A stretch of 64,000 nucleotides of DNA from an uncultured Lachnospiraceae bacterium (GTDB lineage Bacteria > Bacillota > Clostridia > Lachnospirales > Lachnospiraceae): assembly GCA_934899185.1 (NCBI GenBank), contig CAKXYI010000001.1, forward strand, positions 62,001 through 126,000. Reading direction: 5' to 3'. Under the pieces are notes generated by a model, which was given only the letters and a program-made list of their open reading frames with translations, was not told the origin of the DNA and searched no databases. Below, one piece after another: positions 1-64,000 of the stretch. A program made the translations under genes and the position numbers. Every line of letters starts with the position of its first letter. The stretch's first letter is position 1.

Positions 1-21
1 CTTTTTTCATATGTTTTGTTT

Positions 22-1062
22 CTAGATGAGTTTATATTCCTTCAGTAACTGCTCACGATAGTCAGCATCCTTTGTGCTGCGGGAAAGGTCAGCAATGCGA
101 TTGTCATTCAAAAGCGACTGGGTCAAGCGATTTAAGATATCCATGCCACGCTTCTCTCCAATCTCAATACCGCGCTTCTCGCCATGTGCTTCTCCAATCT
201 CTATTCCATCCTCTACACCTTCTTCATAGGTATCTTTCAGATGTTTTTCCTGATCATATTCAAATAAACACATACGCAGTACCTCCGCCTTGTTCTTTTT
301 CAAGAAATCCGCTAGGACTCCCTTTTCGATACATTCACTGATCGCCAGTTCAACCGCTTCCATATGCTCGTAGTCTTTTTCATACTTTCGTACTGTATCT
401 ACAAATATCGCATACTGAGCAAGTGTCGGGCTTTTCTCCATCAAAGATGCGTTCTTTCCATAGTTGATATTGATGACCTGAACCTTTAAATCCAGCGCAA
501 TGTCTTCCGGATCATCCATATGCTCATAAGCGTCCGAAAGCCGCATGACTGACCGTTCCGGCAAATCTTCTATTCCATTATAAAATACCACAAACTGCGG
601 CGAAGGTAAATGTATCTTTCTTGAACCATAAATATTTTTATCATACACCAATGCTGAATAAATACATGCTATATAAAACAAATCCCGCAACGGCATATTC
701 GGGTTATAAGTTGACTGGTGTTCATAAAGTGCCAGCCTGCCGTCAATGATAAAAGACACATCATTTTTCATCCCGATATAGATGGCATTCTCCAAGGTCG
801 TGATCTGCAAATCATTCGGATCGTCGTAGTCCGTATTATTGATGGCATTATAAACTTCCAGTGCTACCACTGGATCCTTTAAAAGCATACGGATCATATG
901 ATCCTTAAATGCCCGATCCGGTCTGCCCAACAACTGCAATAATCGTTTGACATAGGTTTCCAGATCCTGTTCTGTAATACCTGTCACTTTGCTACTACTT
1001 GTAGCCTCCCGCGTCTTTATCTCTCCTGTGCCCCATTTTTCCTGTCGTTCTGTTTCTTTCAT
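22..1062 (-). CDS. Rpn/PD-(D/E)XK nuclease family protein, copy 1
   Basis: A 346-residue protein of the Rpn-type (recombination-promoting nuclease / putative transposase) PD-(D/E)XK family. An Asp near residue 101 (MKNDVSF) precedes the EHQS motif at 114-117, where Gln replaces the usual catalytic Lys, as is normal in this family. The C-terminal part (about 275-310) holds repeated G-x-E-x-G steps (EIGEAHGEKRGIEIGEKRG), a known trait of these proteins. A ribosome site GGAAAGGA lies just before the ATG. A close paralogue is at 21791-22789, and the two also share about 200 bp of upstream DNA. The family is linked to RecA-independent DNA exchange in E. coli; the role here is unknown. Confidence is high for the family, low for activity. 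Confidence 0.85.
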   Translation of the reverse strand: MKETERQEKWGTGEIKTREATSSSKVTGITEQDLETYVKRLLQLLGRPDRAFKDHMIRMLLKDPVVALEVYNAINNTDYDDPNDLQITTLENAIYIGMKNDVSFIIDGRLALYEHQSTYNPNMPLRDLFYIACIYSALVYDKNIYGSRKIHLPSPQFVVFYNGIEDLPERSVMRLSDAYEHMDDPEDIALDLKVQVININYGKNASLMEKSPTLAQYAIFVDTVRKYEKDYEHMEAVELAISECIEKGVLADFLKKNKAEVLRMCLFEYDQEKHLKDTYEEGVEDGIEIGEAHGEKRGIEIGEKRGMDILNRLTQSLLNDNRIADLSRSTKDADYREQLLKEYKLI

Positions 1063-1153
1063 ACCTCATCCTTTCCGCGATAAAAAGAGAATTCCCGCGT
1101 TTGTAAAAACTCCCCATTTTACATCGCTTTGCATAATTAAAAAGTGAATTCAT

Positions 1154-1168
1154 CCGGTGACTCACCGG
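1154..1168. repeat. Leader hairpin of Rpn copy 1
   Basis: CCGGTG ACT CACCGG forms a six-base-pair stem with a three-base loop in the region upstream of the Rpn gene. The matching place upstream of the second Rpn gene carries CTGGTG AAA CACCAG. One base pair changes on both sides, so pairing is kept. The role is unknown (leader RNA structure, operator or DNA-end signal). Confidence 0.55.
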
Positions 1169-1270
1169 TTGTGATAATATCCAGATCGGGTATCCATGCA
1201 AGAAAGTATGACATAGATATAGAATGAAAGCAAGAAAAGAATTCTTAAATTTTTATAAACAAGCCAAAAA

Positions 1271-1301
1271 GGGACGCTCCTTGTGGCAAAAGGAACGTCC
1301 C
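1271..1301 (-). repeat. 31-nt REP-like palindromic repeat, copy A (terminator-like)
   Basis: Read on the minus strand this is GGGACGTTCC, then TTTTGCCACA, then AGGAGCGTCCC. It forms a stem and is followed by TTTTT, so it can act as a terminator after the uxaC fragment. Three more copies are in the window: 37147-37177, 39219-39249 and 39787-39817, the last two being the ends of the large palindrome. Confidence 0.7.
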
Positions 1302-1308
1302 GGATGTA

Positions 1309-1821
1309 CTAAATTTCGAAATAACGTTTTGCGTTGCGATATGAAATGCCTTCTACAATCTTCTGTAAAGACTTGTCGTCTGCCGGGTACTCTCCATTTT
1401 CTACCCAGTTTCCTATCAGTTCGCACATAATGCGGCGGAAATACTCGTGTCTTGTGTAAGACAGGAAACTTCTGGAATCTGTCAGCATACCGATAAAGTT
1501 GCCAAGGAGTCCTAAATTCGCCAGTGAAGTCATCTGCTCCATCATGCCGGTCTTATTGTCATTGAACCACCATGCAGAACCATGCTGGATCTTGCCGACT
1601 GCCTCAGAAGACTGGAAGCATCCGGTCCCAAGGCTTCAAAGATCTTGCGGTTGTTATCACGCTTCACGCCATAGTGCAACTGCATTACCCAGTTCAGACG
1701 ATGGTACTCTTTGCCAAGATGCATGAGCACGCCCATCTTGTATTTACCGATTTCTTCGTGGCTCAAAGCCTGTCCTGCCATCTTCTTTGCAAATACTGCT
1801 TCAACTTCGTCCTCGGTAACA
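1309..1821 (-). pseudogene. 5'-truncated, internally deleted copy of uxaC
   Basis: This matches the 3' part of intact uxaC (3596-4256) almost base for base, but it has no 5' half. It also lacks 148 bp found in the intact gene, removed between two GCATCCG heptamers (3905-3911 and 4053-4059 in the intact copy), which shifts the frame. The last 50 or so bases before the stop differ from the intact copy while the central 250 bases are identical, which suggests recent recombination between the copies. The fragment begins 20 bases after the stop of the chemotaxis gene and ends at the terminator-like repeat at 1271-1301. It cannot encode an active isomerase. Confidence 0.93.
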
Positions 1822-1840
1822 AAAGAAAGTTTTTCTCTCT

Positions 1841-3553
1841 CTAATCTTCAGATTCTGCCACTTTGAATCTGCTGATCATTTCTTTTAGATTATCAGCCTC
1901 ACTGCTCATTTCCTGGCTCGCTGCTGCACATTGTTCCGATGTCGCAGAATTGGACTGTACGACATCATTAATCTGCTCTATGCCTTCATTAATCTGCAGG
2001 ATTTCTTCCGTCTGTGTTTCGAGCGTATTTGCTATGCCCATCACTTCATTTGTGATAACTTTTGATTCTTTTGCCACATCTTCCAGTTGTTTTGCGGTAT
2101 CCTCAGCTACCACCATACCTTTTTCAACTGCTTTCACAGAAGTTTCAATGAGTACAGCTGATTCCTGTGCCGCCTGCGCACTCTGATCTGCTAAAATATT
2201 TACCTGATTTGCCACGACTGCAAAGCCTTTTCCGGCTTCACCGGCTCTTGCCGCTTCGATAGATGCATTCAAAGCAAGTAAATTTGTCTGGTTTGCAATT
2301 TCATTAATGGTTGAAATAATCTTATCAATCTCTTGTGAAGCATCATTGATTTCATTCATGGAAGAGACCATTTCCTGCATTTTTCCGTTGCTTTCTATGA
2401 TATCTTCGCCTAATTTTTCAACTCTCTTGCTGATTTCCTTTGTCGTTTTAGAGTTATTTTCCACCTGTTCTGAAACCGTCGAAACAGTTGCTGTCAACTC
2501 TTCCACAACTGCAGCCTGGCTGGTTGCTCCCTCTGCTAATTCATTGGAACTTAATGCTAACTGTTCTGCACCACTTGACACTTCCTGTGAAACATTCTGG
2601 ATTCCCCGTACGGTTCCGGACATACTCTTTTCAAAAATCATAAAGGAATTTAAAATGCCAATAAAATCGCCTTTCCATTCAACTTCCGGTTTCACATCAA
2701 AGTCTCCATCCGAAAACAGTTTCATCGCACGGTCAATATCATCTACATAGGTACCTAAAATACGAATGGATTTTCGCATGCTATGCGCAAGGCGACCAAT
2801 TTCATCCTCCGAGCGGTACTCCAATGTACTATGCAGATTTCCCTCCGTCAGTTCCTTCGCAACATCTTCAATCGCGTGCAATGGTTCTAAAATGGTTTCC
2901 AGTACTCTCTTGCCTATCTTCTGTGACAGAATAAGCGCGACAATAAGAAATGTAATGATCACACAAAAGCTAACAATTGCACAGACAACTGTTTTCCTGA
3001 CAGCATGCATACTCTGCTCATCTGCCAGCTTATTAATTTTCAAAGCAATACCTACCAATTTGTCAAGTGCCGGTGTACATTCGCCCAGAATATCCTCAAT
3101 CGCCTCTTGATCCTTGCCAGCTTCAATTTGATTTATAATGTCATATGCCTTATTGCCCCAGTCAGAAAGTGCTGATGCATACTCCTCGTAAAGTTCATCT
3201 GAAACAACGCCTGTTCTTTTGATGATTTTTAGTTCATCATCTACTTCTCCAAGCAGCCTTTTTACGGTTGCCTCATAACCCTTATAAGACGACGGATCCT
3301 CATTTAATGCCATTTCCCTGATATTTCTTGCTGCTGCATTCACATCAATTCTACAGATTTTAACTGCCTGATCTGCTGCATTGACTTTTTCTACATAGTT
3401 ATACATATTCACACACAAAACACCTATGACCAGCATGGACAGCAATCCGGATGCCAACATCATGGCAATGACTATTTTATAGCCATAGTCAATTCTTTCT
3501 TTCAAATGCTTGTGTTCAAATTTTTCTCTTACTGTGACCTTTTTTGACAACAT
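1841..3553 (-). CDS. Methyl-accepting chemotaxis protein
   Basis: A 570-residue membrane chemoreceptor. Membrane helix 1 is about residues 27-50 and helix 2 about 188-210. Between them lies a roughly 140-residue, mostly helical extracytoplasmic sensor of the four-helix-bundle type. A HAMP domain (about 211-265) follows, then the long cytoplasmic coiled coil with the conserved hairpin tip at about 408-458 ([20 protein letters not shown]), which contacts CheA and CheW. The ligand is unknown. The gene starts 42 bp after the uxaC stop codon and is followed by a truncated uxaC copy, so it appears to have been inserted just behind uxaC. A co-transcribed receptor might sense uronates, but that is inference. 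The ribosome site is GGAAGGAAG. Confidence 0.95.
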
Positions 3554-3595
3554 AAATCATTACTTCCTTCCACAAAATCAATCATTAGGCATGTA

Positions 3596-4990
3596 CTAGA
3601 TTTCAAAATAACGTTTTGCGTTGCGGTAAGAAATACCCTCGACGATCTTCTGTAAAGACTTGTCGTCTGCCGGGTACTCTCCATTTTCTACCCAGTTTCC
3701 TATCAGTTCGCACATAATGCGGCGGAAATACTCGTGTCTTGTGTAAGACAGGAAACTTCTGGAATCTGTCAGCATACCGATAAAGTTGCCAAGGAGTCCT
3801 AAATTCGCCAGTGAAGTCATCTGCTCCATCATGCCGGTCTTATTGTCATTGAACCACCATGCAGAACCATGCTGGATCTTGCCGACTGCCTCAGAAGACT
3901 GGAAGCATCCGATGATGGTTCCGATCGCTGCATTATCGATCGGGTTCAAGGAGTAGATGATGGTCTTTGGCAGTTCATCCGTATATGCCAGGGCATTCAA
4001 GAAATCAGCCAGTTCGTTGATCGGTGCACTGGTAGAAATGCTGTCGATACCCGCATCCGGTCCCAAGGCTTCAAAGATCTTGCGGTTGTTATCACGCTTC
4101 ACGCCATAGTGCAACTGCATTACCCAGTTCAGACGATGGTACTCTTTGCCAAGATGCATGAGCACGCCCATCTTGTACTTACCGATCTCTTCTCGACTCA
4201 AATCCTGTCCTGCCATCTTCTTTGCAAATACTGCTTCAACTTCGTCCTCGGTAACATCTGCATATGCAACATATTCCAGGCCATGATCACTGACGCAGCA
4301 GCCTGCTTCCTTGAAGTATTCCATTCTCTTGGTAAGCGCAGTCTTAAGGTCCGCAAAAGATGTGATCTTCATATCTGCTGCCTGTCCCAGTTTCTCCATA
4401 TAAGAAACGAAATCGTCTTTTTCGATATTAACAGCCTTATCCGGTCTCCATGACGGAAGCACCTTGACATCAAAAGTCTCATCTGCCGCGATCATCTTAT
4501 GCCAGTGCAGATCGTCGATCGGATCATCTGTCGTTCCGATCATTTCTACGTTGGAATCCAAGATCAACTGTCTTGCAGACATGGTCTTTAACTTTTCATT
4601 GCAAAGGTTCCAGACCTCTTCTGCAGTCTCACCATTCAAGGCGCCTGTATAACCAAAATATCTCTGTAACTCCAAATGTGACCAATGATAAAGCGGATTA
4701 CCGATCGCCATTTCCAATGTTTCAGCCCATTTCTGGAATTTTTCACGGTCTGTCGCATCGCCTGTGATGTAGCGTTCTTCCACACCGTTAGAACGCATCT
4801 GACGCCACTTATAGTGATCGCCGCCCAGCCATACCTGTGTGATATTGTCAAAATGTGCATCCTCAGCGATCTCCTGCGGGCTCAAATGACAGTGATAGTC
4901 AATAATCGGCATATTCTTTGCAAAATCATGGAACAAATGCTTTGCTGTATCGGTTGTCAAAAGGAAATCTTCATCCATAAATTTTTTCAT
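3596..4990 (-). CDS. uxaC: Glucuronate isomerase (uronate isomerase)
   Basis: A 464-residue uronate isomerase of the amidohydrolase superfamily, full length for the family. It converts D-glucuronate to D-fructuronate and D-galacturonate to D-tagaturonate. The N-terminal metal motif DYHCH (residues 31-35) is present, as are conserved blocks such as LGKEYHRLNWVMQLHYG and the C-terminal [10 protein letters not shown]. It is the last enzyme gene of the hexuronate operon uxuA-uxuB-eda-uxaC. No tagaturonate reductase or altronate dehydratase is in the window, so the glucuronate branch is favoured. A 3' fragment of the gene is duplicated at 1309-1821. The start is the ATG at 4990 (MKKFMDEDF). Confidence 0.96.
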   Translation of the reverse strand: MKKFMDEDFLLTTDTAKHLFHDFAKNMPIIDYHCHLSPQEIAEDAHFDNITQVWLGGDHYKWRQMRSNGVEERYITGDATDREKFQKWAETLEMAIGNPLYHWSHLELQRYFGYTGALNGETAEEVWNLCNEKLKTMSARQLILDSNVEMIGTTDDPIDDLHWHKMIAADETFDVKVLPSWRPDKAVNIEKDDFVSYMEKLGQAADMKITSFADLKTALTKRMEYFKEAGCCVSDHGLEYVAYADVTEDEVEAVFAKKMAGQDLSREEIGKYKMGVLMHLGKEYHRLNWVMQLHYGVKRDNNRKIFEALGPDAGIDSISTSAPINELADFLNALAYTDELPKTIIYSLNPIDNAAIGTIIGCFQSSEAVGKIQHGSAWWFNDNKTGMMEQMTSLANLGLLGNFIGMLTDSRSFLSYTRHEYFRRIMCELIGNWVENGEYPADDKSLQKIVEGISYRNAKRYFEI

Positions 4991-5028
4991 AATTTTTGTC
5001 CTTTCTGTCTTCGCATTTCTCTTTTATC

Positions 5029-5071
5029 ACAAAATCGCCCACGGATCCTTGCAATCTGTGAACGATTTTGT
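5029..5071 (-). promoter_or_regulatory. Long hairpin between eda and uxaC
   Basis: ACAAAATCG at 5029-5037 is complementary to CGATTTTGT at 5063-5071, and the inner bases (CAC/GTG, GAT/ATC) also pair. On the minus-strand transcript the stem falls just after eda and ahead of uxaC, so it may be a leaky terminator, a processing site or an mRNA stabiliser. Its function is not known. Confidence 0.45.
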
Positions 5072-5089
5072 ATGAGTCTATATAATGAA

Positions 5090-5728
5090 TTAAGCGTTCT
5101 TTACAAGGTCTACAGCGCTCTTTGTCATAGCCTTGATCTCGTCAAACTTACCAGCCTTAACAAGATCGCCCTTAACCATCCAACTTCCGCCTGCTGCGAT
5201 GATCTTTGGCTCAGCAAGATACTCTAAGATATTTGCTTCGCTTACACCACCGGTAGGCATAAAACGCATCTGTGGGAAAGGAGCTGCCAAAGCCTTGATG
5301 GTCTTGAGTCCGCCAAACTGTGCTGCCGGGAAGAACTTTGCTACCGGAAGTCCATGGTTTACAACCATCATAAGTTCGGTTGGTGTGCATACACCCGGAA
5401 GGATTGGAATGTTGTTATCACAGCAGTATGTGGTAACTTCTTCAGAATATCCAGGTGTTACGATGAACTTTGCACCACACTCGATTGCCTGCTTGCACTG
5501 CTCTACGTTTACAACAGTACCTGCACCTACGAGCATTTCCGGGAAAGCCTCGCTCATAGCCTTGATAGAATCAGCGGCAGCGGCCGTACGGAAAGTAACC
5601 TCAGCAACCGGAAGTCCACCATCGATCAAAGCCTGTCCCAAAGGAAGTGCATCCTTTGCGTCCTCAAGAACAACAACTGGAACAATCTTCAGTTCTTCAA
5701 CTTTTTTTAATAATTCTTGCATTTCCAT
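5090..5728 (-). CDS. eda: KDPG (2-keto-3-deoxy-6-phosphogluconate) aldolase
   Basis: A 212-residue class I aldolase that splits KDPG into pyruvate and glyceraldehyde-3-phosphate, the last step of hexuronate breakdown; the family also acts on 4-hydroxy-2-oxoglutarate. Visible active-site parts are Glu43 in AEVTFRT, GAGTV at 68-72, the Schiff-base Lys131 in VAKFFPA, and the phosphate-binding MPTGGV. The length matches the family. It lies third in the operon after uxuB; the ribosome site GAGGT is before the ATG. No KDG kinase gene is seen in the window, so KDG phosphorylation must come from elsewhere. Confidence 0.96.
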   Translation of the reverse strand: MEMQELLKKVEELKIVPVVVLEDAKDALPLGQALIDGGLPVAEVTFRTAAAADSIKAMSEAFPEMLVGAGTVVNVEQCKQAIECGAKFIVTPGYSEEVTTYCCDNNIPILPGVCTPTELMMVVNHGLPVAKFFPAAQFGGLKTIKALAAPFPQMRFMPTGGVSEANILEYLAEPKIIAAGGSWMVKGDLVKAGKFDEIKAMTKSAVDLVKNA

Positions 5729-5835
5729 TATATATTACCTCTTTTCTACTTTATAACATAACAACGTTTCATTTAAGGAAGTTCATCCTTCGCCTTCGGC
5801 TTGGATTCACTAAGTTGCTTTCGGCCGCTTTCGGT

Positions 5836-6687
5836 TTATACCCCTGAGTAAGCAGAGAAACCACCATCAACAGGAAGAACGACACCTGTGATAAATCCGG
5901 CTGCATCGTTGTTCAGAAGGAATAAAAGGCTTCCGATCAACTCTTCTGATTCGCCGAAACGTCCCATTGGAGTAGCAGCAAGGATCTTGCCGGTACGTGG
6001 GGTTGGAGTTCCATCTTCGTTAAATAACAACTTAGCATTCTGCTTTGTTGAGAAGAATCCCGGTGCAATAGCGTTTACACGGATGCCAGCCTTTGAAAAG
6101 TGAACAGCAAGCCACTGTGTAAAGTTGCTGATTGCAGCCTTTGCTCCAGAATAGGCAGGAATTTTGGTGAGTGGAGTGAATGCATTCATTGAGGAAATAT
6201 TTAAAATATTACATCCTTCTTTGTCTACCATATCCTGGGCAAAGATCTGTGTTGGAAGCAATGTTCCAATGAAATTTAGGTTAAATACAAACTCTACTCC
6301 GCTTGGATCCAAGTCGAAGAAAGAAATTGTATCAGCGTCGATATCACCATGCTCGAAGTATTCCTTGTCTGTAGTGGCACGTGGGTTATTTCCGCCTGCG
6401 CCGTTGATAAGGATATCGCATGTACCAAGATCAGCAACAACTGCTTCATGTGTTGCGATCAGGCTGTCTTTTTCCAAAACATTTGTCTTATATGCCTTTG
6501 CTACACCGCCTTCTGCTACGATTCCGTCAGCAACCTTCTGTGCAGCTTCTTCATTTAAATCAAGGACTGCAACCTTAGCACCAGCCTGTGCAAGTGCCTG
6601 AGCGAACATTCCGCAAAGCACACCGCCTGCTCCTGTTACAACTGCAACCTTTCCTGAAAGATCTGTGTTAAGTGGTAATTTCATCAT
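5836..6687 (-). CDS. uxuB: SDR-type D-mannonate oxidoreductase (fructuronate reductase)
   Basis: A 283-residue short-chain dehydrogenase. The nucleotide-binding motif TGAGGVLCG is at 18-26, NGAGG at 95-99, and the catalytic Ser about 165 with Tyr179-x3-Lys183 (AYSGAK). Its place between uxuA and eda in a hexuronate operon indicates the SDR-family UxuB found in Firmicutes, which reduces fructuronate to mannonate. This differs from the larger E. coli UxuB family. A strong AGGAGG site stands 8 bases ahead of the first of two adjacent ATGs. A gluconate-5-dehydrogenase-like activity cannot be excluded from sequence alone. Confidence 0.9.
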   Translation of the reverse strand: MMKLPLNTDLSGKVAVVTGAGGVLCGMFAQALAQAGAKVAVLDLNEEAAQKVADGIVAEGGVAKAYKTNVLEKDSLIATHEAVVADLGTCDILINGAGGNNPRATTDKEYFEHGDIDADTISFFDLDPSGVEFVFNLNFIGTLLPTQIFAQDMVDKEGCNILNISSMNAFTPLTKIPAYSGAKAAISNFTQWLAVHFSKAGIRVNAIAPGFFSTKQNAKLLFNEDGTPTPRTGKILAATPMGRFGESEELIGSLLFLLNNDAAGFITGVVLPVDGGFSAYSGV

Positions 6688-6725
6688 TGTAAATTCCTCC
6701 TGTTATTATTGAAAATTAAAAACTA

Positions 6726-7781
6726 TTAGTTATTCTTATCAGCCTTTTCTACAGCCTCGAACAAGCCATTGATATAAGTTGCACCAAGTGCTCTGTCATA
6801 AAGACCGTAACCGGCACGACCTGTCTCGCCCCAGATCATTCTACCGTGGTCAGGACGAACATATCCTGTAAATCCGTTGTCATGCAGTGCCTTAACGATC
6901 GCATACATATCAAGGCTTCCGCAAGATGAAAGATGTGCTCTCTCCTCAAATCCGTTGTCAAGAACCTGTACGTTTCTAAGGTGTGCGAAGTGGATTCTTC
7001 CCATCTTTGCATACTTAGCAGCCATCTTTACAACATCGTTCTTTGCAGAGCATCCCAAAGATCCGGTACAAAGTGTGATGCCGTTATGAGGATCATCTAC
7101 AAGGCTGAGGAAACGGTCTAAGTTCTCCTCGCATGTGATGATTCTTGGAAGTCCAAAAATGCTCCAGCATGGATCATCTTCATGAATAGCCATGTTTACG
7201 TCACATTCTGCTGCTACAGGAATGATCTTCTCAAGGAAGTACTGTAAGTTGTTCCAAAGATCATCTTCTGATAATTCCTGATACTGTGCTACGATGTCCT
7301 TTAACTCTTCTCTAGAGTAACTTGCATCCCATCCAGGAAGTGTCAGATCACTGTCAGACTCGAGTGGATTTACCTGATCTACCTGCTCCTGATAATAAAC
7401 AAGGGATGTAGATCCGTCTGAAAGCGGATGATCGAGCTGTGTTCTTGTCCAATCAAATACCGGCATAAAGTTGTAGCATACGCACTTGATACCAGCCTCT
7501 GCAACACGGCGGATGTTCTCGCAGTAGTTCTCGATGTATTTGTCTCTGGAAGGCTTTCCTAACTTGATATCCTCGTGAACCGGGATACTCTCGATAACCT
7601 CAAAATGAAGACCTGCATCTTCTGTCTGCTTCTTTAACTTTGCGATAGACTCTCTGCTCCAAACTTCTCCAACAGGTACATCGTAAACTGCAGTTACGAT
7701 AGAATCCATACCAGGAATCTGTCTGATCTGCTCCAATGTCACCTTGTCGTCTTCTCCATACCAACGGAATGATAATTTCAT
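6726..7781 (-). CDS. uxuA: Mannonate dehydratase
   Basis: A 351-residue UxuA-family dehydratase converting D-mannonate to 2-keto-3-deoxygluconate. The opening MKLSFRWYG, the central [17 protein letters not shown], the metal-ligand region around LCTGSLG and IHFAHLRN, and RPDHGRM near the C terminus are all family hallmarks. The frame is open 15 bases further upstream, but the sequence AGGAGGG lies inside that extension, 9 bases before the ATG at 7781, so this start is chosen. It is the first gene of the uxuA-uxuB-eda-uxaC operon and diverges from an AraC-type gene. Confidence 0.95.
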
Positions 7782-7894
7782 GTAGACCCTCCTCATGTTT
7801 TAAAAATTATTATGGGCGATTTGCTCTGCCCTTATGTCTCACTTCACTGTACCTATAATGTACATTCTTTCCTAAACTTTTGAAATCATAAAAC

Positions 7895-7922
7895 TTGTTG
7901 TAAACATTGCAAAAGTTGTTGT
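7895..7922. promoter_or_regulatory. Candidate AraC-type operator (TTGTTGT direct repeats)
   Basis: Two TTGTTGT heptamers start at 7895 and 7916, spaced 21 bp or two helical turns. They lie in the 200-bp divergent region between uxuA and the AraC gene at 7983. AraC-family dimers often bind such repeats. An inverted pair, ACTTTTG and CAAAAGT, overlaps them. The assignment is inferred from position and spacing only. Confidence 0.35.
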
Positions 7923-7982
7923 CAGGGTGTAAAATCATAGGCACAGAATGACATTTATAAAACAAGGATAAAGGGATCAGAC

Positions 7983-8912
7983 ATGGCAAAACATTATCAT
8001 TCACAATTTGACGAACGACAGGAAATGCAGACCTCAGATTTTGAGATCTTTTATTATGAAGACAAAGAGGCATCCGATGTATCCATGCATCGCCATGATT
8101 ATTATGAGATCTACTTCTTTTTAGAGGGAGATCTTTCTTATCAGATCGGTAAGAATGTCTACCCGCTGAAATACGGAGATATCTGCCTGATCCCGCCGGG
8201 CGTCTTTCACCGCCCGCAGTTTCATAGCAATGATAAGCCATATCGCCGCATGGTGCTCTGGCTGTCGCCGGATTTCTTTTCCCGCTTACAGGCATTGCAC
8301 CCGGATATCACCTACAGCTTCAATTATGGAAACCAGATCTCCTGCCATCATTTTTCCTGTGACTTTGCCAATGCCCAGATTCTCTTTGACAAACTGATCG
8401 ACATCATCGAAGAACGTCAGCGCGACATTCCTTTTCACGATGCCATGATCTCCTGCTACATTGCATCCCTGCTCCTTAGCATCAACCGCATTGTCTATAT
8501 GGGCGAACGCCCAACGGCTGCCAAGAGCGAACAGGGCAGCCTCTTTACCAGACTTTGCGAATATATCAACACGCATCTGGACGAAGATCTGAGTCTCAAT
8601 GCCCTTTCACGCGAATTTTATGTGAGTAAATACCACATTTCCCATGTATTTAAAGAAAATATGGGTATGTCTGTCCATCAGTACCTATTAAAAAAGAGGC
8701 TCTACGCCTGCAAGAACAATATCCTTGCCGGAGAGCCTCTGCGTGAAGTCGCCATGACTTATGGTTTTAAAGATTATACAAACTTTTTTAGAGCCTTCAA
8801 AAAGGAATTCGGTATCGGACCCAAGGAATATAAAGACTCCTTCGGCATTGTTGCCCAGACACATAAGGAAGCCACCGATACCATCGAGCATGCTGTGTTT
8901 GATGAGATTTAG
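7983..8912 (+). CDS. AraC-family regulator, likely of the hexuronate operon
   Basis: A 309-residue AraC/XylS-type regulator. Residues 20-100 form a cupin-like sensor (MHRHDYYEIYFFLEGD, then LIPPGVFHRP), with histidines placed as in arabinose-binding cupins. Residues about 190-290 hold the double helix-turn-helix (LSLNALSREFYVSKYHISHV and the ending GFKDYTNFFRAFKKEFG). It is transcribed away from uxuA, and candidate operator repeats lie in between, so it probably activates uxuA-uxuB-eda-uxaC in response to a uronate. The inducer is inferred, not shown. Confidence 0.9.
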   Translation: MAKHYHSQFDERQEMQTSDFEIFYYEDKEASDVSMHRHDYYEIYFFLEGDLSYQIGKNVYPLKYGDICLIPPGVFHRPQFHSNDKPYRRMVLWLSPDFFSRLQALHPDITYSFNYGNQISCHHFSCDFANAQILFDKLIDIIEERQRDIPFHDAMISCYIASLLLSINRIVYMGERPTAAKSEQGSLFTRLCEYINTHLDEDLSLNALSREFYVSKYHISHVFKENMGMSVHQYLLKKRLYACKNNILAGEPLREVAMTYGFKDYTNFFRAFKKEFGIGPKEYKDSFGIVAQTHKEATDTIEHAVFDEI

Positions 8913-8915
8913 GGG

Positions 8916-9725
8916 TTATTTCCTAGCCACAATGCCAAACATGGCATCCGGGATATGGAATTCGTCCATCTCTGCATAGATCCGGCTTCCTACCGTCTTA
9001 TCCACGCTGACCTCGGAAAAGCCCACCTGACGCAACACTTGCAGATCCCAATCTGGGCGCTCTAAGGTGCTGATGGAGAGCATGTGATAAATGTCATGGC
9101 ACTCCTCTTTGAGCGGGTCACTGATCATATTATGCGCCTTATTCTCCGGGAGGAAAAGATTGTGGGCCCCCTTGGCATACTCTGCGTCAAAATTTAAAAG
9201 CAGACCATCTTTTTTCAGAAGTTCATACCACTTGCCATATGCCTCGATCGGATGCGGTAAAGTCCATGTCAGATTTCTTGTGATGATGACATCAAAAGTC
9301 TCCGGTGCGAAATCCGGATTTTCCGCATCCATGACAAGCGCTTTGACGCTTCTCTCGTCCAATCCGTATTCTGCAATCATCTGATTGGCTTTCGTAATCA
9401 TTTCTTCCGTCAGATCAATGCCGGTAATGTCAAACCCTTGCTTTCCCAACAAAACTTCAAAGAAGCCACTTCCGCAACCAACGTCCAAGACCTTGATCTC
9501 ACGTAGTTTTTTTCCAAACATTCTTTCAATCTGTCCGTCATCCGTGTCCGTATTTTCTCCTATTTTACCCAAGATCTCGTGCAGCCAGCGGTCTGCCTTT
9601 TGGCTCTGGATCTCGTGCTCGCGCAACTCTGCAAAAGACTCTGCACGTTTACTCCAATATCCCTGTACTTTATCCTTTATGTCATCTGCCTGTTCTTCAA
9701 AGGCAATGCTCTTTAATTCACCCAT
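8916..9725 (-). CDS. Class I SAM-dependent methyltransferase (twin 1)
   Basis: A 269-residue cytoplasmic methyltransferase with a Rossmann-type AdoMet fold. Motif I is VLDVGCGSGFFE at about residues 76-87, followed by the acidic end of strand 2 (ITGIDLTEEMI) and the post-I motif ENPDFAPETFDVIITRNL. It lies 29 bp behind a clearly related methyltransferase at 9755-10534; both share the TRNLTW / SRNLTW block and the NFDA motif. The two probably arose by tandem duplication and are co-transcribed. The substrate is not recognisable; small molecules (for example metalloid or quinone-like methyltransferases) are possible. Confidence 0.88.
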   Translation of the reverse strand: MGELKSIAFEEQADDIKDKVQGYWSKRAESFAELREHEIQSQKADRWLHEILGKIGENTDTDDGQIERMFGKKLREIKVLDVGCGSGFFEVLLGKQGFDITGIDLTEEMITKANQMIAEYGLDERSVKALVMDAENPDFAPETFDVIITRNLTWTLPHPIEAYGKWYELLKKDGLLLNFDAEYAKGAHNLFLPENKAHNMISDPLKEECHDIYHMLSISTLERPDWDLQVLRQVGFSEVSVDKTVGSRIYAEMDEFHIPDAMFGIVARK

Positions 9726-9754
9726 ATCTTCCGTCTATACTCTTTTCTATCTTT

Positions 9755-10534
9755 TTACTTTACGCCACGCACCAGAAAGATCGGTGTCGCCGCATAATTA
9801 ACCTGCTCTACTTCTGATAAGACTTGCCCGCCGATGTCGCATCTCGCCTCCACCTGCTGCATGCCCATCTCACGAAGCAGGTTCAAATCCCACACCGGAC
9901 GTTCCACCGGTGATAAAGGCATCCGGTAAGCGATCCGCTCCATGGCATCAATATCCGTGCAGGTGTAATGATCCTCCATGCCAAGTTCTATGGTCTTTCT
10001 GCGGTCTTTTTCATAAGCCGCGCGCTTCTCTTCGTCAAACAGATAGCCATACCAGTTTGCGTCAAAATTTAAAAGCAGACCATTCTTTTTTAAAACGCGG
10101 CACCATTCCCGGTAGGCACGCTCCGGCTCCTGCAAATTCCAGGTCAGATTGCGCGATACGATAACCTCAAATGCCGCATCCGAAAAGCACAGATCCTGCG
10201 CATCCATCTGTTGGAATGTGATCCGGTCTTGCACGCCCTGCGCCATGGCATTCTCTTTTGCCTCCTCCAACATCGCCTGCGTGTAATCGATGGCGGTCAC
10301 CGCATAGCCGCATTCTGCCAAAATAACAGAAAAAAATCCGGGGCCACATCCGATATCCAAAATATGGATCTCTGACGGCTGGTGTCCCGGATAATGCCTT
10401 TCTATTTCCTGCGCCAAAAAATCCTTCCAATTTTCATGCTGTACGCCAGACAGTTCCTCCTGATTGACCTGCGAGTAACCATCGGCACGATTGGTCCAGT
10501 AATTTTCGGTGTCCTTTAAGAGATTTTTATCCAT
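9755..10534 (-). CDS. Class I SAM-dependent methyltransferase (twin 2)
   Basis: A 259-residue methyltransferase related to its downstream neighbour. Motif I reads ILDIGCGPGFFS, followed by VTAIDYTQAML and the strand-4 block FEVIVSRNLTWNL. The frame is open to a GTG at 10549, but GTGAGGAT is better read as the ribosome site for the ATG at 10534 (MDKNLLKDTE), so that start is used. It probably forms a two-gene unit with the gene at 8916-9725. Neither the substrate nor a link to the surrounding glycan genes can be told from the sequence. Confidence 0.88.
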   Translation of the reverse strand: MDKNLLKDTENYWTNRADGYSQVNQEELSGVQHENWKDFLAQEIERHYPGHQPSEIHILDIGCGPGFFSVILAECGYAVTAIDYTQAMLEEAKENAMAQGVQDRITFQQMDAQDLCFSDAAFEVIVSRNLTWNLQEPERAYREWCRVLKKNGLLLNFDANWYGYLFDEEKRAAYEKDRRKTIELGMEDHYTCTDIDAMERIAYRMPLSPVERPVWDLNLLREMGMQQVEARCDIGGQVLSEVEQVNYAATPIFLVRGVK

Positions 10535-10643
10535 ATTATTTATCCTCACCGCCCTCTAATTTACCACAGATGAGGCGGTTTCCACAAGACTTAAATTCTT
10601 TCCCTCTTTCCACGAAAAATCACATAAAAGCGCAGGATTTTAT

Positions 10644-10672
10644 AAGACAGACTTTCTCCTATATGCTAAAAT
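10644..10672 (+). promoter_or_regulatory. Candidate sigma-A promoter of the GH31 gene
   Basis: AAGACA (10644-10649) and TAAAAT (10667-10672) are separated by 17 bp, about 45 bp ahead of the GH31 start. The -35 box matches the consensus at 4 of 6 positions and the -10 box at 5 of 6. Confidence 0.4.
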
Positions 10673-10717
10673 ACAAGTATGATCTATCGAACTGGAAATA
10701 CAAAGGAGGTTTTTACA

Positions 10718-12676
10718 ATGATCAAAAAATATATCTACGGCGATCCGATCGAAACGGATGCCGTCATAAAAGAGATCCCGGCAAGCAAGGACGATCCAGT
10801 TTATGGCACGATCTCTACCCAAGATGGTTTTTCCTTTACCTACATCATGCAGCCGGAGGATATCGTCTATGGTCTGGGCGAAGCCAACCGCGGCATCAAC
10901 AAACGCGGATTTCTCTATATCAGCAACTGCACGGATGAGGCCGTCCACACCGAGGACAAACTTTCCCTCTACGGCGCACACAACTTTATCATTGTTGACG
11001 GAATCAATCAAAGTTTCGGTCTTTTTGTTGACTACCCGACCAATCTGACTTTTGACATCGGCTACACCAGACAGGATACCCTGTCCATCACCTGTGCCGA
11101 TGCAGACCTAAAACTCTACGTCATCGACGGAAGCGATGCCTATGACATCACACGCCAGTTCCGTCGCATCATAGGTCGCTCCTATATCCCGCCTCGCTTT
11201 GCTTTTGGTTTCGGGCAGAGCCGCTGGGGCTACGAAAAGCCGGAGGACTTCCGCAAGGTCGTTTCCGAACACCGTGCCGCTCATGTGCCTTTAGACATGG
11301 TCTATATGGATATTGATTACATGGACCACTACAAGGATTTTACGGTAAATACAGAGGCTTTTCCTGACTTCAAGGGATTTGTCGACGAGATGAAAGATGA
11401 CCATGTGCATCTGGTTCCCATCATTGATGCCGGGGTCAAGATCGAAGAAGGCTACGATACCTACGAGGAGGGCCTTGCCGGAGATTATTTCTGCAAAAGA
11501 GAAGACGGCTCTAATTTTGAGGCTGCCGTATGGCCGGGTCTGACACATTTCCCGGATGTCTTGAACAAGGATGCCAGAAAATGGTTTGGCGAAAAATACG
11601 ATTTTCTCCTGTCGCAAGGTATTGATGCCTTTTGGAATGACATGAACGAACCGGCGATCTTCTATACACCGGAAAGTATGGAAGAAACACAGGCATTGGC
11701 AAAAAGTGTCCTCTCCGGCGAATCGGAATATCCACCGGCAGCCCTGCCTTACATCTTCAGAATGTCACATAATATTGAGAAGGACTACGCCAACATCTAT
11801 CACAATATGGACGGCAAAAAGATCTGCCACACCAAGGTACACAACCTCTTTGGCTACAATATGACCAGAGCCGCCTCCGAAGCCTTTACCAGACTTGTCC
11901 CGGATCGGCGGATCCTGCTCTTTTCCCGCTCCTCTTATATCGGCATGCACCGCTATGGCGGGATCTGGACCGGCGATAACAAATCCTGGTGGAGTCATAT
12001 CCTGCTCTGCCTCAAGATGCTCCCGGGGCTTAACATGTGTGGCTTCCTTTACAGCGGATGCGATCTGGGCGGATTCGGCGAAAATACGACCCGAGATCTG
12101 GTGCTCCGTTTCCTTGGTCTTGGTGTATTTACGCCACTCATGCGCAACCACTCCGCGACCAGAACCCGCGAGCAGGAATTTTACCAGTTTGAGGATCCGC
12201 AGGATTTTGCAGCCGTCATCGGAGTGCGCTACCGCCTGCTTCCATACCTTTACAGCGAGTTTATGAAGGCAGCCCTAAATGATGATCTTTATTTCAAGCC
12301 ACTGGCATTTACCTATCCAAAAGATGTGGTAGCCAGACGCATTGAAGACCAGTTGATGCTTGGCAATGAGATCATGATCGCACCGGTCTATACGCAGAAT
12401 GCGACCGGCAGGCCGGTCTATCTCCCGGAAGAAATGATCTTTGTCAAATTCCTTGCAGACGGCACGATCTATCAGGAGACAATGGAAAAGGGCTGGCACT
12501 ATGTCGATGTTGCCTTGAATGAAGTACCACTTTTTATCCGCAAAGATCACAAGATCCCGGTCGTCGATGTGGCAGAATACGTCGATGCTATTGATATGGA
12601 TACGCTGCAATATATCGGATTTGAAGATGTAGACTACGAACTATACACGGATGATGGTACCACACCGATCGCATAA
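10718..12676 (+). CDS. GH31 alpha-glycosidase (alpha-glucosidase / alpha-xylosidase type)
   Basis: A 652-residue glycoside hydrolase family 31 enzyme without signal peptide, so probably cytoplasmic. The nucleophile Asp308 lies in AFWNDMNEP, and the acid/base is Asp420 in IWTGDNKSWW; the substrate-side motifs GFGQSRWGY and YMDIDYMD are also clear. GH31 members release alpha-linked glucose, xylose or sulfoquinovose; the exact specificity is not decided here. The start is placed at the ATG at 10718, 8 bases after AAAGGAGG, although the frame is open 39 bases upstream. It stands alone, followed by a strong hairpin at 12692. Confidence 0.93.
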   Translation: MIKKYIYGDPIETDAVIKEIPASKDDPVYGTISTQDGFSFTYIMQPEDIVYGLGEANRGINKRGFLYISNCTDEAVHTEDKLSLYGAHNFIIVDGINQSFGLFVDYPTNLTFDIGYTRQDTLSITCADADLKLYVIDGSDAYDITRQFRRIIGRSYIPPRFAFGFGQSRWGYEKPEDFRKVVSEHRAAHVPLDMVYMDIDYMDHYKDFTVNTEAFPDFKGFVDEMKDDHVHLVPIIDAGVKIEEGYDTYEEGLAGDYFCKREDGSNFEAAVWPGLTHFPDVLNKDARKWFGEKYDFLLSQGIDAFWNDMNEPAIFYTPESMEETQALAKSVLSGESEYPPAALPYIFRMSHNIEKDYANIYHNMDGKKICHTKVHNLFGYNMTRAASEAFTRLVPDRRILLFSRSSYIGMHRYGGIWTGDNKSWWSHILLCLKMLPGLNMCGFLYSGCDLGGFGENTTRDLVLRFLGLGVFTPLMRNHSATRTREQEFYQFEDPQDFAAVIGVRYRLLPYLYSEFMKAALNDDLYFKPLAFTYPKDVVARRIEDQLMLGNEIMIAPVYTQNATGRPVYLPEEMIFVKFLADGTIYQETMEKGWHYVDVALNEVPLFIRKDHKIPVVDVAEYVDAIDMDTLQYIGFEDVDYELYTDDGTTPIA

Positions 12677-12691
12677 GATGGATATAAAGAA

Positions 12692-12713
12692 CAGGCGGGC
12701 AAATGCCCGCCTG
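12692..12713. terminator. Hairpin terminator between GH31 and the GH2/GH43-remnant unit
   Basis: CAGGCGGGC AAAT GCCCGCCTG is a perfect 9-bp stem with a 4-base loop. It lies 15 bp after the GH31 stop and also at the end of the convergent minus-strand unit, so it may serve both sides. The T-run is weak. Confidence 0.7.
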
Positions 12714-12716
12714 CTT

Positions 12717-12821
12717 ATCATGGGAGCCATATACATAGACACGGTCGCCAAAGACGTGCGGCTCTCCGTCCGGTATATAGACAGATAAAGGTAAATATGG
12801 GTTATATGCTTATTGTTTCAT
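12717..12821 (-). pseudogene. Remnant of a GH43 gene 5' end
   Basis: On the minus strand AGGAGG is followed by an ATG at 12821, then AAA CAA and a TAA stop. The frame continues, however, as NPYLPLSVYIPDGEP, then HVFGDRVYVYGSHD. This is nearly the same as residues 4-32 of the GH43 protein at 19359-20867 (NPYLSLDTYIPDGEP...). Only about 35 codons survive; the rest is lost at the terminator hairpin. So a GH43 gene once followed the GH2 gene at 12855-15269 in one operon and has been deleted and stopped. Confidence 0.8.
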
Positions 12822-12854
12822 GACACTTCCTCCTAGAGTTTTCCACATCATTTT

Positions 12855-15269
12855 TTACTTTATTTCGTATGCAGTCTTTTCCATCCCCTCACCACAGATG
12901 GATATCTTCGCCTGCTTACTCTCCTTTGATAAAGCAATCACAGCCTGTGCTTGTCCAAAATAAGTATGATATTTTCCGGTCAGATAATCATCCTCTGTCT
13001 TAGGATTTGCACTGCCAAAGGCAAGCAATCTGCCGCCTTCTACCGCTACTTCCAGCAAACGATCAGCGTTGCATTCAATCTTACCATTCTCTCCGACCAG
13101 TGCCAGATCCAAATATACGATGCGCTCTTTCTCACAAGACGAAAGCATAGTGTCTTCTCTCGCTGGCAAAAAGTCTTTTTCCTGTGTAATGGCAAGTCTG
13201 ATCTGTCCATCTGCTGATGTCAGGGAACTCTCTCCGACCGCATTTTTCTGGGCATCATATGCCACTGCACGAATGCTGCCACTCTCATATGCCACTTCAT
13301 AGGAAGCCTGAAAGTCTTCTAACTTTTTTCGTCCCTGGCTTTTTTCATTTATAAACAATTCTACTTCCGATGCAGCAGAATATATTTCTACCGTGACCAT
13401 GGCACCGTCACACCCCTGATAAGACCAATGTGGTCTGGCATTTGTGCCACGCCATGCAGCACGGGCTAACTCCCTACCGCCATGATTAGCAGGTGTTACA
13501 CCAATATATGGTTGCATCTGCCCTGTAAATACGACTTTGGCAAGTCCTGCCTCTGCCGTATCATTGCCTAAAATATCCAATGCTCCAGCATCCGCCAGTT
13601 TCCAAGGATAAGCCTTTTCAAATACAAAGTCTTCTTTATCGTAGGAATAGCCACCAATACCGGCCTCGCCCAGATAATCCCATGCCGTCCACATGAAATC
13701 CCCAATTACATGCGGCATTTTCTCAATCTTTGGCCAGATTTTTCCTATATCCTGACAGAAGGTTTCTGTACCAACAATTACACGATCCGGCCACTTTTTC
13801 TGATCTCTTTCATAGCGGTTGACCCCATAGTTGTAACCGGCTATATCCAAGGCATTCATGACCTTTTTCGATGCAAGATCTCCCAGAAGTCCCTGATTCA
13901 CACGGGTCATCACGTTTCCTGCCTGCTGCACCATTTGGTTATACTTATCACTGCTCATGGTTTTGTTTTCTTTTGGCTGTTCCGTCTCTTCCTCTTCCTT
14001 TTTTTCTCCGCCGGAAAAAAGCGCACTGGGATCAAATGGCAGTTTTGCCATCAATAGCAGGGTAACATTCATTCCCACCGTTACCGGTCTTGTGGAATCC
14101 AGTCTTTTCACAGTTTCTACCAGCTTCTGTTCCATGACAAGGCCCTGCTTTTTTGCCGGTTCTGTCACTTCATTTCCAATGGAATACATAATGACAGACG
14201 GATGATTGTAATCTTTGTCCACCATCTGCTGCAAGTCTGCCTCATAATGTTCCTCAAATCCAACACTGCAATCATACGGATTTTTTGCCTGATACCAGGT
14301 ATCCCACGCCTCATCCAATACATACATTCCTAATGCATCACAGGCTTCCAGCGTAGCACGGCTGATTGGGTTATGAGCTGAGCGGATGGCATTATAACCA
14401 AATTCTTTCAAACGGGCGATCCGTCTCCATTCTGCCTGCGCATAGGATCTTGCCCCGAGGATACCATTGTCATGATGGATACATCCGCCTTTTAATAAGG
14501 TCTTCTGTCCGTTTATCAGGAATCCCTTCTTAGCATTCCATTCCAATTTGCGGATACCAAAATATTCCCATGACTCATCACATAAAACATCCTGCTCCAA
14601 TAAACGCACACGGCAGCGGTAAAGATTGGGCTCTTCTGCACTCCATAGTTTTGCGTTCGGAATCTGTAGTTTGCAGTGTGCGCCCTCAGCGGACATAAGA
14701 AGATAATCTCCTTCATAAATGTCTACCAGTATTCTCTCTTTGGCATTTTCTTCTCCTACTGCTACATCTACAGAAATTTCTGCAGGAGCATAGGACTCTG
14801 TGGTGATACGGATGCCATGCGGTGCAATATGACTCTTTTCTCCAACCAAAAGCCAGACCGGACGATAAATGCCGGCGCCGGCATACCATCTGCTGTTCGG
14901 ATGCTTTGTGTCGTCTACTTCCACGCGAATCTCATTTTCTTCTCCTGCCTGAAAATCAGAAAGTTCTATCAAGAAGGTCGAATACCCGTACTGACATCCA
15001 CCTATCTTCCTGCCATTCAGATATACAGCTGCATTTGGGTATACGCCCTCAAATTCCAAATAGAGTGCCTTGTCTTTCCAATCAGCCGGTATATCCATCT
15101 TTTTCGTGTAGGTATAGAATCCGCTTTTAAAAAAAGCACCACTTCTTCCGGATGCCGCCTTGGGATCTCTGCCTCTTTCTATGCTTGCATCATGTGGTAG
15201 CCGGACATTTCTTGCCGCCTCCCCCTTACACTGATAATTCCAATCTTCATTAAAAGAAATACGTTTCAT
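12855..15269 (-). CDS. Glycoside hydrolase family 2 (beta-galactosidase/beta-glucuronidase-like)
   Basis: An 804-residue GH2 enzyme. It has an N-terminal sugar-binding jelly roll (about 1-170, ending HPNSRWYAGAGIYRPVWL), an immunoglobulin-like domain (about 175-270), then the TIM barrel with acid/base Glu367 (SIGNEVTEP) and nucleophile Glu501 (IVGTETF). C-terminal beta domains of the kind often found in such GH2 proteins follow. An unusual charged insert sits in the barrel (around GGEKKEEEETEQPKENK). No signal peptide is seen. Specificity (beta-galactoside, beta-glucuronide or beta-mannoside) is open. The ATG overlaps the TGA of a truncated upstream gene, and a GH43 remnant follows it. Confidence 0.92.
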   Translation of the reverse strand: MKRISFNEDWNYQCKGEAARNVRLPHDASIERGRDPKAASGRSGAFFKSGFYTYTKKMDIPADWKDKALYLEFEGVYPNAAVYLNGRKIGGCQYGYSTFLIELSDFQAGEENEIRVEVDDTKHPNSRWYAGAGIYRPVWLLVGEKSHIAPHGIRITTESYAPAEISVDVAVGEENAKERILVDIYEGDYLLMSAEGAHCKLQIPNAKLWSAEEPNLYRCRVRLLEQDVLCDESWEYFGIRKLEWNAKKGFLINGQKTLLKGGCIHHDNGILGARSYAQAEWRRIARLKEFGYNAIRSAHNPISRATLEACDALGMYVLDEAWDTWYQAKNPYDCSVGFEEHYEADLQQMVDKDYNHPSVIMYSIGNEVTEPAKKQGLVMEQKLVETVKRLDSTRPVTVGMNVTLLLMAKLPFDPSALFSGGEKKEEEETEQPKENKTMSSDKYNQMVQQAGNVMTRVNQGLLGDLASKKVMNALDIAGYNYGVNRYERDQKKWPDRVIVGTETFCQDIGKIWPKIEKMPHVIGDFMWTAWDYLGEAGIGGYSYDKEDFVFEKAYPWKLADAGALDILGNDTAEAGLAKVVFTGQMQPYIGVTPANHGGRELARAAWRGTNARPHWSYQGCDGAMVTVEIYSAASEVELFINEKSQGRKKLEDFQASYEVAYESGSIRAVAYDAQKNAVGESSLTSADGQIRLAITQEKDFLPAREDTMLSSCEKERIVYLDLALVGENGKIECNADRLLEVAVEGGRLLAFGSANPKTEDDYLTGKYHTYFGQAQAVIALSKESKQAKISICGEGMEKTAYEIK

Positions 15270-15499
15270 TGCTTACCTCCCTTGTATGTCTTACTTATAT
15301 GAACACTTAAATTCTTGATGGTCTCCGGGATATCTTCCTTTTTCCCATAGTTTACCGTCTGTACAGTAGCATCAGGGTCAAAAAAGCACCTGCCGCCAAC
15401 AGCCCCATTGACAGTAGCCACTAATGCCGGTCCTAAGAAATAACCGTTCCACCTCTCCTTGTTTTTTACCTCATCTGTTTTGATACCCCTTTCTTTGTA
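15266..15499 (-). pseudogene. 3' remnant of an unrecognised gene, coupled to GH2
   Basis: A 77-codon open frame with no proper start runs to a TGA that overlaps the GH2 ATG by four bases, as in a translationally coupled operon. It reads ERWNGYFLGPALVATVNG, then AVGGRCFFDPDATVQTVNYG, then KKEDIPETIKNL. The smooth codon use and the coupled stop suggest the true C-terminal end of a lost gene rather than chance. An in-frame stop lies at 15500-15502 and no longer frame continues upstream. I do not recognise the family. Confidence 0.5.
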
Positions 15500-15633
15500 T
15501 CATTCGTCGATACTGCTTGTCTTTTTTATTTATTTCCATTATAATCCTCTTGATATTGATAAAAAACATCTTATATAGTTTATAAATATATTTTTTACAA
15601 CAAATTCACGACTATCAGAAAGGAGTCCTATCG

Positions 15634-16746
15634 ATGTATCTTCTATCTGACCAATATGACATGCAGCATATTTTTCAAGCCTTTGGTCTTACCCCTGAGG
15701 AAATTGCAGATCTCTCTGACAAGGAGTTTGAACTTCTTTCCCATAAATATTCCTTAAAAGAGTTTTTCCGTACCGACTATAATGAGGTCTTACCCATTGC
15801 CCTCATGAATTACACCTACCGGCGCGACGATCCAAGCGCGCCTCTTGTTGCATCCCACCGCAAGCCTGACTCTTTCATTTATTTTTCGCAAAATAGACGC
15901 GAAGCAGATCTGTTCATCAACCATATCCAGATGCACCGTCACAACTTTTATGAACTGCTCTATGTGATCGACGGCTCCATCTATCAGAATATCGAGAATA
16001 CCAGACATGTCTATACTGCCGGTGCCTGTTGTCTTATGAATAAAAATGTCCATCACAGAGAGGAATTTGATGAATACCACCGCATTGTATTTTTGGATTT
16101 TTCGGATGAGATCATCCAATATATCCTAGCCTGCCCTATGATCTTTCCCCAGATCCCACATCCCATCTTAGAACGCATCCGGCAGTTTTTTCATCAAGAT
16201 ATGGCAACTGATAATCGATCCATCAAGACTTTTTTGGACTTTATCCCCCGCCAGAACCACTCCAGACGAGACAAGATCTATCAGTGTCTCGAGTCTATAG
16301 GAAATGCCATGCAGGAAAAAACGGACACTTCTTCCATGGTCTTGTGCCAGTTAGTCTTGGAATTGCTCTGCTATCTTTTTAATGATGAGAATTTTGTCAC
16401 CACCCCGATCAGTATGGGTACAGAAGCACAAAGAGAATTTTTTAACGAATTAAATACTTTCATTGAAAATAAAAATGGCTGCACATCCCGCAGCGAACTG
16501 GAAGATGTCTTTCATTATTCCGGAGACTATATTTACCGCATCATCGGGAAATACACCGGGCAATCCATTTCATCTTATTGCACGCAGGTTCGCTTAAAAT
16601 GCGCAAGCCAATTATTACTTGGCACAGACCTGACCATCCAGCAGATCTGTACCAAGTTACATTTTAATAATACAACGCAGTTTTATGAGCAGTTCAAAAA
16701 AAGTTATGGGGTTACACCAAGAAAGTACCGGATGGAGCGCCGCTAA
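15634..16746 (+). CDS. AraC-family regulator
   Basis: A 370-residue AraC-type regulator. The first 80 residues are an unusual N-terminal extension. A cupin-like sensor follows at about 85-165 (IQMHRHNFYELLYVIDGSIY, then NKNVHHREEF), then a linker and the C-terminal double helix-turn-helix at about 270-368 (SRSELEDVFHYSGDYIYRII, ending SYGVTPRKYRMERR). It is divergent from the GH2 gene at 12855-15269 and probably controls it. Its stop codon overlaps the stop of the convergent AraC gene at 16743. The ribosome site AAAGGAG is well placed. Confidence 0.88.
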   Translation: MYLLSDQYDMQHIFQAFGLTPEEIADLSDKEFELLSHKYSLKEFFRTDYNEVLPIALMNYTYRRDDPSAPLVASHRKPDSFIYFSQNRREADLFINHIQMHRHNFYELLYVIDGSIYQNIENTRHVYTAGACCLMNKNVHHREEFDEYHRIVFLDFSDEIIQYILACPMIFPQIPHPILERIRQFFHQDMATDNRSIKTFLDFIPRQNHSRRDKIYQCLESIGNAMQEKTDTSSMVLCQLVLELLCYLFNDENFVTTPISMGTEAQREFFNELNTFIENKNGCTSRSELEDVFHYSGDYIYRIIGKYTGQSISSYCTQVRLKCASQLLLGTDLTIQQICTKLHFNNTTQFYEQFKKSYGVTPRKYRMERR

Positions 16747-17678
16747 AACCCTTCTAAAACCTCCACGCCATAACCAGTCTCCCAGAAGTTCTGGAATTGG
16801 TTTAATTTCATAATATCCGGCTGGTGTAAAAGATAGGGCGTTGTAATGATGGGGTGGTCTCTCTGGTATTCCTTGGGCGATACACCCAATTTCTGCTTAA
16901 AGACGCGGTAAAAATTGCTCAGCCCCGAAAAACCACAGGCAAAGGCGATCTCTGTGACCGACTGCTTTTGGTTCTGTAGCATCCGGCACGCCGCGCTGAT
17001 CCGCAGGGTCGTGATATATTCATTCAGATGCACGCCCATTTCCTTATAAAAGAGACGGTAGATGGTCGACTGGCTGACATGAAAGTGGTCTGCCAGGACC
17101 GCCGCCCCCAATTCCTCCGCCATGTGCTCGTGGATATAGCGGACACATCCACTGATCAGGGTCTCGTGCCTGCTCTTTTTGACATCTGTCTTTTTCTTGT
17201 ACTTGGCTAAAATGGCAAGCAACTGATACTGGTAGGACAGATTTTGCAGGCTCTCTCTTTCCTCAAAGAGCAGATTGCCCGTCACCAAGGAAGATGCCAG
17301 TGCGCAGAGGATATGCCCGATTGCTTCTCTATCCTCCGGGCAGACGCTTTTATCCTCCTGCGTCGAGTTACAGTAGATCCAGTGATCATCCATAGCCTGT
17401 AGGGCATCCTTTCGGATAGAACAAACCACTTGCAGGCAGCCTTCTTCCTCGGCACAGGTTATATGCGACTGTTCGCTGTTGATCGTCACAAAATCCCCCG
17501 GTGCCAGGACATAGTCCTCATCTTCTATGGTCACCCGCACCTGACCTAAGATACATAAGATCATCTCGATATGTTCATGCCAATGCCTTCCGTTGTAAAT
17601 GACATTGCCGGCAAAGGCAGTCACCGGCGTGCGCCAGAGGTCTGCCATCTGATTGACTTCAAAATATCCTTTGTCCAT
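16743..17678 (-). CDS. AraC-family regulator, likely of GH30
   Basis: A 311-residue AraC/XylS regulator with an N-terminal cupin (about 25-95: GRHWHEHIEMILCILGQVRV, LAPGDFVTINSEQSH) and a C-terminal helix-turn-helix pair (about 185-285, ending FACGFSGLSNFYRVFKQKLG). A sigma-A-type promoter is seen 24 bp before the start. It is divergent from the GH30 gene at 17843, so it is the likely local regulator. It converges tail to tail with the AraC gene at 15634, and the two stop codons overlap by four bases with no terminator between them. Confidence 0.88.
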   Translation of the reverse strand: MDKGYFEVNQMADLWRTPVTAFAGNVIYNGRHWHEHIEMILCILGQVRVTIEDEDYVLAPGDFVTINSEQSHITCAEEEGCLQVVCSIRKDALQAMDDHWIYCNSTQEDKSVCPEDREAIGHILCALASSLVTGNLLFEERESLQNLSYQYQLLAILAKYKKKTDVKKSRHETLISGCVRYIHEHMAEELGAAVLADHFHVSQSTIYRLFYKEMGVHLNEYITTLRISAACRMLQNQKQSVTEIAFACGFSGLSNFYRVFKQKLGVSPKEYQRDHPIITTPYLLHQPDIMKLNQFQNFWETGYGVEVLEGF

Positions 17679-17701
17679 GCCTGTCCCCTCTCTTTAGTAG
17701 G

Positions 17702-17730
17702 ATTTTACATATTATTTTCCATATTTTCAA
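17702..17730 (-). promoter_or_regulatory. Candidate promoter of AraC gene 16743-17678
   Basis: On the minus strand TTGAAA (17725-17730) and TAAAAT (17702-17707) are spaced by exactly 17 bp. The inverted pair ATTGG/CCAAT nearby in the divergent region may be an operator. Confidence 0.5.
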
Positions 17731-17842
17731 TGCGTTTGACAGAATATTGGAATATTTTGCGCCAATCCTGCAAGTTTTTTCTTCCTATATTTCATAGGAT
17801 AAGATCAACAAACAGTTTTCTGATCGGAAAGGAGATTTTTTC

Positions 17843-19315
17843 ATGGAAGCAAAACAGATCACAACCTTTGCCCTACACGGCAAGGCTCTAACAGAAGAAC
17901 AGACCATCCCTGTGACGGCGGAGGCAGACGAGGCGCGCCACTTGGAATCGGGTGTCATCAATTTATACCCGGAAATGGAATATCAGGAGATCGAGGGATT
18001 CGGCGGAGCTCTGACCGAAACGTCTGCTTACCTGTATTCTAAGATGAATCCTTCGGATAAAAAACAGTTCTTAGAGGATTATTTTGGAGAAAACGGACAG
18101 GGCTATCGTTTTCTTCGTATGCATATCGACAGTTGCGATTTTTCCCTGGAGGAATATCAGGCAGTGGCAGATCCTATCGCGGATCCCGACTTTGCGACCT
18201 TTAGCATTGACAGAGACCGCAAATACATGATCCCAATGCTCAAGGATGCCATGGCAATGACCGCCACCCCATTTTCCATCCTTTTAAGCCCTTGGTCACC
18301 ACCATACCAGTGGAAGACCCCGCCAGAGGCTCCAAAGAATGATGCCAGTGTCTACGGCGGATCTTTTCTTGCCAATTTCATGCCACCGGTCGACTATGAG
18401 AAGCCACAGCGAAACAACGGCGGTAAATTAAAGAAGGAACATTACGGCGACTGGGCGCGCTATCTGGCAAAATACGTCAATGCTTATTTGGAAGAAGGAC
18501 TGCCGGTTACCATGATGAGCCTGCAAAATGAGACCATCGCTGCGACCAACTGGGATTCCTGTGTCTGGACTGCCGCTGAGCAGAAAGAATTCTTGCGCGA
18601 TTACCTCTATCCTGCTTTTGAAGATGCCGGATTGGTCGGCAAAGTCGGTCTTTATATCTGGGATCACAACAAAGAAAGAGTCTATGAATTTGCTAAGGAA
18701 GTCTTGGACGACGAGACAAAGAAAATGGTAGAAGGCATTGCTTTCCACTGGTATTCCGGCGATCATTTTGACGGGCTTAGCCTGGCACACGATGCCTTCC
18801 CTGACATGAAACTCATGTCCAGCGAATGTTGTCCTCTGCACGCTCCGGGACAGGGAAATATGCTTGCAGCCCTGATGGGTGGCGGCTCCAGTGTCGCTGA
18901 AACAGACTATCAGGATGCGGTCGATTATGCACACGACATCATCGGCGACCTTAATCACGGCATGAACCGCTGGATCGATTGGAACCTCTGCGTCGATGAA
19001 CAGGGTGGTCCACGTCATGTGCCGATGGGCTTTGGTGCCTCTGTATGTGCAACACAGGATGGTTCTTATAAAAAAATACTGATCTTTGATTATATCGGAC
19101 ATTTCTCACGCTATATCAAACCGGGAGCCAAGCGTATCGGCTTCTCCCAGTGTGATGATAAGGTAGAAGTGACGGCTGCCAAGAACCCGGATGGAAGTCT
19201 GGTACTGGTTGCATTAAACAAAGGCGAACATGATGCATCCTATGCCATCCGCCTGCGCGGTGATATCATCCGCATCGAACTTCCGGCAAAGACCATCTCA
19301 ACGATTTTAATATAA
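17843..19315 (+). CDS. Glycoside hydrolase family 30
   Basis: A 490-residue GH30 enzyme (glucosylceramidase-like fold) without a signal peptide. The N-terminal motif IEGFGGALTETSA, acid/base Glu230 (MSLQNETIA), nucleophile Glu328 (LMSSECC) and a C-terminal beta domain (FSRYIKPGAKRI) are all present. Bacterial members act as beta-glucosidases, beta-xylosidases, beta-1,6-glucanases or glucuronoxylanases; the exact substrate here is not settled. GGAAAGGAG precedes the ATG. It diverges from the AraC gene at 16743 and converges on GH43 through a shared terminator. Confidence 0.93.
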   Translation: MEAKQITTFALHGKALTEEQTIPVTAEADEARHLESGVINLYPEMEYQEIEGFGGALTETSAYLYSKMNPSDKKQFLEDYFGENGQGYRFLRMHIDSCDFSLEEYQAVADPIADPDFATFSIDRDRKYMIPMLKDAMAMTATPFSILLSPWSPPYQWKTPPEAPKNDASVYGGSFLANFMPPVDYEKPQRNNGGKLKKEHYGDWARYLAKYVNAYLEEGLPVTMMSLQNETIAATNWDSCVWTAAEQKEFLRDYLYPAFEDAGLVGKVGLYIWDHNKERVYEFAKEVLDDETKKMVEGIAFHWYSGDHFDGLSLAHDAFPDMKLMSSECCPLHAPGQGNMLAALMGGGSSVAETDYQDAVDYAHDIIGDLNHGMNRWIDWNLCVDEQGGPRHVPMGFGASVCATQDGSYKKILIFDYIGHFSRYIKPGAKRIGFSQCDDKVEVTAAKNPDGSLVLVALNKGEHDASYAIRLRGDIIRIELPAKTISTILI

Positions 19316-19318
19316 GAT

Positions 19319-19358
19319 AAAAGCGCAAAAGTGGCGGGCATATGCCCGCCATTTGCTT
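19319..19358. terminator. Bidirectional terminator between GH30 and GH43
   Basis: TGGCGGGC ATAT GCCCGCCA is a perfect stem, flanked by AAAGCGCAAAA on one side and TTTGCTTTT on the other, so T-runs are present on both strands. It lies between convergent stops. Confidence 0.85.
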
Positions 19359-20867
19359 TTATCCTAATATAATTTCTTTGACATCACATTTGCCCCCGCC
19401 TACATAGATAAAGAACAGACCGTATTCTTTCTCTGATAGCGTGACCGGCATCTCAAAAGTCTGCCAATCTTTGGATGCTTGCAGAACGATCGTTGCAATA
19501 ACCTTTCCCTTCTCTTTTGTACGTATTTCTATCTTTCCTCTGGCTTTTCCACGCACAGTAATACCGATATAACTAAGATCTTTTACCGCAAAATACTTAA
19601 ATCCCATGGTCATATTGTGCTTAAAATTCGTTACATACTGATATGGTGGCTTTCCTGCATCTTCCGGGTCGTAATCAGCCCCGGACTGGGTGATATATGC
19701 ATAACGATTTCCCATGGCAAGCCGATTGGACCAGGTCGATCCCGCCTTTCCATATAAATTGCAACATATGCTCGCCGGATAAACTCCCTTTTTCAAAAAG
19801 GCATGTCCCAATAACCCCTGAGAAGTCAGATGCACCTGTGGAATGGATCCGTCCGCTAAAATTTGGATTTCTTCTGCACATCCCTGTCTGGAAAAGCAAG
19901 TACGGTTGGTCTGTCTGTGATAAAAAATATAATATTTTCCATTGACACACTCAATGCCTCCATGATTGTTGCCAAAGATACATTTTCCATCTTTTAGCGT
20001 CTGTCCTTCAAAAACATCTGCGTTACTGATAATCACTCCACCGTAAGTCCATCCCCCATCCGGTCTGTTACTGATAGCATAACACAGTTCATGGCAACTA
20101 ACGGATGAGTAGACCAGATAATATTTATCTCCAATCTTTCGGATAGAACTTGCCTCAAAAAATTCATGTCCTTCCATGGGCGTTCCTTTTACAATGTTTG
20201 GCAGGATACGCTTGGGCTGGCTGATGACCGTCAGCATATCATCCGCCAAGGTGGCGGTTATGGCTCCGGCGATGGCTCCTTTTTCTTTTTTCACTTCCTC
20301 ATAAGTCTTGCCATAGGTCTTTGCCATGATGCGATACATCATGCCGCGGTTCAAAAAATTGATGTGTTCCTCAAATGGGATCAGCGCACCATAATATAGA
20401 CGGATGATGCCTTCATCATTGATAACTGCCGGATCAAAAAGTGCATATTTTTCAAATAGGCTTCCATCCGCATTTTTTACATCCCCATAATAGGTAAAGG
20501 GTCCTCCCGGCTCGTCGGCTACCGCCACACTGATGGGTCCGTCATAGCCGCCCTTTCCCTGTGCTCCTGACAAGCAGTAATACATATAATATCTTCCATC
20601 ATTTCCCTGCACCACATCCGGCGCATACATCTGCTGCCGGGTCTCGCTCGCATACGGATCCTGTGCGACACGATAACTGATCCCATGCGATTTCCAATTA
20701 CCCAGATCATGGATCGGTGCCGAAAAGACTTCGTAGGGATCCATGCAATAGGTATCGCCACCCTCTCTATCATGGGATCCATAGACATACAGACGGTCAC
20801 CAAATACATGGGGTTCACCATCCGGTATGTAGGTATCCAGTGACAAATATGGATTCATTGCCTGCAT
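19359..20867 (-). CDS. GH43 beta-xylosidase / alpha-L-arabinofuranosidase with CBM6-like tail
   Basis: A 502-residue enzyme with a five-bladed propeller of GH43 type. The general base Asp lies in TYIPDGEPHVF (about residue 16), a pKa-tuning Asp in ALFDPAV and the acid Glu in EFFEASSI. The last 130 residues (from about 370) look like a CBM6-type sugar-binding domain. No signal peptide is present. The frame is open 120 bases further, but AAGGAGGA stands before the ATG at 20867 and the extension crosses a terminator-like hairpin, so 20867 is the start. A decayed near-copy of its 5' end is at 12717-12821. The AraC gene behind it in the same direction may regulate it. Confidence 0.9.
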   Translation of the reverse strand: MQAMNPYLSLDTYIPDGEPHVFGDRLYVYGSHDREGGDTYCMDPYEVFSAPIHDLGNWKSHGISYRVAQDPYASETRQQMYAPDVVQGNDGRYYMYYCLSGAQGKGGYDGPISVAVADEPGGPFTYYGDVKNADGSLFEKYALFDPAVINDEGIIRLYYGALIPFEEHINFLNRGMMYRIMAKTYGKTYEEVKKEKGAIAGAITATLADDMLTVISQPKRILPNIVKGTPMEGHEFFEASSIRKIGDKYYLVYSSVSCHELCYAISNRPDGGWTYGGVIISNADVFEGQTLKDGKCIFGNNHGGIECVNGKYYIFYHRQTNRTCFSRQGCAEEIQILADGSIPQVHLTSQGLLGHAFLKKGVYPASICCNLYGKAGSTWSNRLAMGNRYAYITQSGADYDPEDAGKPPYQYVTNFKHNMTMGFKYFAVKDLSYIGITVRGKARGKIEIRTKEKGKVIATIVLQASKDWQTFEMPVTLSEKEYGLFFIYVGGGKCDVKEIILG

Positions 20868-20914
20868 ATATCTTCCTCCTTCTTCTATTTTGGTATTTCC
20901 TTTGCTGTATAAAG

Positions 20915-20951
20915 AAACCCTATCCTTAGGTCTTACTATAGGATAGGGTTT
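20915..20951. terminator. Hairpin between AraC gene and GH43
   Basis: AAACCCTATCCT (20915-20926) pairs with AGGATAGGGTTT (20940-20951). It lies 32 bases after the AraC stop and 48 bases before the GH43 start on the minus strand. It is probably a terminator or attenuator; an operator is possible because the arms are exact. Confidence 0.6.
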
Positions 20952-20983
20952 CGTATAAAAATATAAAATTATGATACATTTTA

Positions 20984-21778
20984 TCAAATTTCTGAACCAA
21001 GATACGATTGACCGGATTGACTGATGGTATAGCCTTCCGAAAATTGAATGGGCTGATTATCCTTTCGATACTGCAAAGGTGTCATACCGTAGGCGCACTT
21101 AAAGGCGGCACTCATATGACTCTGGAAATCAAAGCCCAGATATGCCGCTACATCCCCGATCTTTGCCTCAGAATATTTGATGATATTAACTGCTGCAATG
21201 AGTTTCTGCTCCAGCACATACTGATACACTGTGATGCCCTCTGCTTTTTTAAATTCTCTTTCCAAATGAGCCAGACTAATGTCCAGTTCTTCCGCGATCT
21301 CCTGCGCCGTCAATTTTCTGGTACGGTTTTTTGCAACGTATTCCTTGCAGCGTTCCACATAGTTCCAGCGATTGGTATGCTTTTTGCGTAAGTCACACAC
21401 GGCAAGACTATAGTCCCGCAGGGCTTTCTCATAGACTGACAGCATCTCCTTTATGCTTTTGCACTCCATCAATTCCTGTTGGAAAGACACCTCTCTGGCA
21501 AAGGCATCAAACTCGCTGACTCCGCCCCGGATTGCCGCACGACAGGCAAGTCCTGCGGATGCTACAATGGCGTATTCCCACTGCCTGTATTCTTTGCTTG
21601 CCACAAGACTGCCCAATGCTACCTGCTCGTATAGATTTCTTGGAATGACATCCGTCTTGTGTAAATGCAACGTACCTTCCTCGATCCAGCGCAGCCATTT
21701 TAATTCTTCCTGATAGGATGGCACCGGGATGTCGGCATCGCCTATTTGTATGGATTGATAGTTGTTTTTTCTTTTCAT
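20984..21778 (-). CDS. AraC-family regulator with short N-terminal domain
   Basis: A 264-residue regulator. The C-terminal helix-turn-helix pair is at about 155-250 (LTAQEIAEELDISLAHLERE, ending CAYGMTPLQYRKDN). The middle part (AIVASAGLACRAAIRGGVSE) resembles the same block in the AraC paralogues at 33364 and 34621 (CIRAAIEGGIS; LECRAAIDAG). It therefore seems to belong to the same group but lacks their first 150 or so residues. It lies directly upstream of GH43 in the same direction and 12 bp after the end of Rpn copy 2. The regulatory target is probably the neighbouring glycosidase genes. Confidence 0.85.
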   Translation of the reverse strand: MKRKNNYQSIQIGDADIPVPSYQEELKWLRWIEEGTLHLHKTDVIPRNLYEQVALGSLVASKEYRQWEYAIVASAGLACRAAIRGGVSEFDAFAREVSFQQELMECKSIKEMLSVYEKALRDYSLAVCDLRKKHTNRWNYVERCKEYVAKNRTRKLTAQEIAEELDISLAHLEREFKKAEGITVYQYVLEQKLIAAVNIIKYSEAKIGDVAAYLGFDFQSHMSAAFKCAYGMTPLQYRKDNQPIQFSEGYTISQSGQSYLGSEI

Positions 21779-21790
21779 GGCTTTGATATT

Positions 21791-22789
21791 TTATAGTAAT
21801 TGATATTCTTGCAAAAGTTTCTGGCGGTATTCGCGATCTTTTGTGCTCCGTGACAGATCATCGATGCGGTCGTCCGCAAGAAGCATCTGGGTCAGTTGGT
21901 TTAGACGCGCTTCACCAATCTCAATGCCCTGTGTAACGCCCATCTCCATACCACGTTTTTCACCATCTTCAACGCCTTCCTCGTAGGTATCTCTCAAATG
22001 CTTTTCCTGATCATATTCAAACAAACACAACATAAGCACCTCCGCACGATTTTTCCGAAGAAAATCTGCCAAGACTCCCTTCTCAATACATTCATCGATC
22101 GCCAGTTCTACCGCATCCGTTCTCTCATGGTCTTTTTCATACTTTCGTACCATATCTACAAAAATAGCATACTGGGCAAGGGTCGGACTTTTTTCCATCA
22201 AAGATGCATTTTTCCCATAATTGATATTGATAACCTCAACCTTTAACTCTAATGAAATATCCTCTGCATCCCCCACATGCTCATAAGCATCAGACAGCCG
22301 CATGATAGACCGTTCCGGTAAATCCTCTATTCCATTATAAAATACCACAAACTGTGGCGAAGGTAAATGTATCTTTTTTGAACCATAGATGTTTTTATCA
22401 TATACTAATGCCGAAAAGATACAGGCTATATAAAATAAATCCCGTAGAGGCATATTCGGATTATATGTAGACTGGTGCTCATAAAGTGCCAGCCTGCCAT
22501 CAATGATAAAGGACACATCATTCTTCATGCTGATATAAACTGCATTTTCCAAGGTCGTGATCTGTAGATCATTCGGATCATCATAGTCTGTGTTATTGAT
22601 GGCATTGTAGACCTCCAGTGCAACCGCCGGATCTTTTAAGAGCATGCGGATCATATGATCCTTAAATGCCCGATCCGGTCGTCCTAATAATTGTAGCAGG
22701 CGTTTTACATGGTTTTCCAATTCCTGCTCCGTAATGCCGGCCATCTTGCTTCCGACTGCCTCTTTGTTTCTTTCCTGTCCTTCTTTCAT
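21791..22789 (-). CDS. Rpn/PD-(D/E)XK nuclease family protein, copy 2
   Basis: A 332-residue paralogue of the protein at 22-1062, alike over nearly the whole length. The pattern is the same: KNDVSFIIDGRLALYEHQS with the Asp and E-x-Q catalytic positions, then a Gly/Glu-rich C-terminal stretch (EDGEKRGMEMGVTQGIEIGE) that is shorter than in copy 1. The N terminus is also shorter (MKEGQERNKEAVG). About 200 bp of upstream DNA are shared with copy 1, including a covarying hairpin, so the unit was duplicated with its leader. Function as for the family: DNA cleavage is likely, biological role unknown. Confidence 0.85.
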   Translation of the reverse strand: MKEGQERNKEAVGSKMAGITEQELENHVKRLLQLLGRPDRAFKDHMIRMLLKDPAVALEVYNAINNTDYDDPNDLQITTLENAVYISMKNDVSFIIDGRLALYEHQSTYNPNMPLRDLFYIACIFSALVYDKNIYGSKKIHLPSPQFVVFYNGIEDLPERSIMRLSDAYEHVGDAEDISLELKVEVININYGKNASLMEKSPTLAQYAIFVDMVRKYEKDHERTDAVELAIDECIEKGVLADFLRKNRAEVLMLCLFEYDQEKHLRDTYEEGVEDGEKRGMEMGVTQGIEIGEARLNQLTQMLLADDRIDDLSRSTKDREYRQKLLQEYQLL

Positions 22790-22877
22790 GTCTTGTCCTT
22801 TCCGCGATAAAAAAGGAGAAACACGTGTAAAAACTCCCCATTTTACATCGCTTTACAAAAATAAAAAGTGAGATCAT

Positions 22878-22892
22878 CTGGTGAAACACCAG
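22878..22892. repeat. Leader hairpin of Rpn copy 2
   Basis: CTGGTG AAA CACCAG is the counterpart of CCGGTG ACT CACCGG at 1154-1168. The second base pair changes from C-G to T-A with both sides altered, and the loop is free to vary. Confidence 0.55.
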
Positions 22893-22985
22893 TCATGAAA
22901 AATATCCAGATTGGATATCTATGAAATGCAGTATGACAGATAATGCGGAAGAATACAAGCAATAATTTATTAAATTTCTATAAAC

Positions 22986-23025
22986 AAAAAGGAAGTGCCT
23001 TGCCAATACAAAGCACTTCCTTTTC
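22986..23025 (-). terminator. Terminator after GH2 23039-25543
   Basis: On the minus strand AAAAGGAAGTGC and GCACTTCCTTTTT form a 12-bp stem with a 14-16 base loop and a following T-run, 14 bp after the GH2 stop codon. Confidence 0.85.
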
Positions 23026-23038
23026 ACTCTAAACTTTT

Positions 23039-25543
23039 CTAGCCCACCTCAATTTCTGCGACAGCCTCTCCAAGTCCGTCTGCCTGCACTGTGACCTTAC
23101 CAGATCCCGCTTCTGTGCCACTGCGGAGGATGATCTGCCATCTGCCTTCAAAAGAAGTAAATTCCCCTTTGGTATAGTTTTCCTCGGTCTGCCCTCTGCC
23201 GGTACCAAAGCCAGCCAGACTTACGGGACCCTCGACAGAGACATGTCCTAAGACATCCTGTGCGGTCGGCACCCACTTGCCATCTGCATCCACGATCTCA
23301 ACGATACCATAGGCAAGGCTCTGTCCGTCTGCGACAATTGTATCTTTTTCCATGCGGATACGAAGTCCCGCTGCTTTTCCTGAAGTCTCCACCTGGTCGC
23401 GAGATACTTCTACTCCACCTGTGTAAGAAGCGGCTGTAAGCGTGCCCTTTTCAAAAGGCACTTGAAATTCTGCCTTGAAATGGTTGTCGGCACCTGCCGG
23501 CTTTTTGCCAAGGCTCTGTCCGTTTAAAAGCACTTCCACTTCTTCTGCACGGCTATAGACCTCCACTGTAACCGGTGTATGATCCTCACAATCCCATGAC
23601 CAGTGGTTACCGCCTTCTGCCCAGCCATAACGGCCGATCAGGGCCACCTTTCCATTATTAGCAGGATCATGGGTAAAGATATAAGTATCATCCGATCCCC
23701 AGATGATCTGATGGTATCTTCCCTGGGCTCTGACATTGCCACACAGGTCAAAATCACCCGCCTGTGCCAGACGCCACGGATAGCCCGCATAGTTTAACAT
23801 TCTCGACATCTGTGGCACTTCTTCCTTTTGGCAATAAATGCTCTTGCCAATACCTGCTTCACCGATATAATCCATACTTGTCCAGAGAAAATCCCCGATC
23901 ACATAAGGCAGGCGCTCTACATCTGACCAATAATCTTCAAACTGCCCCGGCTTGCTCTCGGTACAGAGGATAACGCGATCCGGGAACAAGACGTGGCTTG
24001 GCTCATAATGATAATTGAGGTAATTGTAGCCGACAACGTCCCAATCCTTGACAAATGGTCCTGTATATTCCATCCAGAGTTTCTTGCCATAGGAGTTGTC
24101 CAGATTGATCAGACTTCCGCCGTTTGACGGCATTTCCGTCTGGAAAGTCTCCCAGAATTTCGCATTGTCATGATTATCCAGTCCCTTAAAGAAAGAACAA
24201 AGAGCACCGCTGACCAGTCTTGTCGCATCCATCTCTCTGACCTTTCTTGCCAGCATTTCTGACACCCGATATCCATCTGCCATATTACCCTGCTCGGTCA
24301 GTTCATTTCCGATCGACCAGAAAAGGATGGACGGATGATTGCGGTCACGGCGGATCATTGTCTCGATTTCTTTCATGCCGTCTGCTGCAAAATGATTGCT
24401 GAAATCAAAGGAATCTTTTGGCAGATTCCATACATCAAAGGCTTCGTCAAATACGAGCATACCGACTTGGTCGCAGATGTCTAAGATGGCTTCCGACTGT
24501 GGGTTGTGTGCCAGACGCAGGGCATTATAGCCATTGTCTTTATGGAGTTTTACCTTGCGGTATTCTGCATCATAAAAACTTTTTGCCCCTAAAATACCGT
24601 TGTCATGATGGATGCAGCCACCTTTTAATTTCACAGGCTTGCCATTTAAGAGCAGACCATTTTTTGCGTCGACAGTGATGGTGCGCACACCAAAACTTGT
24701 CTCTATGGTATCATCGTAAGTCTCCTGTGCCATCAATTCTTCCCGATTGTCCATGGACATATGGACGTTTCCGGTTGATGTAAGGTTCAACTGTGCTGTC
24801 ACAAGGTATAAATTCGGATGCTCTGTATCCCACAGATCTGCATTTTCAATGACAAATGCCTGGGGTACGACCTGTCTGCTTCCCGCGGCAAGGCTGATCT
24901 TCTGGTAACGGGTAGCCACCACTTCTTTGGTGTCTTTCCTGCTGACTGTAAGTTTTAAAAATCCTTCCGCATCCCCGGTTGCCTTTGCCAGATCATTTAC
25001 CACAGTGACCTCCGCCTTACAAAAAGCGTCACCATTTGCAATGTGGTCTGTATAGACATAAAGTCCGTCATGCGCAATATGGAATGCCGGTCCGCTCAAA
25101 AGATTGACACCGCGATAAAGCCCAGCCCCGGAATACCAGCGGCTATTTGGATCATCGTCCGTGTGTACGATGACCTGGATCTCATTATCGCCAACCTGTA
25201 AAAATTTGCGGATATCCAGCGTAAAAGGCGTATAGCCATAGACATGGCTTCCCACCGGATTTCCATTGACCAAGACTCTGGTCTTGCCAAAGCATCCTTC
25301 AAAATGCAAAAGCATGGTATCTGCCAGTTCGTCCTCTGTCAATGTGATCGTTTTCAGATAGGTTCCTGCACTGCCCTTATAGAAGCCGCTTCCCGCCTTA
25401 CCTGCCGCATCCGGTGTCACATCCGTTTCCACCATGAAATCATGTGGCAGATCCACCGGTCTGGTCTGACTTGGCATCATAGGAATATTGGATTTCTCCC
25501 CATTCATAAAGAGCCAGTCCATGTTCAGATTTGTTTTTTTCAT
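23039..25543 (-). CDS. Glycoside hydrolase family 2 (beta-galactosidase-like), DUF4982-type
   Basis: An 834-residue GH2 enzyme, related to but distinct from the one at 12855-15269. Order of parts: sugar-binding jelly roll (about 1-160; DDPNSRWYSGAGLYRGVNLL), beta sandwich, TIM barrel with acid/base Glu414 (SIGNELTEQ) and nucleophile Glu529 (LCTESKPG), then a DUF4982-like domain (VTVEVYSRAEEVEVLLNGQS) and an end domain (about 700-830). It has no signal peptide. GGGAGGAA precedes the ATG. It ends a series of minus-strand genes from 32015, but a 114-bp gap with TTGACT upstream suggests its own promoter. Substrate is probably a beta-galactoside. Confidence 0.93.
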   Translation of the reverse strand: MKKTNLNMDWLFMNGEKSNIPMMPSQTRPVDLPHDFMVETDVTPDAAGKAGSGFYKGSAGTYLKTITLTEDELADTMLLHFEGCFGKTRVLVNGNPVGSHVYGYTPFTLDIRKFLQVGDNEIQVIVHTDDDPNSRWYSGAGLYRGVNLLSGPAFHIAHDGLYVYTDHIANGDAFCKAEVTVVNDLAKATGDAEGFLKLTVSRKDTKEVVATRYQKISLAAGSRQVVPQAFVIENADLWDTEHPNLYLVTAQLNLTSTGNVHMSMDNREELMAQETYDDTIETSFGVRTITVDAKNGLLLNGKPVKLKGGCIHHDNGILGAKSFYDAEYRKVKLHKDNGYNALRLAHNPQSEAILDICDQVGMLVFDEAFDVWNLPKDSFDFSNHFAADGMKEIETMIRRDRNHPSILFWSIGNELTEQGNMADGYRVSEMLARKVREMDATRLVSGALCSFFKGLDNHDNAKFWETFQTEMPSNGGSLINLDNSYGKKLWMEYTGPFVKDWDVVGYNYLNYHYEPSHVLFPDRVILCTESKPGQFEDYWSDVERLPYVIGDFLWTSMDYIGEAGIGKSIYCQKEEVPQMSRMLNYAGYPWRLAQAGDFDLCGNVRAQGRYHQIIWGSDDTYIFTHDPANNGKVALIGRYGWAEGGNHWSWDCEDHTPVTVEVYSRAEEVEVLLNGQSLGKKPAGADNHFKAEFQVPFEKGTLTAASYTGGVEVSRDQVETSGKAAGLRIRMEKDTIVADGQSLAYGIVEIVDADGKWVPTAQDVLGHVSVEGPVSLAGFGTGRGQTEENYTKGEFTSFEGRWQIILRSGTEAGSGKVTVQADGLGEAVAEIEVG

Positions 25544-25657
25544 CGTAATATTCCTCCCAATCTCCGTCTTTCTTTGAAGATATATTACGATGTCTTGCCT
25601 GATCCTTTAAGACTATTATTTGCTTTTTCTATCACAAATTAGTCAAGCATTGCTATT

Positions 25658-26341
25658 TTACGGACAGATCACTTCGTAACCATCCGCATAACGTATGCAA
25701 CATTCCGGGTGTTCTTCAAAATTCGGGTACAAAAGATCCAAAATGCCATCATGTCCCGGATAGATATACCTGGCATTTTCTTTGATCCGTTGTATCGACT
25801 GCCTGCTTTTTTCCAAATCCTGACTCATCAGGGGAATGTCCGTCCATGCCTCGTATCGGTTTTTCAAGGCATCCGAGCAAAGAATGGTATCTGCTCCACA
25901 CCGCAGACCGATCAGTCCTAATGTATGTCCCGGTAGTTCCATGACCGATACCCCCGGTGCAATTTCATCCCCTTCTTTGACCAATTGTATCTTTCCTCTT
26001 TTCTCCAAATAGGAAAGGGTCGGGATGCTATGCCATTCATCCGGATCCTCCCTGGCTATCTTCCACTCCGCTTCACTTAATAAAACCTCTGCATTGGAAA
26101 ACAAGGGCAGATTTCCCACATGATCAAAGTGTAAATGACTGATGACCAGATGGCTGATCTGTGTCGGAGTCAATCCTGCCTGCTGCAAAGCCTCTTTTAA
26201 CTGTAAAGCACAACCCTTGGAGCCACAGTCATAAAGGATATTTTTCCCGTCATCCGTCCGGATCAGGACGACAGAACTATATCCCACAATCCCAAATTCT
26301 GTCATAAAAGGCTTGCCCTCTAATAGCATTTTTATCTCCAT
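25658..26341 (-). CDS. MBL-fold metallohydrolase (lactonase-like)
   Basis: A 227-residue metallo-beta-lactamase-fold protein. The metal motif HLHFDH is at about 80-85, with PGHTLG, SDALKN and YPGHD supplying the remaining ligands. The layout resembles the N-acyl homoserine lactonase group, whose members open lactones. It is the last gene of the glycerate-linked operon, its ATG starting one base after the glycerate kinase stop. A role in opening a sugar lactone of the pathway would fit the neighbours but is inference. GGGGGAGG is its ribosome site. Confidence 0.85.
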   Translation of the reverse strand: MEIKMLLEGKPFMTEFGIVGYSSVVLIRTDDGKNILYDCGSKGCALQLKEALQQAGLTPTQISHLVISHLHFDHVGNLPLFSNAEVLLSEAEWKIAREDPDEWHSIPTLSYLEKRGKIQLVKEGDEIAPGVSVMELPGHTLGLIGLRCGADTILCSDALKNRYEAWTDIPLMSQDLEKSRQSIQRIKENARYIYPGHDGILDLLYPNFEEHPECCIRYADGYEVICP

Positions 26342-26342
26342 A

Positions 26343-27599
26343 TCAGACCTCCCCCTGATAGAGGGCTACCCAGAAATCGTTGACGTTGGTCCCGGTTGGT
26401 CCGGTGATCACCAGTCCATTGATAGCCTCAAGTCCATGATAGCAGTCATTATCCTGTAAGATCTTTTCATAGGACAGCCCGGCAGTTTTTAAGGCTGCAT
26501 ACGAATCCCCATCCACATAACCACCTGCTGCATCCGTTGGACCATCTGTCCCATCGGTACCGACAGAAAAGATGGCAATATCTTTTTGTCCCGCTATCTC
26601 TTCCATGGCAGAAAAAGCCAGTTCCTGATTTCGCCCGCCAAGACCTTTGCCCTGCAAATGCACGACGGTCTCTCCCCCGGCGATCAAGGCAATTTTATCC
26701 TGCTTGCAAGTCTCTTTTTGTTTCAGAATCTGCCTTGCCAGATCTTTTCCGACCTCTCTTGCTTCCGCCGTTACATGATCCGCTAAGATCCTTGGCTCAT
26801 AGCCCAGTTCCTTACAGACTTTCTGCGCCGCCTTGCACAACTGTCGTACACTGCCAATGATCTGTGTGTGGACATTTTTGATTTCTTTTGGTGTTTCTTC
26901 CGCCAGACATTTCTCTGCCTCAGCACTCAGTCGCAATTTGTATTTTTTTGCAATATTTCCTGCATCTTCGGATGTGGAAGCATCCGGGTATGCAGGACCG
27001 GATGCGATCATATCCATGGGATCTCCCACAATATCTGATAGGACAATGGCTTCGATGATCGCCGGCATACATGCCAGGGCAAACCTGCCACCCTTGACCT
27101 CAGAGAGCCTCTTTCGTATGGTGTTCATCTCCACAATATCTGCTCCACTGGCAAGTAACTGCTCCGTGATATCCGATAGTTCCTCCCCGGAGATCTTTGG
27201 TTTTTCAAACAAGGCACTGCCACCACCGGAAACAAGAAAAAGTACCATATCCTCCGCTGTCAGATCTTTTACCATGGAAAGCACCGCTTCTGTCCCCCGA
27301 AAACTATTCTCGTCCGGTACCGGATGTCCTGCCTCAATACAGGTTATACGCGGCAAGTCTCCCATGACATGACCATATTTTGTGATCACAATACCCTTTT
27401 CATAGGCAATCTCATGTTCATGTAAATAAGAAACCGCAGCCTTTGCCATCTGCCATCCGGCCTTCCCGATCGCCACAATATAAACATGCTCTGAGAACAC
27501 AATGTTACTAAGAGCACGTCTTACTGCCGCATCAGGTTGAACGGATGCGATTGCTTCATCTATGATCTTGCTGGCATCCTGTCTCAATTCCTGATTCAT
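26343..27599 (-). CDS. Glycerate 2-kinase (MOFRL/DUF4147 family)
   Basis: A 418-residue class II glycerate kinase, which phosphorylates D-glycerate to 2-phosphoglycerate. Marks of the family are LVSGGGSALFEKP, GLGGRNQELA (MOFRL part, about residue 315) and the C-terminal VGTDGTDGPTDAAGGYVDG. The older annotation of this family as hydroxypyruvate reductase is generally considered incorrect. It follows the tartronate-semialdehyde-reductase-type gene by 18 bp, which gives a two-step route from tartronate semialdehyde to glycolysis. Confidence 0.92.
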   Translation of the reverse strand: MNQELRQDASKIIDEAIASVQPDAAVRRALSNIVFSEHVYIVAIGKAGWQMAKAAVSYLHEHEIAYEKGIVITKYGHVMGDLPRITCIEAGHPVPDENSFRGTEAVLSMVKDLTAEDMVLFLVSGGGSALFEKPKISGEELSDITEQLLASGADIVEMNTIRKRLSEVKGGRFALACMPAIIEAIVLSDIVGDPMDMIASGPAYPDASTSEDAGNIAKKYKLRLSAEAEKCLAEETPKEIKNVHTQIIGSVRQLCKAAQKVCKELGYEPRILADHVTAEAREVGKDLARQILKQKETCKQDKIALIAGGETVVHLQGKGLGGRNQELAFSAMEEIAGQKDIAIFSVGTDGTDGPTDAAGGYVDGDSYAALKTAGLSYEKILQDNDCYHGLEAINGLVITGPTGTNVNDFWVALYQGEV

Positions 27600-27617
27600 T
27601 TCTTCTATCTCCTATCT

Positions 27618-28502
27618 TTATCTTCCAATCTTCATGTCGGTCAGATATTCATAATATTGTGCGATCGCACTATGATCTTTCTGACCGCCCTCGTGGTTGT
27701 GCATCCACTGCAGGATCTCCTGTACTTCCGCTGTCATTGGCACCGGTGCACCAACTGTATGTGCACAATCCAGAGCATTGTTGAGATCCTTGATATGAAG
27801 ATCGATCTTAAAGCCCGGCTTGTCATTTCCGGCGATCATCATTGGTGCTTTTGCATCCATGACCGTGGAACCTGCCAGACCACCACGGATTGCCTGAAAA
27901 ACAAGTTCCGGATCCACACCTGCCTTTTGTGCCAGCGTAAATGCCTCGGACAAAGCCTGAATATTGCAGGCTACAATGATCTGGTTTGCCAGTTTTGTCG
28001 TATTTCCTGCTCCAACCTCTCCACATCTTACCACGGAAGATCCCATGGTTTCAAGAAGCGGACGATAGGTCTCCACCAGTTCTGCTTTTCCTCCAACCAT
28101 AAAACTCAGGCTTCCATCGATTGCCTTTGGCTCCCCACCGGAAACCGGTGCATCCAGCATGTCAATATTTCTTGCCTCTAATACGGCTGCGATCTCCTTG
28201 CTTGCCACCGGATTGATGGAAGACATATCGATAAAGACAGAGCCTTCCTTCATATAAGATGCCACGCCACTCTCACCCAGCATGACTTCCTTGACCTGTG
28301 GAGAATTTGGCAGCATAGTCATAACGACATCACACTGCTTTCCGATTTCTTCATAAGTAGCAGCCTTTGCACCACAGGCTTCCAACTCATCTAAGACATC
28401 CTGGTGTCTACCATTGACTAAAACATCCGTATAACCGCCTTTGATGATATTTTTTACCATAGGCTTTCCCATAATGCCTAATCCAATAAATCCAATTTTC
28501 AT
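27618..28502 (-). CDS. 2-hydroxy-3-oxopropionate (tartronate semialdehyde) reductase-type dehydrogenase
   Basis: A 294-residue beta-hydroxyacid dehydrogenase. The NAD(P) motif GFIGLGIMGKPM is at the N terminus, the substrate motif DAPVSGGEPKAIDG at about 118-131, and the catalytic Lys lies in GNTTKLANQ. A glycerate kinase follows directly, which makes reduction of tartronate semialdehyde to D-glycerate the best guess (GarR/GlxR type). 3-hydroxyisobutyrate- or succinate-semialdehyde-type relatives are the alternative. The ribosome site GAGGT lies 7 bases before the ATG at 28502. Confidence 0.87.
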   Translation of the reverse strand: MKIGFIGLGIMGKPMVKNIIKGGYTDVLVNGRHQDVLDELEACGAKAATYEEIGKQCDVVMTMLPNSPQVKEVMLGESGVASYMKEGSVFIDMSSINPVASKEIAAVLEARNIDMLDAPVSGGEPKAIDGSLSFMVGGKAELVETYRPLLETMGSSVVRCGEVGAGNTTKLANQIIVACNIQALSEAFTLAQKAGVDPELVFQAIRGGLAGSTVMDAKAPMMIAGNDKPGFKIDLHIKDLNNALDCAHTVGAPVPMTAEVQEILQWMHNHEGGQKDHSAIAQYYEYLTDMKIGR

Positions 28503-28524
28503 TTCATTTACCTCATAATTACCT

Positions 28525-30030
28525 TTATTTTCTTTTTTGTTTTTTCATCTCTGCAATGTTTTCCTGAATTTCAGCCATGCGGTCATAATCCAGTTCATAG
28601 AACTTCATGGCAACAATGTTGCAGATCCATCCGAGGATCGGCATACCATAAGTCAAAAGAACGGTCACCCAGAAGATCGGCCAAGTTGCCTTGTCCCCCA
28701 TCTGTGGCATAACACTGGTATAACCGATCGCAGCAACGGCAAGGGACGCAATGGTTGCACCAAAGGATGCGATGAACTTTTCTGTCAGAGAATAAACGGC
28801 TCCGACGGTTCCCGGCATATAGTTTCCGGAACGCTCCAACTCGTAGTCAATAACATCGGCACGCATCATGCCTTCTGCAACTGTCAAGATCATCTTTGCC
28901 GCATTGACACCCATGGTAAATACCACATAAAGCATCATGACCAGACCACCTTTTCCGATCTGTGCCATGCCGGTCGGTCCCAGATACAAAGCAAAGACAA
29001 AGATTGCAAGGTTGATCACAATATTTACGGCTGACCATACTTTTGTTGCAACCTTAACGCCCTTCTTTGCAATATAGACACCGCCGAGGAATACGAATAC
29101 AAAGCTGATGATCGTACCAGCATTTCCGATCATGGTTGCTGCCTGATAATTGGCGATCAAAATACCATTTAACATAGTAAGAACGACCGTCTGTGTCGCA
29201 CTGTTGGATGCGATCTTATCCGTGATACCGGTGACCAGATAACATCGCATGGGCACATTTTCTTTGAAAATACTGACGATTTCCTTCATGCCGACCTTGG
29301 TCTGCTTTCCTCCCATGGCAACCATTTCGCCAAGGATCTCCGGTGTGTCGATACGTTTTAAGCCAATGCAGGAGAAAAGGACAAAAACAAGTGCTGTAAT
29401 AATAAAGATGACACATGCCTCGCTTAAACTCTCTACATTATATTGGTTGTCATATTTTGGCAGGATAGAAAATGCCAGGATCGTGTTGACAAGGATCGGT
29501 CCAATATACTGATATACTGTGGTAACAAAAGTCACAAAAGGACGCTGCTTCGGGTCATTGGTAAGAGCAGAACTGATGGTTGATGCACCACCAATAGACA
29601 TGATGGTATAGCCGATCACAAAGAGGGCATATACCAGACAAAAGACAACAATACCCGCTACGCCACTGAACTTCCCCGCCAATATGCGGAACATCAGAAG
29701 CGCTGCCACGGAACAGGTTCCCCAACCGATCAGAAGAAAGAGCCGGATCTTTCCAATATGTTTAAAGACCGGCAATCGGTCAAATATCACAGCAATGATC
29801 GGATCTGTAACGCCATCAAAGATGGTCTTTGCCTGAATGATGATACCGGTAACTGCCACGGCAATACCAAAGCCTGCATTCATGGCATAAGAGGCATACA
29901 TCATCAAAACATAAAAGACCATTTTTGCCCCACTGGTCCCGCCTGCCAACAACATTTCCCATGGTTTTGCAGTGCGATATCTTGGATCATCACTTCCAAA
30001 CATCCCCGCAAAGATTTTTTTCAAATTCAT
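28525..30030 (-). CDS. GPH-family sugar:cation symporter
   Basis: A 501-residue membrane transporter with about 12 hydrophobic helices. The glycoside-pentoside-hexuronide signature FDGVTDPIIAVIFDR follows helix 2 and is diagnostic of the GPH family (relatives carry melibiose, xylosides, glucuronides). Its ATG overlaps the TGA of the putative glycosidase upstream by four bases (ATGA), so the two proteins are probably made together. That pairing suggests it imports the substrate of that protein, a small glycoside or sugar acid. The actual cargo is not deducible. Confidence 0.92.
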   Translation of the reverse strand: MNLKKIFAGMFGSDDPRYRTAKPWEMLLAGGTSGAKMVFYVLMMYASYAMNAGFGIAVAVTGIIIQAKTIFDGVTDPIIAVIFDRLPVFKHIGKIRLFLLIGWGTCSVAALLMFRILAGKFSGVAGIVVFCLVYALFVIGYTIMSIGGASTISSALTNDPKQRPFVTFVTTVYQYIGPILVNTILAFSILPKYDNQYNVESLSEACVIFIITALVFVLFSCIGLKRIDTPEILGEMVAMGGKQTKVGMKEIVSIFKENVPMRCYLVTGITDKIASNSATQTVVLTMLNGILIANYQAATMIGNAGTIISFVFVFLGGVYIAKKGVKVATKVWSAVNIVINLAIFVFALYLGPTGMAQIGKGGLVMMLYVVFTMGVNAAKMILTVAEGMMRADVIDYELERSGNYMPGTVGAVYSLTEKFIASFGATIASLAVAAIGYTSVMPQMGDKATWPIFWVTVLLTYGMPILGWICNIVAMKFYELDYDRMAEIQENIAEMKKQKRK

Positions 30031-32015
30031 AAGAACCCTCCTTCATATATACGGATTGCCTCATACCCCTTCAAGCAATCCAAGTGTATCTCGTTTTCTG
30101 TAACCCTAACCTGACCGCCGTTTAACGCCTCGACCTGCGCTCCTGCCGGAACGGACAGATGAAGCCGGATATCGTGGATCGGCAGGGCTTGTGTATAATT
30201 ATCTTTTCCAAAAGAGCCGGACAGATTGATCAGATGAATCATCTGCTCCTTGTCCTTTTTTGTCACGACCACCTCACACATAGGTGTCAGAGTCGGTGCG
30301 ATGCTTTTTACTCCGGCAATATGCTCCAAGACATCCTCTAGGAAAACATAAGAGTTTTCATAGCCATACTGATAATAAAAAGTCCCGATGGCAAATGGGA
30401 TATATACTGTCTTCCCCTCACCATAGCCTCTTTCATAGATGCCAGGATGTTCACTTTTCTTCTTCGGATAACAGATCTCCGGTGGTCCGAAAGGCTGATC
30501 CGGCAACAGATGTAAATAGGTCTTAGCATCTGCTTTTGCATTACCTATGACAAGATACTCACCCGGAACGATGCAATCAATCTGACTTTCCCGGCACTGC
30601 TTCCATACATCTTCATCATCCAAAAGGAAGATGGCGGATTGCAATGTTTCCCTTCCCACAATCTCGTCCAGCCCAAGACTTTCCAGCCCAAAAGATTTTC
30701 TTGGCATACGTCTTTCGTTGGCAGTTGCCGTCATACCACTGGCAATCAGCCTGCCTCCCGACTCTACAAAAGCATCGAGCATAGCACATTGGGTATCCGA
30801 CATGGCGTTTACATCCGCTAAGATGACCGAATCATAACGCTGTAGTAAATCTTCTGAAACCTCTGCGATCTTTTGTTCATCAAAGGGAATATGTAACTGG
30901 CTCAGAACCTGCACCCAGCCATCAGCCTCGGGATCATTTCTTCCCATCAAAGGTTTTTCGATCAAAAGTGTTCTCGCTGCGGATTCCTGTCCCTGTAAGA
31001 TTTCCTGATGCTTTGCAAAGAAATCAAATGCCTTAACGGAAGCCACAAGACCTGACCTGTCTTTACTTTTTGCCAGTGTACCTAGTAAATAAACGCTGGT
31101 AGTCCCCGCATATGCCAGATTCTGCCACTGACGAATTTCCAAAAGTCCTCTGGAAATACTGCTGTGACGATAACGAAATGCCATGTAAATCGCCGATGCA
31201 TCATCGACTACCTTGCTTCTCTTTGGTCCGGCGATCCGCCTTGCATTTGCCGACGCATCATAGATCCAGGACAGATGATCTACGTCCTGATTACATTCCG
31301 TCCGAAAATAATCAAACCCGTTGATGGCTATATCCTCGTTGATCGCCTTGACACGTTCATACATTATCTGCTTCTGTTTTTTGCTACAGGCTCCGATAAA
31401 TGCCATATATCTGCCAAAGACTGGATCTTTGGGATTGATATGATCCGGAATGTCCATGCCGGTCTGCTCTTTGAATAATTCTGTGCAGTTTTGACAATGA
31501 CACGGCTCATGCACCTCGAGATCATAGTCCACAACAAAGGTAGAACTCATGTTGCAATACAGTCCATCAAAATCATATCGGGAAAACAATTCCTCCAAGA
31601 TCTCATATACATATTCTTGCTGATAAGATCCATTGATACAGGTCTGCACATAGCCGTTATAGATGAGCGGCTGTCCGTCTGCCTGTCGGTATGCCCAGTC
31701 CGGATGTTCTTCATACAAGGCTTCATCCACCTTGGAAAAATCACATCGGGCAATGACCTTGATCCCTGCCTTATGGCATTCTTCTATCACTTGATCTAGG
31801 GAATCCCCGGTCAAATAAGAGTTCTGCCTTTGTCCAGCCAGGTCGGTCGGATAACTGGCAATGATACCTGCGGCATTTAAGGTAACCAATGTAGCATGGT
31901 ATTTTTTCAGATCTGCTACATATGCCTTAGCATCCATATCTGCCATATCAATTTCCCGCAAATTGGTCTGCACCATACGCCATGGATAAGATTCCCACCA
32001 CTTTGTAGGCTTCAT
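30027..32015 (-). CDS. Putative glycoside hydrolase with beta-galactosidase trimerisation-like domain
   Basis: A 662-residue protein that reads like the hypothetical glycosyl hydrolase 6 (GHL6)/alpha-amylase-like group. It starts with a TIM-barrel-type part (about 1-330: WRMVQTNLREIDM, VIARCDFSKVDEALYEEHPD, YDFDGLYCNMSS). A Cys cluster follows, EPCHCQNC. A flavodoxin-like part resembling the beta-galactosidase trimerisation domain covers about 330-560. No signal peptide is present. The catalytic residues are not certain to me. AGAGGAGG selects the ATG at 32015 over a GTG nine bases upstream. As first gene of the operon it may define the unusual substrate. Confidence 0.75.
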   Translation of the reverse strand: MKPTKWWESYPWRMVQTNLREIDMADMDAKAYVADLKKYHATLVTLNAAGIIASYPTDLAGQRQNSYLTGDSLDQVIEECHKAGIKVIARCDFSKVDEALYEEHPDWAYRQADGQPLIYNGYVQTCINGSYQQEYVYEILEELFSRYDFDGLYCNMSSTFVVDYDLEVHEPCHCQNCTELFKEQTGMDIPDHINPKDPVFGRYMAFIGACSKKQKQIMYERVKAINEDIAINGFDYFRTECNQDVDHLSWIYDASANARRIAGPKRSKVVDDASAIYMAFRYRHSSISRGLLEIRQWQNLAYAGTTSVYLLGTLAKSKDRSGLVASVKAFDFFAKHQEILQGQESAARTLLIEKPLMGRNDPEADGWVQVLSQLHIPFDEQKIAEVSEDLLQRYDSVILADVNAMSDTQCAMLDAFVESGGRLIASGMTATANERRMPRKSFGLESLGLDEIVGRETLQSAIFLLDDEDVWKQCRESQIDCIVPGEYLVIGNAKADAKTYLHLLPDQPFGPPEICYPKKKSEHPGIYERGYGEGKTVYIPFAIGTFYYQYGYENSYVFLEDVLEHIAGVKSIAPTLTPMCEVVVTKKDKEQMIHLINLSGSFGKDNYTQALPIHDIRLHLSVPAGAQVEALNGGQVRVTENEIHLDCLKGYEAIRIYEGGFL

Positions 32016-32229
32016 TTGTCTCACCTCCTCTTTGAGTTGCCCTCATTATAGGTAGACCTTTTCATTCTGTATATATCTGTTTTCGTTTTACAATATCTAC
32101 TTTCGCTATATAAATCCATGTGATATAATATAGATATATTTTATAGATTTTAGATATAATCCTTTTTTACAGCCTTGCTATAATACAAACTGTCTTATTT
32201 TTGATGATTGTAGAAAGGGGATTTTAAGA

Positions 32230-33345
32230 ATGAACGAAATCAAAAAAGTTGTATCTACCTTATGGTATGACAAGGAAAACTACCACAGGCTCCGCAATGT
32301 TTTCCCATCTGCGGAATTTGTATATGTAGATTTCTATGACAAAGAAAAATTAGCCGAGGAGGCAAAAGATGCTGACGTTGCATTAGTTCTGGGGGATGTC
32401 CCGGATTGTCTTTTGGGCGATAACACTTTAAAATGGATCGCCTGCGATCATGCCGGTTTAAATGGCTCTGCCCGCCCGGAAGTTTTTGCCAAAAATATTT
32501 TTGTGACCGGTGCCGCCGGAAGAAGTGCTCCGGTTCTGGCAGAACATTGCATCTATTTTATGATGCAATACTGCTATCATACCAAGGAACTTCTCGCCGC
32601 ACAGGAAAAAGGACAATGGGGCGTGGAGGGTTCTAACACATGGAAAGGACTTTATGGCAGAAAGGTCGGTATTATCGGCATGGGCAATAACGGTCGTATG
32701 CTTGCCGAACGCCTTCATGCTTTTGGCATGGATATCTATGCCTATGATAAATTTCCCATCAAGGGATTTGACTATATATCGCACAAGTATGCCGGCATAA
32801 ATGGGGATACTTTGGATCCTATCCTTTCGGAGTGTGACTTCATTGTACTGACACTGGCACTGACCGATGAGACCTATCATATGTTTGATGCCAATGCCTT
32901 TGCCAAGATGAAGTCCGACGCCTTTCTTGTCAATATGGCGCGTGGCGGTATCGTGGATACCCAGGCCTTGACAAATGCCTTACAGACAGGTCAGATCGGC
33001 GGTGCAGGTCTTGATGTGATCGAGGAAGAACCTTTCCCATCCGACCATCCGCTTTGGACCATGCCAACGGTCTACATCACGCCACATATGACACCACAGG
33101 TACCAAACCGTGCCGGAAGAAGTATTGAGATTATCCGCGAAAATACCAGACGTTTCCTTGCAGGAGAGCCAATGTTAAATCTATTAAAGGAAACAGACGC
33201 TTTTCAGGCATCCGATACACCAAGTGGCTGGGCAAGACTAACCCAGTCCAATATGACCAAGGAAGAAATCGCCAAGATACCACTGGAGAAATTCTTAGGT
33301 AAACGCGGTTGGAGTGATCCTAGCGAATGGAATTATTTAGACTAA
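32230..33345 (+). CDS. D-2-hydroxyacid dehydrogenase (hydroxypyruvate/glyoxylate reductase-like)
   Basis: A 371-residue NAD-linked dehydrogenase of the D-isomer-specific 2-hydroxyacid family. The dinucleotide motif is VGIIGMGNNGRML (about 144-156), the substrate Arg in VNMARGGIVD, the Glu in GLDVIEEEP and the catalytic His in YITPHMTPQ. It diverges from the operon holding glycerate kinase and leads two AraC genes. Reduction of hydroxypyruvate to glycerate, or oxidation of a related sugar acid, would fit, but a phosphoglycerate-dehydrogenase-like or sugar-acid role cannot be excluded. The ribosome site AAAGGGG is seen. Confidence 0.88.
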   Translation: MNEIKKVVSTLWYDKENYHRLRNVFPSAEFVYVDFYDKEKLAEEAKDADVALVLGDVPDCLLGDNTLKWIACDHAGLNGSARPEVFAKNIFVTGAAGRSAPVLAEHCIYFMMQYCYHTKELLAAQEKGQWGVEGSNTWKGLYGRKVGIIGMGNNGRMLAERLHAFGMDIYAYDKFPIKGFDYISHKYAGINGDTLDPILSECDFIVLTLALTDETYHMFDANAFAKMKSDAFLVNMARGGIVDTQALTNALQTGQIGGAGLDVIEEEPFPSDHPLWTMPTVYITPHMTPQVPNRAGRSIEIIRENTRRFLAGEPMLNLLKETDAFQASDTPSGWARLTQSNMTKEEIAKIPLEKFLGKRGWSDPSEWNYLD

Positions 33346-33363
33346 AATCAGGAGTATAGACCT

Positions 33364-34605
33364 ATGGAAGAACTCGTTTTACAAAACACATTGACCGATG
33401 CCGATATCCAAAGCCGGCTTTCTCTCTTACTTGATCTATTGCAATGCAACGAAAAGATGTTTTTATGGCAGTATGATACAAACGGCAAGTGCCTGAAAAC
33501 GAATTCTTCCATTTCTGTCTATGACACCATGTTTTTGCATGCTAAGGATTTCTCTGAAATCCTTGCTTTTGGTCAGGAACATGACAGCCCTCTGACCATT
33601 ACCTCCAGTCTGGGTATGATGTGGGCTGTCGTTTTCCAGAAAGATCTCTCTCATCAGATCATGCGCCTACATGTACTGGGACCGATCTTTACCTCTATGC
33701 TTTCGGATGACACCATTGCTCTTTTACAGAAAAGATCCGACATCCGCGAGCATTGGAAACCGAAATTATACGATTATCTGCATAGTGTTCCGGTCGTCAC
33801 GACAACCAACTTCATCAAGTACACTTTAATGCTGCACTTCTGTGTTACCAATCAGCATTTGAAGCCTTCTGATATTACCTATGCGGATTTTACCTATGAT
33901 GATCTTATCAGCACATCTAACCGTCCTTTGGATTACGCAGCCTATTGGGCGCGGGAAAATGCCATGATCGATATTATCCGTACCGGGGATATCTATCGCA
34001 AACAGTCTCTGGCACCTGCTGCAACCCAATTAAGCGGGATGCAGCCTAAGACATCACGGGAATTAGAACGGGTACGACAACATTCCATTATGTTTGTCGG
34101 TTTATGTATCCGCGCCGCGATCGAAGGTGGGATTTCTCCGGATTCAGCCTATCTGCGTGGTAATATTTATCTCAACAATCTGGAATATGCAAGATCCTAT
34201 GGCGATATGATCGCCTCGGCACAATTAGCCTTTGACGATTTTTTGTTTATGGTGCACAATCATTTACAAGTCAACCGCTATTCCGAGTCTATACGCTCCT
34301 GTATCGACTACATGGAAACACATACAGACGAAGATGTAAATCTTGAGATACTGGCAGCAAAGGTGGGCTATGCACCTTACTATCTGACACGAAAATTTAA
34401 GCAGGAAGTTGGCGTCACGATCGGTGCCTACTTCAAAAAAGCCCGCATACAAAGAGCTGCCTATCTGCTTGTTACCAGCAAGATGGATATTCAGGAGATC
34501 TCTGATACCCTGCACTTTGGGAACCGTAATTTTTTCTCCCGCGCTTTCAAGGAAGAGATGGGGGTAACTCCCGGTGAGTTTCGGAGACAACACATCAGAC
34601 ATTAA
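33364..34605 (+). CDS. AraC-family regulator, tandem copy 1
   Basis: A 413-residue regulator with an N-terminal sensor domain that is not a cupin: about 1-290, with SLGMMWAVVFQKDL, LHVLGPIFTSML and GLCIRAAIEGGIS. The C-terminal helix-turn-helix pair is at about 310-410 (LEILAAKVGYAPYYLTRKFK, ending EEMGVTPGEFRRQH). The same blocks occur in the next gene (FMGLIWEVILEKE; KIHVLGPIFYTPF), so the two are tandem paralogues. It lies 18 bp behind the dehydrogenase gene and probably controls the divergent operons on both sides of 32.0-32.2 kb. Confidence 0.88.
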   Translation: MEELVLQNTLTDADIQSRLSLLLDLLQCNEKMFLWQYDTNGKCLKTNSSISVYDTMFLHAKDFSEILAFGQEHDSPLTITSSLGMMWAVVFQKDLSHQIMRLHVLGPIFTSMLSDDTIALLQKRSDIREHWKPKLYDYLHSVPVVTTTNFIKYTLMLHFCVTNQHLKPSDITYADFTYDDLISTSNRPLDYAAYWARENAMIDIIRTGDIYRKQSLAPAATQLSGMQPKTSRELERVRQHSIMFVGLCIRAAIEGGISPDSAYLRGNIYLNNLEYARSYGDMIASAQLAFDDFLFMVHNHLQVNRYSESIRSCIDYMETHTDEDVNLEILAAKVGYAPYYLTRKFKQEVGVTIGAYFKKARIQRAAYLLVTSKMDIQEISDTLHFGNRNFFSRAFKEEMGVTPGEFRRQHIRH

Positions 34606-34620
34606 GGAGAGGTAGAAATC

Positions 34621-35877
34621 ATGGACTTTGGAAATCTGATCACCGCTGTTCCCGGTCTCTTTATGACCAGTTTTGATAACCATAAGAAGTTGCTCTATGC
34701 CAATACCAACATGGCACAGACTTTTTCTTATTTTTTCACGACTTCCGATTATCTGGATGTCGTCTATGCCTATGCCAAGGAGCATGATGCCCCTTATATC
34801 ATCAGTAACTTCATGGGGCTGATCTGGGAAGTGATCCTGGAAAAAGAGAGCGGCATCCTGCAAAAAATACATGTACTCGGTCCCATCTTTTACACCCCAT
34901 TTTCTGCGGATCATATGGAGCGTATCCTGCGTTCCTACGAGGAACACGGACTAAATATGAAAGACAAGCACGGCTTGCTCAAGCAGATGCAGGATCTTCC
35001 GGTGATGAGTTACACGCAATTTGCCCACTATGCCATGATGCTGCATTTTTCCTGCAATCATGAAAAAGTTTCTCTGGAAGATTTTCATTTTCTGGGTGAC
35101 CGCCTGCCGGAGGTTCCCAGTGATCCCAGCGATCCTGCCTTTCTTCATGCTTACTCTGTGGAAAATGCCGCAGATGATACCGTCTACGATCGTGTTTTTG
35201 AAAGTGAAAATTATTTTTTGAAGGAAGTTGCCTGCGGGGATGCCTCATTTCTTGAAGATGATATAAAAAGTGCCGCCCAAAAGGGCAGCCTTACCCTCAT
35301 GCCAACCATGTGCGCACATATGGATGAGCCGATCCGCATGCGAAAAGATACCCTGCTTATTTTTAATGCGCTCGAATGTCGCGCGGCGATCGATGCCGGT
35401 CTGCTTGCCTCTATGGCTTACCGTATGCAGGATCATTTTATCGAAAGCATCGAAAGGCTCCACTCCCCGCTGGGACTCAATGATCTGCAAAAGGAGATCC
35501 ATACCGCCTACTGTAATCTTGTGGCAAAAGCAACAGACGATGCCAAGCATTACAGCCTTCCCATCCGCCGCTGCATGACCTTTTTATCCATGCATCCTCT
35601 GGAAGCCTTTTCTTCGGAAAAATTGGCGGAACTATCCGGCTATACGCCTTATTACCTTTCCCGGCATTTCAAGCAGGAAGTTGGCATGTCACCCAAGGAA
35701 TATTTTCGCAAGGTCAAGATGGACTATGCCGCCTATCTCCTGTCTGCGACCAATGACAATATCAGCGATATTTCGGAAGCACTGCACTATTGTTCACATA
35801 CGCATTTTACAGAGGATTTTAAACTAATCTATGGATGTACGCCGACAGAATACCGGAAGCGAAACTTGAAATCTTAG
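34621..35877 (+). CDS. AraC-family regulator, tandem copy 2
   Basis: A 418-residue paralogue of the preceding gene with the same plan: sensor blocks FMGLIWEVILEKE and IHVLGPIFYTPF at about 65-105, LECRAAIDAGLLAS at about 255, and the helix-turn-helix pair at about 320-415 (LAELSGYTPYYLSRHFKQEV, ending YGCTPTEYRKRN). AAGGAGAGG precedes the ATG, 15 bp after copy 1. Two linked paralogues could form heterodimers or answer to two related inducers; this is inference. The unit ends at the hairpins around 35.9-36.0 kb. Confidence 0.88.
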   Translation: MDFGNLITAVPGLFMTSFDNHKKLLYANTNMAQTFSYFFTTSDYLDVVYAYAKEHDAPYIISNFMGLIWEVILEKESGILQKIHVLGPIFYTPFSADHMERILRSYEEHGLNMKDKHGLLKQMQDLPVMSYTQFAHYAMMLHFSCNHEKVSLEDFHFLGDRLPEVPSDPSDPAFLHAYSVENAADDTVYDRVFESENYFLKEVACGDASFLEDDIKSAAQKGSLTLMPTMCAHMDEPIRMRKDTLLIFNALECRAAIDAGLLASMAYRMQDHFIESIERLHSPLGLNDLQKEIHTAYCNLVAKATDDAKHYSLPIRRCMTFLSMHPLEAFSSEKLAELSGYTPYYLSRHFKQEVGMSPKEYFRKVKMDYAAYLLSATNDNISDISEALHYCSHTHFTEDFKLIYGCTPTEYRKRNLKS

Positions 35878-35895
35878 ATATGACTGTCTGGTAAC

Positions 35896-35907
35896 ACGGG
35901 CAACAGG
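35896..35907. repeat. 12-bp copy of the tRNA-Leu 3' end
   Basis: ACGGGCAACAGG occurs here and at 36040-36051, where it is the 3' end of the tRNA-Leu gene. Such short copies of tRNA 3' ends can mark old integration sites; with only 144 bp between them this would be an empty or collapsed site. Chance is possible. Confidence 0.3.
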
Positions 35908-35999
35908 GTGCAAGACGTCCGATAGACGTCTGTTCTGTACAGACTGAAACAGAGCGGAGATGGAACCTCTGGTTCACATTCCCGCTCTGCTTCATGCAA

Positions 36000-36029
36000 A
36001 AAATCCCAGACATCACTGTCTGGGATTTT
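36000..36029. terminator. Bidirectional terminator between AraC unit and tRNA-Leu
   Basis: AAAATCCCAGACA TCAC TGTCTGGGATTTT is a perfect 13-bp stem with A- and T-runs, ten bases past the 3' end of the tRNA on the minus strand and downstream of the plus-strand AraC genes. A second hairpin (CAGAGCGG ... CCGCTCTG with inner GGAACC/GGTTC) lies just before it at about 35950-35990. Confidence 0.88.
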
Positions 36030-36038
36030 ATATGATAG

Positions 36039-36118
36039 TACGGGCAACAGGACTTGAACCTGCACGGTCTCCCACTAGAACCTAAATCTAGCGCGTCTGC
36101 CAATTCCGCCACGCCCGC
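36039..36118 (-). tRNA. tRNA-Leu (anticodon TAG)
   Basis: An 80-base cloverleaf on the minus strand. The acceptor GCGGGCG pairs with TGCCCGT (two G-T pairs), the D arm is GCG-AATTGGCAGA-CGC, the anticodon stem CTAGA/TCTAG has loop TTTAGGT (anticodon TAG), and the T arm has loop TTCAAGT. An extended variable arm typical of tRNA-Leu is present. CCA is not encoded. Confidence 0.95.
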
Positions 36119-36210
36119 ACATGTAACTTGCTATCGCAGTTACCAAAACAGAGTATCATATTACGTTTTAATTAGCAAGTCAAAATCATTAATTTGTATC
36201 AAATCGTTTT

Positions 36211-36228
36211 TATACCCGATAGGGTGTA
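36211..36228 (-). terminator. Second tandem mini-hairpin behind the sortase gene
   Basis: On the minus strand TACACCC TATC GGGTATA is followed by AAAA. It is the sister of the hairpin at 36251-36268 with the same stem and a different loop. Confidence 0.5.
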
Positions 36229-36250
36229 TTTTTATATATTCACATCATTT

Positions 36251-36268
36251 TATACCCTTTCGGGTGTA
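36251..36268 (-). terminator. First tandem mini-hairpin behind the sortase gene
   Basis: On the minus strand TACACCC GAAA GGGTATA lies two bases after the sortase stop codon. The GAAA tetraloop makes a stable hairpin, but it is followed by AAAA rather than a T-run, so it may stabilise the mRNA end rather than terminate. Confidence 0.5.
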
Positions 36269-36270
36269 AT

Positions 36271-37101
36271 CTATTTCGTGTATGATGTCGTATCCACCAG
36301 TTTTCCAACTACCAGAAAACGCCGATCACTTTGACTGCCGATGCAGGTAGACAGAACTAATAACTTGTCCTCTGCCGTTACTTCCACACCTTCTCTGACA
36401 TGGGTAATGCTTCGCCCTTCTTCCGCACATGATTTCAGCGAATCCAAAAACTGCTGCACACCATCTGCGGACTTCAAATCAAACATTGCAGGAATATAAT
36501 TATCATTGTAATTGTACACGCCAAAAATCTGATACGTATAGAGCGCATCTGCTGTTTCAAATGTCATTGTCTCATTTTGCTGAAAAAATGTCTCCTCATC
36601 AAACAAATGCAAGGAACCAAACATGGTATCCGCACGCATATCGTGACCGTACAATATAGTAATGCCATCCGTCATGTCCTCACTGTTGCACTGATTACTG
36701 TAAATTGCTCCTGCAATCGTCTGTACATGGTTGATATCGTGATTCAGATAATAATTATCTTCCTCTGTCTGTAAAACCGGATAATCCACAATGGTGTTTG
36801 GCACATTGACCCAGCCGTACACATCTTCATTCTGTTCTTTCAAAGATGCAAAATCGTGAAGTGGGGTTGCCACAGGCTCTTCTTTCTTTTCTTTCGGTTT
36901 GGTTTCTTTTTCACGCATTTTGGCATATTCTGCTTCCGCAAGGTCATTTTTGTATTGTTGATACATGTATCCACCAAAAAGCACTGCTGCTGCAACCAAA
37001 ATAATGATGCTAACCACTCGTAAAAAGCGTACCTGTTTTGCTTTGTCCTTCTTATCTTTTGTCATTACTCCTGCTTTCTTTCTGCTTTCCGTGTTTCTCA
37101 T
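36271..37101 (-). CDS. Class B sortase
   Basis: A 276-residue membrane-anchored transpeptidase that links surface proteins to peptidoglycan or builds pili. A basic start is followed by one membrane helix (about 28-49, VSIIILVAAAVLFGGYMY). The sortase fold carries the catalytic His in LYGHDMR, Cys in LVLSTCIG (TLxTC-type site) and Arg in SDRRFLVVGKL. Class B traits are DYPVLQTEEDNYYLNHD and the helix insert EETFFQQNETMTF. The start is uncertain: a TTG at 37119, this ATG at 37101 and an ATG at 37065 (closely preceded by GGAG) are possible. No substrate with a sorting signal is seen in the window. Confidence 0.9.
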   Translation of the reverse strand: MRNTESRKKAGVMTKDKKDKAKQVRFLRVVSIIILVAAAVLFGGYMYQQYKNDLAEAEYAKMREKETKPKEKKEEPVATPLHDFASLKEQNEDVYGWVNVPNTIVDYPVLQTEEDNYYLNHDINHVQTIAGAIYSNQCNSEDMTDGITILYGHDMRADTMFGSLHLFDEETFFQQNETMTFETADALYTYQIFGVYNYNDNYIPAMFDLKSADGVQQFLDSLKSCAEEGRSITHVREGVEVTAEDKLLVLSTCIGSQSDRRFLVVGKLVDTTSYTK

Positions 37102-37146
37102 AACTGACAAATTTGTCAAATACGAATGGATCTTTCCGTGCCACTA

Positions 37147-37177
37147 GGGACACTCCTTGTAGCAAAAGGAACGTCCC
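37147..37177 (-). repeat. 31-nt REP-like palindromic repeat, copy B
   Basis: On the minus strand this reads GGGACGTTCC, TTTTGCTACA, AGGAGTGTCCC. It starts at the last base of the stop codon of the Mrp-type gene (TAG followed by GGACG). It differs from copy A by two bases. No T-run follows, so it is not a plain terminator. Confidence 0.7.
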
Positions 37178-38025
37178 TAACGTAAGTTCTCCAGAACTGT
37201 CTTAGCCTCTGTCAAATAGTCATTCTCTACTGCGTAGATTTCACCTGCGTCTGCTGCCTTGGCAAATTTCTGATCCATTGGAAGCTTACCGAGGACAGAG
37301 ATACCGAGTTCTTTTGCAACATCCTCAATATGACTATCGCCATAAATATGAATCTCTTCATCGCAGTTTGGACATTTTACATAGCTGTAGTTTTCAACAA
37401 CACCAAGTACCGGAACGTCCATCATTCCTGCCATGTTGTAAGCTTTCTTTACAATCATCTGTACCAATTCCTGTGGAGATGTCACAATCACAATACCATC
37501 TACTGGAAGTGACTGGAATACCGTAAGCGGAACATCACCTGTTCCAGGTGGCATATCAACAAATAAATAGTCCACATCGCCCCACTGTACATCTGTCCAG
37601 AACTGCTTTACTGCACCAGCAATAACAGGGCCTCTCCAGATTACCGGCTGTTCCTCATCCTCTAAAAGAAGATTAATAGACATAATCTTTGTTCCATCTT
37701 CTGCTTCGATTGGGAATGTACCATTATCATCACCAACGGCCGGACCGTGTACACCAAACATCTTTGGAATTGATGGACCTGTGATATCCGCATCCAAAAT
37801 TCCCACCTTATATCCTGCTTTTGCCATCATAGATGCCAGTGAAGATGTCACAAATGATTTACCTACGCCACCTTTACCACTGACAATACCAATTACATGT
37901 TTAATACGTGCATTTGGGTTTGTTTCTACCTCAAATGGATTTTTTTTGTTTGCTGATGCACAGCCGGCACAGCTTTCTTTTGAACAAGTAGATGCACTAG
38001 CGCATCCTTTCTTTTCTTCTGCCAT
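37177..38025 (-). CDS. Mrp/NBP35-type P-loop Fe-S cluster carrier
   Basis: A 282-residue ATPase of the Mrp/ApbC family that binds and hands over 4Fe-4S clusters. The N terminus is Cys-rich (GCASASTCSKESCAGCAS). The deviant Walker A motif SGKGGVGKS is at about 49-57, switch DADITGPSIPKMFG follows, and the bridging-cluster motif CPNCDE lies at about 220. These are all diagnostic. It lies 19 bp behind mtnA and probably shares its transcript. A REP-like repeat begins exactly at the stop codon. The start MAEEKKG has GGGAGGAAAT upstream. Confidence 0.93.
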   Translation of the reverse strand: MAEEKKGCASASTCSKESCAGCASANKKNPFEVETNPNARIKHVIGIVSGKGGVGKSFVTSSLASMMAKAGYKVGILDADITGPSIPKMFGVHGPAVGDDNGTFPIEAEDGTKIMSINLLLEDEEQPVIWRGPVIAGAVKQFWTDVQWGDVDYLFVDMPPGTGDVPLTVFQSLPVDGIVIVTSPQELVQMIVKKAYNMAGMMDVPVLGVVENYSYVKCPNCDEEIHIYGDSHIEDVAKELGISVLGKLPMDQKFAKAADAGEIYAVENDYLTEAKTVLENLR

Positions 38026-38044
38026 AATACTAATTTCCTCCCTT

Positions 38045-39124
38045 TTATACGCGTTTTTGCTTATTATCCATAATTGCTTTTAAAGACTCTGTATACGGAG
38101 CTCGTGCAACCCCATATTCTGTCACAATGCCTGCAATCAATTCATGGTCTGTCACATCGAATGCCGGATTAAAGATTTTAACATTTTCCGGTGCCATACG
38201 CTTTTCAAACCACATTTCTGCTATTTCTTCCGGTTTACGTTCTTCAATGACAATATCATCTCCCGTGGCGGTTGCCATATCAATCGTAGATGTCGGTGCG
38301 CAAATATATACCGGAACATTGTACTGCTTAGCCACAGCGGCAACAACAGATGTACCAATTTTGTTTGCTGTGTCACCGTTGGCTGCGACACGGTCACACC
38401 CTACAAATACAGCATTCACCCAGCCGTTTTTCATAACCATTGCTGACATATTATCACAAATCAGTGTCGTATCCACACCAGATTCCTGCAATTCAAATGC
38501 CGTCAAGCGTGCCCCTTGTAAAAGAGGTCTTGTTTCATCGCAAAATACATGCAAATGATAATCATTTTCTTCTGCCAGATAAATTGGTGCCGTTGCCGTA
38601 CCATAACGTACTGCGGCAAGTTTTCCTGCATTACAGTGTGTCAGGATGCCATCGCCCGGCTTAAGCAATTCCATACCGTACTCGCCGATCTTTCGACATA
38701 CCGCAATATCCTCGTCACGAATGACCATTGCCTCCTGATGCAGTGCCTCGACGATAGCCGGAATAGTCTCATTTGCATGGGATGTTACCACACCTTCCAT
38801 ACGCTTTAGCGCCCAAGATAGATTAACTGCTGTCGGTCTGGATGAATCAAGATATTCCTTGTCCCGACAAAATGCAGCATAAAATGCAGCATAGTCACCC
38901 GACTCATAACGCGACGCCAAGACGTACATACCAATGGCTGCCGCAACTCCGATCGCCGGTGCCCCCCTTACCTTTAAAAGATAAATCGCATCCCAGATCT
39001 CTTTTGCCTTTGTCAGCGAAAGCATCTGGATCTGCCCCGGCAGTTTGGTCTGGTCGATAATGACAAGCGCCTTATTTTCCTCATCCAGTGAGACTGTATC
39101 GATTTCTGTAATTTTACCACCCAT
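38045..39124 (-). CDS. mtnA: S-methyl-5-thioribose-1-phosphate isomerase
   Basis: A 359-residue MtnA protein of the eIF2B-like fold, converting methylthioribose-1-phosphate to methylthioribulose-1-phosphate in the methionine salvage route. Key blocks are KVRGAPAIGVAAA (about 50-62), GILTHCNAGKLAAVRYGTAT with the catalytic Cys, and VFVGCDRVAANGDTANKIGT with the catalytic Asp. The frame is open for 90 more codons, but these run into the palindromic element; GGGGGAT before the ATG at 39124 (MGGKITEID) fixes the start. Partners of the salvage route are not in the window, so aldehyde-linked roles of MtnA in anaerobes (dihydroxyacetone phosphate shunt) are possible. Confidence 0.93.
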   Translation of the reverse strand: MGGKITEIDTVSLDEENKALVIIDQTKLPGQIQMLSLTKAKEIWDAIYLLKVRGAPAIGVAAAIGMYVLASRYESGDYAAFYAAFCRDKEYLDSSRPTAVNLSWALKRMEGVVTSHANETIPAIVEALHQEAMVIRDEDIAVCRKIGEYGMELLKPGDGILTHCNAGKLAAVRYGTATAPIYLAEENDYHLHVFCDETRPLLQGARLTAFELQESGVDTTLICDNMSAMVMKNGWVNAVFVGCDRVAANGDTANKIGTSVVAAVAKQYNVPVYICAPTSTIDMATATGDDIVIEERKPEEIAEMWFEKRMAPENVKIFNPAFDVTDHELIAGIVTEYGVARAPYTESLKAIMDNKQKRV

Positions 39125-39218
39125 CTCATTTATCCCCCTATTATTTTCAACACCTATATTGTACTGAATTTCCCCGGAATATACAAATGTGTTCCTCGGA
39201 AAGTGCAAGTTTGCCACA

Positions 39219-39817
39219 GGGACGTTCCTTTTGCCACAGGGACTGTCCCCTTTGGCTTGTCGGCTCTTACATGTATGGGCTGGCACAGATGGAAAGTGCG
39301 GGAGGAGGCAGAGACAGGGCAGAGAAACTTTGGAGCAGGTTAGGTGAGTCTCTACAAGAAATCTTTTTCTTTTAATAAAGTGTCTCTTGCACAACTTCGA
39401 CTGCCGTCAGGATGTGTCCGCCGCTGGCAGATATTCAGGGGCGCCACTTATAAGAGATGCTAAGGACTGGGAATTTTGCTTATCATCAGTCAGTGGCAAC
39501 CGGTGCAAACGAACATCCGTGTGCGGTTGCGCCTCTCGGGTACGTCCCTGTACCCGAGTTGCCTGCTCATGCACAAGTCCTAAGCATCTCTAATACGTTT
39601 TGCATTCATATCTGCCAGCGGCGAACATCATCCCAGACGGTTGTCGAACTTTGCAAAGACAGTTTTTATCGCAAAAGAAAAAGTTTCTCGTCAAGAGACT
39701 CCCTGTTCTGCGACAGTTACCTCGCCCTGTCTCTGCCTCCTCCCGCACTTCCCATCTGCGCCTGCCCTGCCTATCCTCTGCCAAATGGGACAGTCCATGT
39801 GGCAAAAGGAACGTCCC
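39219..39817. repeat. 599-bp imperfect palindrome with 31-nt ends (MITE-like element or structured RNA)
   Basis: The left arm (39219 to about 39470) is matched in reverse complement by the right arm (about 39570 to 39817). The ends are the 31-nt repeat GGGACGTTCC...GTCCC (copies C and D). Long matches include GTGCGGGAGGAGGCAGAGAC on the left with its complement in the right arm, CGCCGCTGGCAGATAT, and AGAGATGCT[A/T]AGGACT. The centre holds the hairpins GCAACCG...CGGTTGC and CTCGGGTA...TACCCGAG. Blocks of match alternate with unmatched blocks, like stems and internal loops. There is no convincing coding frame; frames crossing it are by-products of the symmetry. It lies between divergent mtnA and the end of the convergent etfA. 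Confidence 0.85.
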
Positions 39818-39823
39818 TAACGC

Positions 39824-39857
39824 AAAGACGAGCCGATCCTGCGATCGACTCGTCTTT
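39824..39857. terminator. Terminator between the palindrome and etfA
   Basis: AAAGACGAG-CCGATC-CTGC-GATCG-A-CTCGTCTTT forms a long stem. The plus strand has TTTTG after it, so it could end a rightward transcript from the palindrome. It may also end the leftward butyrate operon, although the T-run on that side is short. Confidence 0.7.
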
Positions 39858-39887
39858 TGAAAATAAGAAATGATGGGAAAGCAATTA

Positions 39888-40940
39888 TTATGCTAATTCA
39901 GCCTTTAAAGCCTCTGTCAGCGCTGGTACGATCTTCTTGAGATCGCCGACAATACCATAGTCAGCAACATCAAAGATCGGTGCATCTGCATCTTTATTGA
40001 TTGCAATAATGATGTCGGATTCTTCCATGCCGGCAACATGCTGGATTGCTCCGGAAATACCGATTGCAAAATATACATTCGGACGAACCGTCTTTCCTGT
40101 CTGTCCTACCTGATAATCCTGTGCTAACCAGCCATTTTCAACAACGGCACGGGAGCAGGATACCATACCACCAAGAACATCTGCCAGATCCTTTAACATC
40201 TGGAAGTTCTCAGCGCTGCCAACACCACGTCCGCCGGATACTAAGATCTTGGCATCCATGATATTTTCAACGGTTCCAACTGCCTTTACAATATCCTGGA
40301 TCTCAACGTACTTGTTGTTCTTGGTAAATCCAGGGTTGTAATTGATAACTTCTGCCTTGGCACCCTTAACTGGTGTAATCTTCTGCATAACACCAGGACG
40401 AACGGTTGCCATCTGTGGACGATTGTCCGGGCAGGCGATCGTTGCGATCGTATTTCCACCAAATGCAGGTCTTGTCATAAGTAACTGACCATGCTTTTGT
40501 GTATCCTCTTTTCCTTCCGGAACAGAAAGTGGGAAGTCACCGATCTCAAGCATGGTACAGTCTGCGGTAAGACCTGTCTTTACTCTTGCTGAAACGGTAG
40601 GTCCCAGATCACGTCCGATGGCGGTTGCACCAACCAACATGATCTCCGGCTTATACTCATTGATAACAGAAGCAAGTGCATGAGCATATGGTTCTGTTCT
40701 GTATGTTTCAAGTTCCGGATCATCTACAACGATTACCTTGTCTGCGCCATACTCAGCCAAAGAATCAACGAGATTTCCTACATTGTGTCCCAAAAGAACT
40801 GCCGTTACATCTGTTCCAAGATCAGCAGCCAGTTCTTTTGCCTTTCCGATCAATTCAAAGGCAATGGAACTAATTTCATTATCTACCTGTTGTGCGTAAA
40901 TAAATACGCCCTTATATTCTTCTAATGCCATTTTATTCAC
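39888..40940 (-). CDS. etfA: Electron transfer flavoprotein alpha subunit
   Basis: A 350-residue EtfA. The N-terminal domain pairs with EtfB, and the C-terminal FAD domain shows [42 protein letters not shown] and [15 protein letters not shown]. With EtfB and butyryl-CoA dehydrogenase it forms the complex that couples crotonyl-CoA reduction to ferredoxin reduction (electron bifurcation) in butyrate producers. It is the last gene of the operon, 15 bp behind etfB. It has no extra N-terminal ferredoxin domain. Confidence 0.97.
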
Positions 40941-40955
40941 CGTTTTCCTTCCAAA

Positions 40956-41738
40956 TTAGATTACATGTTTCTCTTTTAATTTGTCCATGATATAAGATAC
41001 GGATTCAGATGGATCTAATGTAACTTTCTCACCTGCGCCCTTGCGTACCTTGTCAGATGCCTTAGCGATCTTGGTAGGTGATCCCTTTAAACCAAGGTCA
41101 GAATCATCAACATCCTTTAAGTCTGCACGTCCCCATACGGTAACTTCTTTGTCATAAGCATCGAAGATTCCGCCAGGAGTCATATATCTTGGTGTATTTA
41201 ATTCAGAAAGAGCGGTTACCAGACAAGGCATCTGTGCCTTTAAGATATGGTATCTGTCTTCATACTGACGCTTAACGATAACAGAATCCCCTTCTACCTT
41301 GATATCTTCTGCATAGGAGATAACCGGGATTCCCAAATGCTCTGCGATCTGTGGTCCAACCTGTGCGGTATCACCATCGATTGCCTGACGACCTGTAATG
41401 ATCAGATCATAGTCGATGTTTCTCAGTGCACCGGCAATTGTGGTAGATGTTGCCCATGTATCGGCTCCACCAAGTACTCTGTCTGTGACAAGGATTGCAT
41501 TGTCTGCGCCCATTGCCATAGCCTCGCGAAGTACGTCATCTGCCTTAGGAAGACCCATGGTAAGAACGGTTACTTCTGCACCGATTTCATCTTTGATTCG
41601 AAGTGCTGCCTCTAAGCCGGCTTTGTCATCCGGGTTCATAATGGCAAGCATTGCTGCTCTATCAAGTGTTCCGTCTGGGTTAAACTTAACGCCGCCCTTT
41701 GTATCAGGAACCTGTTTAATACATACTACGATTTTCAT
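40956..41738 (-). CDS. etfB: Electron transfer flavoprotein beta subunit
   Basis: A 260-residue EtfB. Recognisable parts are the start MKIVVCIKQVPDTKG, the FAD/AMP-site region ADTWATSTTIAGALRNIDYD, GRQAIDGDTAQVGPQIAEHL, and the C-terminal recognition-loop region. In bifurcating Etf this subunit holds the second FAD. It lies between bcd (20 bp upstream) and etfA. GAGGAAATG overlaps a good ribosome site before the ATG. Confidence 0.97.
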   Translation of the reverse strand: MKIVVCIKQVPDTKGGVKFNPDGTLDRAAMLAIMNPDDKAGLEAALRIKDEIGAEVTVLTMGLPKADDVLREAMAMGADNAILVTDRVLGGADTWATSTTIAGALRNIDYDLIITGRQAIDGDTAQVGPQIAEHLGIPVISYAEDIKVEGDSVIVKRQYEDRYHILKAQMPCLVTALSELNTPRYMTPGGIFDAYDKEVTVWGRADLKDVDDSDLGLKGSPTKIAKASDKVRKGAGEKVTLDPSESVSYIMDKLKEKHVI

Positions 41739-41758
41739 GTATTCATTTCCTCCTATTT

Positions 41759-42913
41759 CTATTTCAGTAATGCACCAGAGATAACCATGCGCTGAACTTC
41801 TGAAGTTCCTTCATAGATCTCAGTGATCTTGGCATCTCTCATCATACGCTCTACATCATATTCACGGATATAACCATATCCTCCAAAGAGTTGAACAACC
41901 TCAGTTGTAACAGCCATTGCTGTTTCAGCAGCAAAAAGTTTTGCCTTAGCAGCCTCTACAGAGTAAACCTTCTGGTTTGCCTTTGCCATAGCGGCTCTGT
42001 AAACCAAGAACTGTGCTGCCTCAACACGGGTAGCCATATCAGCCAACTTGAACTGTGTATTCTGCTGCTGTGCGATAGAACGACCAAACTGCTTTCTTTC
42101 CTTTGTATAAGCGATCGCACGATCCAATGCGCCCTCTGCAATACCAAGTGCCTGTGCAGCGATACCGATACGTCCGCCATCCAGGGTATGCATAGCGATC
42201 GGGAATCCCTTGCCTTCCGGTCCAAGTAATGCATCCTTAGGGATTCTGCAATCTTCAAAGATCAATTCATATGTAGATGATCCACGGATACCCATCTTCT
42301 TTTCCTTTGTTCCAAAGGAGAATCCAGGTGCACCCTTTTCTACGATAAATGCAGAGAAGTTCTTTTTCTTTCTGCCTCTCTTGTCTTCTGTCACACTTGT
42401 AATAGCGATAACAATGTAAACATCTGCGACTTTACCATTTGTGATAAAGCACTTAGAACCATTTAATACCCACTCATCGCCATCAAGAACAGCCTTTGTC
42501 TGTGCACCCTGTGCATCTGTACCGGCACCCGGCTCTGTAAGAGCGAATGCACCAAGTTTCTCACCGGTTGCCAAAGGCTTTACATATTTCTGTTTCTGTT
42601 CTTCGGTTCCGTATGTCATGATCGGATCAATGCAAAGGGATGTATGTGCAGAAACGATAACACCTGTGGTCGCACATACCTTTGACAATTCCTCTACACA
42701 CATAACATAGGTCAAAGGATCACATCCCTGTCCGCCGTATTCCTTTGGTACCGGGATTCCCATAAATCCACTCTTTGCCATCTTTGCAACAGTTTCAGCA
42801 GGGAACTGCTCTGTCTCATCAACTTCCTGTGCAAGAGGCTTTACTTCTGTCTCAGCGAACTCTTTAAATAAAGTACGCGCCATTTCATGTTTCTTATCTA
42901 AACCGAAATCCAT
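41759..42913 (-). CDS. bcd: Butyryl-CoA dehydrogenase
   Basis: A 384-residue short-chain acyl-CoA dehydrogenase that reduces crotonyl-CoA to butyryl-CoA with EtfAB. FAD and substrate motifs are ALTEPGAGTDAQGAQT and KCFITNGKVADVY, and the catalytic Glu lies in EIYEGTSEVQRMVIS near the C terminus, as in other short-chain enzymes. The frame is open 24 bases upstream, but GGAGGAATG is the ribosome site for the ATG at 42913 (MDFGLDKKHE). It is part of thl-hbd-bcd-etfB-etfA. Confidence 0.96.
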   Translation of the reverse strand: MDFGLDKKHEMARTLFKEFAETEVKPLAQEVDETEQFPAETVAKMAKSGFMGIPVPKEYGGQGCDPLTYVMCVEELSKVCATTGVIVSAHTSLCIDPIMTYGTEEQKQKYVKPLATGEKLGAFALTEPGAGTDAQGAQTKAVLDGDEWVLNGSKCFITNGKVADVYIVIAITSVTEDKRGRKKKNFSAFIVEKGAPGFSFGTKEKKMGIRGSSTYELIFEDCRIPKDALLGPEGKGFPIAMHTLDGGRIGIAAQALGIAEGALDRAIAYTKERKQFGRSIAQQQNTQFKLADMATRVEAAQFLVYRAAMAKANQKVYSVEAAKAKLFAAETAMAVTTEVVQLFGGYGYIREYDVERMMRDAKITEIYEGTSEVQRMVISGALLK

Positions 42914-42993
42914 GATCTTCATTCCTCCGTCTTTCATAAATTATATTCGATGATGTGCCCCGCCTGCATGGACGGGGCTTTGAAATCATAATC

Positions 42994-43866
42994 TTACTGT
43001 GCGTCTACCGGTGTCTTGGTACGATCCGGGTTATATACATAGAATCCCTTGCCGCTCTTTACACCAAGGTTACCACCACGAACCATCTTGCGGATGAGTG
43101 GACATGCACGATACTTGCTGTCGCCTGTTTCCTTATAAAGAACATCCATAATTGCAAGGCAGATATCAAGACCAATGAAATCACCTAACTCAAGAGGTCC
43201 CATTGGATGATTTGCGCCAAGCTTCATAGCAGTATCGATCCCTGCGATATCAGATACACCTTCCATCTTGATGAAAGCAGCTTCGTTGATCATTGGAATT
43301 AAGATTCTGTTTACTACGAATCCTGCTGCTTCATTTACCTGTACAGGTGTCTTACCGATTTCTTCAGAAATCTTCTTGATTGCATCTACAGTCTCAGCAG
43401 GAGTGTTTACACCTGCGATAACCTCGATCAGTTTCATACGGTCTGCCGGGTTGAAGAAATGCATACCAACCATTGGACGGGTCAGACCATTGCCAATCTC
43501 TGTGATAGAAAGACTGGATGTATTTGATGCAAAGATACACTCTGGCTTTGCGATCTTATCCAACTCTGCAAATGTTGTCTTCTTTACATCCATATCTTCA
43601 AAAGCAGCCTCAACGATAAGATCACAGTCTTTGCAAAGGTCTTCCTTTAATCCAGGGGTGATCTTAGCCACAATAGCATCTACTGCTTCCTGTGTTAATT
43701 TTCCTTTTTCTACCAGACGGGCATAGCCTTTTTCGATCTTAGCCTTTCCGTTTTCAGCCCATTCCTGCTTGATATCGCAAAGTGCGACTTCATATCCATC
43801 GACCTGAGCAAATGCTTTTGCAATGCCCTGTCCCATTGTTCCTGCTCCAATAACACCAACCTTCAT
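42994..43866 (-). CDS. hbd: 3-hydroxybutyryl-CoA dehydrogenase
   Basis: A 290-residue NAD(P)-linked dehydrogenase converting acetoacetyl-CoA to 3-hydroxybutyryl-CoA. The dinucleotide motif GAGTMGQGIAKAFA starts at residue 7. The substrate motif ASNTSSLSITEI, the catalytic His in VGMHFFNPADRMKLIEVI and the C-terminal helical domain (GVSDIAGIDTAMKLGANHPM) are typical. It lies 35 bp behind thl. The expected crotonase gene (crt) is not in this operon. Confidence 0.96.
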   Translation of the reverse strand: MKVGVIGAGTMGQGIAKAFAQVDGYEVALCDIKQEWAENGKAKIEKGYARLVEKGKLTQEAVDAIVAKITPGLKEDLCKDCDLIVEAAFEDMDVKKTTFAELDKIAKPECIFASNTSSLSITEIGNGLTRPMVGMHFFNPADRMKLIEVIAGVNTPAETVDAIKKISEEIGKTPVQVNEAAGFVVNRILIPMINEAAFIKMEGVSDIAGIDTAMKLGANHPMGPLELGDFIGLDICLAIMDVLYKETGDSKYRACPLIRKMVRGGNLGVKSGKGFYVYNPDRTKTPVDAQ

Positions 43867-43901
43867 GTTAGCACCTCCGTAAAATATACTTTTAAAAATT
43901 T

Positions 43902-45089
43902 TTATTCATATTTTTCAACGATTGTTGAGCAGCCCATGCCACCACCGATACAAAGTGTAGCAAGACCTCTCTTAGAATCTCTCTTTTGCATTTCATGTAA
44001 TAAGGTAACAAGGATACGGCAACCGGAAGCTCCAACCGGATGACCAAGTGCAATCGCACCACCATTAACGTTTACCTTGCTCATATCGAAGTTCAAGTCT
44101 CTAGCAACTGCAACAGACTGTGCTGCAAATGCTTCGTTTGCTTCGATCAAATCCATATCATCAATGGTAAGACCTGTCTTAGCAAGAACCTTTCTTGTAG
44201 AAGCAACAGGACCAACACCCATGATCTCCGGCTCAACACCACCGAGTGCTCCTGCAACCCATGTAGCCATTGGTGTAACACCAAGTTCTTTTGCCTTTTC
44301 CTCGCTCATAACCACGATTGCTGCTGCACCATCGTTGATACCGGAAGCATTACCTGCTGTAACAAGTCCGCCTTCCTTACCTGAGCAGCAACGCAACTTA
44401 GAAAGTGATTCTGCTGTTGTACCAGGTCTCGGTCCTTCATCCTTTACAAAATCAACCATTTCTTTCTTAACCTTAACCGGTACAGGAACGATCTCGTCAT
44501 CGAACTTGCCCTCTGCGATAGCCTTTTCACATTTCTGCTGGCTGTTTGCTGAGAATGCATCAAGTTCTTCCCTTGTAATGCCATATTTATCACAAACGTT
44601 CTCTGCTGTGATCATCATGTGATAATGATTGAATGCATCTGTCAGAGCATCATTTACCATAGTATCAATGATCGTTGCATTGTTCATACGATATCCAAAA
44701 CGAGCCTTTGTCATAGCGTAAGGCGCCATTGACATGTTCTCCATACCACCTGCTACAACGATATCAGCCTCTCCTGCCATGATCATTGTTGCGGCATCAT
44801 TTACACATTTCAGACCAGATCCGCAAACAACGTTGATCGTGATTGCCGGAACCTCGATTGGAAGTCCTGCCTTGATTGCTGCCTGACGTGCTACGTTCTG
44901 TCCCTGTGCAGCCTGGATAACACATCCCATCTTTACTTCGTCTACCATCTCTGGCTTTACACCTGCACGATTTAATGCTTCCTTAATAACGATAGCACCA
45001 AGATCTGCTGCCGGTGTGTTGCTGAGTGCTCCCCCCATTTTTCCGATTGCAGTACGACATGCACCTGCTAAAACGACTTTCTTTCCCAT
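43902..45089 (-). CDS. thl: Acetyl-CoA C-acetyltransferase (thiolase)
   Basis: A 395-residue thiolase joining two acetyl-CoA into acetoacetyl-CoA. The nucleophile Cys lies in [13 protein letters not shown] (about residue 88), the second motif is [18 protein letters not shown] with the active His, and the acid/base Cys is in [14 protein letters not shown]. It is the first gene of the butyrate operon. A sigma-A promoter (45218-45246) and a Rex-like operator (45159-45176) are upstream, which fits control by the NADH/NAD ratio. Confidence 0.97.
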
Positions 45090-45158
45090 GTTCTTTCTCC
45101 TTTTTATTTCTTATTTGCCGTTCCTCTTTTTTACTTTTATCATAGGCTTGTTAAATTT

Positions 45159-45176
45159 TTGTTATTTTTTTAACAA
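45159..45176. promoter_or_regulatory. Candidate Rex operator ahead of thl
   Basis: TTGTTAT TTTT TTAACAA matches the clostridial Rex pattern TTGTTAA-N4-TTAACAA at all but one position. It is 70 bp before the thl start and about 40 bp past the predicted -10 box. Rex is known to govern butyrate genes in clostridia. A longer inverted pair CTTGTTAAA/TTTAACAAG overlaps it. Confidence 0.65.
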
Positions 45177-45217
45177 GCAAAAGCAAAAAAAAGAAAACAG
45201 CGTTTCCGCATGAACTG

Positions 45218-45246
45218 ATAATAGCACAAAATTATTCTTCACGCAA
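45218..45246 (-). promoter_or_regulatory. Promoter of the thl operon
   Basis: On the minus strand TTGCGT (45241-45246) and TATTAT (45218-45223) are exactly 17 bp apart; the -35 matches the consensus at 4 of 6 and the -10 at 5 of 6. The leader would be about 120 bases long and would contain the Rex-like site. Confidence 0.6.
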
Positions 45247-45554
45247 GCCAACTTTTTTCACACTTGCGGCTCACAAAATAAAATTATCAGAATATTCACA
45301 AGTTTTTCGCCACATAGCTTTTTTACCTGTTTCTTATCCTTGTTAAAAAAATGTCAATATATGGGGATTTTGGAAATTGGTAAGTTATTTATGATGGTGA
45401 AATTGAGGGTTAAATTGTGTTTGTACGAAATGCAATTTATAGAATTTTCAGAATTTTTATCTTTAATTTTTTTATTTGATTGTGGCAAAGTTATATTGTA
45501 AACTTCTCTCCCATATGGTATCATTCATGTAACAGTTAGTTGTTTTACTGCACA
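45247..45554. other. AT-rich gene-free stretch
   Basis: No coding frame is supported here. The stretch is very AT-rich. A weaker Rex-like site, TTGTTAAAAAAATGTCAA, is at 45340-45357 (three mismatches in the right half). Nothing else is seen. Confidence 0.5.
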
Positions 45555-45598
45555 AAAAATAACCGCCCTGCTCCTGACAAGAACTGGCGGTTATTTAA
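45555..45598 (-). terminator. Terminator of the thyA-dfrA-ilvBN-SleB unit
   Basis: On the minus strand AATAACCGCC and GGCGGTTATT form a 10-bp stem with an 18-base loop, followed by TTTTG. It lies about 135 bp after the wall hydrolase stop. Confidence 0.88.
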
Positions 45599-45610
45599 TC
45601 AATAGTTTTC

Positions 45611-45642
45611 GCCGGAGTAGATAGGCTCAACTATCTATCGGC
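45611..45642 (-). other. Hairpin between wall hydrolase gene and terminator
   Basis: On the minus strand GCCG...GATAG TTGAGC CTATC...CGGC folds into a stem with one internal loop, placed between the SleB-type gene and its terminator. It could be part of a 3' UTR or a small RNA; no known class was recognised. Confidence 0.35.
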
Positions 45643-45731
45643 TTTCCTGTTAAATATATTGTAATCACATTTCTATATTCTGTCAACTATTCATCAATAT
45701 ATTTTATCACGAATGATCCATTCTAGAATAT

Positions 45732-47039
45732 CTAATTCGCTCCCCAATTTCTAAAGAAAGCATGATTTCCGATCATGGTATATCCCGTGATGCCGTAATG
45801 ATCTGCCCACTTCTGCGTCATGAAGAAGAGCCAGTCACCCGACCGGTAGCCATTCAAAACCTGTCTGGCGGCATTTGTGCAGGATTCATTCGGACCACGC
45901 TCCAGGATCAAGGCTAGATGCCCGTCTCGTACCGGCTGGAACTGATTGGTCTGATAGATGACCCCCGATAAGGTATTCGGGAATAAGGAACTCTTGACAC
46001 GGTTCATAATAACAGTTCCCACTGCCAACTGCCCTGCATAGGACTCGCCTCCGGCTTCCGCCTGGATGATCGCAGCCATCAGTTTCAAATCTGCATCTGA
46101 ATAAGAGATCGATCCACCGGTATTTTCCGTAGGGATCTGCGGTGTATTGCCCGCATCTCCGGTATTACCCGCATCCGAGCCATCGCCCGTGCCGTCCCCG
46201 CTCGTATCTCCGCCTTGCTGTTGTTGCTGCTGTTGTTGCTGTTGCAAGATCTGCTGTGCCAGAGCTGCCTGCGCTGCTGCTGCCTCTCCCTCTAATGCAG
46301 CCTCATTGTCCCGGAACTCCTGGATCTTGGCATTGTATTCTTCCACGGACATCTGCGCCGCTGACACCTCACCCTTCTTGGCACTGTAGGCATTGCCGGC
46401 ATCATTGACCAGATCGTCAAGTTCATCCTGCTTTGCAGAAAGCGTATCATTATAGGCAGAGAGTTCTGTCTTTTTATCACTGAGTGCTGCCGACTTTTCC
46501 TTAATGGTCTCCTGCAACTTTGCATAGGAATTCATCATCTTGCGATCATAGGAAGTGATAGCGGACACATACTCGGCTCTCTGCAGAAATTCTACCATGG
46601 AGCCACTCTCCAGAAGGGTGGTCAAAAGCGACTGAGATCCGTTTTCATACATGTATTGGATACGGGTCTTCATCCCCTCATACTGTTCAGACTCTGCCGC
46701 CTCTGCCTCCGCCAGTTCCTTTTCCAACTGACTGATGCTGGCATTGGCAGATTCGATCGCATTTTGCGTATCCGTGATCTCCTGGTTGACACTCTGCAAA
46801 CGCTTGTTGTATGAGTTATAAGTCGCGCCAAGATCATCTGCCTCGTCCTGAAGATCATCAACGACCTTCTGCGCATCGTTCTTCTGGCTCTCTGCCTCTT
46901 CCTTTTTCTTTTTGTTTTCTAACTGTTCCTGTCTGATCTCTTCTAGGGACTTGGCATAAACATTACCTATGCCCCCTGCGCTCCACATCACGCTGAAACA
47001 CAAGAAAAAAACCAGACACTTTTTCCAGAGTTTTTTCAT
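45732..47039 (-). CDS. Secreted SleB-type cell wall hydrolase with coiled coil and polyglutamine linker
   Basis: A 435-residue exported protein. A signal peptide is at 1-29 (KKCLVFFLCFSVMWSAGG, cleaved near VYA). A long coiled coil follows (about 30-250), like the regulatory arm of PcsB/CwlO-type proteins. Then come ten Gln in a row and a Gly/Asp/Thr-rich linker. The C-terminal domain (about 315-435) is SleB/Hydrolase_2 type, with the catalytic Glu probably in IIQAEAGGES. A role in peptidoglycan remodelling during division or sporulation is likely. ATG 47039 is chosen because GATGAGG, inside a longer frame, is its ribosome site. It follows ilvN by 14 bp, an odd partner. Confidence 0.88.
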   Translation of the reverse strand: MKKLWKKCLVFFLCFSVMWSAGGIGNVYAKSLEEIRQEQLENKKKKEEAESQKNDAQKVVDDLQDEADDLGATYNSYNKRLQSVNQEITDTQNAIESANASISQLEKELAEAEAAESEQYEGMKTRIQYMYENGSQSLLTTLLESGSMVEFLQRAEYVSAITSYDRKMMNSYAKLQETIKEKSAALSDKKTELSAYNDTLSAKQDELDDLVNDAGNAYSAKKGEVSAAQMSVEEYNAKIQEFRDNEAALEGEAAAAQAALAQQILQQQQQQQQQQGGDTSGDGTGDGSDAGNTGDAGNTPQIPTENTGGSISYSDADLKLMAAIIQAEAGGESYAGQLAVGTVIMNRVKSSLFPNTLSGVIYQTNQFQPVRDGHLALILERGPNESCTNAARQVLNGYRSGDWLFFMTQKWADHYGITGYTMIGNHAFFRNWGAN

Positions 47040-47053
47040 ATCAAACCTCATCT

Positions 47054-47575
47054 TTATCGGCAGGATGTAGAGATTGCCTCGATTGCAACCGCCCCGCCCC
47101 GCACGATCTCAACCTTGCTCTTGAACTGCTTTTTCAAAAGTGTGATCAGATCGTCATTTCTGTGGTCTGTCAGCGTACATTCCAAAAGTACACTGTCCTC
47201 GCCGATGTCCGCCACTTTGACATTGCCGTTGTTTACATTGAATACCTGCGCAATCCGAAAGACTTCTTCCTTACCCGCATTGTCAAGCCCCTTGACCTTT
47301 GCATAAAGGATTTCTTTCATATGTAAAGGCACATGTGTCAGGTCGATCACCTTGATGACTTCCACCATGCAGTTTAACTGCTTTTTGATCTGTTCAAAGG
47401 TGATGTCATCACTGGTAACACAGATGGTCATGCGCGAGACATCTTCATGCTCGGTCGTGCCAACGGTAAGACTTTGTAAGTTATAGCACTTTGCAGAAAA
47501 AAGACCGGAAACCTTTGCCAGAACGCCCACCTGATTTTCCACATAGAGTGCAATCCATCGATTTTTCATTCCCAT
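47054..47575 (-). CDS. ilvN: Acetolactate synthase small (regulatory) subunit
   Basis: A 173-residue regulatory subunit with an N-terminal ACT domain (about 5-80: ALYVENQVGVLAKVSGLFSA, LTVGTTEHEDVSRMTICV) that binds branched-chain amino acids, and a C-terminal ACT-like half (VLLECTLTDHRNDDLITLLK). It activates and feedback-regulates IlvB. It lies 12 bp behind ilvB. GGAGG selects the ATG at 47575 over a GTG nine bases upstream. Confidence 0.94.
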   Translation of the reverse strand: MGMKNRWIALYVENQVGVLAKVSGLFSAKCYNLQSLTVGTTEHEDVSRMTICVTSDDITFEQIKKQLNCMVEVIKVIDLTHVPLHMKEILYAKVKGLDNAGKEEVFRIAQVFNVNNGNVKVADIGEDSVLLECTLTDHRNDDLITLLKKQFKSKVEIVRGGAVAIEAISTSCR

Positions 47576-47587
47576 ATCTGACACCTC

Positions 47588-49309
47588 CTACTTCAAAATC
47601 ATTTCGCTCATAGGATTACCGCTCTTTACCATAGGAAGAACAATCTCCTCTGTCGCAATCATAAACTCTATCACCGTAGGTACATCTGTCCGCTCTTTCG
47701 CCTCAGCCAGCGCCGCTTTTGCCACCTCCAAAGAAGTCACACGCTGTCCATGCGCCCCATAACTCTCAGCCCATTTTACAAAATCCGGAACATATGGAGG
47801 ACACGCCTCATTCGGTCCCTTGCATCCATCCGGACAGCCGATCTGTCGGCGTAGACAGGTGATCTCATAACGCTTGCCATAGAACAACTGCTGCATCTGG
47901 CGCACCATGCCCAGATAATTATTATTCAAAATGCAGATAGTCAGTGGCACTCCTTCGCAAATAGCGGTCGCCATTTCCTGCATATTCATCTGCATGCCAC
48001 CGTCTCCCGTAATGCAGATAACATCCTTGTCCGGTGCTCCGATCTTGGCGCCCACTGCTGCCGGAAAACCAAAGCCCATAGTTCCCAATCCGCCGGATGT
48101 GATCATCTGCTTGCCCCTCGGCATGGTAATATACTGCGTTGCCCACATCTGGTGCTGTCCGACATCCGTCACAACAATGCCCTGCGGGAAAGTATCGTTG
48201 ATGGCTTCCATGATCATCTGCGGCGAAAGTCCATGGTCTCTTCGCATTTCCAGCGGATTTTCCTCCTGCCACATGCGGATCTTTGCCAGCCACTTGTCCG
48301 TATTCTTGCCTTCTGCCCATTCCACCAGACGCTCCAGCGCGATCTTGGCATCCGAAACGACCGGCACATCCACAACGACATTTCGTGAAATAGAAGATGC
48401 ATCAATATCCAGATGTACGATCTTTGCTTTTGGTGCAAATTCATTCAGGTCGCCCGTGATCCTGTCGTTGAATCTTGTACCAACTGAGAAAAGGACATCA
48501 CATTCGCTGACCGCCATGTTTGCGGCATATCTACCGTGCATACCGCTGTTTCCCACATACAGAGGATGATCTGTCGGGATGCTTCCCTTGCCCATAACGG
48601 TCGTGACAACCGGTATATGCATCTTTTCCGCAAAGGTCGTCAAAAGTTCCTGCGCCCCCGAGATATTGACACCGCCGCCTGCTAAAAGTAATGGCTGCTT
48701 GGCTGACTTTAAGATCTTGTATGCCTTTTTCAACTGCCCGATGTGTACGGTCTCATTTGGCTTGTAGCCACGGATATCCACATGGTCCGGGTATCCTGCC
48801 GGTCCACTCTGAGTCTGGATGTCCTTTGGAATATCGATCAGCACCGGTCCCGGCTTGCCGGAACTTGCGATCTGGAAAGCCATCTTGATGATCTTGCCCA
48901 GATCCTTGCGGTCACGCACGGTCACACCATATTTCACAATGCTTCTTGTCATACCGACAATATCAACTTCCTGAAAGGCATCATTTCCGATCAGGCTCTG
49001 TGGCACCTGTCCGGTAAAAATAACAAGCGGAATACTGTCGTAATGTGCGTCCGCGATACCTGTGATGGTATTGGTCGCTCCCGGTCCACTGGTAACCAGG
49101 CAGACACCGACACGACCGGTCGCCCTGGCATAGCCCTCTGCCTCATGCACAAGTGCCTGCTCATGGCGGGGCAGAACCACACGAATGGAATCCTGCTTGT
49201 AAAGTTCATCCACAATATCTGTAACCATACCGCCCGGATAGGCAAAGATCGTATCCACGCCCTCTTCCTGTAATGCTTTTACAAATAATTTTCTTCCCGT
49301 GATGTCCAT
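47588..49309 (-). CDS. ilvB: Acetolactate synthase large subunit
   Basis: A 573-residue thiamine-diphosphate enzyme that condenses two pyruvates to acetolactate (valine/leucine) or pyruvate with 2-ketobutyrate (isoleucine). The catalytic Glu is in AYPGG...LPRHEQALVHEAEGYARATG, FAD-region blocks and the ThDP motif CITGDGGMQMNMQE ... LNNNYLGMV are clear. A Cys-rich insert with Cys at about 485, 492, 496 and 503 sits before PDFVKWAESYG, where many homologues have only a short loop. AGAGAGG is nine bases before the ATG at 49309 (MDITGRK), so that start is used. Confidence 0.95.
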   Translation of the reverse strand: MDITGRKLFVKALQEEGVDTIFAYPGGMVTDIVDELYKQDSIRVVLPRHEQALVHEAEGYARATGRVGVCLVTSGPGATNTITGIADAHYDSIPLVIFTGQVPQSLIGNDAFQEVDIVGMTRSIVKYGVTVRDRKDLGKIIKMAFQIASSGKPGPVLIDIPKDIQTQSGPAGYPDHVDIRGYKPNETVHIGQLKKAYKILKSAKQPLLLAGGGVNISGAQELLTTFAEKMHIPVVTTVMGKGSIPTDHPLYVGNSGMHGRYAANMAVSECDVLFSVGTRFNDRITGDLNEFAPKAKIVHLDIDASSISRNVVVDVPVVSDAKIALERLVEWAEGKNTDKWLAKIRMWQEENPLEMRRDHGLSPQMIMEAINDTFPQGIVVTDVGQHQMWATQYITMPRGKQMITSGGLGTMGFGFPAAVGAKIGAPDKDVICITGDGGMQMNMQEMATAICEGVPLTICILNNNYLGMVRQMQQLFYGKRYEITCLRRQIGCPDGCKGPNEACPPYVPDFVKWAESYGAHGQRVTSLEVAKAALAEAKERTDVPTVIEFMIATEEIVLPMVKSGNPMSEMILK

Positions 49310-49314
49310 TTCAA

Positions 49315-49803
49315 TCAACCTCTCTTATATGTCTGATAGGTGTAAATTACATCAAAGTAAGTCTGCTCCTCGCTCTCCTCTGCAAGGCTCCATGCCGGAT
49401 CCTCTTCCAGATTTGGCAAATACGCGTCGGCTTCATATGCATAATCGATCTTTGTGATATAGGCTGTATCGCAAAGATCCAACGTCTGCCGATAAATACT
49501 GTCTCCACCGATCACATAAATGTCCTGCGATTCATATTTTTTCAATTCTTCCTGCAATTCATCCATAGAATGTACGATCACAGCCCCTTTGACCTCATAA
49601 TTCGGATTTGCGGTCAATACAATATTGACGCGATCTTTGAGTGGTGCCTGATTGGGAAAACTCTCCAAGGTCTTGCGTCCCATAACAACGACATTTCCTG
49701 TTGTCATTTGGCGGAAACGCTTCATATCCTGAGGGATACGGATCAAAAGTTCGTTGTTCTTGCCAATGGCCCAATTATTGTCTGCTGATGCAATGATGTT
49801 CAT
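49315..49803 (-). CDS. Dihydrofolate reductase
   Basis: A 162-residue dihydrofolate reductase (folA/dfrA type). It shows IASADNNWAIGKNNELL (Met20-loop region), the folate-binding DMKRFRQMT with the catalytic acid Asp27, NADPH blocks VVMGRKTLESFP and YVIGGDSIYRQTL. The start MNIIASAD follows thyA by 11 bp, the usual pairing because ThyA turns methylene-tetrahydrofolate into dihydrofolate, which this enzyme recycles. Confidence 0.95.
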   Translation of the reverse strand: MNIIASADNNWAIGKNNELLIRIPQDMKRFRQMTTGNVVVMGRKTLESFPNQAPLKDRVNIVLTANPNYEVKGAVIVHSMDELQEELKKYESQDIYVIGGDSIYRQTLDLCDTAYITKIDYAYEADAYLPNLEEDPAWSLAEESEEQTYFDVIYTYQTYKRG

Positions 49804-49814
49804 ATGTTTACTCC

Positions 49815-50663
49815 TTATACTGCAATCGGTATGTTCTTGATCTGTGGTCCGGTAACATAATTATCCAGGCGGATGTCATCCTCTGTAAAGGCATAAAAAT
49901 CCTTGATCTCCGGATTCAGCCAGAACTTTGGCGCCGGATGCTGTTCTCTGGTAATAAGTTCTTGTACCAGCGGAACATGTCTGTCATAAATATGCGCATC
50001 CGCGATGACATGGACAAGTTCGCCCACTTCCATATCGCAGACCTGTGCCAGCATATGCATCAAAACCGCGTACTGGCATACATTCCAGTTGTTGGCTGCA
50101 AGCACATCTTGGGAACGCTGGTTTAAGATGGCGTTGAGTACCAGTTTGTCACTGCCCGGTCTTGTCGTCACATTAAAGGTCATAGAATAGGCACATGGAT
50201 AGAGGTTCATCTCAGAAAGATCCTGATGCACATAAATATTGGTCATGATACGACGGGAAAACGGATTGTTCTTCAGGTCGTAGATCACGCGGTCCACCTG
50301 ATCCATCATGCCCTCTTTATACTTGTGCTTGACCCCCATCTGATAGCCATATGCCTTACCGATGGAGCCTGTCTCATCTGCCCATTCATCCCAAACACTG
50401 CTCTTTAAGTCATGGATATTGTTGGACTTTTTCTGCCAGATCCAAAGCATTTCGTTGGTACAACTCTTGATCGCCGTTCTGCGCAAGGTGATGGCAGGAA
50501 ACTCCTTGGATAGGTCATAACGATTGACCACGCCAAACTTCTTGATCGTATATGCGCTGGTGCCGTCCTCCCATTTCGGGCGCACCTTTTCTCCCTCCGT
50601 GCTGATGCCATTCGTAATGATATCATTGCACATATCTACAAAAATCTGATCTGCTAGACTCAC
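49815..50663 (-). CDS. thyA: Thymidylate synthase (divergent ThyA)
   Basis: A 282-residue ThyA-type synthase making dTMP from dUMP. Recognisable are LRRTAIKSCTNEMLWIWQKK, the phosphate-binding QRSQD, NNWNVCQYAVLMHMLAQ, and the nucleoside-binding HVIADAHIYDRHV. The catalytic Cys is Cys157 in YPCAYSMTF; classical ThyA has PCH followed by a Gln-Phe pair, so the His after Cys is Ala here. It belongs to a divergent branch and may differ in kinetics, or use a compensating residue. The start MSLADQIF has GGGAGGAAA upstream. It leads the thyA-dfrA-ilvB-ilvN-SleB run. Confidence 0.9.
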   Translation of the reverse strand: MSLADQIFVDMCNDIITNGISTEGEKVRPKWEDGTSAYTIKKFGVVNRYDLSKEFPAITLRRTAIKSCTNEMLWIWQKKSNNIHDLKSSVWDEWADETGSIGKAYGYQMGVKHKYKEGMMDQVDRVIYDLKNNPFSRRIMTNIYVHQDLSEMNLYPCAYSMTFNVTTRPGSDKLVLNAILNQRSQDVLAANNWNVCQYAVLMHMLAQVCDMEVGELVHVIADAHIYDRHVPLVQELITREQHPAPKFWLNPEIKDFYAFTEDDIRLDNYVTGPQIKNIPIAV

Positions 50664-50776
50664 TTGTCATTTCCTCCCATCTTTATGTCAAATCACATAT
50701 CAATTTTATCAATGTATAGCAATGCCATATTATTATTTATTGTAGCGAATTTATCTTGGAAGCGCAACAAAAGAAG

Positions 50777-50805
50777 TTGCCTTTTGTCGCAAAAAGGATT
50801 ATATT
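50777..50805 (+). promoter_or_regulatory. Promoter of the small membrane protein gene
   Basis: TTGCCT (50777-50782) and TATATT (50800-50805) are spaced by exactly 17 bp, 33 bp ahead of the ATG at 50839. Confidence 0.55.
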
Positions 50806-50838
50806 TATAGAAGAAATTGATCGAAGGAGTACGACAGA

Positions 50839-51081
50839 ATGAGCCAGGAAAAAGTTGACTTACGCAAAGAACAAAAACACAACCGCAAGAAGATCCTCAA
50901 AAAGCAAAAAATGGAACATATCATTCTTGCCGTCAGTGGTGTCGTTGTTGCTGCCGCTATCGTCGTTTGGGCGGGCTTTTCAGCACACACTAAGTATGCG
51001 GAGAAAAAGGCAGAAAATCCCACCTATTATAGTGTAGACACCTCAGATCTGACAGAGTATCTTTCTTCTTTGCAAGACTAA
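50839..51081 (+). CDS. Small single-pass membrane protein, unknown function
   Basis: An 80-residue protein with a strongly basic N terminus (residues 8-25, KEQKHNRKKILKKQKMEH), one membrane helix (about 27-48, IILAVSGVVVAAAIVVWAGF) and a short, acidic, outside-facing tail. By the positive-inside rule the N terminus is cytoplasmic. A good promoter, the GAAGGAG ribosome site and a following terminator show a real monocistronic gene. I do not recognise a family. It lies between divergent thyA and the GntR/ABC operon. Confidence 0.8.
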   Translation: MSQEKVDLRKEQKHNRKKILKKQKMEHIILAVSGVVVAAAIVVWAGFSAHTKYAEKKAENPTYYSVDTSDLTEYLSSLQD

Positions 51082-51110
51082 TTCATATACATATTGATAC
51101 AAGACCTACA

Positions 51111-51147
51111 GACACTTCACAAATTCATGTTGTGAAGTGTTTTTTTA
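51111..51147 (+). terminator. Terminator after the small membrane protein gene
   Basis: ACACTTCACAA ATTCATG TTGTGAAGTGT followed by TTTTTTT, 30 bp after the stop codon. Confidence 0.92.
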
Positions 51148-51179
51148 TGGAAATTTCCACTGAATTTCCTATAAGAATA

Positions 51180-51221
51180 TTGACATGTCCTAGCAAAGCG
51201 TGTTATAAGTGTACTAGTACA
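51180..51221 (+). promoter_or_regulatory. Promoter and operator of the GntR/ABC operon
   Basis: TTGACA (51180-51185) and TATAAG (51204-51209) are 18 bp apart. The perfect palindrome TGTACTAGTACA (51210-51221) follows at once and covers the start of transcription, and a half copy (CTAATACAG) comes next. Such sites are typical targets of YtrA-type GntR repressors, so the operon probably represses itself. Confidence 0.7.
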
Positions 51222-51262
51222 ACTAATACAGTTTAAAAATGCTAAAGGTGGTGATTCCTTTT

Positions 51263-51649
51263 ATGATTCAACTAAACTACCGGGACTCCAAGCCCATCTA
51301 CGAGCAGATCAAAGATGGCTTGAAGCGTCTCGTGATCACCGGAGCGATTGCTACCGATGAAAAACTGCCTTCCGTGCGCGAACTTGCGAGCCAGTTGGCG
51401 ATCAATCCCAACACCATTGCCAAGGCCTTCCGCGAATTGGAGCAGGAAGGTTACATCTACACGATCACAGGACGTGGCAGTTTTGCCGCAGACAGAAACG
51501 ATATTTCAGCCGGGAGGAATGACGAATTGCTAAAAAAATTTGACGAGATCGTAAAAGAACTTCTCTTTCTAAGCGAAGACAAGGAGCAATTAAAAGAACG
51601 CATTGAAGTGCTGGCAAAAGGAGGTGGCAAAGATGATTCAGATCGGTAA
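51263..51649 (+). CDS. GntR-family repressor (YtrA subfamily)
   Basis: A 128-residue regulator with an N-terminal winged helix (about 8-75: DSKPIYEQIKDGLKRL, LPSVRELASQLAINPNTIAK, RELEQEGYIYTITGRGSF) and only a short helical tail (about 80-128). This is the YtrA plan, in which the tail serves dimerisation. YtrA genes usually control a linked ABC transporter, as here. The stop overlaps the ABC ATPase gene by 17 bp. GGTGGTGAT precedes the chosen ATG at 51263. Confidence 0.92.
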   Translation: MIQLNYRDSKPIYEQIKDGLKRLVITGAIATDEKLPSVRELASQLAINPNTIAKAFRELEQEGYIYTITGRGSFAADRNDISAGRNDELLKKFDEIVKELLFLSEDKEQLKERIEVLAKGGGKDDSDR

Positions 51650-52532
51650 TGTTTCCAAATCTTTCCATGGCACACAAGCCCTCGACCATTTGCAGATGCA
51701 TGTACCTAAGGGTGCCATCTATGGTCTGGTCGGTCCCAACGGTGCCGGGAAGTCCACCATCATCCGTCATATCGTCGGTGCCTACCGCCCGGACGAAGGC
51801 GAGATCCTCATTGACGGTGAAAATATCCGGGAAAATGCTTCTATTAAAGAAAAAATCGCCTACATCCCGGATGAGATCTTTTATTTTCCACAATCGACCA
51901 CGCTTGATATGATGCATTACTACAGGGACTTATATCCAAGTTTTGACGAGCAGTATTTTTATAAGATCTGCCAGTGCTTTCCTATGTTAAACCTCAAGAA
52001 ACCAATCCGATCTTTTTCCAAAGGTACCATCAAGCAGGTGGCATTTGTTCTGGCGCTGGCCATTCATCCAGCCCTGCTCATTTTGGATGAACCGGTTGAC
52101 GGCTTGGACCCGGTCATGCGCCGCCAGATCTGGAGCCTGATCATGGGCGAAGTTGCTGATCGTGGAACGACCGTACTCGTCTCCTCACACAATCTGCGTG
52201 AGTTGGAAGATGTCTGCGATCACATCGGCATACTGAGCCACGGCCGTATCATATTGGAACGCTCTTTAGACAATTTACAGAGCAGTGTCACCAAAGTGCA
52301 AGTTGCCTTTGACGGCGATCTTCCACCGATTCCGGAGGGACTACAGGTTTTACATTCCGTGACCAACGGGCGTGTTTCTACCCTGATCTTAAAAGGTCAG
52401 CCACGGGAGGCGCAGGAAAAAATGGCAGCCTTGCATCCACTGCTTTTAGATGTTCTTCCTCTGAGCCTGGAAGAAATCTTTATCTATGAAATGGGAGGAG
52501 AACATTATGAAGTCAAAAACATCCTTTTTTAA
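51633..52532 (+). CDS. ABC transporter ATP-binding protein
   Basis: A 299-residue ATPase of ABC-2/export type. Walker A is GPNGAGKST (about 35-43), Walker B LLILDEPVDGLDPV, and the H-loop lies in VLVSSHNLRELED. The signature is SFSKGTIKQV rather than LSGGQ, a known deviation in YtrA-linked exporters. The C-terminal 80 residues are an extra domain. AAGGAGG before the ATG at 51633 fixes the start within the end of the GntR gene. It works with the permease encoded next. Confidence 0.94.
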   Translation: MIQIGNVSKSFHGTQALDHLQMHVPKGAIYGLVGPNGAGKSTIIRHIVGAYRPDEGEILIDGENIRENASIKEKIAYIPDEIFYFPQSTTLDMMHYYRDLYPSFDEQYFYKICQCFPMLNLKKPIRSFSKGTIKQVAFVLALAIHPALLILDEPVDGLDPVMRRQIWSLIMGEVADRGTTVLVSSHNLRELEDVCDHIGILSHGRIILERSLDNLQSSVTKVQVAFDGDLPPIPEGLQVLHSVTNGRVSTLILKGQPREAQEKMAALHPLLLDVLPLSLEEIFIYEMGGEHYEVKNILF

Positions 52533-54516
52533 CAAGACCATATACAAAAAGAATCTGACTCGCTTTGTGGCTTTTCCGCTTCTTTACTTTGCATTTCTCT
52601 TTATCAGCATATCCTGCAATATGCTCGTAAACCGCTTGAATATACAAAAGTACCCGGATGCCTATACCCAGACCTTAAAAACGCATCAGGACCTTTATGA
52701 ACGGGTGATGGATCAAAATGTACCGATCCTTGTTGCCATTTATATGATCCTCGTGACACTGGCTGTCTTTTCCTATTTATATCAAAGACGGTCCTGCAAC
52801 ATGATGCATGCTTTTCCGGTCAACCGCAAGATTCTATTTACGACCGGCACTGCCTCTGTTCTGACACTTACCCTCCTGCCGCAGTTGGCAGTGACCCTGA
52901 TCAATACCATCATCTATCTTGCCTTTGGTGCCGGAAATATTGTCTGGATCCCATGGTATTGGCTACTTTGTATGATCGGTTATGATCTATGCTTTTTAGG
53001 CATAGCCCTCTTTACTGCCATGATCAGTGGACAGTTGATCACAAATTTCATCTTCTACTGGATCTTCAACTTTATGTTTATGGCTGCTGAGGTCGTGATC
53101 CGCGCACTTTTATCCTTCCTTTGTTTCGGTGTTTATTCTTCGGATATTTTCCGGAACAAACTGCTCTGTATGACACCGTCAGCCTATCTGCCGCATCATA
53201 CCGGGATTTATATCAATGAAGCTACTTATCGGATCTACCATATCCTGCCGGAGGCACTGCCTACTCTGCTGATCTATGCCTTAGTCGGCATTGGGCTTTC
53301 CGGACTCGCTTACCTGCTTTATCAGCACAAAGCTTTGGAGACCTGTGGTGATTTTATCGCAGTGCCGTTTATGAAACCGGTATTTACCCTAGGCATGACC
53401 TTTTTTGCCTCACTGCTAGCAACGGTCGGCATCGGCTATGCTTTGACCAATCTCCTATCCGAGAATGAAACGGTATTTTTTATAACCATTATGATCCTGT
53501 GTCTCGCCATCGGAGTGATCCTTTACTTCGTTATACAGATGCTGATCGACCGGACCAGACATGTATGGAAAAAACGGTATTTGAAATACTGCTGCATTTA
53601 CACCGGTCTTATTTTCGTATTCCTGCTCGGCGTACGTTTTGATGTCTTTGGCATTGAAAAACAGGTTCCGGCAGCATCGGATATTTTTGAAGCAGACATG
53701 ACGATGGGAGAGGTCACCTATGCTCTTACGGATGCCGAGGAGATCACGGATTTCATTTCGATCCATAAAGAGATCATAAATGAAAAAGAAGAACTTTTAG
53801 ATTATTCCAGACATTGCAGCGAGCCTTATGGCTTTTTGGATATTTCCTACCATTTAAAAGATGGTAGCACGCTGAGCCGTTCTTACCGTCTGCCGGATTA
53901 TGTCGGCAAATCCGAGACATATCAGAATACCTGCAAAAAACTTCTGGCACTCTTTAATGATAAGGATGCCATCTTGACCCATGGCATTTCAAAGAATTAT
54001 GCAGAACTTCATGCAGAGGATGTGACTTTTTATCCTTTTGACGCCCCGGATAATGGATCAGATGAAGAAAAGACTTATACGAATGCCCAGTTGCAAAACC
54101 TTTATGAAGCATTTTTGCAAGATATTGAGGAAGGCAATTACAAGATCACAAATCTGGATGCCAGCGCGCCTTGCTACTCGGATTACTTTGATCTTGTCCT
54201 AAGATCCCCGGAACCGATCATGCTAGATCGTAACAAGTATTCCTATTACTACTACACCGGTCGTTCTTCCTTAAATGTATTTTCAGACTATTATAGTGGC
54301 ACCGGTGCCCTGTCTCTGGTACCCAATACAGCGGTTGCCGATGAAACCAAAGAAGCAGTTGCCGCATATGGAGATATGACCGCACATTTATATATCCAAC
54401 CGACACCGGACTGCACCCACACCTTACAGGCGATGATCGACATGGGCATGATCGCAAGCACAGATGATCTGGTCCTGTCAACAGCAGGGGATGTCTATAT
54501 GTTTACCGATGAGTAA
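52507..54516 (+). CDS. ABC transporter permease with large C-terminal soluble domain
   Basis: A 669-residue membrane protein. About eight hydrophobic helices fill residues 15-370 (ABC-2-like permease). A soluble domain of about 290 residues follows (from FDVFGIEKQVPAASDI on), probably on the outer face. The same arrangement is known for permeases linked to YtrA regulators (DUF6449-type tails). It overlaps the ATPase gene by 26 bp and has GGGAGGAG as ribosome site. Transport of a peptide antibiotic, or an envelope-stress role, would be usual for such systems but is inferred. Confidence 0.88.
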   Translation: MKSKTSFFNKTIYKKNLTRFVAFPLLYFAFLFISISCNMLVNRLNIQKYPDAYTQTLKTHQDLYERVMDQNVPILVAIYMILVTLAVFSYLYQRRSCNMMHAFPVNRKILFTTGTASVLTLTLLPQLAVTLINTIIYLAFGAGNIVWIPWYWLLCMIGYDLCFLGIALFTAMISGQLITNFIFYWIFNFMFMAAEVVIRALLSFLCFGVYSSDIFRNKLLCMTPSAYLPHHTGIYINEATYRIYHILPEALPTLLIYALVGIGLSGLAYLLYQHKALETCGDFIAVPFMKPVFTLGMTFFASLLATVGIGYALTNLLSENETVFFITIMILCLAIGVILYFVIQMLIDRTRHVWKKRYLKYCCIYTGLIFVFLLGVRFDVFGIEKQVPAASDIFEADMTMGEVTYALTDAEEITDFISIHKEIINEKEELLDYSRHCSEPYGFLDISYHLKDGSTLSRSYRLPDYVGKSETYQNTCKKLLALFNDKDAILTHGISKNYAELHAEDVTFYPFDAPDNGSDEEKTYTNAQLQNLYEAFLQDIEEGNYKITNLDASAPCYSDYFDLVLRSPEPIMLDRNKYSYYYYTGRSSLNVFSDYYSGTGALSLVPNTAVADETKEAVAAYGDMTAHLYIQPTPDCTHTLQAMIDMGMIASTDDLVLSTAGDVYMFTDE

Positions 54517-54535
54517 AAAATTTACCATAATATAA

Positions 54536-54576
54536 GAAAAACCATCTTGTGACCGCGCCAAGCGGGGCAAGATGGT
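54536..54576 (+). terminator. Terminator of the GntR/ABC operon
   Basis: AAAAACCATCTTG and CAAGATGGTTTTT form a 13-bp stem around an 8-base loop, then CTTTTT. It starts 20 bp after the permease stop. Confidence 0.92.
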
Positions 54577-54662
54577 TTTTCTTTTTAGATAACAATCCCA
54601 TGGCAATGATCCAGTCAAGCCTCTCTTTCCGATCAAAAATATCTGTCTTTCTTCTGATGTAC

Positions 54663-54691
54663 AAAAAAAGGAACGAATCAAATTCGTTCCT
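54663..54691 (-). terminator. Terminator of tRNA-Gly
   Basis: On the minus strand AGGAACGAA TTTGA TTCGTTCCT is followed by seven T. It lies 9 bases beyond the tRNA 3' end. Confidence 0.92.
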
Positions 54692-54699
54692 CATACAAG

Positions 54700-54772
54700 A
54701 GCGACAGACGGGACTCGAACCCGCGACTTCCTCCTTGGCAAGGAGGTGCTCTACCAACTGAGCCACTGTCGC
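54700..54772 (-). tRNA. tRNA-Gly (anticodon GCC)
   Basis: A 73-base cloverleaf on the minus strand. The acceptor GCGACAG pairs with CTGTCGC, the D arm is GCTC/GAGC, the anticodon stem is CCTCC/GGAGG with loop TTGCCAA (anticodon GCC), and the T arm is GCGGG-TTCGAGT-CCCGT. CCA is not encoded. Confidence 0.96.
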
Positions 54773-54904
54773 ATTTATTATGTCATCTCCGTGACGACAA
54801 AAATTATTATATATAACCCCCTATAGTTTGTCAACAAAAAAATAAGAATTTTTTTAACTTTTTTTCATATACTCTACTAGACACCGAAAACTGGGGGAAT
54901 TATC

Positions 54905-55351
54905 GTGAGCAAGAAAACCAAAATCGTCGTATTTCATCTGAAAGAATTAATATATACTGCGGTATTTGCCGGTCTTGGCGTACTGCTTGTCATCCTCTTA
55001 TGCTGGATGTTTTCCAGCCACGAGAAACCGGAGCCTGTGCAGGAAACCATTTACATGCCCGGCGTATATACTGCCGGCTTTACCATGAACGACAGTGCCA
55101 TCGAGGTTCAGGTCGTGGTCGACGCCAACCACATCAACGACATTTCCTTTGTCAATCTGGAAGAATCCGTTGCCACCATGTATCCGCTCATGCAGCCGGC
55201 ACTAAATAACATCAGCCAGCAGATCTATGAGTCACAGTCTCTGGACAATATTACATACGAAGCCAACAACCAGTACACGACCGAAGTGTTACTTATGGCT
55301 ATTGAGGATGCATTAGACAATGCCAAAGTAAACACTTCATCACACAATTAA
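54905..55351 (+). CDS. Membrane-anchored protein with FMN-binding-like outer domain
   Basis: A 148-residue protein starting with GTG, 8 bases after GGGGGA. One membrane helix is at about 15-36 (IYTAVFAGLGVLLVILLCWM). The outer part (about 50-140) begins YMPGVYTAGFTMNDSAIEVQ and resembles the FMN-binding domains that hang on the cell surface, including the closing TEVLLMAIEDALDNA. The Thr/Ser attachment motif for FMN is not clearly visible, so flavin binding is uncertain. It stands alone and converges on the phosphatase gene 16 bp away. Confidence 0.75.
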   Translation: MSKKTKIVVFHLKELIYTAVFAGLGVLLVILLCWMFSSHEKPEPVQETIYMPGVYTAGFTMNDSAIEVQVVVDANHINDISFVNLEESVATMYPLMQPALNNISQQIYESQSLDNITYEANNQYTTEVLLMAIEDALDNAKVNTSSHN

Positions 55352-55367
55352 AGATACTACATAACAA

Positions 55368-55919
55368 TTACATTATTTCATCAAAATCAAAACGCGTCAC
55401 ACTGCAATTTTTCACACCATATGAAGCATACTCTTCGTTTGTCATATCACAAAAATAGGAACAGACCACACGGGCAATGCCATTATGTGCCACCAGCATG
55501 TAGGTTTTGCCCGTTTCTTTTTTCAATTCGTCCAAAAGATTGTAAATGCGCTGGGCTAACTGTAGCATAGACTCGCCGCCCTCGTGGCGGCATACAAACT
55601 GCTTTTTTGCCTCAAAGAAGTCCGCGGCATTTCTCGGCGAAGTGCCTTCCCATTTGCCAAAATTCTGCTCCACCAGCCGCGGTTCCATGCGCATAGGCGC
55701 GCCTGTCATCTCTGAAATATGCCACGCCGTCTCTGCAGCCCGAATCAGAGGCGAATACAGGATCTCATCTATGGCGATTCCTGCCTCAACGATCTTTTGT
55801 CCGGTCGCAATTGCCTGCGTATGTCCCAAATCTGTCAAGGCTACATCTGTCTGTCCGCAGATACGGTCAGCAACATTCCATTCACTCTCTCCATGTCTCA
55901 CAAAATAAATTGGATGCAT
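55368..55919 (-). CDS. Histidine phosphatase family protein
   Basis: A 183-residue phosphatase of the phosphoglycerate-mutase-like family. The phospho-acceptor His lies in FVRHGESEWN (about residue 9), with the acid in LVEQNFGKWEG and the second His in YMLVAHNGIARVV. The size and the HGESEWN start fit small phosphatases such as GpmB/CobC-like members; no cobalamin genes are near, so the substrate is open. Confidence 0.92.
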   Translation of the reverse strand: MHPIYFVRHGESEWNVADRICGQTDVALTDLGHTQAIATGQKIVEAGIAIDEILYSPLIRAAETAWHISEMTGAPMRMEPRLVEQNFGKWEGTSPRNAADFFEAKKQFVCRHEGGESMLQLAQRIYNLLDELKKETGKTYMLVAHNGIARVVCSYFCDMTNEEYASYGVKNCSVTRFDFDEIM

Positions 55920-55952
55920 TCTATGTCCTCCTGTGTATAACGCTTTTTATCA

Positions 55953-57770
55953 TCATACCACAGGAAGGCAAATTTCTTGTCCATATGTAATACCATTTTT
56001 GTTAAAAGTATCTACTCTGATACAATAAGACTGCCCCTCTACTAATGCACCTACTTTATGTGACTGACATTCCCCCATGACCATACAACTGTGATAGAGT
56101 TTTCCCAGAGCATGTCCCCACAAAATATTGTAGCCTAACACACTTACATCCGCAGTAGCAGACACAACCATATCTCTTGGACTGGTGCGCTCTATCTGCA
56201 CCTTTGCCTGCTCCGGCCGCTCACCATCTCCCTTACCAAATACGCGTATTCCTGAGATACTTGGCAAAACATGATAAGGCACATCCATGATCGTCAATTT
56301 GATAAAGCGTAGATCTATGCCATCGTCAAAAACCACATAATCATGTGGAAGGTCTGTCTGCACTTGCCGCTTATCTGCCAAAACCGACCAGTCCCTGCCA
56401 TCAACAGATCCCTCCAAAAGCCATCTTGTCGGATGTATGGTGCAATCTATGTAACGTTCCATATCGGGTCCTGCCACCAGACTTCCCGGACATTCTATCT
56501 GGTTTTCCATATCATCTGCAAAATTGATCTGTACTACATGCACATGATCACAGGTTCCCAGATCCAGACACAACCAAGGCTCTGCATCCTGCTCTTTGGC
56601 TTTCCACCAGGTCTGCACATTTTCGTCTACAACCAATGCCGCCTCATGCCCCTGTTCGCTCCCGGAGGAAGTCACTTTTGCCCGGTAACTGAGCAGATAC
56701 CACCTTGGATCTGCCCATGGATCCTTTTCTATATCTTCTATAATATAAGGCCAATCACCATATCTTTGATTGCAATAGAGATTTCCCACATCATCAAATC
56801 CTGCCGGCCAAATGCCTACACGTCTTTCAAATACATGATTTTTACTGATACGCATAGTTGCCGTATGCCACCATAGCCCCTCACGATCTTCCATGGTAGA
56901 TCCATGTCCAGCTCCCGGCAAAAAGCCCCCCGGTTTATAGGAAAATGGATTGTTCACTGCCAAATGAAAAGGTCCCAGCGGCGCATCCGCCACGTAGACC
57001 CCATCCGCGTAGACATTGAGTTCCGCTCCCGGACAGGCATACTGTAAATAATATTTTCCGGCATGCTTGGTCATCCATGCGCCCTCAATATAAGGCATTC
57101 CGGCATAAGTTGCCCGTATCATCGCCTTGTTGGCATCCGGAATTTTGTCTGCATCTTGTCCGCATTGCTCTATAAATTTCTGAAACAGGGCATCAATCTC
57201 TGCCTGGCTCTTTGGCTCTTCGCAATGGTCCTCCCCAAAGCGCTCATACCCAATGTGATATGGGTCGCCAAAGATCAATTCTTTTTTCTCACCCATGGGT
57301 TTCATGGTCTCAGGGTCCAATTCTATCCCCCAGATAGGGGTCGCATTTGCACACCCCCAGTAAAAATAGAGCCGTCCATCATCATCCCGAAACAAATTCG
57401 GATCCCAGTAATCCATATACCCCGGTATTTCTTCATAGGGGCCATGGATTGGATCCTTGGTGCGATAAAAACTACACTTCACGTCCCGATTCGATGCCGT
57501 AAAATACAGATATTCACCTATGGCACGCACATCCGGTGCATAGTCGTAAATTGGCATATTTTCCGGCAAAGGATAACTATCCCAATGTGCCATATCTTCT
57601 GATACCCATACCGATCCTGTCATGGAAGCAAACAAATAATACTTGTCCTGAAGCATCACCATAGAAGGATCTGCAGCCTCACGATTGACTGTCATTTTAT
57701 ACTGATCTCTCGGATCTTTTTTGAACTGATACGCATAAGGTACATTTACCGGATTACAACATACTCTCAC
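55953..57770 (-). CDS. GH43 enzyme with F5/8-type (discoidin) domain
   Basis: A 605-residue protein. The five-bladed propeller (about 1-350) has the base Asp in AADPSMVM, the pKa Asp in YWDPNLFRDDDG and the acid Glu in YIEGAWMTKH, as in GH43. Residues about 375-510 resemble a discoidin/CBM32-like sugar-binding domain (AKVTSSGSEQGHEAALVVDE), and a fibronectin-like end part follows. The frame is open to an ATG at 57818, but the GTG at 57770 overlaps the GH3 stop (GTGA) and follows GGAGG, so it is the better start. Last gene of the GH78-GH3-GH43 operon; an arabinofuranosidase, xylosidase or galactosidase role is possible. Confidence 0.88.
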   Translation of the reverse strand: MRVCCNPVNVPYAYQFKKDPRDQYKMTVNREAADPSMVMLQDKYYLFASMTGSVWVSEDMAHWDSYPLPENMPIYDYAPDVRAIGEYLYFTASNRDVKCSFYRTKDPIHGPYEEIPGYMDYWDPNLFRDDDGRLYFYWGCANATPIWGIELDPETMKPMGEKKELIFGDPYHIGYERFGEDHCEEPKSQAEIDALFQKFIEQCGQDADKIPDANKAMIRATYAGMPYIEGAWMTKHAGKYYLQYACPGAELNVYADGVYVADAPLGPFHLAVNNPFSYKPGGFLPGAGHGSTMEDREGLWWHTATMRISKNHVFERRVGIWPAGFDDVGNLYCNQRYGDWPYIIEDIEKDPWADPRWYLLSYRAKVTSSGSEQGHEAALVVDENVQTWWKAKEQDAEPWLCLDLGTCDHVHVVQINFADDMENQIECPGSLVAGPDMERYIDCTIHPTRWLLEGSVDGRDWSVLADKRQVQTDLPHDYVVFDDGIDLRFIKLTIMDVPYHVLPSISGIRVFGKGDGERPEQAKVQIERTSPRDMVVSATADVSVLGYNILWGHALGKLYHSCMVMGECQSHKVGALVEGQSYCIRVDTFNKNGITYGQEICLPVV

Positions 57771-60205
57771 CTGACCTCCACCTTTCCATAAAAATTTCTG
57801 TCTCTGCCATCCATCCATGCATTTTCTGTGATCCGGATACTATCCTTCAGACGGATATCTTTGCTGGATGCTCCAATCAAGAGATCAATGTCTCCCTTTT
57901 CTATCTTCCACTTCATATCCTTATCTAAAAATGCAAGTTGCGACGGAGAAATATGACAGATAACCTTCTTTTCTTCATGCGGTTGCAAAGAAATGCGGCG
58001 AAAGGCTGCCAATTCCATAACCGGTCTTGTGCGAGATGCAAAGCGGTCAGATACATAAATCTGCACCACTTCATCGCCTACACGATCCGACGCATTTTCC
58101 AGGCAAAAACTACATACAATGTCATCCCTAGGATCTACTTCTCTATTTGCGATTTGCAGATCCCGATAAGAAAACTTTGCGTAACTTAAGCCATGCCCAA
58201 ACGGGTAGCGCGGACTATGCGACATATCCACATAATTAGCAAAGCCGATGCTACCGCCCTGTGATTCCGCAGATCCCCAAGGATGGTTGTAGTAGATCGG
58301 TATCTGTCCGCTATTATATGCTACCGATACCGGGAGTCGCCCCGCCGGATTATTCTCGCCATACAGGGTTTTAACAATCGCTTCCGCCGCACACTCAGCA
58401 CCATTCCATGCCTCCAAGATGGCATCTAATTTTTCATCCGCCACATCGGATGAAATTGGTCTGCCAAAGATATGCACACCTACCAACGGTTTACCGGTCT
58501 CTGCTGCTCTCTCAATAAAAGCGTCCTGACACTCCGGAAGGTTGATATCCGTCCCATCCACACCTTCCCCCATAGAAGCCAGAGAACAGGTGCCATATTT
58601 TCCACCCAAAGTAAGAATCGCAAGATCAGATTGCTCAATCAAGCGCAAAGCCTCATCAAAGCCTGTTCGATCCTGACCGGCAATATCATAGCCCTTGGCA
58701 TATACAATCTCGCAGGATGGTGCATATGCTTTCAAATACTCTAAAAGAGATGGACAGTTCGGCTTCTGCGTGTGCAAGATAGCGTCGTACTGTTCTCCCT
58801 GATCCAACTGGATATTCGTTCCCGGAACCGTCGGAATGGTCTGTTCTGTCGTATTTTCAATCCCGGCAACACCGGCAATACTATTCGCCACGGCGTAAAT
58901 AGATTCCATCATAGACATATGCGTATAGCCACCAAAGAACATCCTCGCATTGTCAGCATGTGGTCCGATCACCACGATCTTTTGCTTCTTATCTTTATGC
59001 AAAGGTAAAATACCATTATTCTTGATCAGGGTCATGGATTCCACGGCAGAGCGTCTGGTCAATTGCTTTCCATCATCTGCCTGCTGATAAACGTGTTCCA
59101 ACATTTCATCCATAAGCGGATACGGATGTTCAAACAATCCCATGCGAAACTTGGCACACAAGACACGATAAACTGCCTCATCCAGCAAGGATATATCCAG
59201 ATCTCCACTTTCAATCTTTTTCTGCAATTCCTTTCCATAACCTGCCGGACTTGGCATTTCCACATCCATTCCGGCTGCCAGTGCCATCTCTCCTGTCTCT
59301 GCCATTGTTTCGCCGATACGCTGGTAATTGTGGCTGTTTTCTATACCACCATAATCGCTGATACAGAGTCCATCAAAGCCCATCTCATCCCGCAGCAATC
59401 CTGTCAGCAGTTTATGAGAAACAGATGCCGGCTCGCCGTCGATTGAGCAGTAACACGGCATGATCCCTTTTAATCCTGCTTCCCGGATTGCCGCTTGAAA
59501 AGGCTTACCGTAGATTTCCTGTAAAAGTCTTTCCGGAGTGTCACTATGAGTTCCATGGATCCCACCTTGCGAATTATGAAATGCCAAAAAGTGCTTAGCC
59601 ACACTCTCTGCCTTTCTTCCATCTATACTGGTTTCCTGAATTCCCTTGGTATAGGCTACCCCCATGGCACTTGCAAGGGCAGGATCCTCTCCATAGGTTT
59701 CCCCCTGTCGTCCCATGCGGGAATCCCTAGATATGTCCAGAACCGGTGCCAGAATATGAGTAATACCACAAGCCAGTTCCTGCTTTGCCACACAAGAACC
59801 TATTTCTTCTTCCAGATCCGGATTAAAAGATGCCCCTCTGGCAATACCGGACGGAAAACTGGTTGCCTCCTGGATAAAGGCTCCGCAAAGTCCCTCCATA
59901 TGAAAGATTGCCGGAATATGATGTGGGCTCTTTTCCATAACCAGTGTCTGCACATCTTTTACCCACTGCGCCGCACCTTGTAAGGTCGATATACGCCGCA
60001 TTTCCAAGGTACTGACCTCACCGATACCATAAGGCACCTGGTCAGCGATCCATGCAAGATCCATGGCGTTTTTATCGAATGGGAAAACACAGTTGATCTG
60101 TGCCATCTTTTCTTCCAGAGACATATCCGAAAGCAGGTCTTTTGCCCTTTCTTCTACAGATCTTGTTTCGTCCAAATAAATTTTATTCTTTCCATGTAAA
60201 CTCAT
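57767..60205 (-). CDS. Glycoside hydrolase family 3 beta-glycosidase
   Basis: An 812-residue GH3 enzyme with the (beta/alpha) barrel (about 15-330), the alpha/beta sandwich (about 390-600) and a C-terminal fibronectin-III-like domain (about 670-780). The nucleophile is Asp284 in GLCISDYGGIENSH; AESVAKHFLAFH carries the substrate-binding Lys-His pair. There is no signal peptide. Substrates could be beta-xylosides, beta-glucosides or alpha-arabinosides. GGAG precedes the ATG at 60205, which overlaps the end of GH78 by 23 bases; the stop overlaps the GH43 GTG. The overlaps point to tight co-expression. Confidence 0.93.
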   Translation of the reverse strand: MSLHGKNKIYLDETRSVEERAKDLLSDMSLEEKMAQINCVFPFDKNAMDLAWIADQVPYGIGEVSTLEMRRISTLQGAAQWVKDVQTLVMEKSPHHIPAIFHMEGLCGAFIQEATSFPSGIARGASFNPDLEEEIGSCVAKQELACGITHILAPVLDISRDSRMGRQGETYGEDPALASAMGVAYTKGIQETSIDGRKAESVAKHFLAFHNSQGGIHGTHSDTPERLLQEIYGKPFQAAIREAGLKGIMPCYCSIDGEPASVSHKLLTGLLRDEMGFDGLCISDYGGIENSHNYQRIGETMAETGEMALAAGMDVEMPSPAGYGKELQKKIESGDLDISLLDEAVYRVLCAKFRMGLFEHPYPLMDEMLEHVYQQADDGKQLTRRSAVESMTLIKNNGILPLHKDKKQKIVVIGPHADNARMFFGGYTHMSMMESIYAVANSIAGVAGIENTTEQTIPTVPGTNIQLDQGEQYDAILHTQKPNCPSLLEYLKAYAPSCEIVYAKGYDIAGQDRTGFDEALRLIEQSDLAILTLGGKYGTCSLASMGEGVDGTDINLPECQDAFIERAAETGKPLVGVHIFGRPISSDVADEKLDAILEAWNGAECAAEAIVKTLYGENNPAGRLPVSVAYNSGQIPIYYNHPWGSAESQGGSIGFANYVDMSHSPRYPFGHGLSYAKFSYRDLQIANREVDPRDDIVCSFCLENASDRVGDEVVQIYVSDRFASRTRPVMELAAFRRISLQPHEEKKVICHISPSQLAFLDKDMKWKIEKGDIDLLIGASSKDIRLKDSIRITENAWMDGRDRNFYGKVEVR

Positions 60206-62732
60206 AATTTCCATTCTCCACAATCTCAATTTCTTTATCTGCCAGTACCACCCGACAGCTTGCTCCCACCGGAACCTGCACTTTCAGATCATACAGATCA
60301 TCCTCCCGCTTTTCCCAGCGTACACGGATCATACCGTAAGGACATCTGTGCCAACATTCTGCAAAGGTAAGATCTCCGCCCACCAATGGCTGTACGCGGA
60401 AACGACGATAGCCAGCCTCCTCTGCTTCCAGACCACATACCCTGCGGTAGAGGAAATCTCCGACAGCGCCGTAGGCATAATGGTTCATGGAGCCTTCTTT
60501 TATGTCACCGGATTCGGTAATAATATCCCACTGTTCCCAAGTTGTCGTGGCACCTTTTCGGATCTGATACAACCATGACGGATTGGTGTCCTCCAGCAAA
60601 AGCCTATATGCCTCTTTTACATAGCCATGATCCGCAAGTGCAAACAACAAATACGGTGTTGCCGTAAAGCCCGTTTTCAAATGTCCGCCATCTGCTTTGA
60701 TACACTTCCACAGTTCTTCTACCATGGTCTGATTGATGTTCTCTGTCTTTGCCAAGGAAAAATATAAAGGCAAAACATAGCCCGTCTGAAAAGCCTCCGC
60801 GTCCGGCATTTGTCCCTTACCCTGCATAAACTTATCCATATAAGTGTCTGCAACTTTCTCCCCTAGTCTCCGGTATTCATCCGCATCCTGTTTCTCTCCC
60901 AAAATGCCTGCAATTTTTTCCATACACTCACAAGCATGTGCATAATAGGCAGTTCCTGTCCACTTCCCCTTTGCAAGCCAGTCCGGCACACTGCCATAAG
61001 GAGCACACCAATCGCCAAATTGAAACGGTAAGGAAAATACATAAGGTGTCTTGTTGGCAAGAAGTCCCATATTAGCCCATCTGCGGACGTCCCTCATATA
61101 TTTTTTCATAACCGGATACATTTCTTCCAAAATCTGCACATTTCCACTGTAACGATACAGTTCATATGGCACGATAATACAGGCATCGCCCCAACAACTG
61201 GTTGTCATGCTCGGCGTTATGCCTTTTCTGATCGGAACAACAAAAGGAATGGATCCCATCTTCCCCTGCTCTGCCTTCATGTCCTTCAGCCATTTCATCA
61301 AAAAACGATCCATAGCAAAGTTAAAACATGCGGTGGAAGCAAAGAGGGCGATATCTCCAGTCCACCCCTGGCGCTCATCACGCTGCGGACAATCTGTCGG
61401 AATATCTATAAAATTGCTTTTTCCACTCCATACGATATTACTCTGTAATTGGTTCAGATCTTCATTGGAACAGGAAAAGCCGCCAAATTCCGTCAGTTCC
61501 GAATAAACTGCCTGCACCTTTACCTGCATCTGTTCCGGTCTGATGCCTTTAACGGCAATATAACGAAATCCCATATAGGTAAAACGCGGCGAATAAATCT
61601 GTTCTCCATCCTTGCAGTGATATTCTATGATCTGCTTGGCAGAACGAAGATTTTGCACATAGAGATCATCCTCATCCAGAGTTTCCGCATGACGGATGGT
61701 AATGACATCTCCCGCTTTTGCCTGCACTTTTAACGTAATAAGCCCCGCCAGATTTTGTCCAAAATCATATAAAAACTCTCCATCCTTGGTCTGTCCGATA
61801 TACTTTCCCGCTAAGATCTCATGTCCCAGAACAGGCTCTCCATAGCGGACTTGGATAGTTGGTTTTTCTTTCAACTGTGTGATCTCTGCCCTTTTCCATG
61901 TGTAGACAACATGGCTTGGATCTGCCTCATAAATTTCACCATCATAAAAATCTGCAAAAAGATACCTACCACTTTGCGCTACTTCAAAAGATGTATCTGT
62001 ACCAATGCATTCGCTTGTTCCATCTATGTATTCCACAAAAATATCGGATAGGAAAGCCTGTCTTTCTGCCATCAGAAGCGACCTGCTCTTATTGGTATCC
62101 TGTATATAGGTAGACCGTCCCACTGCCCATCCAGCGGCGACGATCGCCCGCAACTCATAAGTGCCCGGCTGGATATTCTCCAGTGGGTAAATACCATATT
62201 GTAAATGGTGATCATAATCCGTAAAGCCCGGTGCAAAATATTCCTGATTGATACGTTTTCCATCCCAATACAGGTCATAGATGCCCAATGCCGTTGCCAT
62301 GACCTTCAATGATCTCACTGGCTTTTGCAAACAAATCTGCTTGCGAAACTCCATGGGACGTGGTGATAGCGGCGATGCATTAACAATCGACAAATCGGTG
62401 ATCCACTTTCCCTTCCAAGACAAATGCATGCGACCTGTTTCAAAGGTCGCATGTGCTTCTGCCTGTTTTCCATCTGTCATTTCCACTTGCACACAGATTG
62501 TATATGTCTGCATCGGTAAAAGTTTCTCGCCACCATAGGTAACATAGGAAATCTCATTTACTTCTGTCTGCCATCCATTTAAGGAAATATATGCTTTTTC
62601 TATACTGACGTTTTGTTCATCACTTTCCAAACAAAATCCAATCACAGGCTCTTGTTTATCCGTATAATAAATGGTGTCTTTTCTTTCAAACAAAGAATGA
62701 TAGTCGATCGTAATATCACTAACTTTAATCAT
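60183..62732 (-). CDS. Alpha-L-rhamnosidase (GH78)
   Basis: An 849-residue GH78 enzyme. N-terminal beta domains (about 1-330, with the concanavalin-like part containing GLYDLYWDGKRI-type sequence GIYDLYWDGKRINQEYFAPG) precede the six-hairpin barrel (about 400-760), where IDIPTDCPQRDERQGWTGD holds the catalytic acids. The C-terminal beta domain ends FTWKE. It removes terminal alpha-L-rhamnose, for example from rhamnogalacturonan side groups or plant glycosides. It sits between ABC sugar permeases and GH3/GH43, so imported rhamnose-bearing oligosaccharides are the likely substrate. No signal peptide is seen. Confidence 0.95.
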   Translation of the reverse strand: MIKVSDITIDYHSLFERKDTIYYTDKQEPVIGFCLESDEQNVSIEKAYISLNGWQTEVNEISYVTYGGEKLLPMQTYTICVQVEMTDGKQAEAHATFETGRMHLSWKGKWITDLSIVNASPLSPRPMEFRKQICLQKPVRSLKVMATALGIYDLYWDGKRINQEYFAPGFTDYDHHLQYGIYPLENIQPGTYELRAIVAAGWAVGRSTYIQDTNKSRSLLMAERQAFLSDIFVEYIDGTSECIGTDTSFEVAQSGRYLFADFYDGEIYEADPSHVVYTWKRAEITQLKEKPTIQVRYGEPVLGHEILAGKYIGQTKDGEFLYDFGQNLAGLITLKVQAKAGDVITIRHAETLDEDDLYVQNLRSAKQIIEYHCKDGEQIYSPRFTYMGFRYIAVKGIRPEQMQVKVQAVYSELTEFGGFSCSNEDLNQLQSNIVWSGKSNFIDIPTDCPQRDERQGWTGDIALFASTACFNFAMDRFLMKWLKDMKAEQGKMGSIPFVVPIRKGITPSMTTSCWGDACIIVPYELYRYSGNVQILEEMYPVMKKYMRDVRRWANMGLLANKTPYVFSLPFQFGDWCAPYGSVPDWLAKGKWTGTAYYAHACECMEKIAGILGEKQDADEYRRLGEKVADTYMDKFMQGKGQMPDAEAFQTGYVLPLYFSLAKTENINQTMVEELWKCIKADGGHLKTGFTATPYLLFALADHGYVKEAYRLLLEDTNPSWLYQIRKGATTTWEQWDIITESGDIKEGSMNHYAYGAVGDFLYRRVCGLEAEEAGYRRFRVQPLVGGDLTFAECWHRCPYGMIRVRWEKREDDLYDLKVQVPVGASCRVVLADKEIEIVENGNYEFTWKE

Positions 62733-62742
62733 ATTTTTTCCT

Positions 62743-63657
62743 TTATTCTTTCACGGCTCCCAGCAGAGATCCCTTTTGTAACTGCTTTTGCGCAAATGGC
62801 ATGGCAATGAGCACCGGCAAGGTTGCAATAATGATCACGCAGTAAGATACCAGATAACGGTTCCAATCCGGTGATGTTGCTGTGGTAAGTGTCGCATTAT
62901 CTGCCACGATCTGCTTGATCCATAACTGCAAAGGCCACAGATTCTTATCACTTGGAATATAAAGCATTGCATTGAACCATGCATTCCATGAAAGAATCGC
63001 TGTGTTGATCATGGTTACCGTCACAAGTCCCATAGCCTGTGGCAGCAGAATACGGAACATGATGGTAAAGTGTCCAGCGCCATCCAGTTCGGCTGCTTCG
63101 ATCGTAGATTTTGGCACCTGTTTAAATGCATTCAGGGTCAAAATAATAAACATGGCATTGGTACAATCCGGCAGGATCATAGACCATACGGTTCCGGTCA
63201 TACCCAGATTACGGATGACCATATATGTCGGTACCGTTCCTCCATTAAACATAAGGGAAATAATGATAAAGAGCATCATGATCCCGGATGCCTTTGGCTT
63301 ACGATAGATCACATATGCTGCGATCACATTTAATACCAGACCGACCAAGACATTGCCGACCACATATAAAATGGTATAAACATAACTCTTGATAATCGCC
63401 ATATCATCATAAGACAAAGTCTTTAGATATCCACCCCAGTTTGGTTTTCCATCTGCTGTCACCCATTTCCAGAGGACTCCATTATGTGCCAGAAGCAAAT
63501 TGCCATCGGACAAAGATGCCATCAAGGTATGCCACATCGGAATAATTGCCAATGCCATACAAACCACAAGAACCAATCCTATGATAATATCCGCCACTCT
63601 TTCTCCCACACTCGGGTGTACGACCATTCCTTCTTTGTATTTCGGTTTTCTAGCCAT
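62743..63657 (-). CDS. Carbohydrate ABC transporter permease (LplC/YtcP type)
   Basis: A 304-residue inner-membrane permease with six helices. The EAA motif for the ATPase contact reads EAAELDGAGHFTIMFRILLP (about residues 198-217). The start region (VGERVADIIIGLVLVVCMAL) and the ending FAQKQLQKGSLLGAVKE are typical of the YtcP/LplC group, which work with YtcQ-type lipoproteins in taking up oligosaccharides such as unsaturated rhamnogalacturonan pieces. GGAGGAATG overlaps a good ribosome site. It lies directly upstream of GH78. Confidence 0.95.
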   Translation of the reverse strand: MARKPKYKEGMVVHPSVGERVADIIIGLVLVVCMALAIIPMWHTLMASLSDGNLLLAHNGVLWKWVTADGKPNWGGYLKTLSYDDMAIIKSYVYTILYVVGNVLVGLVLNVIAAYVIYRKPKASGIMMLFIIISLMFNGGTVPTYMVIRNLGMTGTVWSMILPDCTNAMFIILTLNAFKQVPKSTIEAAELDGAGHFTIMFRILLPQAMGLVTVTMINTAILSWNAWFNAMLYIPSDKNLWPLQLWIKQIVADNATLTTATSPDWNRYLVSYCVIIIATLPVLIAMPFAQKQLQKGSLLGAVKE

Positions 63658-63670
63658 CTTTCATTCCTCC

Positions 63671-64000
63671 TTAGAACAGCGACATTTTCGTTGCTTTCTC
63701 AGACATTTTGTTACCAAAGATCAGTAACAGAGTTCCGATAATAGACTGCAACAAACCGGATGCTGTTGATAAACTAAAGTCATTTCCTGCTGAAAATGCC
63801 ATTCGATAGGTGTATGTACTCAGACAGTCTGAAAATTCATAAGTTGTCGGCATATACAAAAGCAGTACCTTATCAAATCCTGTCATGAATACCAACCCGA
63901 TCTGCATGGTAAACATCATAACAACCAGCGGCACAACACTTGGGATTGTGATATTCCATAAACGCTGCCATCTGCTTGCTCCGTCAATGCAGGCCGCTTC
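63671..64000 (-). CDS. Carbohydrate ABC transporter permease (LplB/YteP type), partial
   Basis: The last 109 codons of a permease gene that runs off the window. The EAA motif EAACIDGASRWQRLWNITIP is at the window edge, followed by membrane helices (VVPLVVMMFTMQIGLVF; STASGLLQSIIGTLLLIFGN). It is the partner of the permease at 62743. The solute-binding protein is expected beyond 64000. Confidence 0.93.
   Translation of the reverse strand, partial: EAACIDGASRWQRLWNITIPSVVPLVVMMFTMQIGLVFMTGFDKVLLLYMPTTYEFSDCLSTYTYRMAFSAGNDFSLSTASGLLQSIIGTLLLIFGNKMSEKATKMSLF

Follow-up and report, generated by a model that had tools for sequence, protein, structure and literature searches.

The window analysed here is a stretch of 64,000 nucleotides from an uncultured Lachnospiraceae bacterium. 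In it, a gap of 763 bp (39125-39887) separates an mtnA-type gene (S-methyl-5-thioribose-1-phosphate isomerase; 38045-39124) from an etfA-type gene (electron transfer flavoprotein alpha; 39888-40940, the listed matches all falling below curated cut-offs). Both genes are on the minus strand, as is a match to the Rfam family RF01731 (TwoAYGGAY); in the sense direction of this match, the etfA-type gene comes before it and the mtnA-type gene comes next. Most of the gap is filled by a 617-bp palindrome at 39210-39826, a whole long-armed TwoAYGGAY element on the minus strand. A preliminary description of this DNA had reported a large imperfect palindrome with block-wise arms in a gene-free intergenic region; this was correct, and the span that it gave (39219-39817) extends outwards to 39210-39826. 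Inverted-repeat matching delimits a left arm at 39210-39438, corresponding to the 3' arm of a minus-strand RNA, and a right arm at 39606-39826, corresponding to its 5' arm. Pairing occurs in blocks that are 89% (39210-39256 with 39780-39826), 87% (39277-39329 with 39715-39767), 95% (39415-39434 with 39608-39627) and 87% (39446-39468 with 39576-39598) complementary, and unmatched blocks lie between them. The palindrome score of 39210-39826 was 121, compared with 19.8 for the best among 413 other stretches of the window. Folding of the minus strand (39205-39830) gave -374.5 kcal/mol, whereas 20 shuffles averaged -200.4 (sd 9.3), a z-score of -18.7; for the plus strand the z-score was -17.1. The palindrome is genuine; chance would not come close to producing it.

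A terminator-like hairpin (39824-39857), detected by inverted-repeat search, sits at the element's right-hand boundary, beside the etfA-type gene. The terminator noted earlier after the right end is present in this form but, on the minus strand, precedes the element. No sigma-70-like promoter was seen in 39100-39950. By eye, the flanks outside 39210-39826 carry no flush direct repeat; a target-site duplication of this copy could have decayed. A BLAST search for the element in 80 mtnA neighbourhoods gave no match and, because the closest mtnA is only 81% identical, these loci offer no clean empty site for the window copy. Carriage of the element on a plasmid was rejected, there being no plasmid match. 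The same Rfam scan of the window recorded two tRNA genes on the minus strand (36039-36118 and 54700-54772).

The centre of the palindrome, for which an Rfam search had been proposed, is a full-length TwoAYGGAY core (39439-39605, minus strand; 80.7 bits against a gathering threshold of 43, model positions 1-168). As this distinct 167-nt core separates the arms, the suggestion of two head-to-head copies is unsupported. Both of the central hairpins described previously are present, each with a GGA in its loop as judged from the sequence and the RF01731 alignment: in sense orientation on the minus strand, the first reads CTCGGGTACAGGGACGTACCCGAG (39535-39558) and the second GCAACCG...ACACGGATGT...CGGTTGC (39496-39530). 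An Rfam scan of Escherichia coli csrB returns clan CL00106, which is also the clan of RF01731; Rfam thus already groups TwoAYGGAY with CsrB. Among 111 copies, a non-random sample taken from the best RF01731 matches listed across genomes, GGA is retained in the first loop of 98 and the second loop of 103, and is missing from 13 first and 8 second loops. First loops without GGA are mostly CGA (e.g., CACGATG), a change expected to abolish the CsrA site in that loop. Loop 1 is usually CANGGATG, closed by a C-G pair in 111/111 copies with an A-T pair below it in 82/111, and its CsrA-type context ACANGGATGT is usually kept, on one strand. This loop resembles the SELEX consensus for CsrA. The TwoAYGGAY motif was reportedly first described in 2010.

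A repeat search located a terminal repeat, AGGGACGTTCCTTTTGCCACAGGGACTGTCCC, at 39218-39249 on the plus strand and its inverted counterpart at 39787-39818 on the minus strand. The 31-nt repeat is, as had been noticed, both terminal and dispersed; it also occurs alone, without a core, at 1270-1301 and 37147-37179, both on the minus strand. The repeat has TTAG or CACAG at its foot, not GTAG. Copies with these exact ends are scarce elsewhere: GGCAAAAGGAACGTCCCT, with one mismatch allowed, has a single match each in only 4 of 397 genomes, and the window terminal repeat gave 0 matches among viral contigs. By contrast, the same core on palindromic arms with other ends is common, so that the expectation of further copies held for the core and not for the ends.

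Distribution and mobility of TwoAYGGAY elements

RF01731 was present in 64 of 397 Lachnospiraceae genomes, in 62 of them above the cut-off. A rescan of 38 positive genomes with laxer filters, in which up to 54 candidates per genome were scored and counts are therefore lower bounds, yielded at least 532 copies, with 1 to 50 per genome (median, 7) and 10 or more copies in at least 15 of the 38. Copies within co-directional gene pairs showed no preferred orientation (27 sense, 33 antisense), and copies lay more often between convergent (31) than between divergent genes (12). With genes called crudely as long open reading frames, the downstream gene was in sense for only 42 of 109 copies. Family-wide cis-regulation of a downstream gene was rejected on this count which, together with the lack of an orientation preference, leaves the 'cis-reg' label of Rfam unsupported. 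Inverted pairs of cores occur within about 1 kb of each other, and all eight among the matches listed point apart, with the minus-strand core on the left and the plus-strand core on the right (C68 of G007, C33 and C47 of G024, C123 of G052, C92 of G156, C152 of G376, C1 of G396 and C1 of G100). Carriage by phages was also rejected: six of seven 'phage' matches are unannotated fecal 'Bacteriophage sp.' records, and the four examined are titled UNVERIFIED. One or two cores were seen in the stretches examined of each of these four (MT835798, MT835487, MT835561 and MT835536; L346-L349); their open reading frames look chromosomal by eye, so the phage label may be wrong.

The ends of the element could be tested in one related genome, G189, and there the family is mobile. 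Six near-identical copies with unrelated flanks stop sharply at GATTCRGGTGTCAAAAGG. A terminal inverted repeat (TIR) pattern, allowing up to 3 mismatches, gave 39 and 43 matches in this genome compared with 1 and 0 for the reversed control, and 23 and 21 matches in G377 with none in the control. We examined 20 G189 elements, out of at most 39 TIR pairs: 11 are 310 to 314 bp long and all carry RF01731, and 9 are 73 to 159 bp long and lack it. Core-bearing and core-less elements have terminal inverted repeats and 7-bp target-site duplications in common. The duplications, often CTWATAG-like, are perfect in 8 of the 20 (5 core-bearing, 3 core-less), and flank identity at 7 bp averaged 0.779 compared with 0.515 after shuffling (maximum of 200 shuffles, 0.65), with no such signal at 3 to 6 or 8 to 11 bp. 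The ends accompanied by 7-bp duplications, which a DDE-type transposase would recognise, read GATTCRGGTGTCAAAA. The G189 TwoAYGGAY elements are MITEs. As no gene lies inside them, they would move in trans, and their TIRs and 7-bp duplications point to a DDE-type transposase, a type assigned from these features; no TIR pair was noticed around a transposase among the G189 matches listed. The core-less elements (L318, L320, L321, L326 and L330-L334) are likely to have arisen by internal deletion and to have kept the ability to move.

When 110 copies were scanned unaided, 9 of them, from 7 genomes, had a TIR directly abutting an exact 7-bp repeat; five shuffled controls gave none. One of these copies (L103) falls within the inner stem and must be regarded as doubtful. 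The same scan returned 66 copies at 4 bp, 13 at 6 bp and 12 at 5 bp, the last against 1 to 3 in controls, and 2 and 3 copies at 8 and 9 bp against none. Even lengths are inflated because palindromic words within paired stems mimic direct repeats, and only the 7-bp outcome was used. The earlier interpretation is partly supported: its guesses of a structured RNA and of a MITE-type element both apply to the family, which has a TwoAYGGAY centre recognised by Rfam and, in G189, TIRs with 7-bp duplications.

A second genome, G005, contains 12 copies, which are long-armed like that in the window. Its terminal repeat, TAGGGACGGATACC, has 43 matches with at most one mismatch, and inverted pairs of it surround cores, core-deleted palindromes, a Y1_Tnp gene and ordinary genes. 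The proposal that the window element is the full-length parent of the 31-nt repeat is consequently unproven, since the analogous repeat flanks all of these. The Y1_Tnp gene is framed repeat to repeat at C7:18350-19468, and its product scores 74.8 bits with the RAYT model, for which the curated cut-off is 80. Three palindromes (L164, L168 and L176) look core-deleted with unchanged ends, RF01731 being absent from L164 and L168. Ordinary genes lie between inverted repeats at contig positions 18302-18879 (L175) and 20841-21418 (L166), one of them MIF-like by eye, an arrangement suggesting that a pair of repeats might enclose a single gene. Of 24 RF01731-positive genomes tested, Y1_Tnp turned up in 10 and not in the other 14. 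Mobilisation by RAYT throughout the family was rejected on these figures, and we retain this explanation for the long-armed branch, which likely uses or used REP/RAYT-type ends, the RAYT link coming from one genome.

Arm matching and covariation

Arms in G005 resemble each other within elements more than between them. In nine elements (of 12 repeat pairs, leaving aside L166 and L175, which contain genes, and L172, which is 115 bp long, as well as six cores without an exact repeat pair), the outer 120 nt of an element's own two arms are 90% alike, compared with 72% between elements. The best match of the left arm is its own right arm in 9/9 elements at 120 nt, 8/9 at 70 nt and 7/9 at 180 nt. 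This pattern fits a process in which, in folded DNA, one arm is copied from the other. Monttinen and Löytynoja (2022; PMC8794818) put forward arm-to-arm copying of this kind for RNA genes.

Stem covariation, which the preliminary description had suggested looking for, is present among the copies but is not RNA-like by its counts of G.U and A.C mismatches. The paired columns of 38 cores (the window and the first copy among the 111 from each of 37 genomes) hold 1136 Watson-Crick pairs, 19 G.U, 25 A.C and 85 others. In controls, thirty TPP riboswitches from RF01731-positive genomes have 36 G.U and 1 A.C, and thirty SRP RNAs have 208 G.U and 1 A.C. Where both neighbouring pairs are Watson-Crick, the ratios of Watson-Crick to G.U to A.C are 633:4:4 in the cores, 120:15:0 in TPP and 233:50:1 in SRP. 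RNA-type conservation, in which G.U is tolerated and A.C is not, was therefore not seen in the 38 cores (19:25). The arms outside the core behave similarly, with G.U:A.C counts of 81:64 in 13 copies from G005 and the window and 190:220 in 74 other copies (24 of the 111, whose arms do not exceed the 99% level of the null, are omitted). Sets of copies from within G005 (17:6) and within G189 (19:1) favour G.U, and the counts for three further genomes are 7:3 (G057), 4:3 (G369) and 3:1 (G254); such an excess in G005 and G189 can arise by descent because the copies are related, and for this reason we rely on the one-per-genome set. The consensus fold is stronger in antisense for the 111 cores and stronger in sense for the 38 one-per-genome cores and five within-genome sets. 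The near equality of A.C and G.U in the stems and the closeness of own arms in G005 suggest that arm correction at the DNA level, not selection on RNA alone, likely made the covariation. This symmetry does not exclude production of an RNA from the element.

Association with CsrA

CsrA (PF02599, above cut-off) was detected in 63 of 67 RF01731-positive and 44 of 93 negative genomes (Fisher p 8e-11, uncorrected for kinship and with the completeness of the genomes unstated), the negatives being genomes without a match under stricter filters plus G001 and G003. In the two batches, the positives gave 43/46 and 20/21 and the negatives 15/34 and 29/59. The four positives without a CsrA match are G007, G181, G331 and G369, the last of which has at least 15 copies. 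A number of genomes, such as G360 (6 matches), G057, G075 and G321, encode not only the usual CsrA but also a further CsrA-like protein that is more divergent (about 45 to 65 bits, often 90 to 130 aa). Binding of TwoAYGGAY by CsrA is an idea already published by Gardner and Eldai in 2014, who, in the accessible part of their paper, proposed it from motif matches (PMC4333381); the association test across genomes is new here.

Discussion

Our results describe the window element as a long palindrome built on a full-length TwoAYGGAY core. Whether it is, as we suspect, a non-autonomous mobile element and a transposable decoy for CsrA we regard as about evenly balanced. The family motif sits inside small mobile elements in a related bacterium, and from this we infer that the window copy was likely transposed too and that an enzyme encoded elsewhere moved it. 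It may belong to a long-armed branch in which the ends have turned into REP-like repeats. By analogy with CsrB/RsmY RNAs, the element would be transcribed and bound by CsrA: a minus-strand transcript would fold into a single hairpin, and a CsrA dimer could bind the two GGA loops at its tip in the way that it binds those RNAs, so that the RNA of the element is predicted to soak up this regulator. Complementarity of the arms is probably maintained in the DNA itself, either through template switching or through mismatch repair acting on folded single strands. For the family as a whole we offer, as possible rather than probable, the broader proposal that TwoAYGGAY is the cargo of selfish elements, a CsrA sponge spreading in Lachnospiraceae on ends of unrelated types (in one lineage TIRs of the DDE type, flanked by 7-bp duplications, and in another RAYT/REP-type ends), with covariation that stems from DNA template switching. 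If so, covariation, a well-known kind of evidence for functional RNA, would here be a product of what happens to a mobile palindrome as DNA.

Of the other explanations, a selfish palindrome acting purely at the DNA level survives best, although we consider it rather unlikely. The core would then be a folded single-stranded DNA signal, read by a recombinase or aiding replication, and never a functional RNA; kinship would account for the co-occurrence with CsrA. Mismatches that are symmetrical between strands in cores (19:25) and arms (81:64 and 190:220), the balance of 27 sense and 33 antisense copies in co-directional pairs, a consensus fold without a consistent strand preference, the homogenisation of palindromic arms in G005 and the lack of a visible promoter between 39100 and 39950 would all be expected of such an element. 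However, core-less derivatives spread or persist in both G189 and G005, which indicates that the core is unneeded for spread and is not a required transposition signal. Loop 1 usually retains ACANGGATGT on one strand, with the A-T pair in 82/111 copies, and CsrA is found in 63/67 positive but 44/93 negative genomes; both observations count against this explanation. It is also conceivable, but improbable, that the locus is a REP/BIME-type cluster in which repeats spread by RAYT were inserted to the left and right of an older TwoAYGGAY copy, as neighbours and not as ends of the element. Solo repeats in the window, the 43 pattern matches in G005 and the repeats on both sides of ordinary genes there (L166 and L175) agree with this, but the outer 120 nt, repeats included, match their own other arm best in all nine G005 elements, and core-deleted elements retain the same ends. 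Finally, an immobile, host-owned gene for a CsrB-like small RNA with ordinary paralogues, despite the published match to a CsrA-binding motif (PMC4333381, as far as its text was available), the clan in common with CsrB and the association with CsrA among genomes, is very improbable given up to at least 50 copies per genome, a patchy presence in 64/397 genomes and the near-identical G189 copies at unrelated sites, whose TIRs and 7-bp duplications already count against it.

The mobile palindrome that we favour accounts for the copy number and patchy spread of TwoAYGGAY and makes the CsrA idea testable: do mobile elements supply their cells with CsrA decoys in bulk? Comparing G.U with A.C counts costs little and could reveal further candidate RNAs in which covariation results from correction of DNA palindromes. 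In the literature searched, as far as its text was accessible, no proven function of TwoAYGGAY was found; among the listed papers naming the motif there was no link to transposition, the 2010 discovery supplement and most subscription papers lying outside this search. At the level of titles and abstracts, there was no report joining CsrA and MITEs, or on Lachnospiraceae palindromes or CsrA-binding RNAs in Firmicutes.

The element resembles several known systems, each in part. It shares with TwoAYGGAY (RF01731) a full-length core at 80.7 bits and two GGA loops, but Rfam models the 168-nt tip alone, which here sits atop a 617-bp palindrome, and labels it cis-regulatory, whereas copies of the family are scattered in the manner of a mobile element, with the downstream gene in sense for 42/109 of them. 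Like the CsrA-sequestering RNAs of the CsrB/RsmY type (CL00106), the window element and most copies carry GGA in hairpin loops; unlike them, it has two sites and not many, belongs to dispersed elements, has stems nearly without G.U and is only predicted to bind CsrA. Elements of the family are short and gene-free, with TIRs and a target duplication of fixed length in G189, as are bacterial MITEs, from which they differ in a conserved structured tip, in the long arms of G005 that are homogenised within each copy and in that a transposase was not found. The G005 repeat flanks a RAYT-like gene, and repeats are short palindromes outside genes, as in REP/REPIN and RAYT systems; yet the element is far longer, no GTAG was seen at the repeat foot, the RAYT score is just below the cut-off and Y1_Tnp was not found in 14/24 genomes. 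Lastly, the hairpins maintained by template switching (PMC8794818, in its available part) differ in that ours is a mobile palindrome, with the process deduced from G.U:A.C symmetry and not from ancestral reconstruction, but in both cases one arm would be copied from the other, which keeps the stems perfect.
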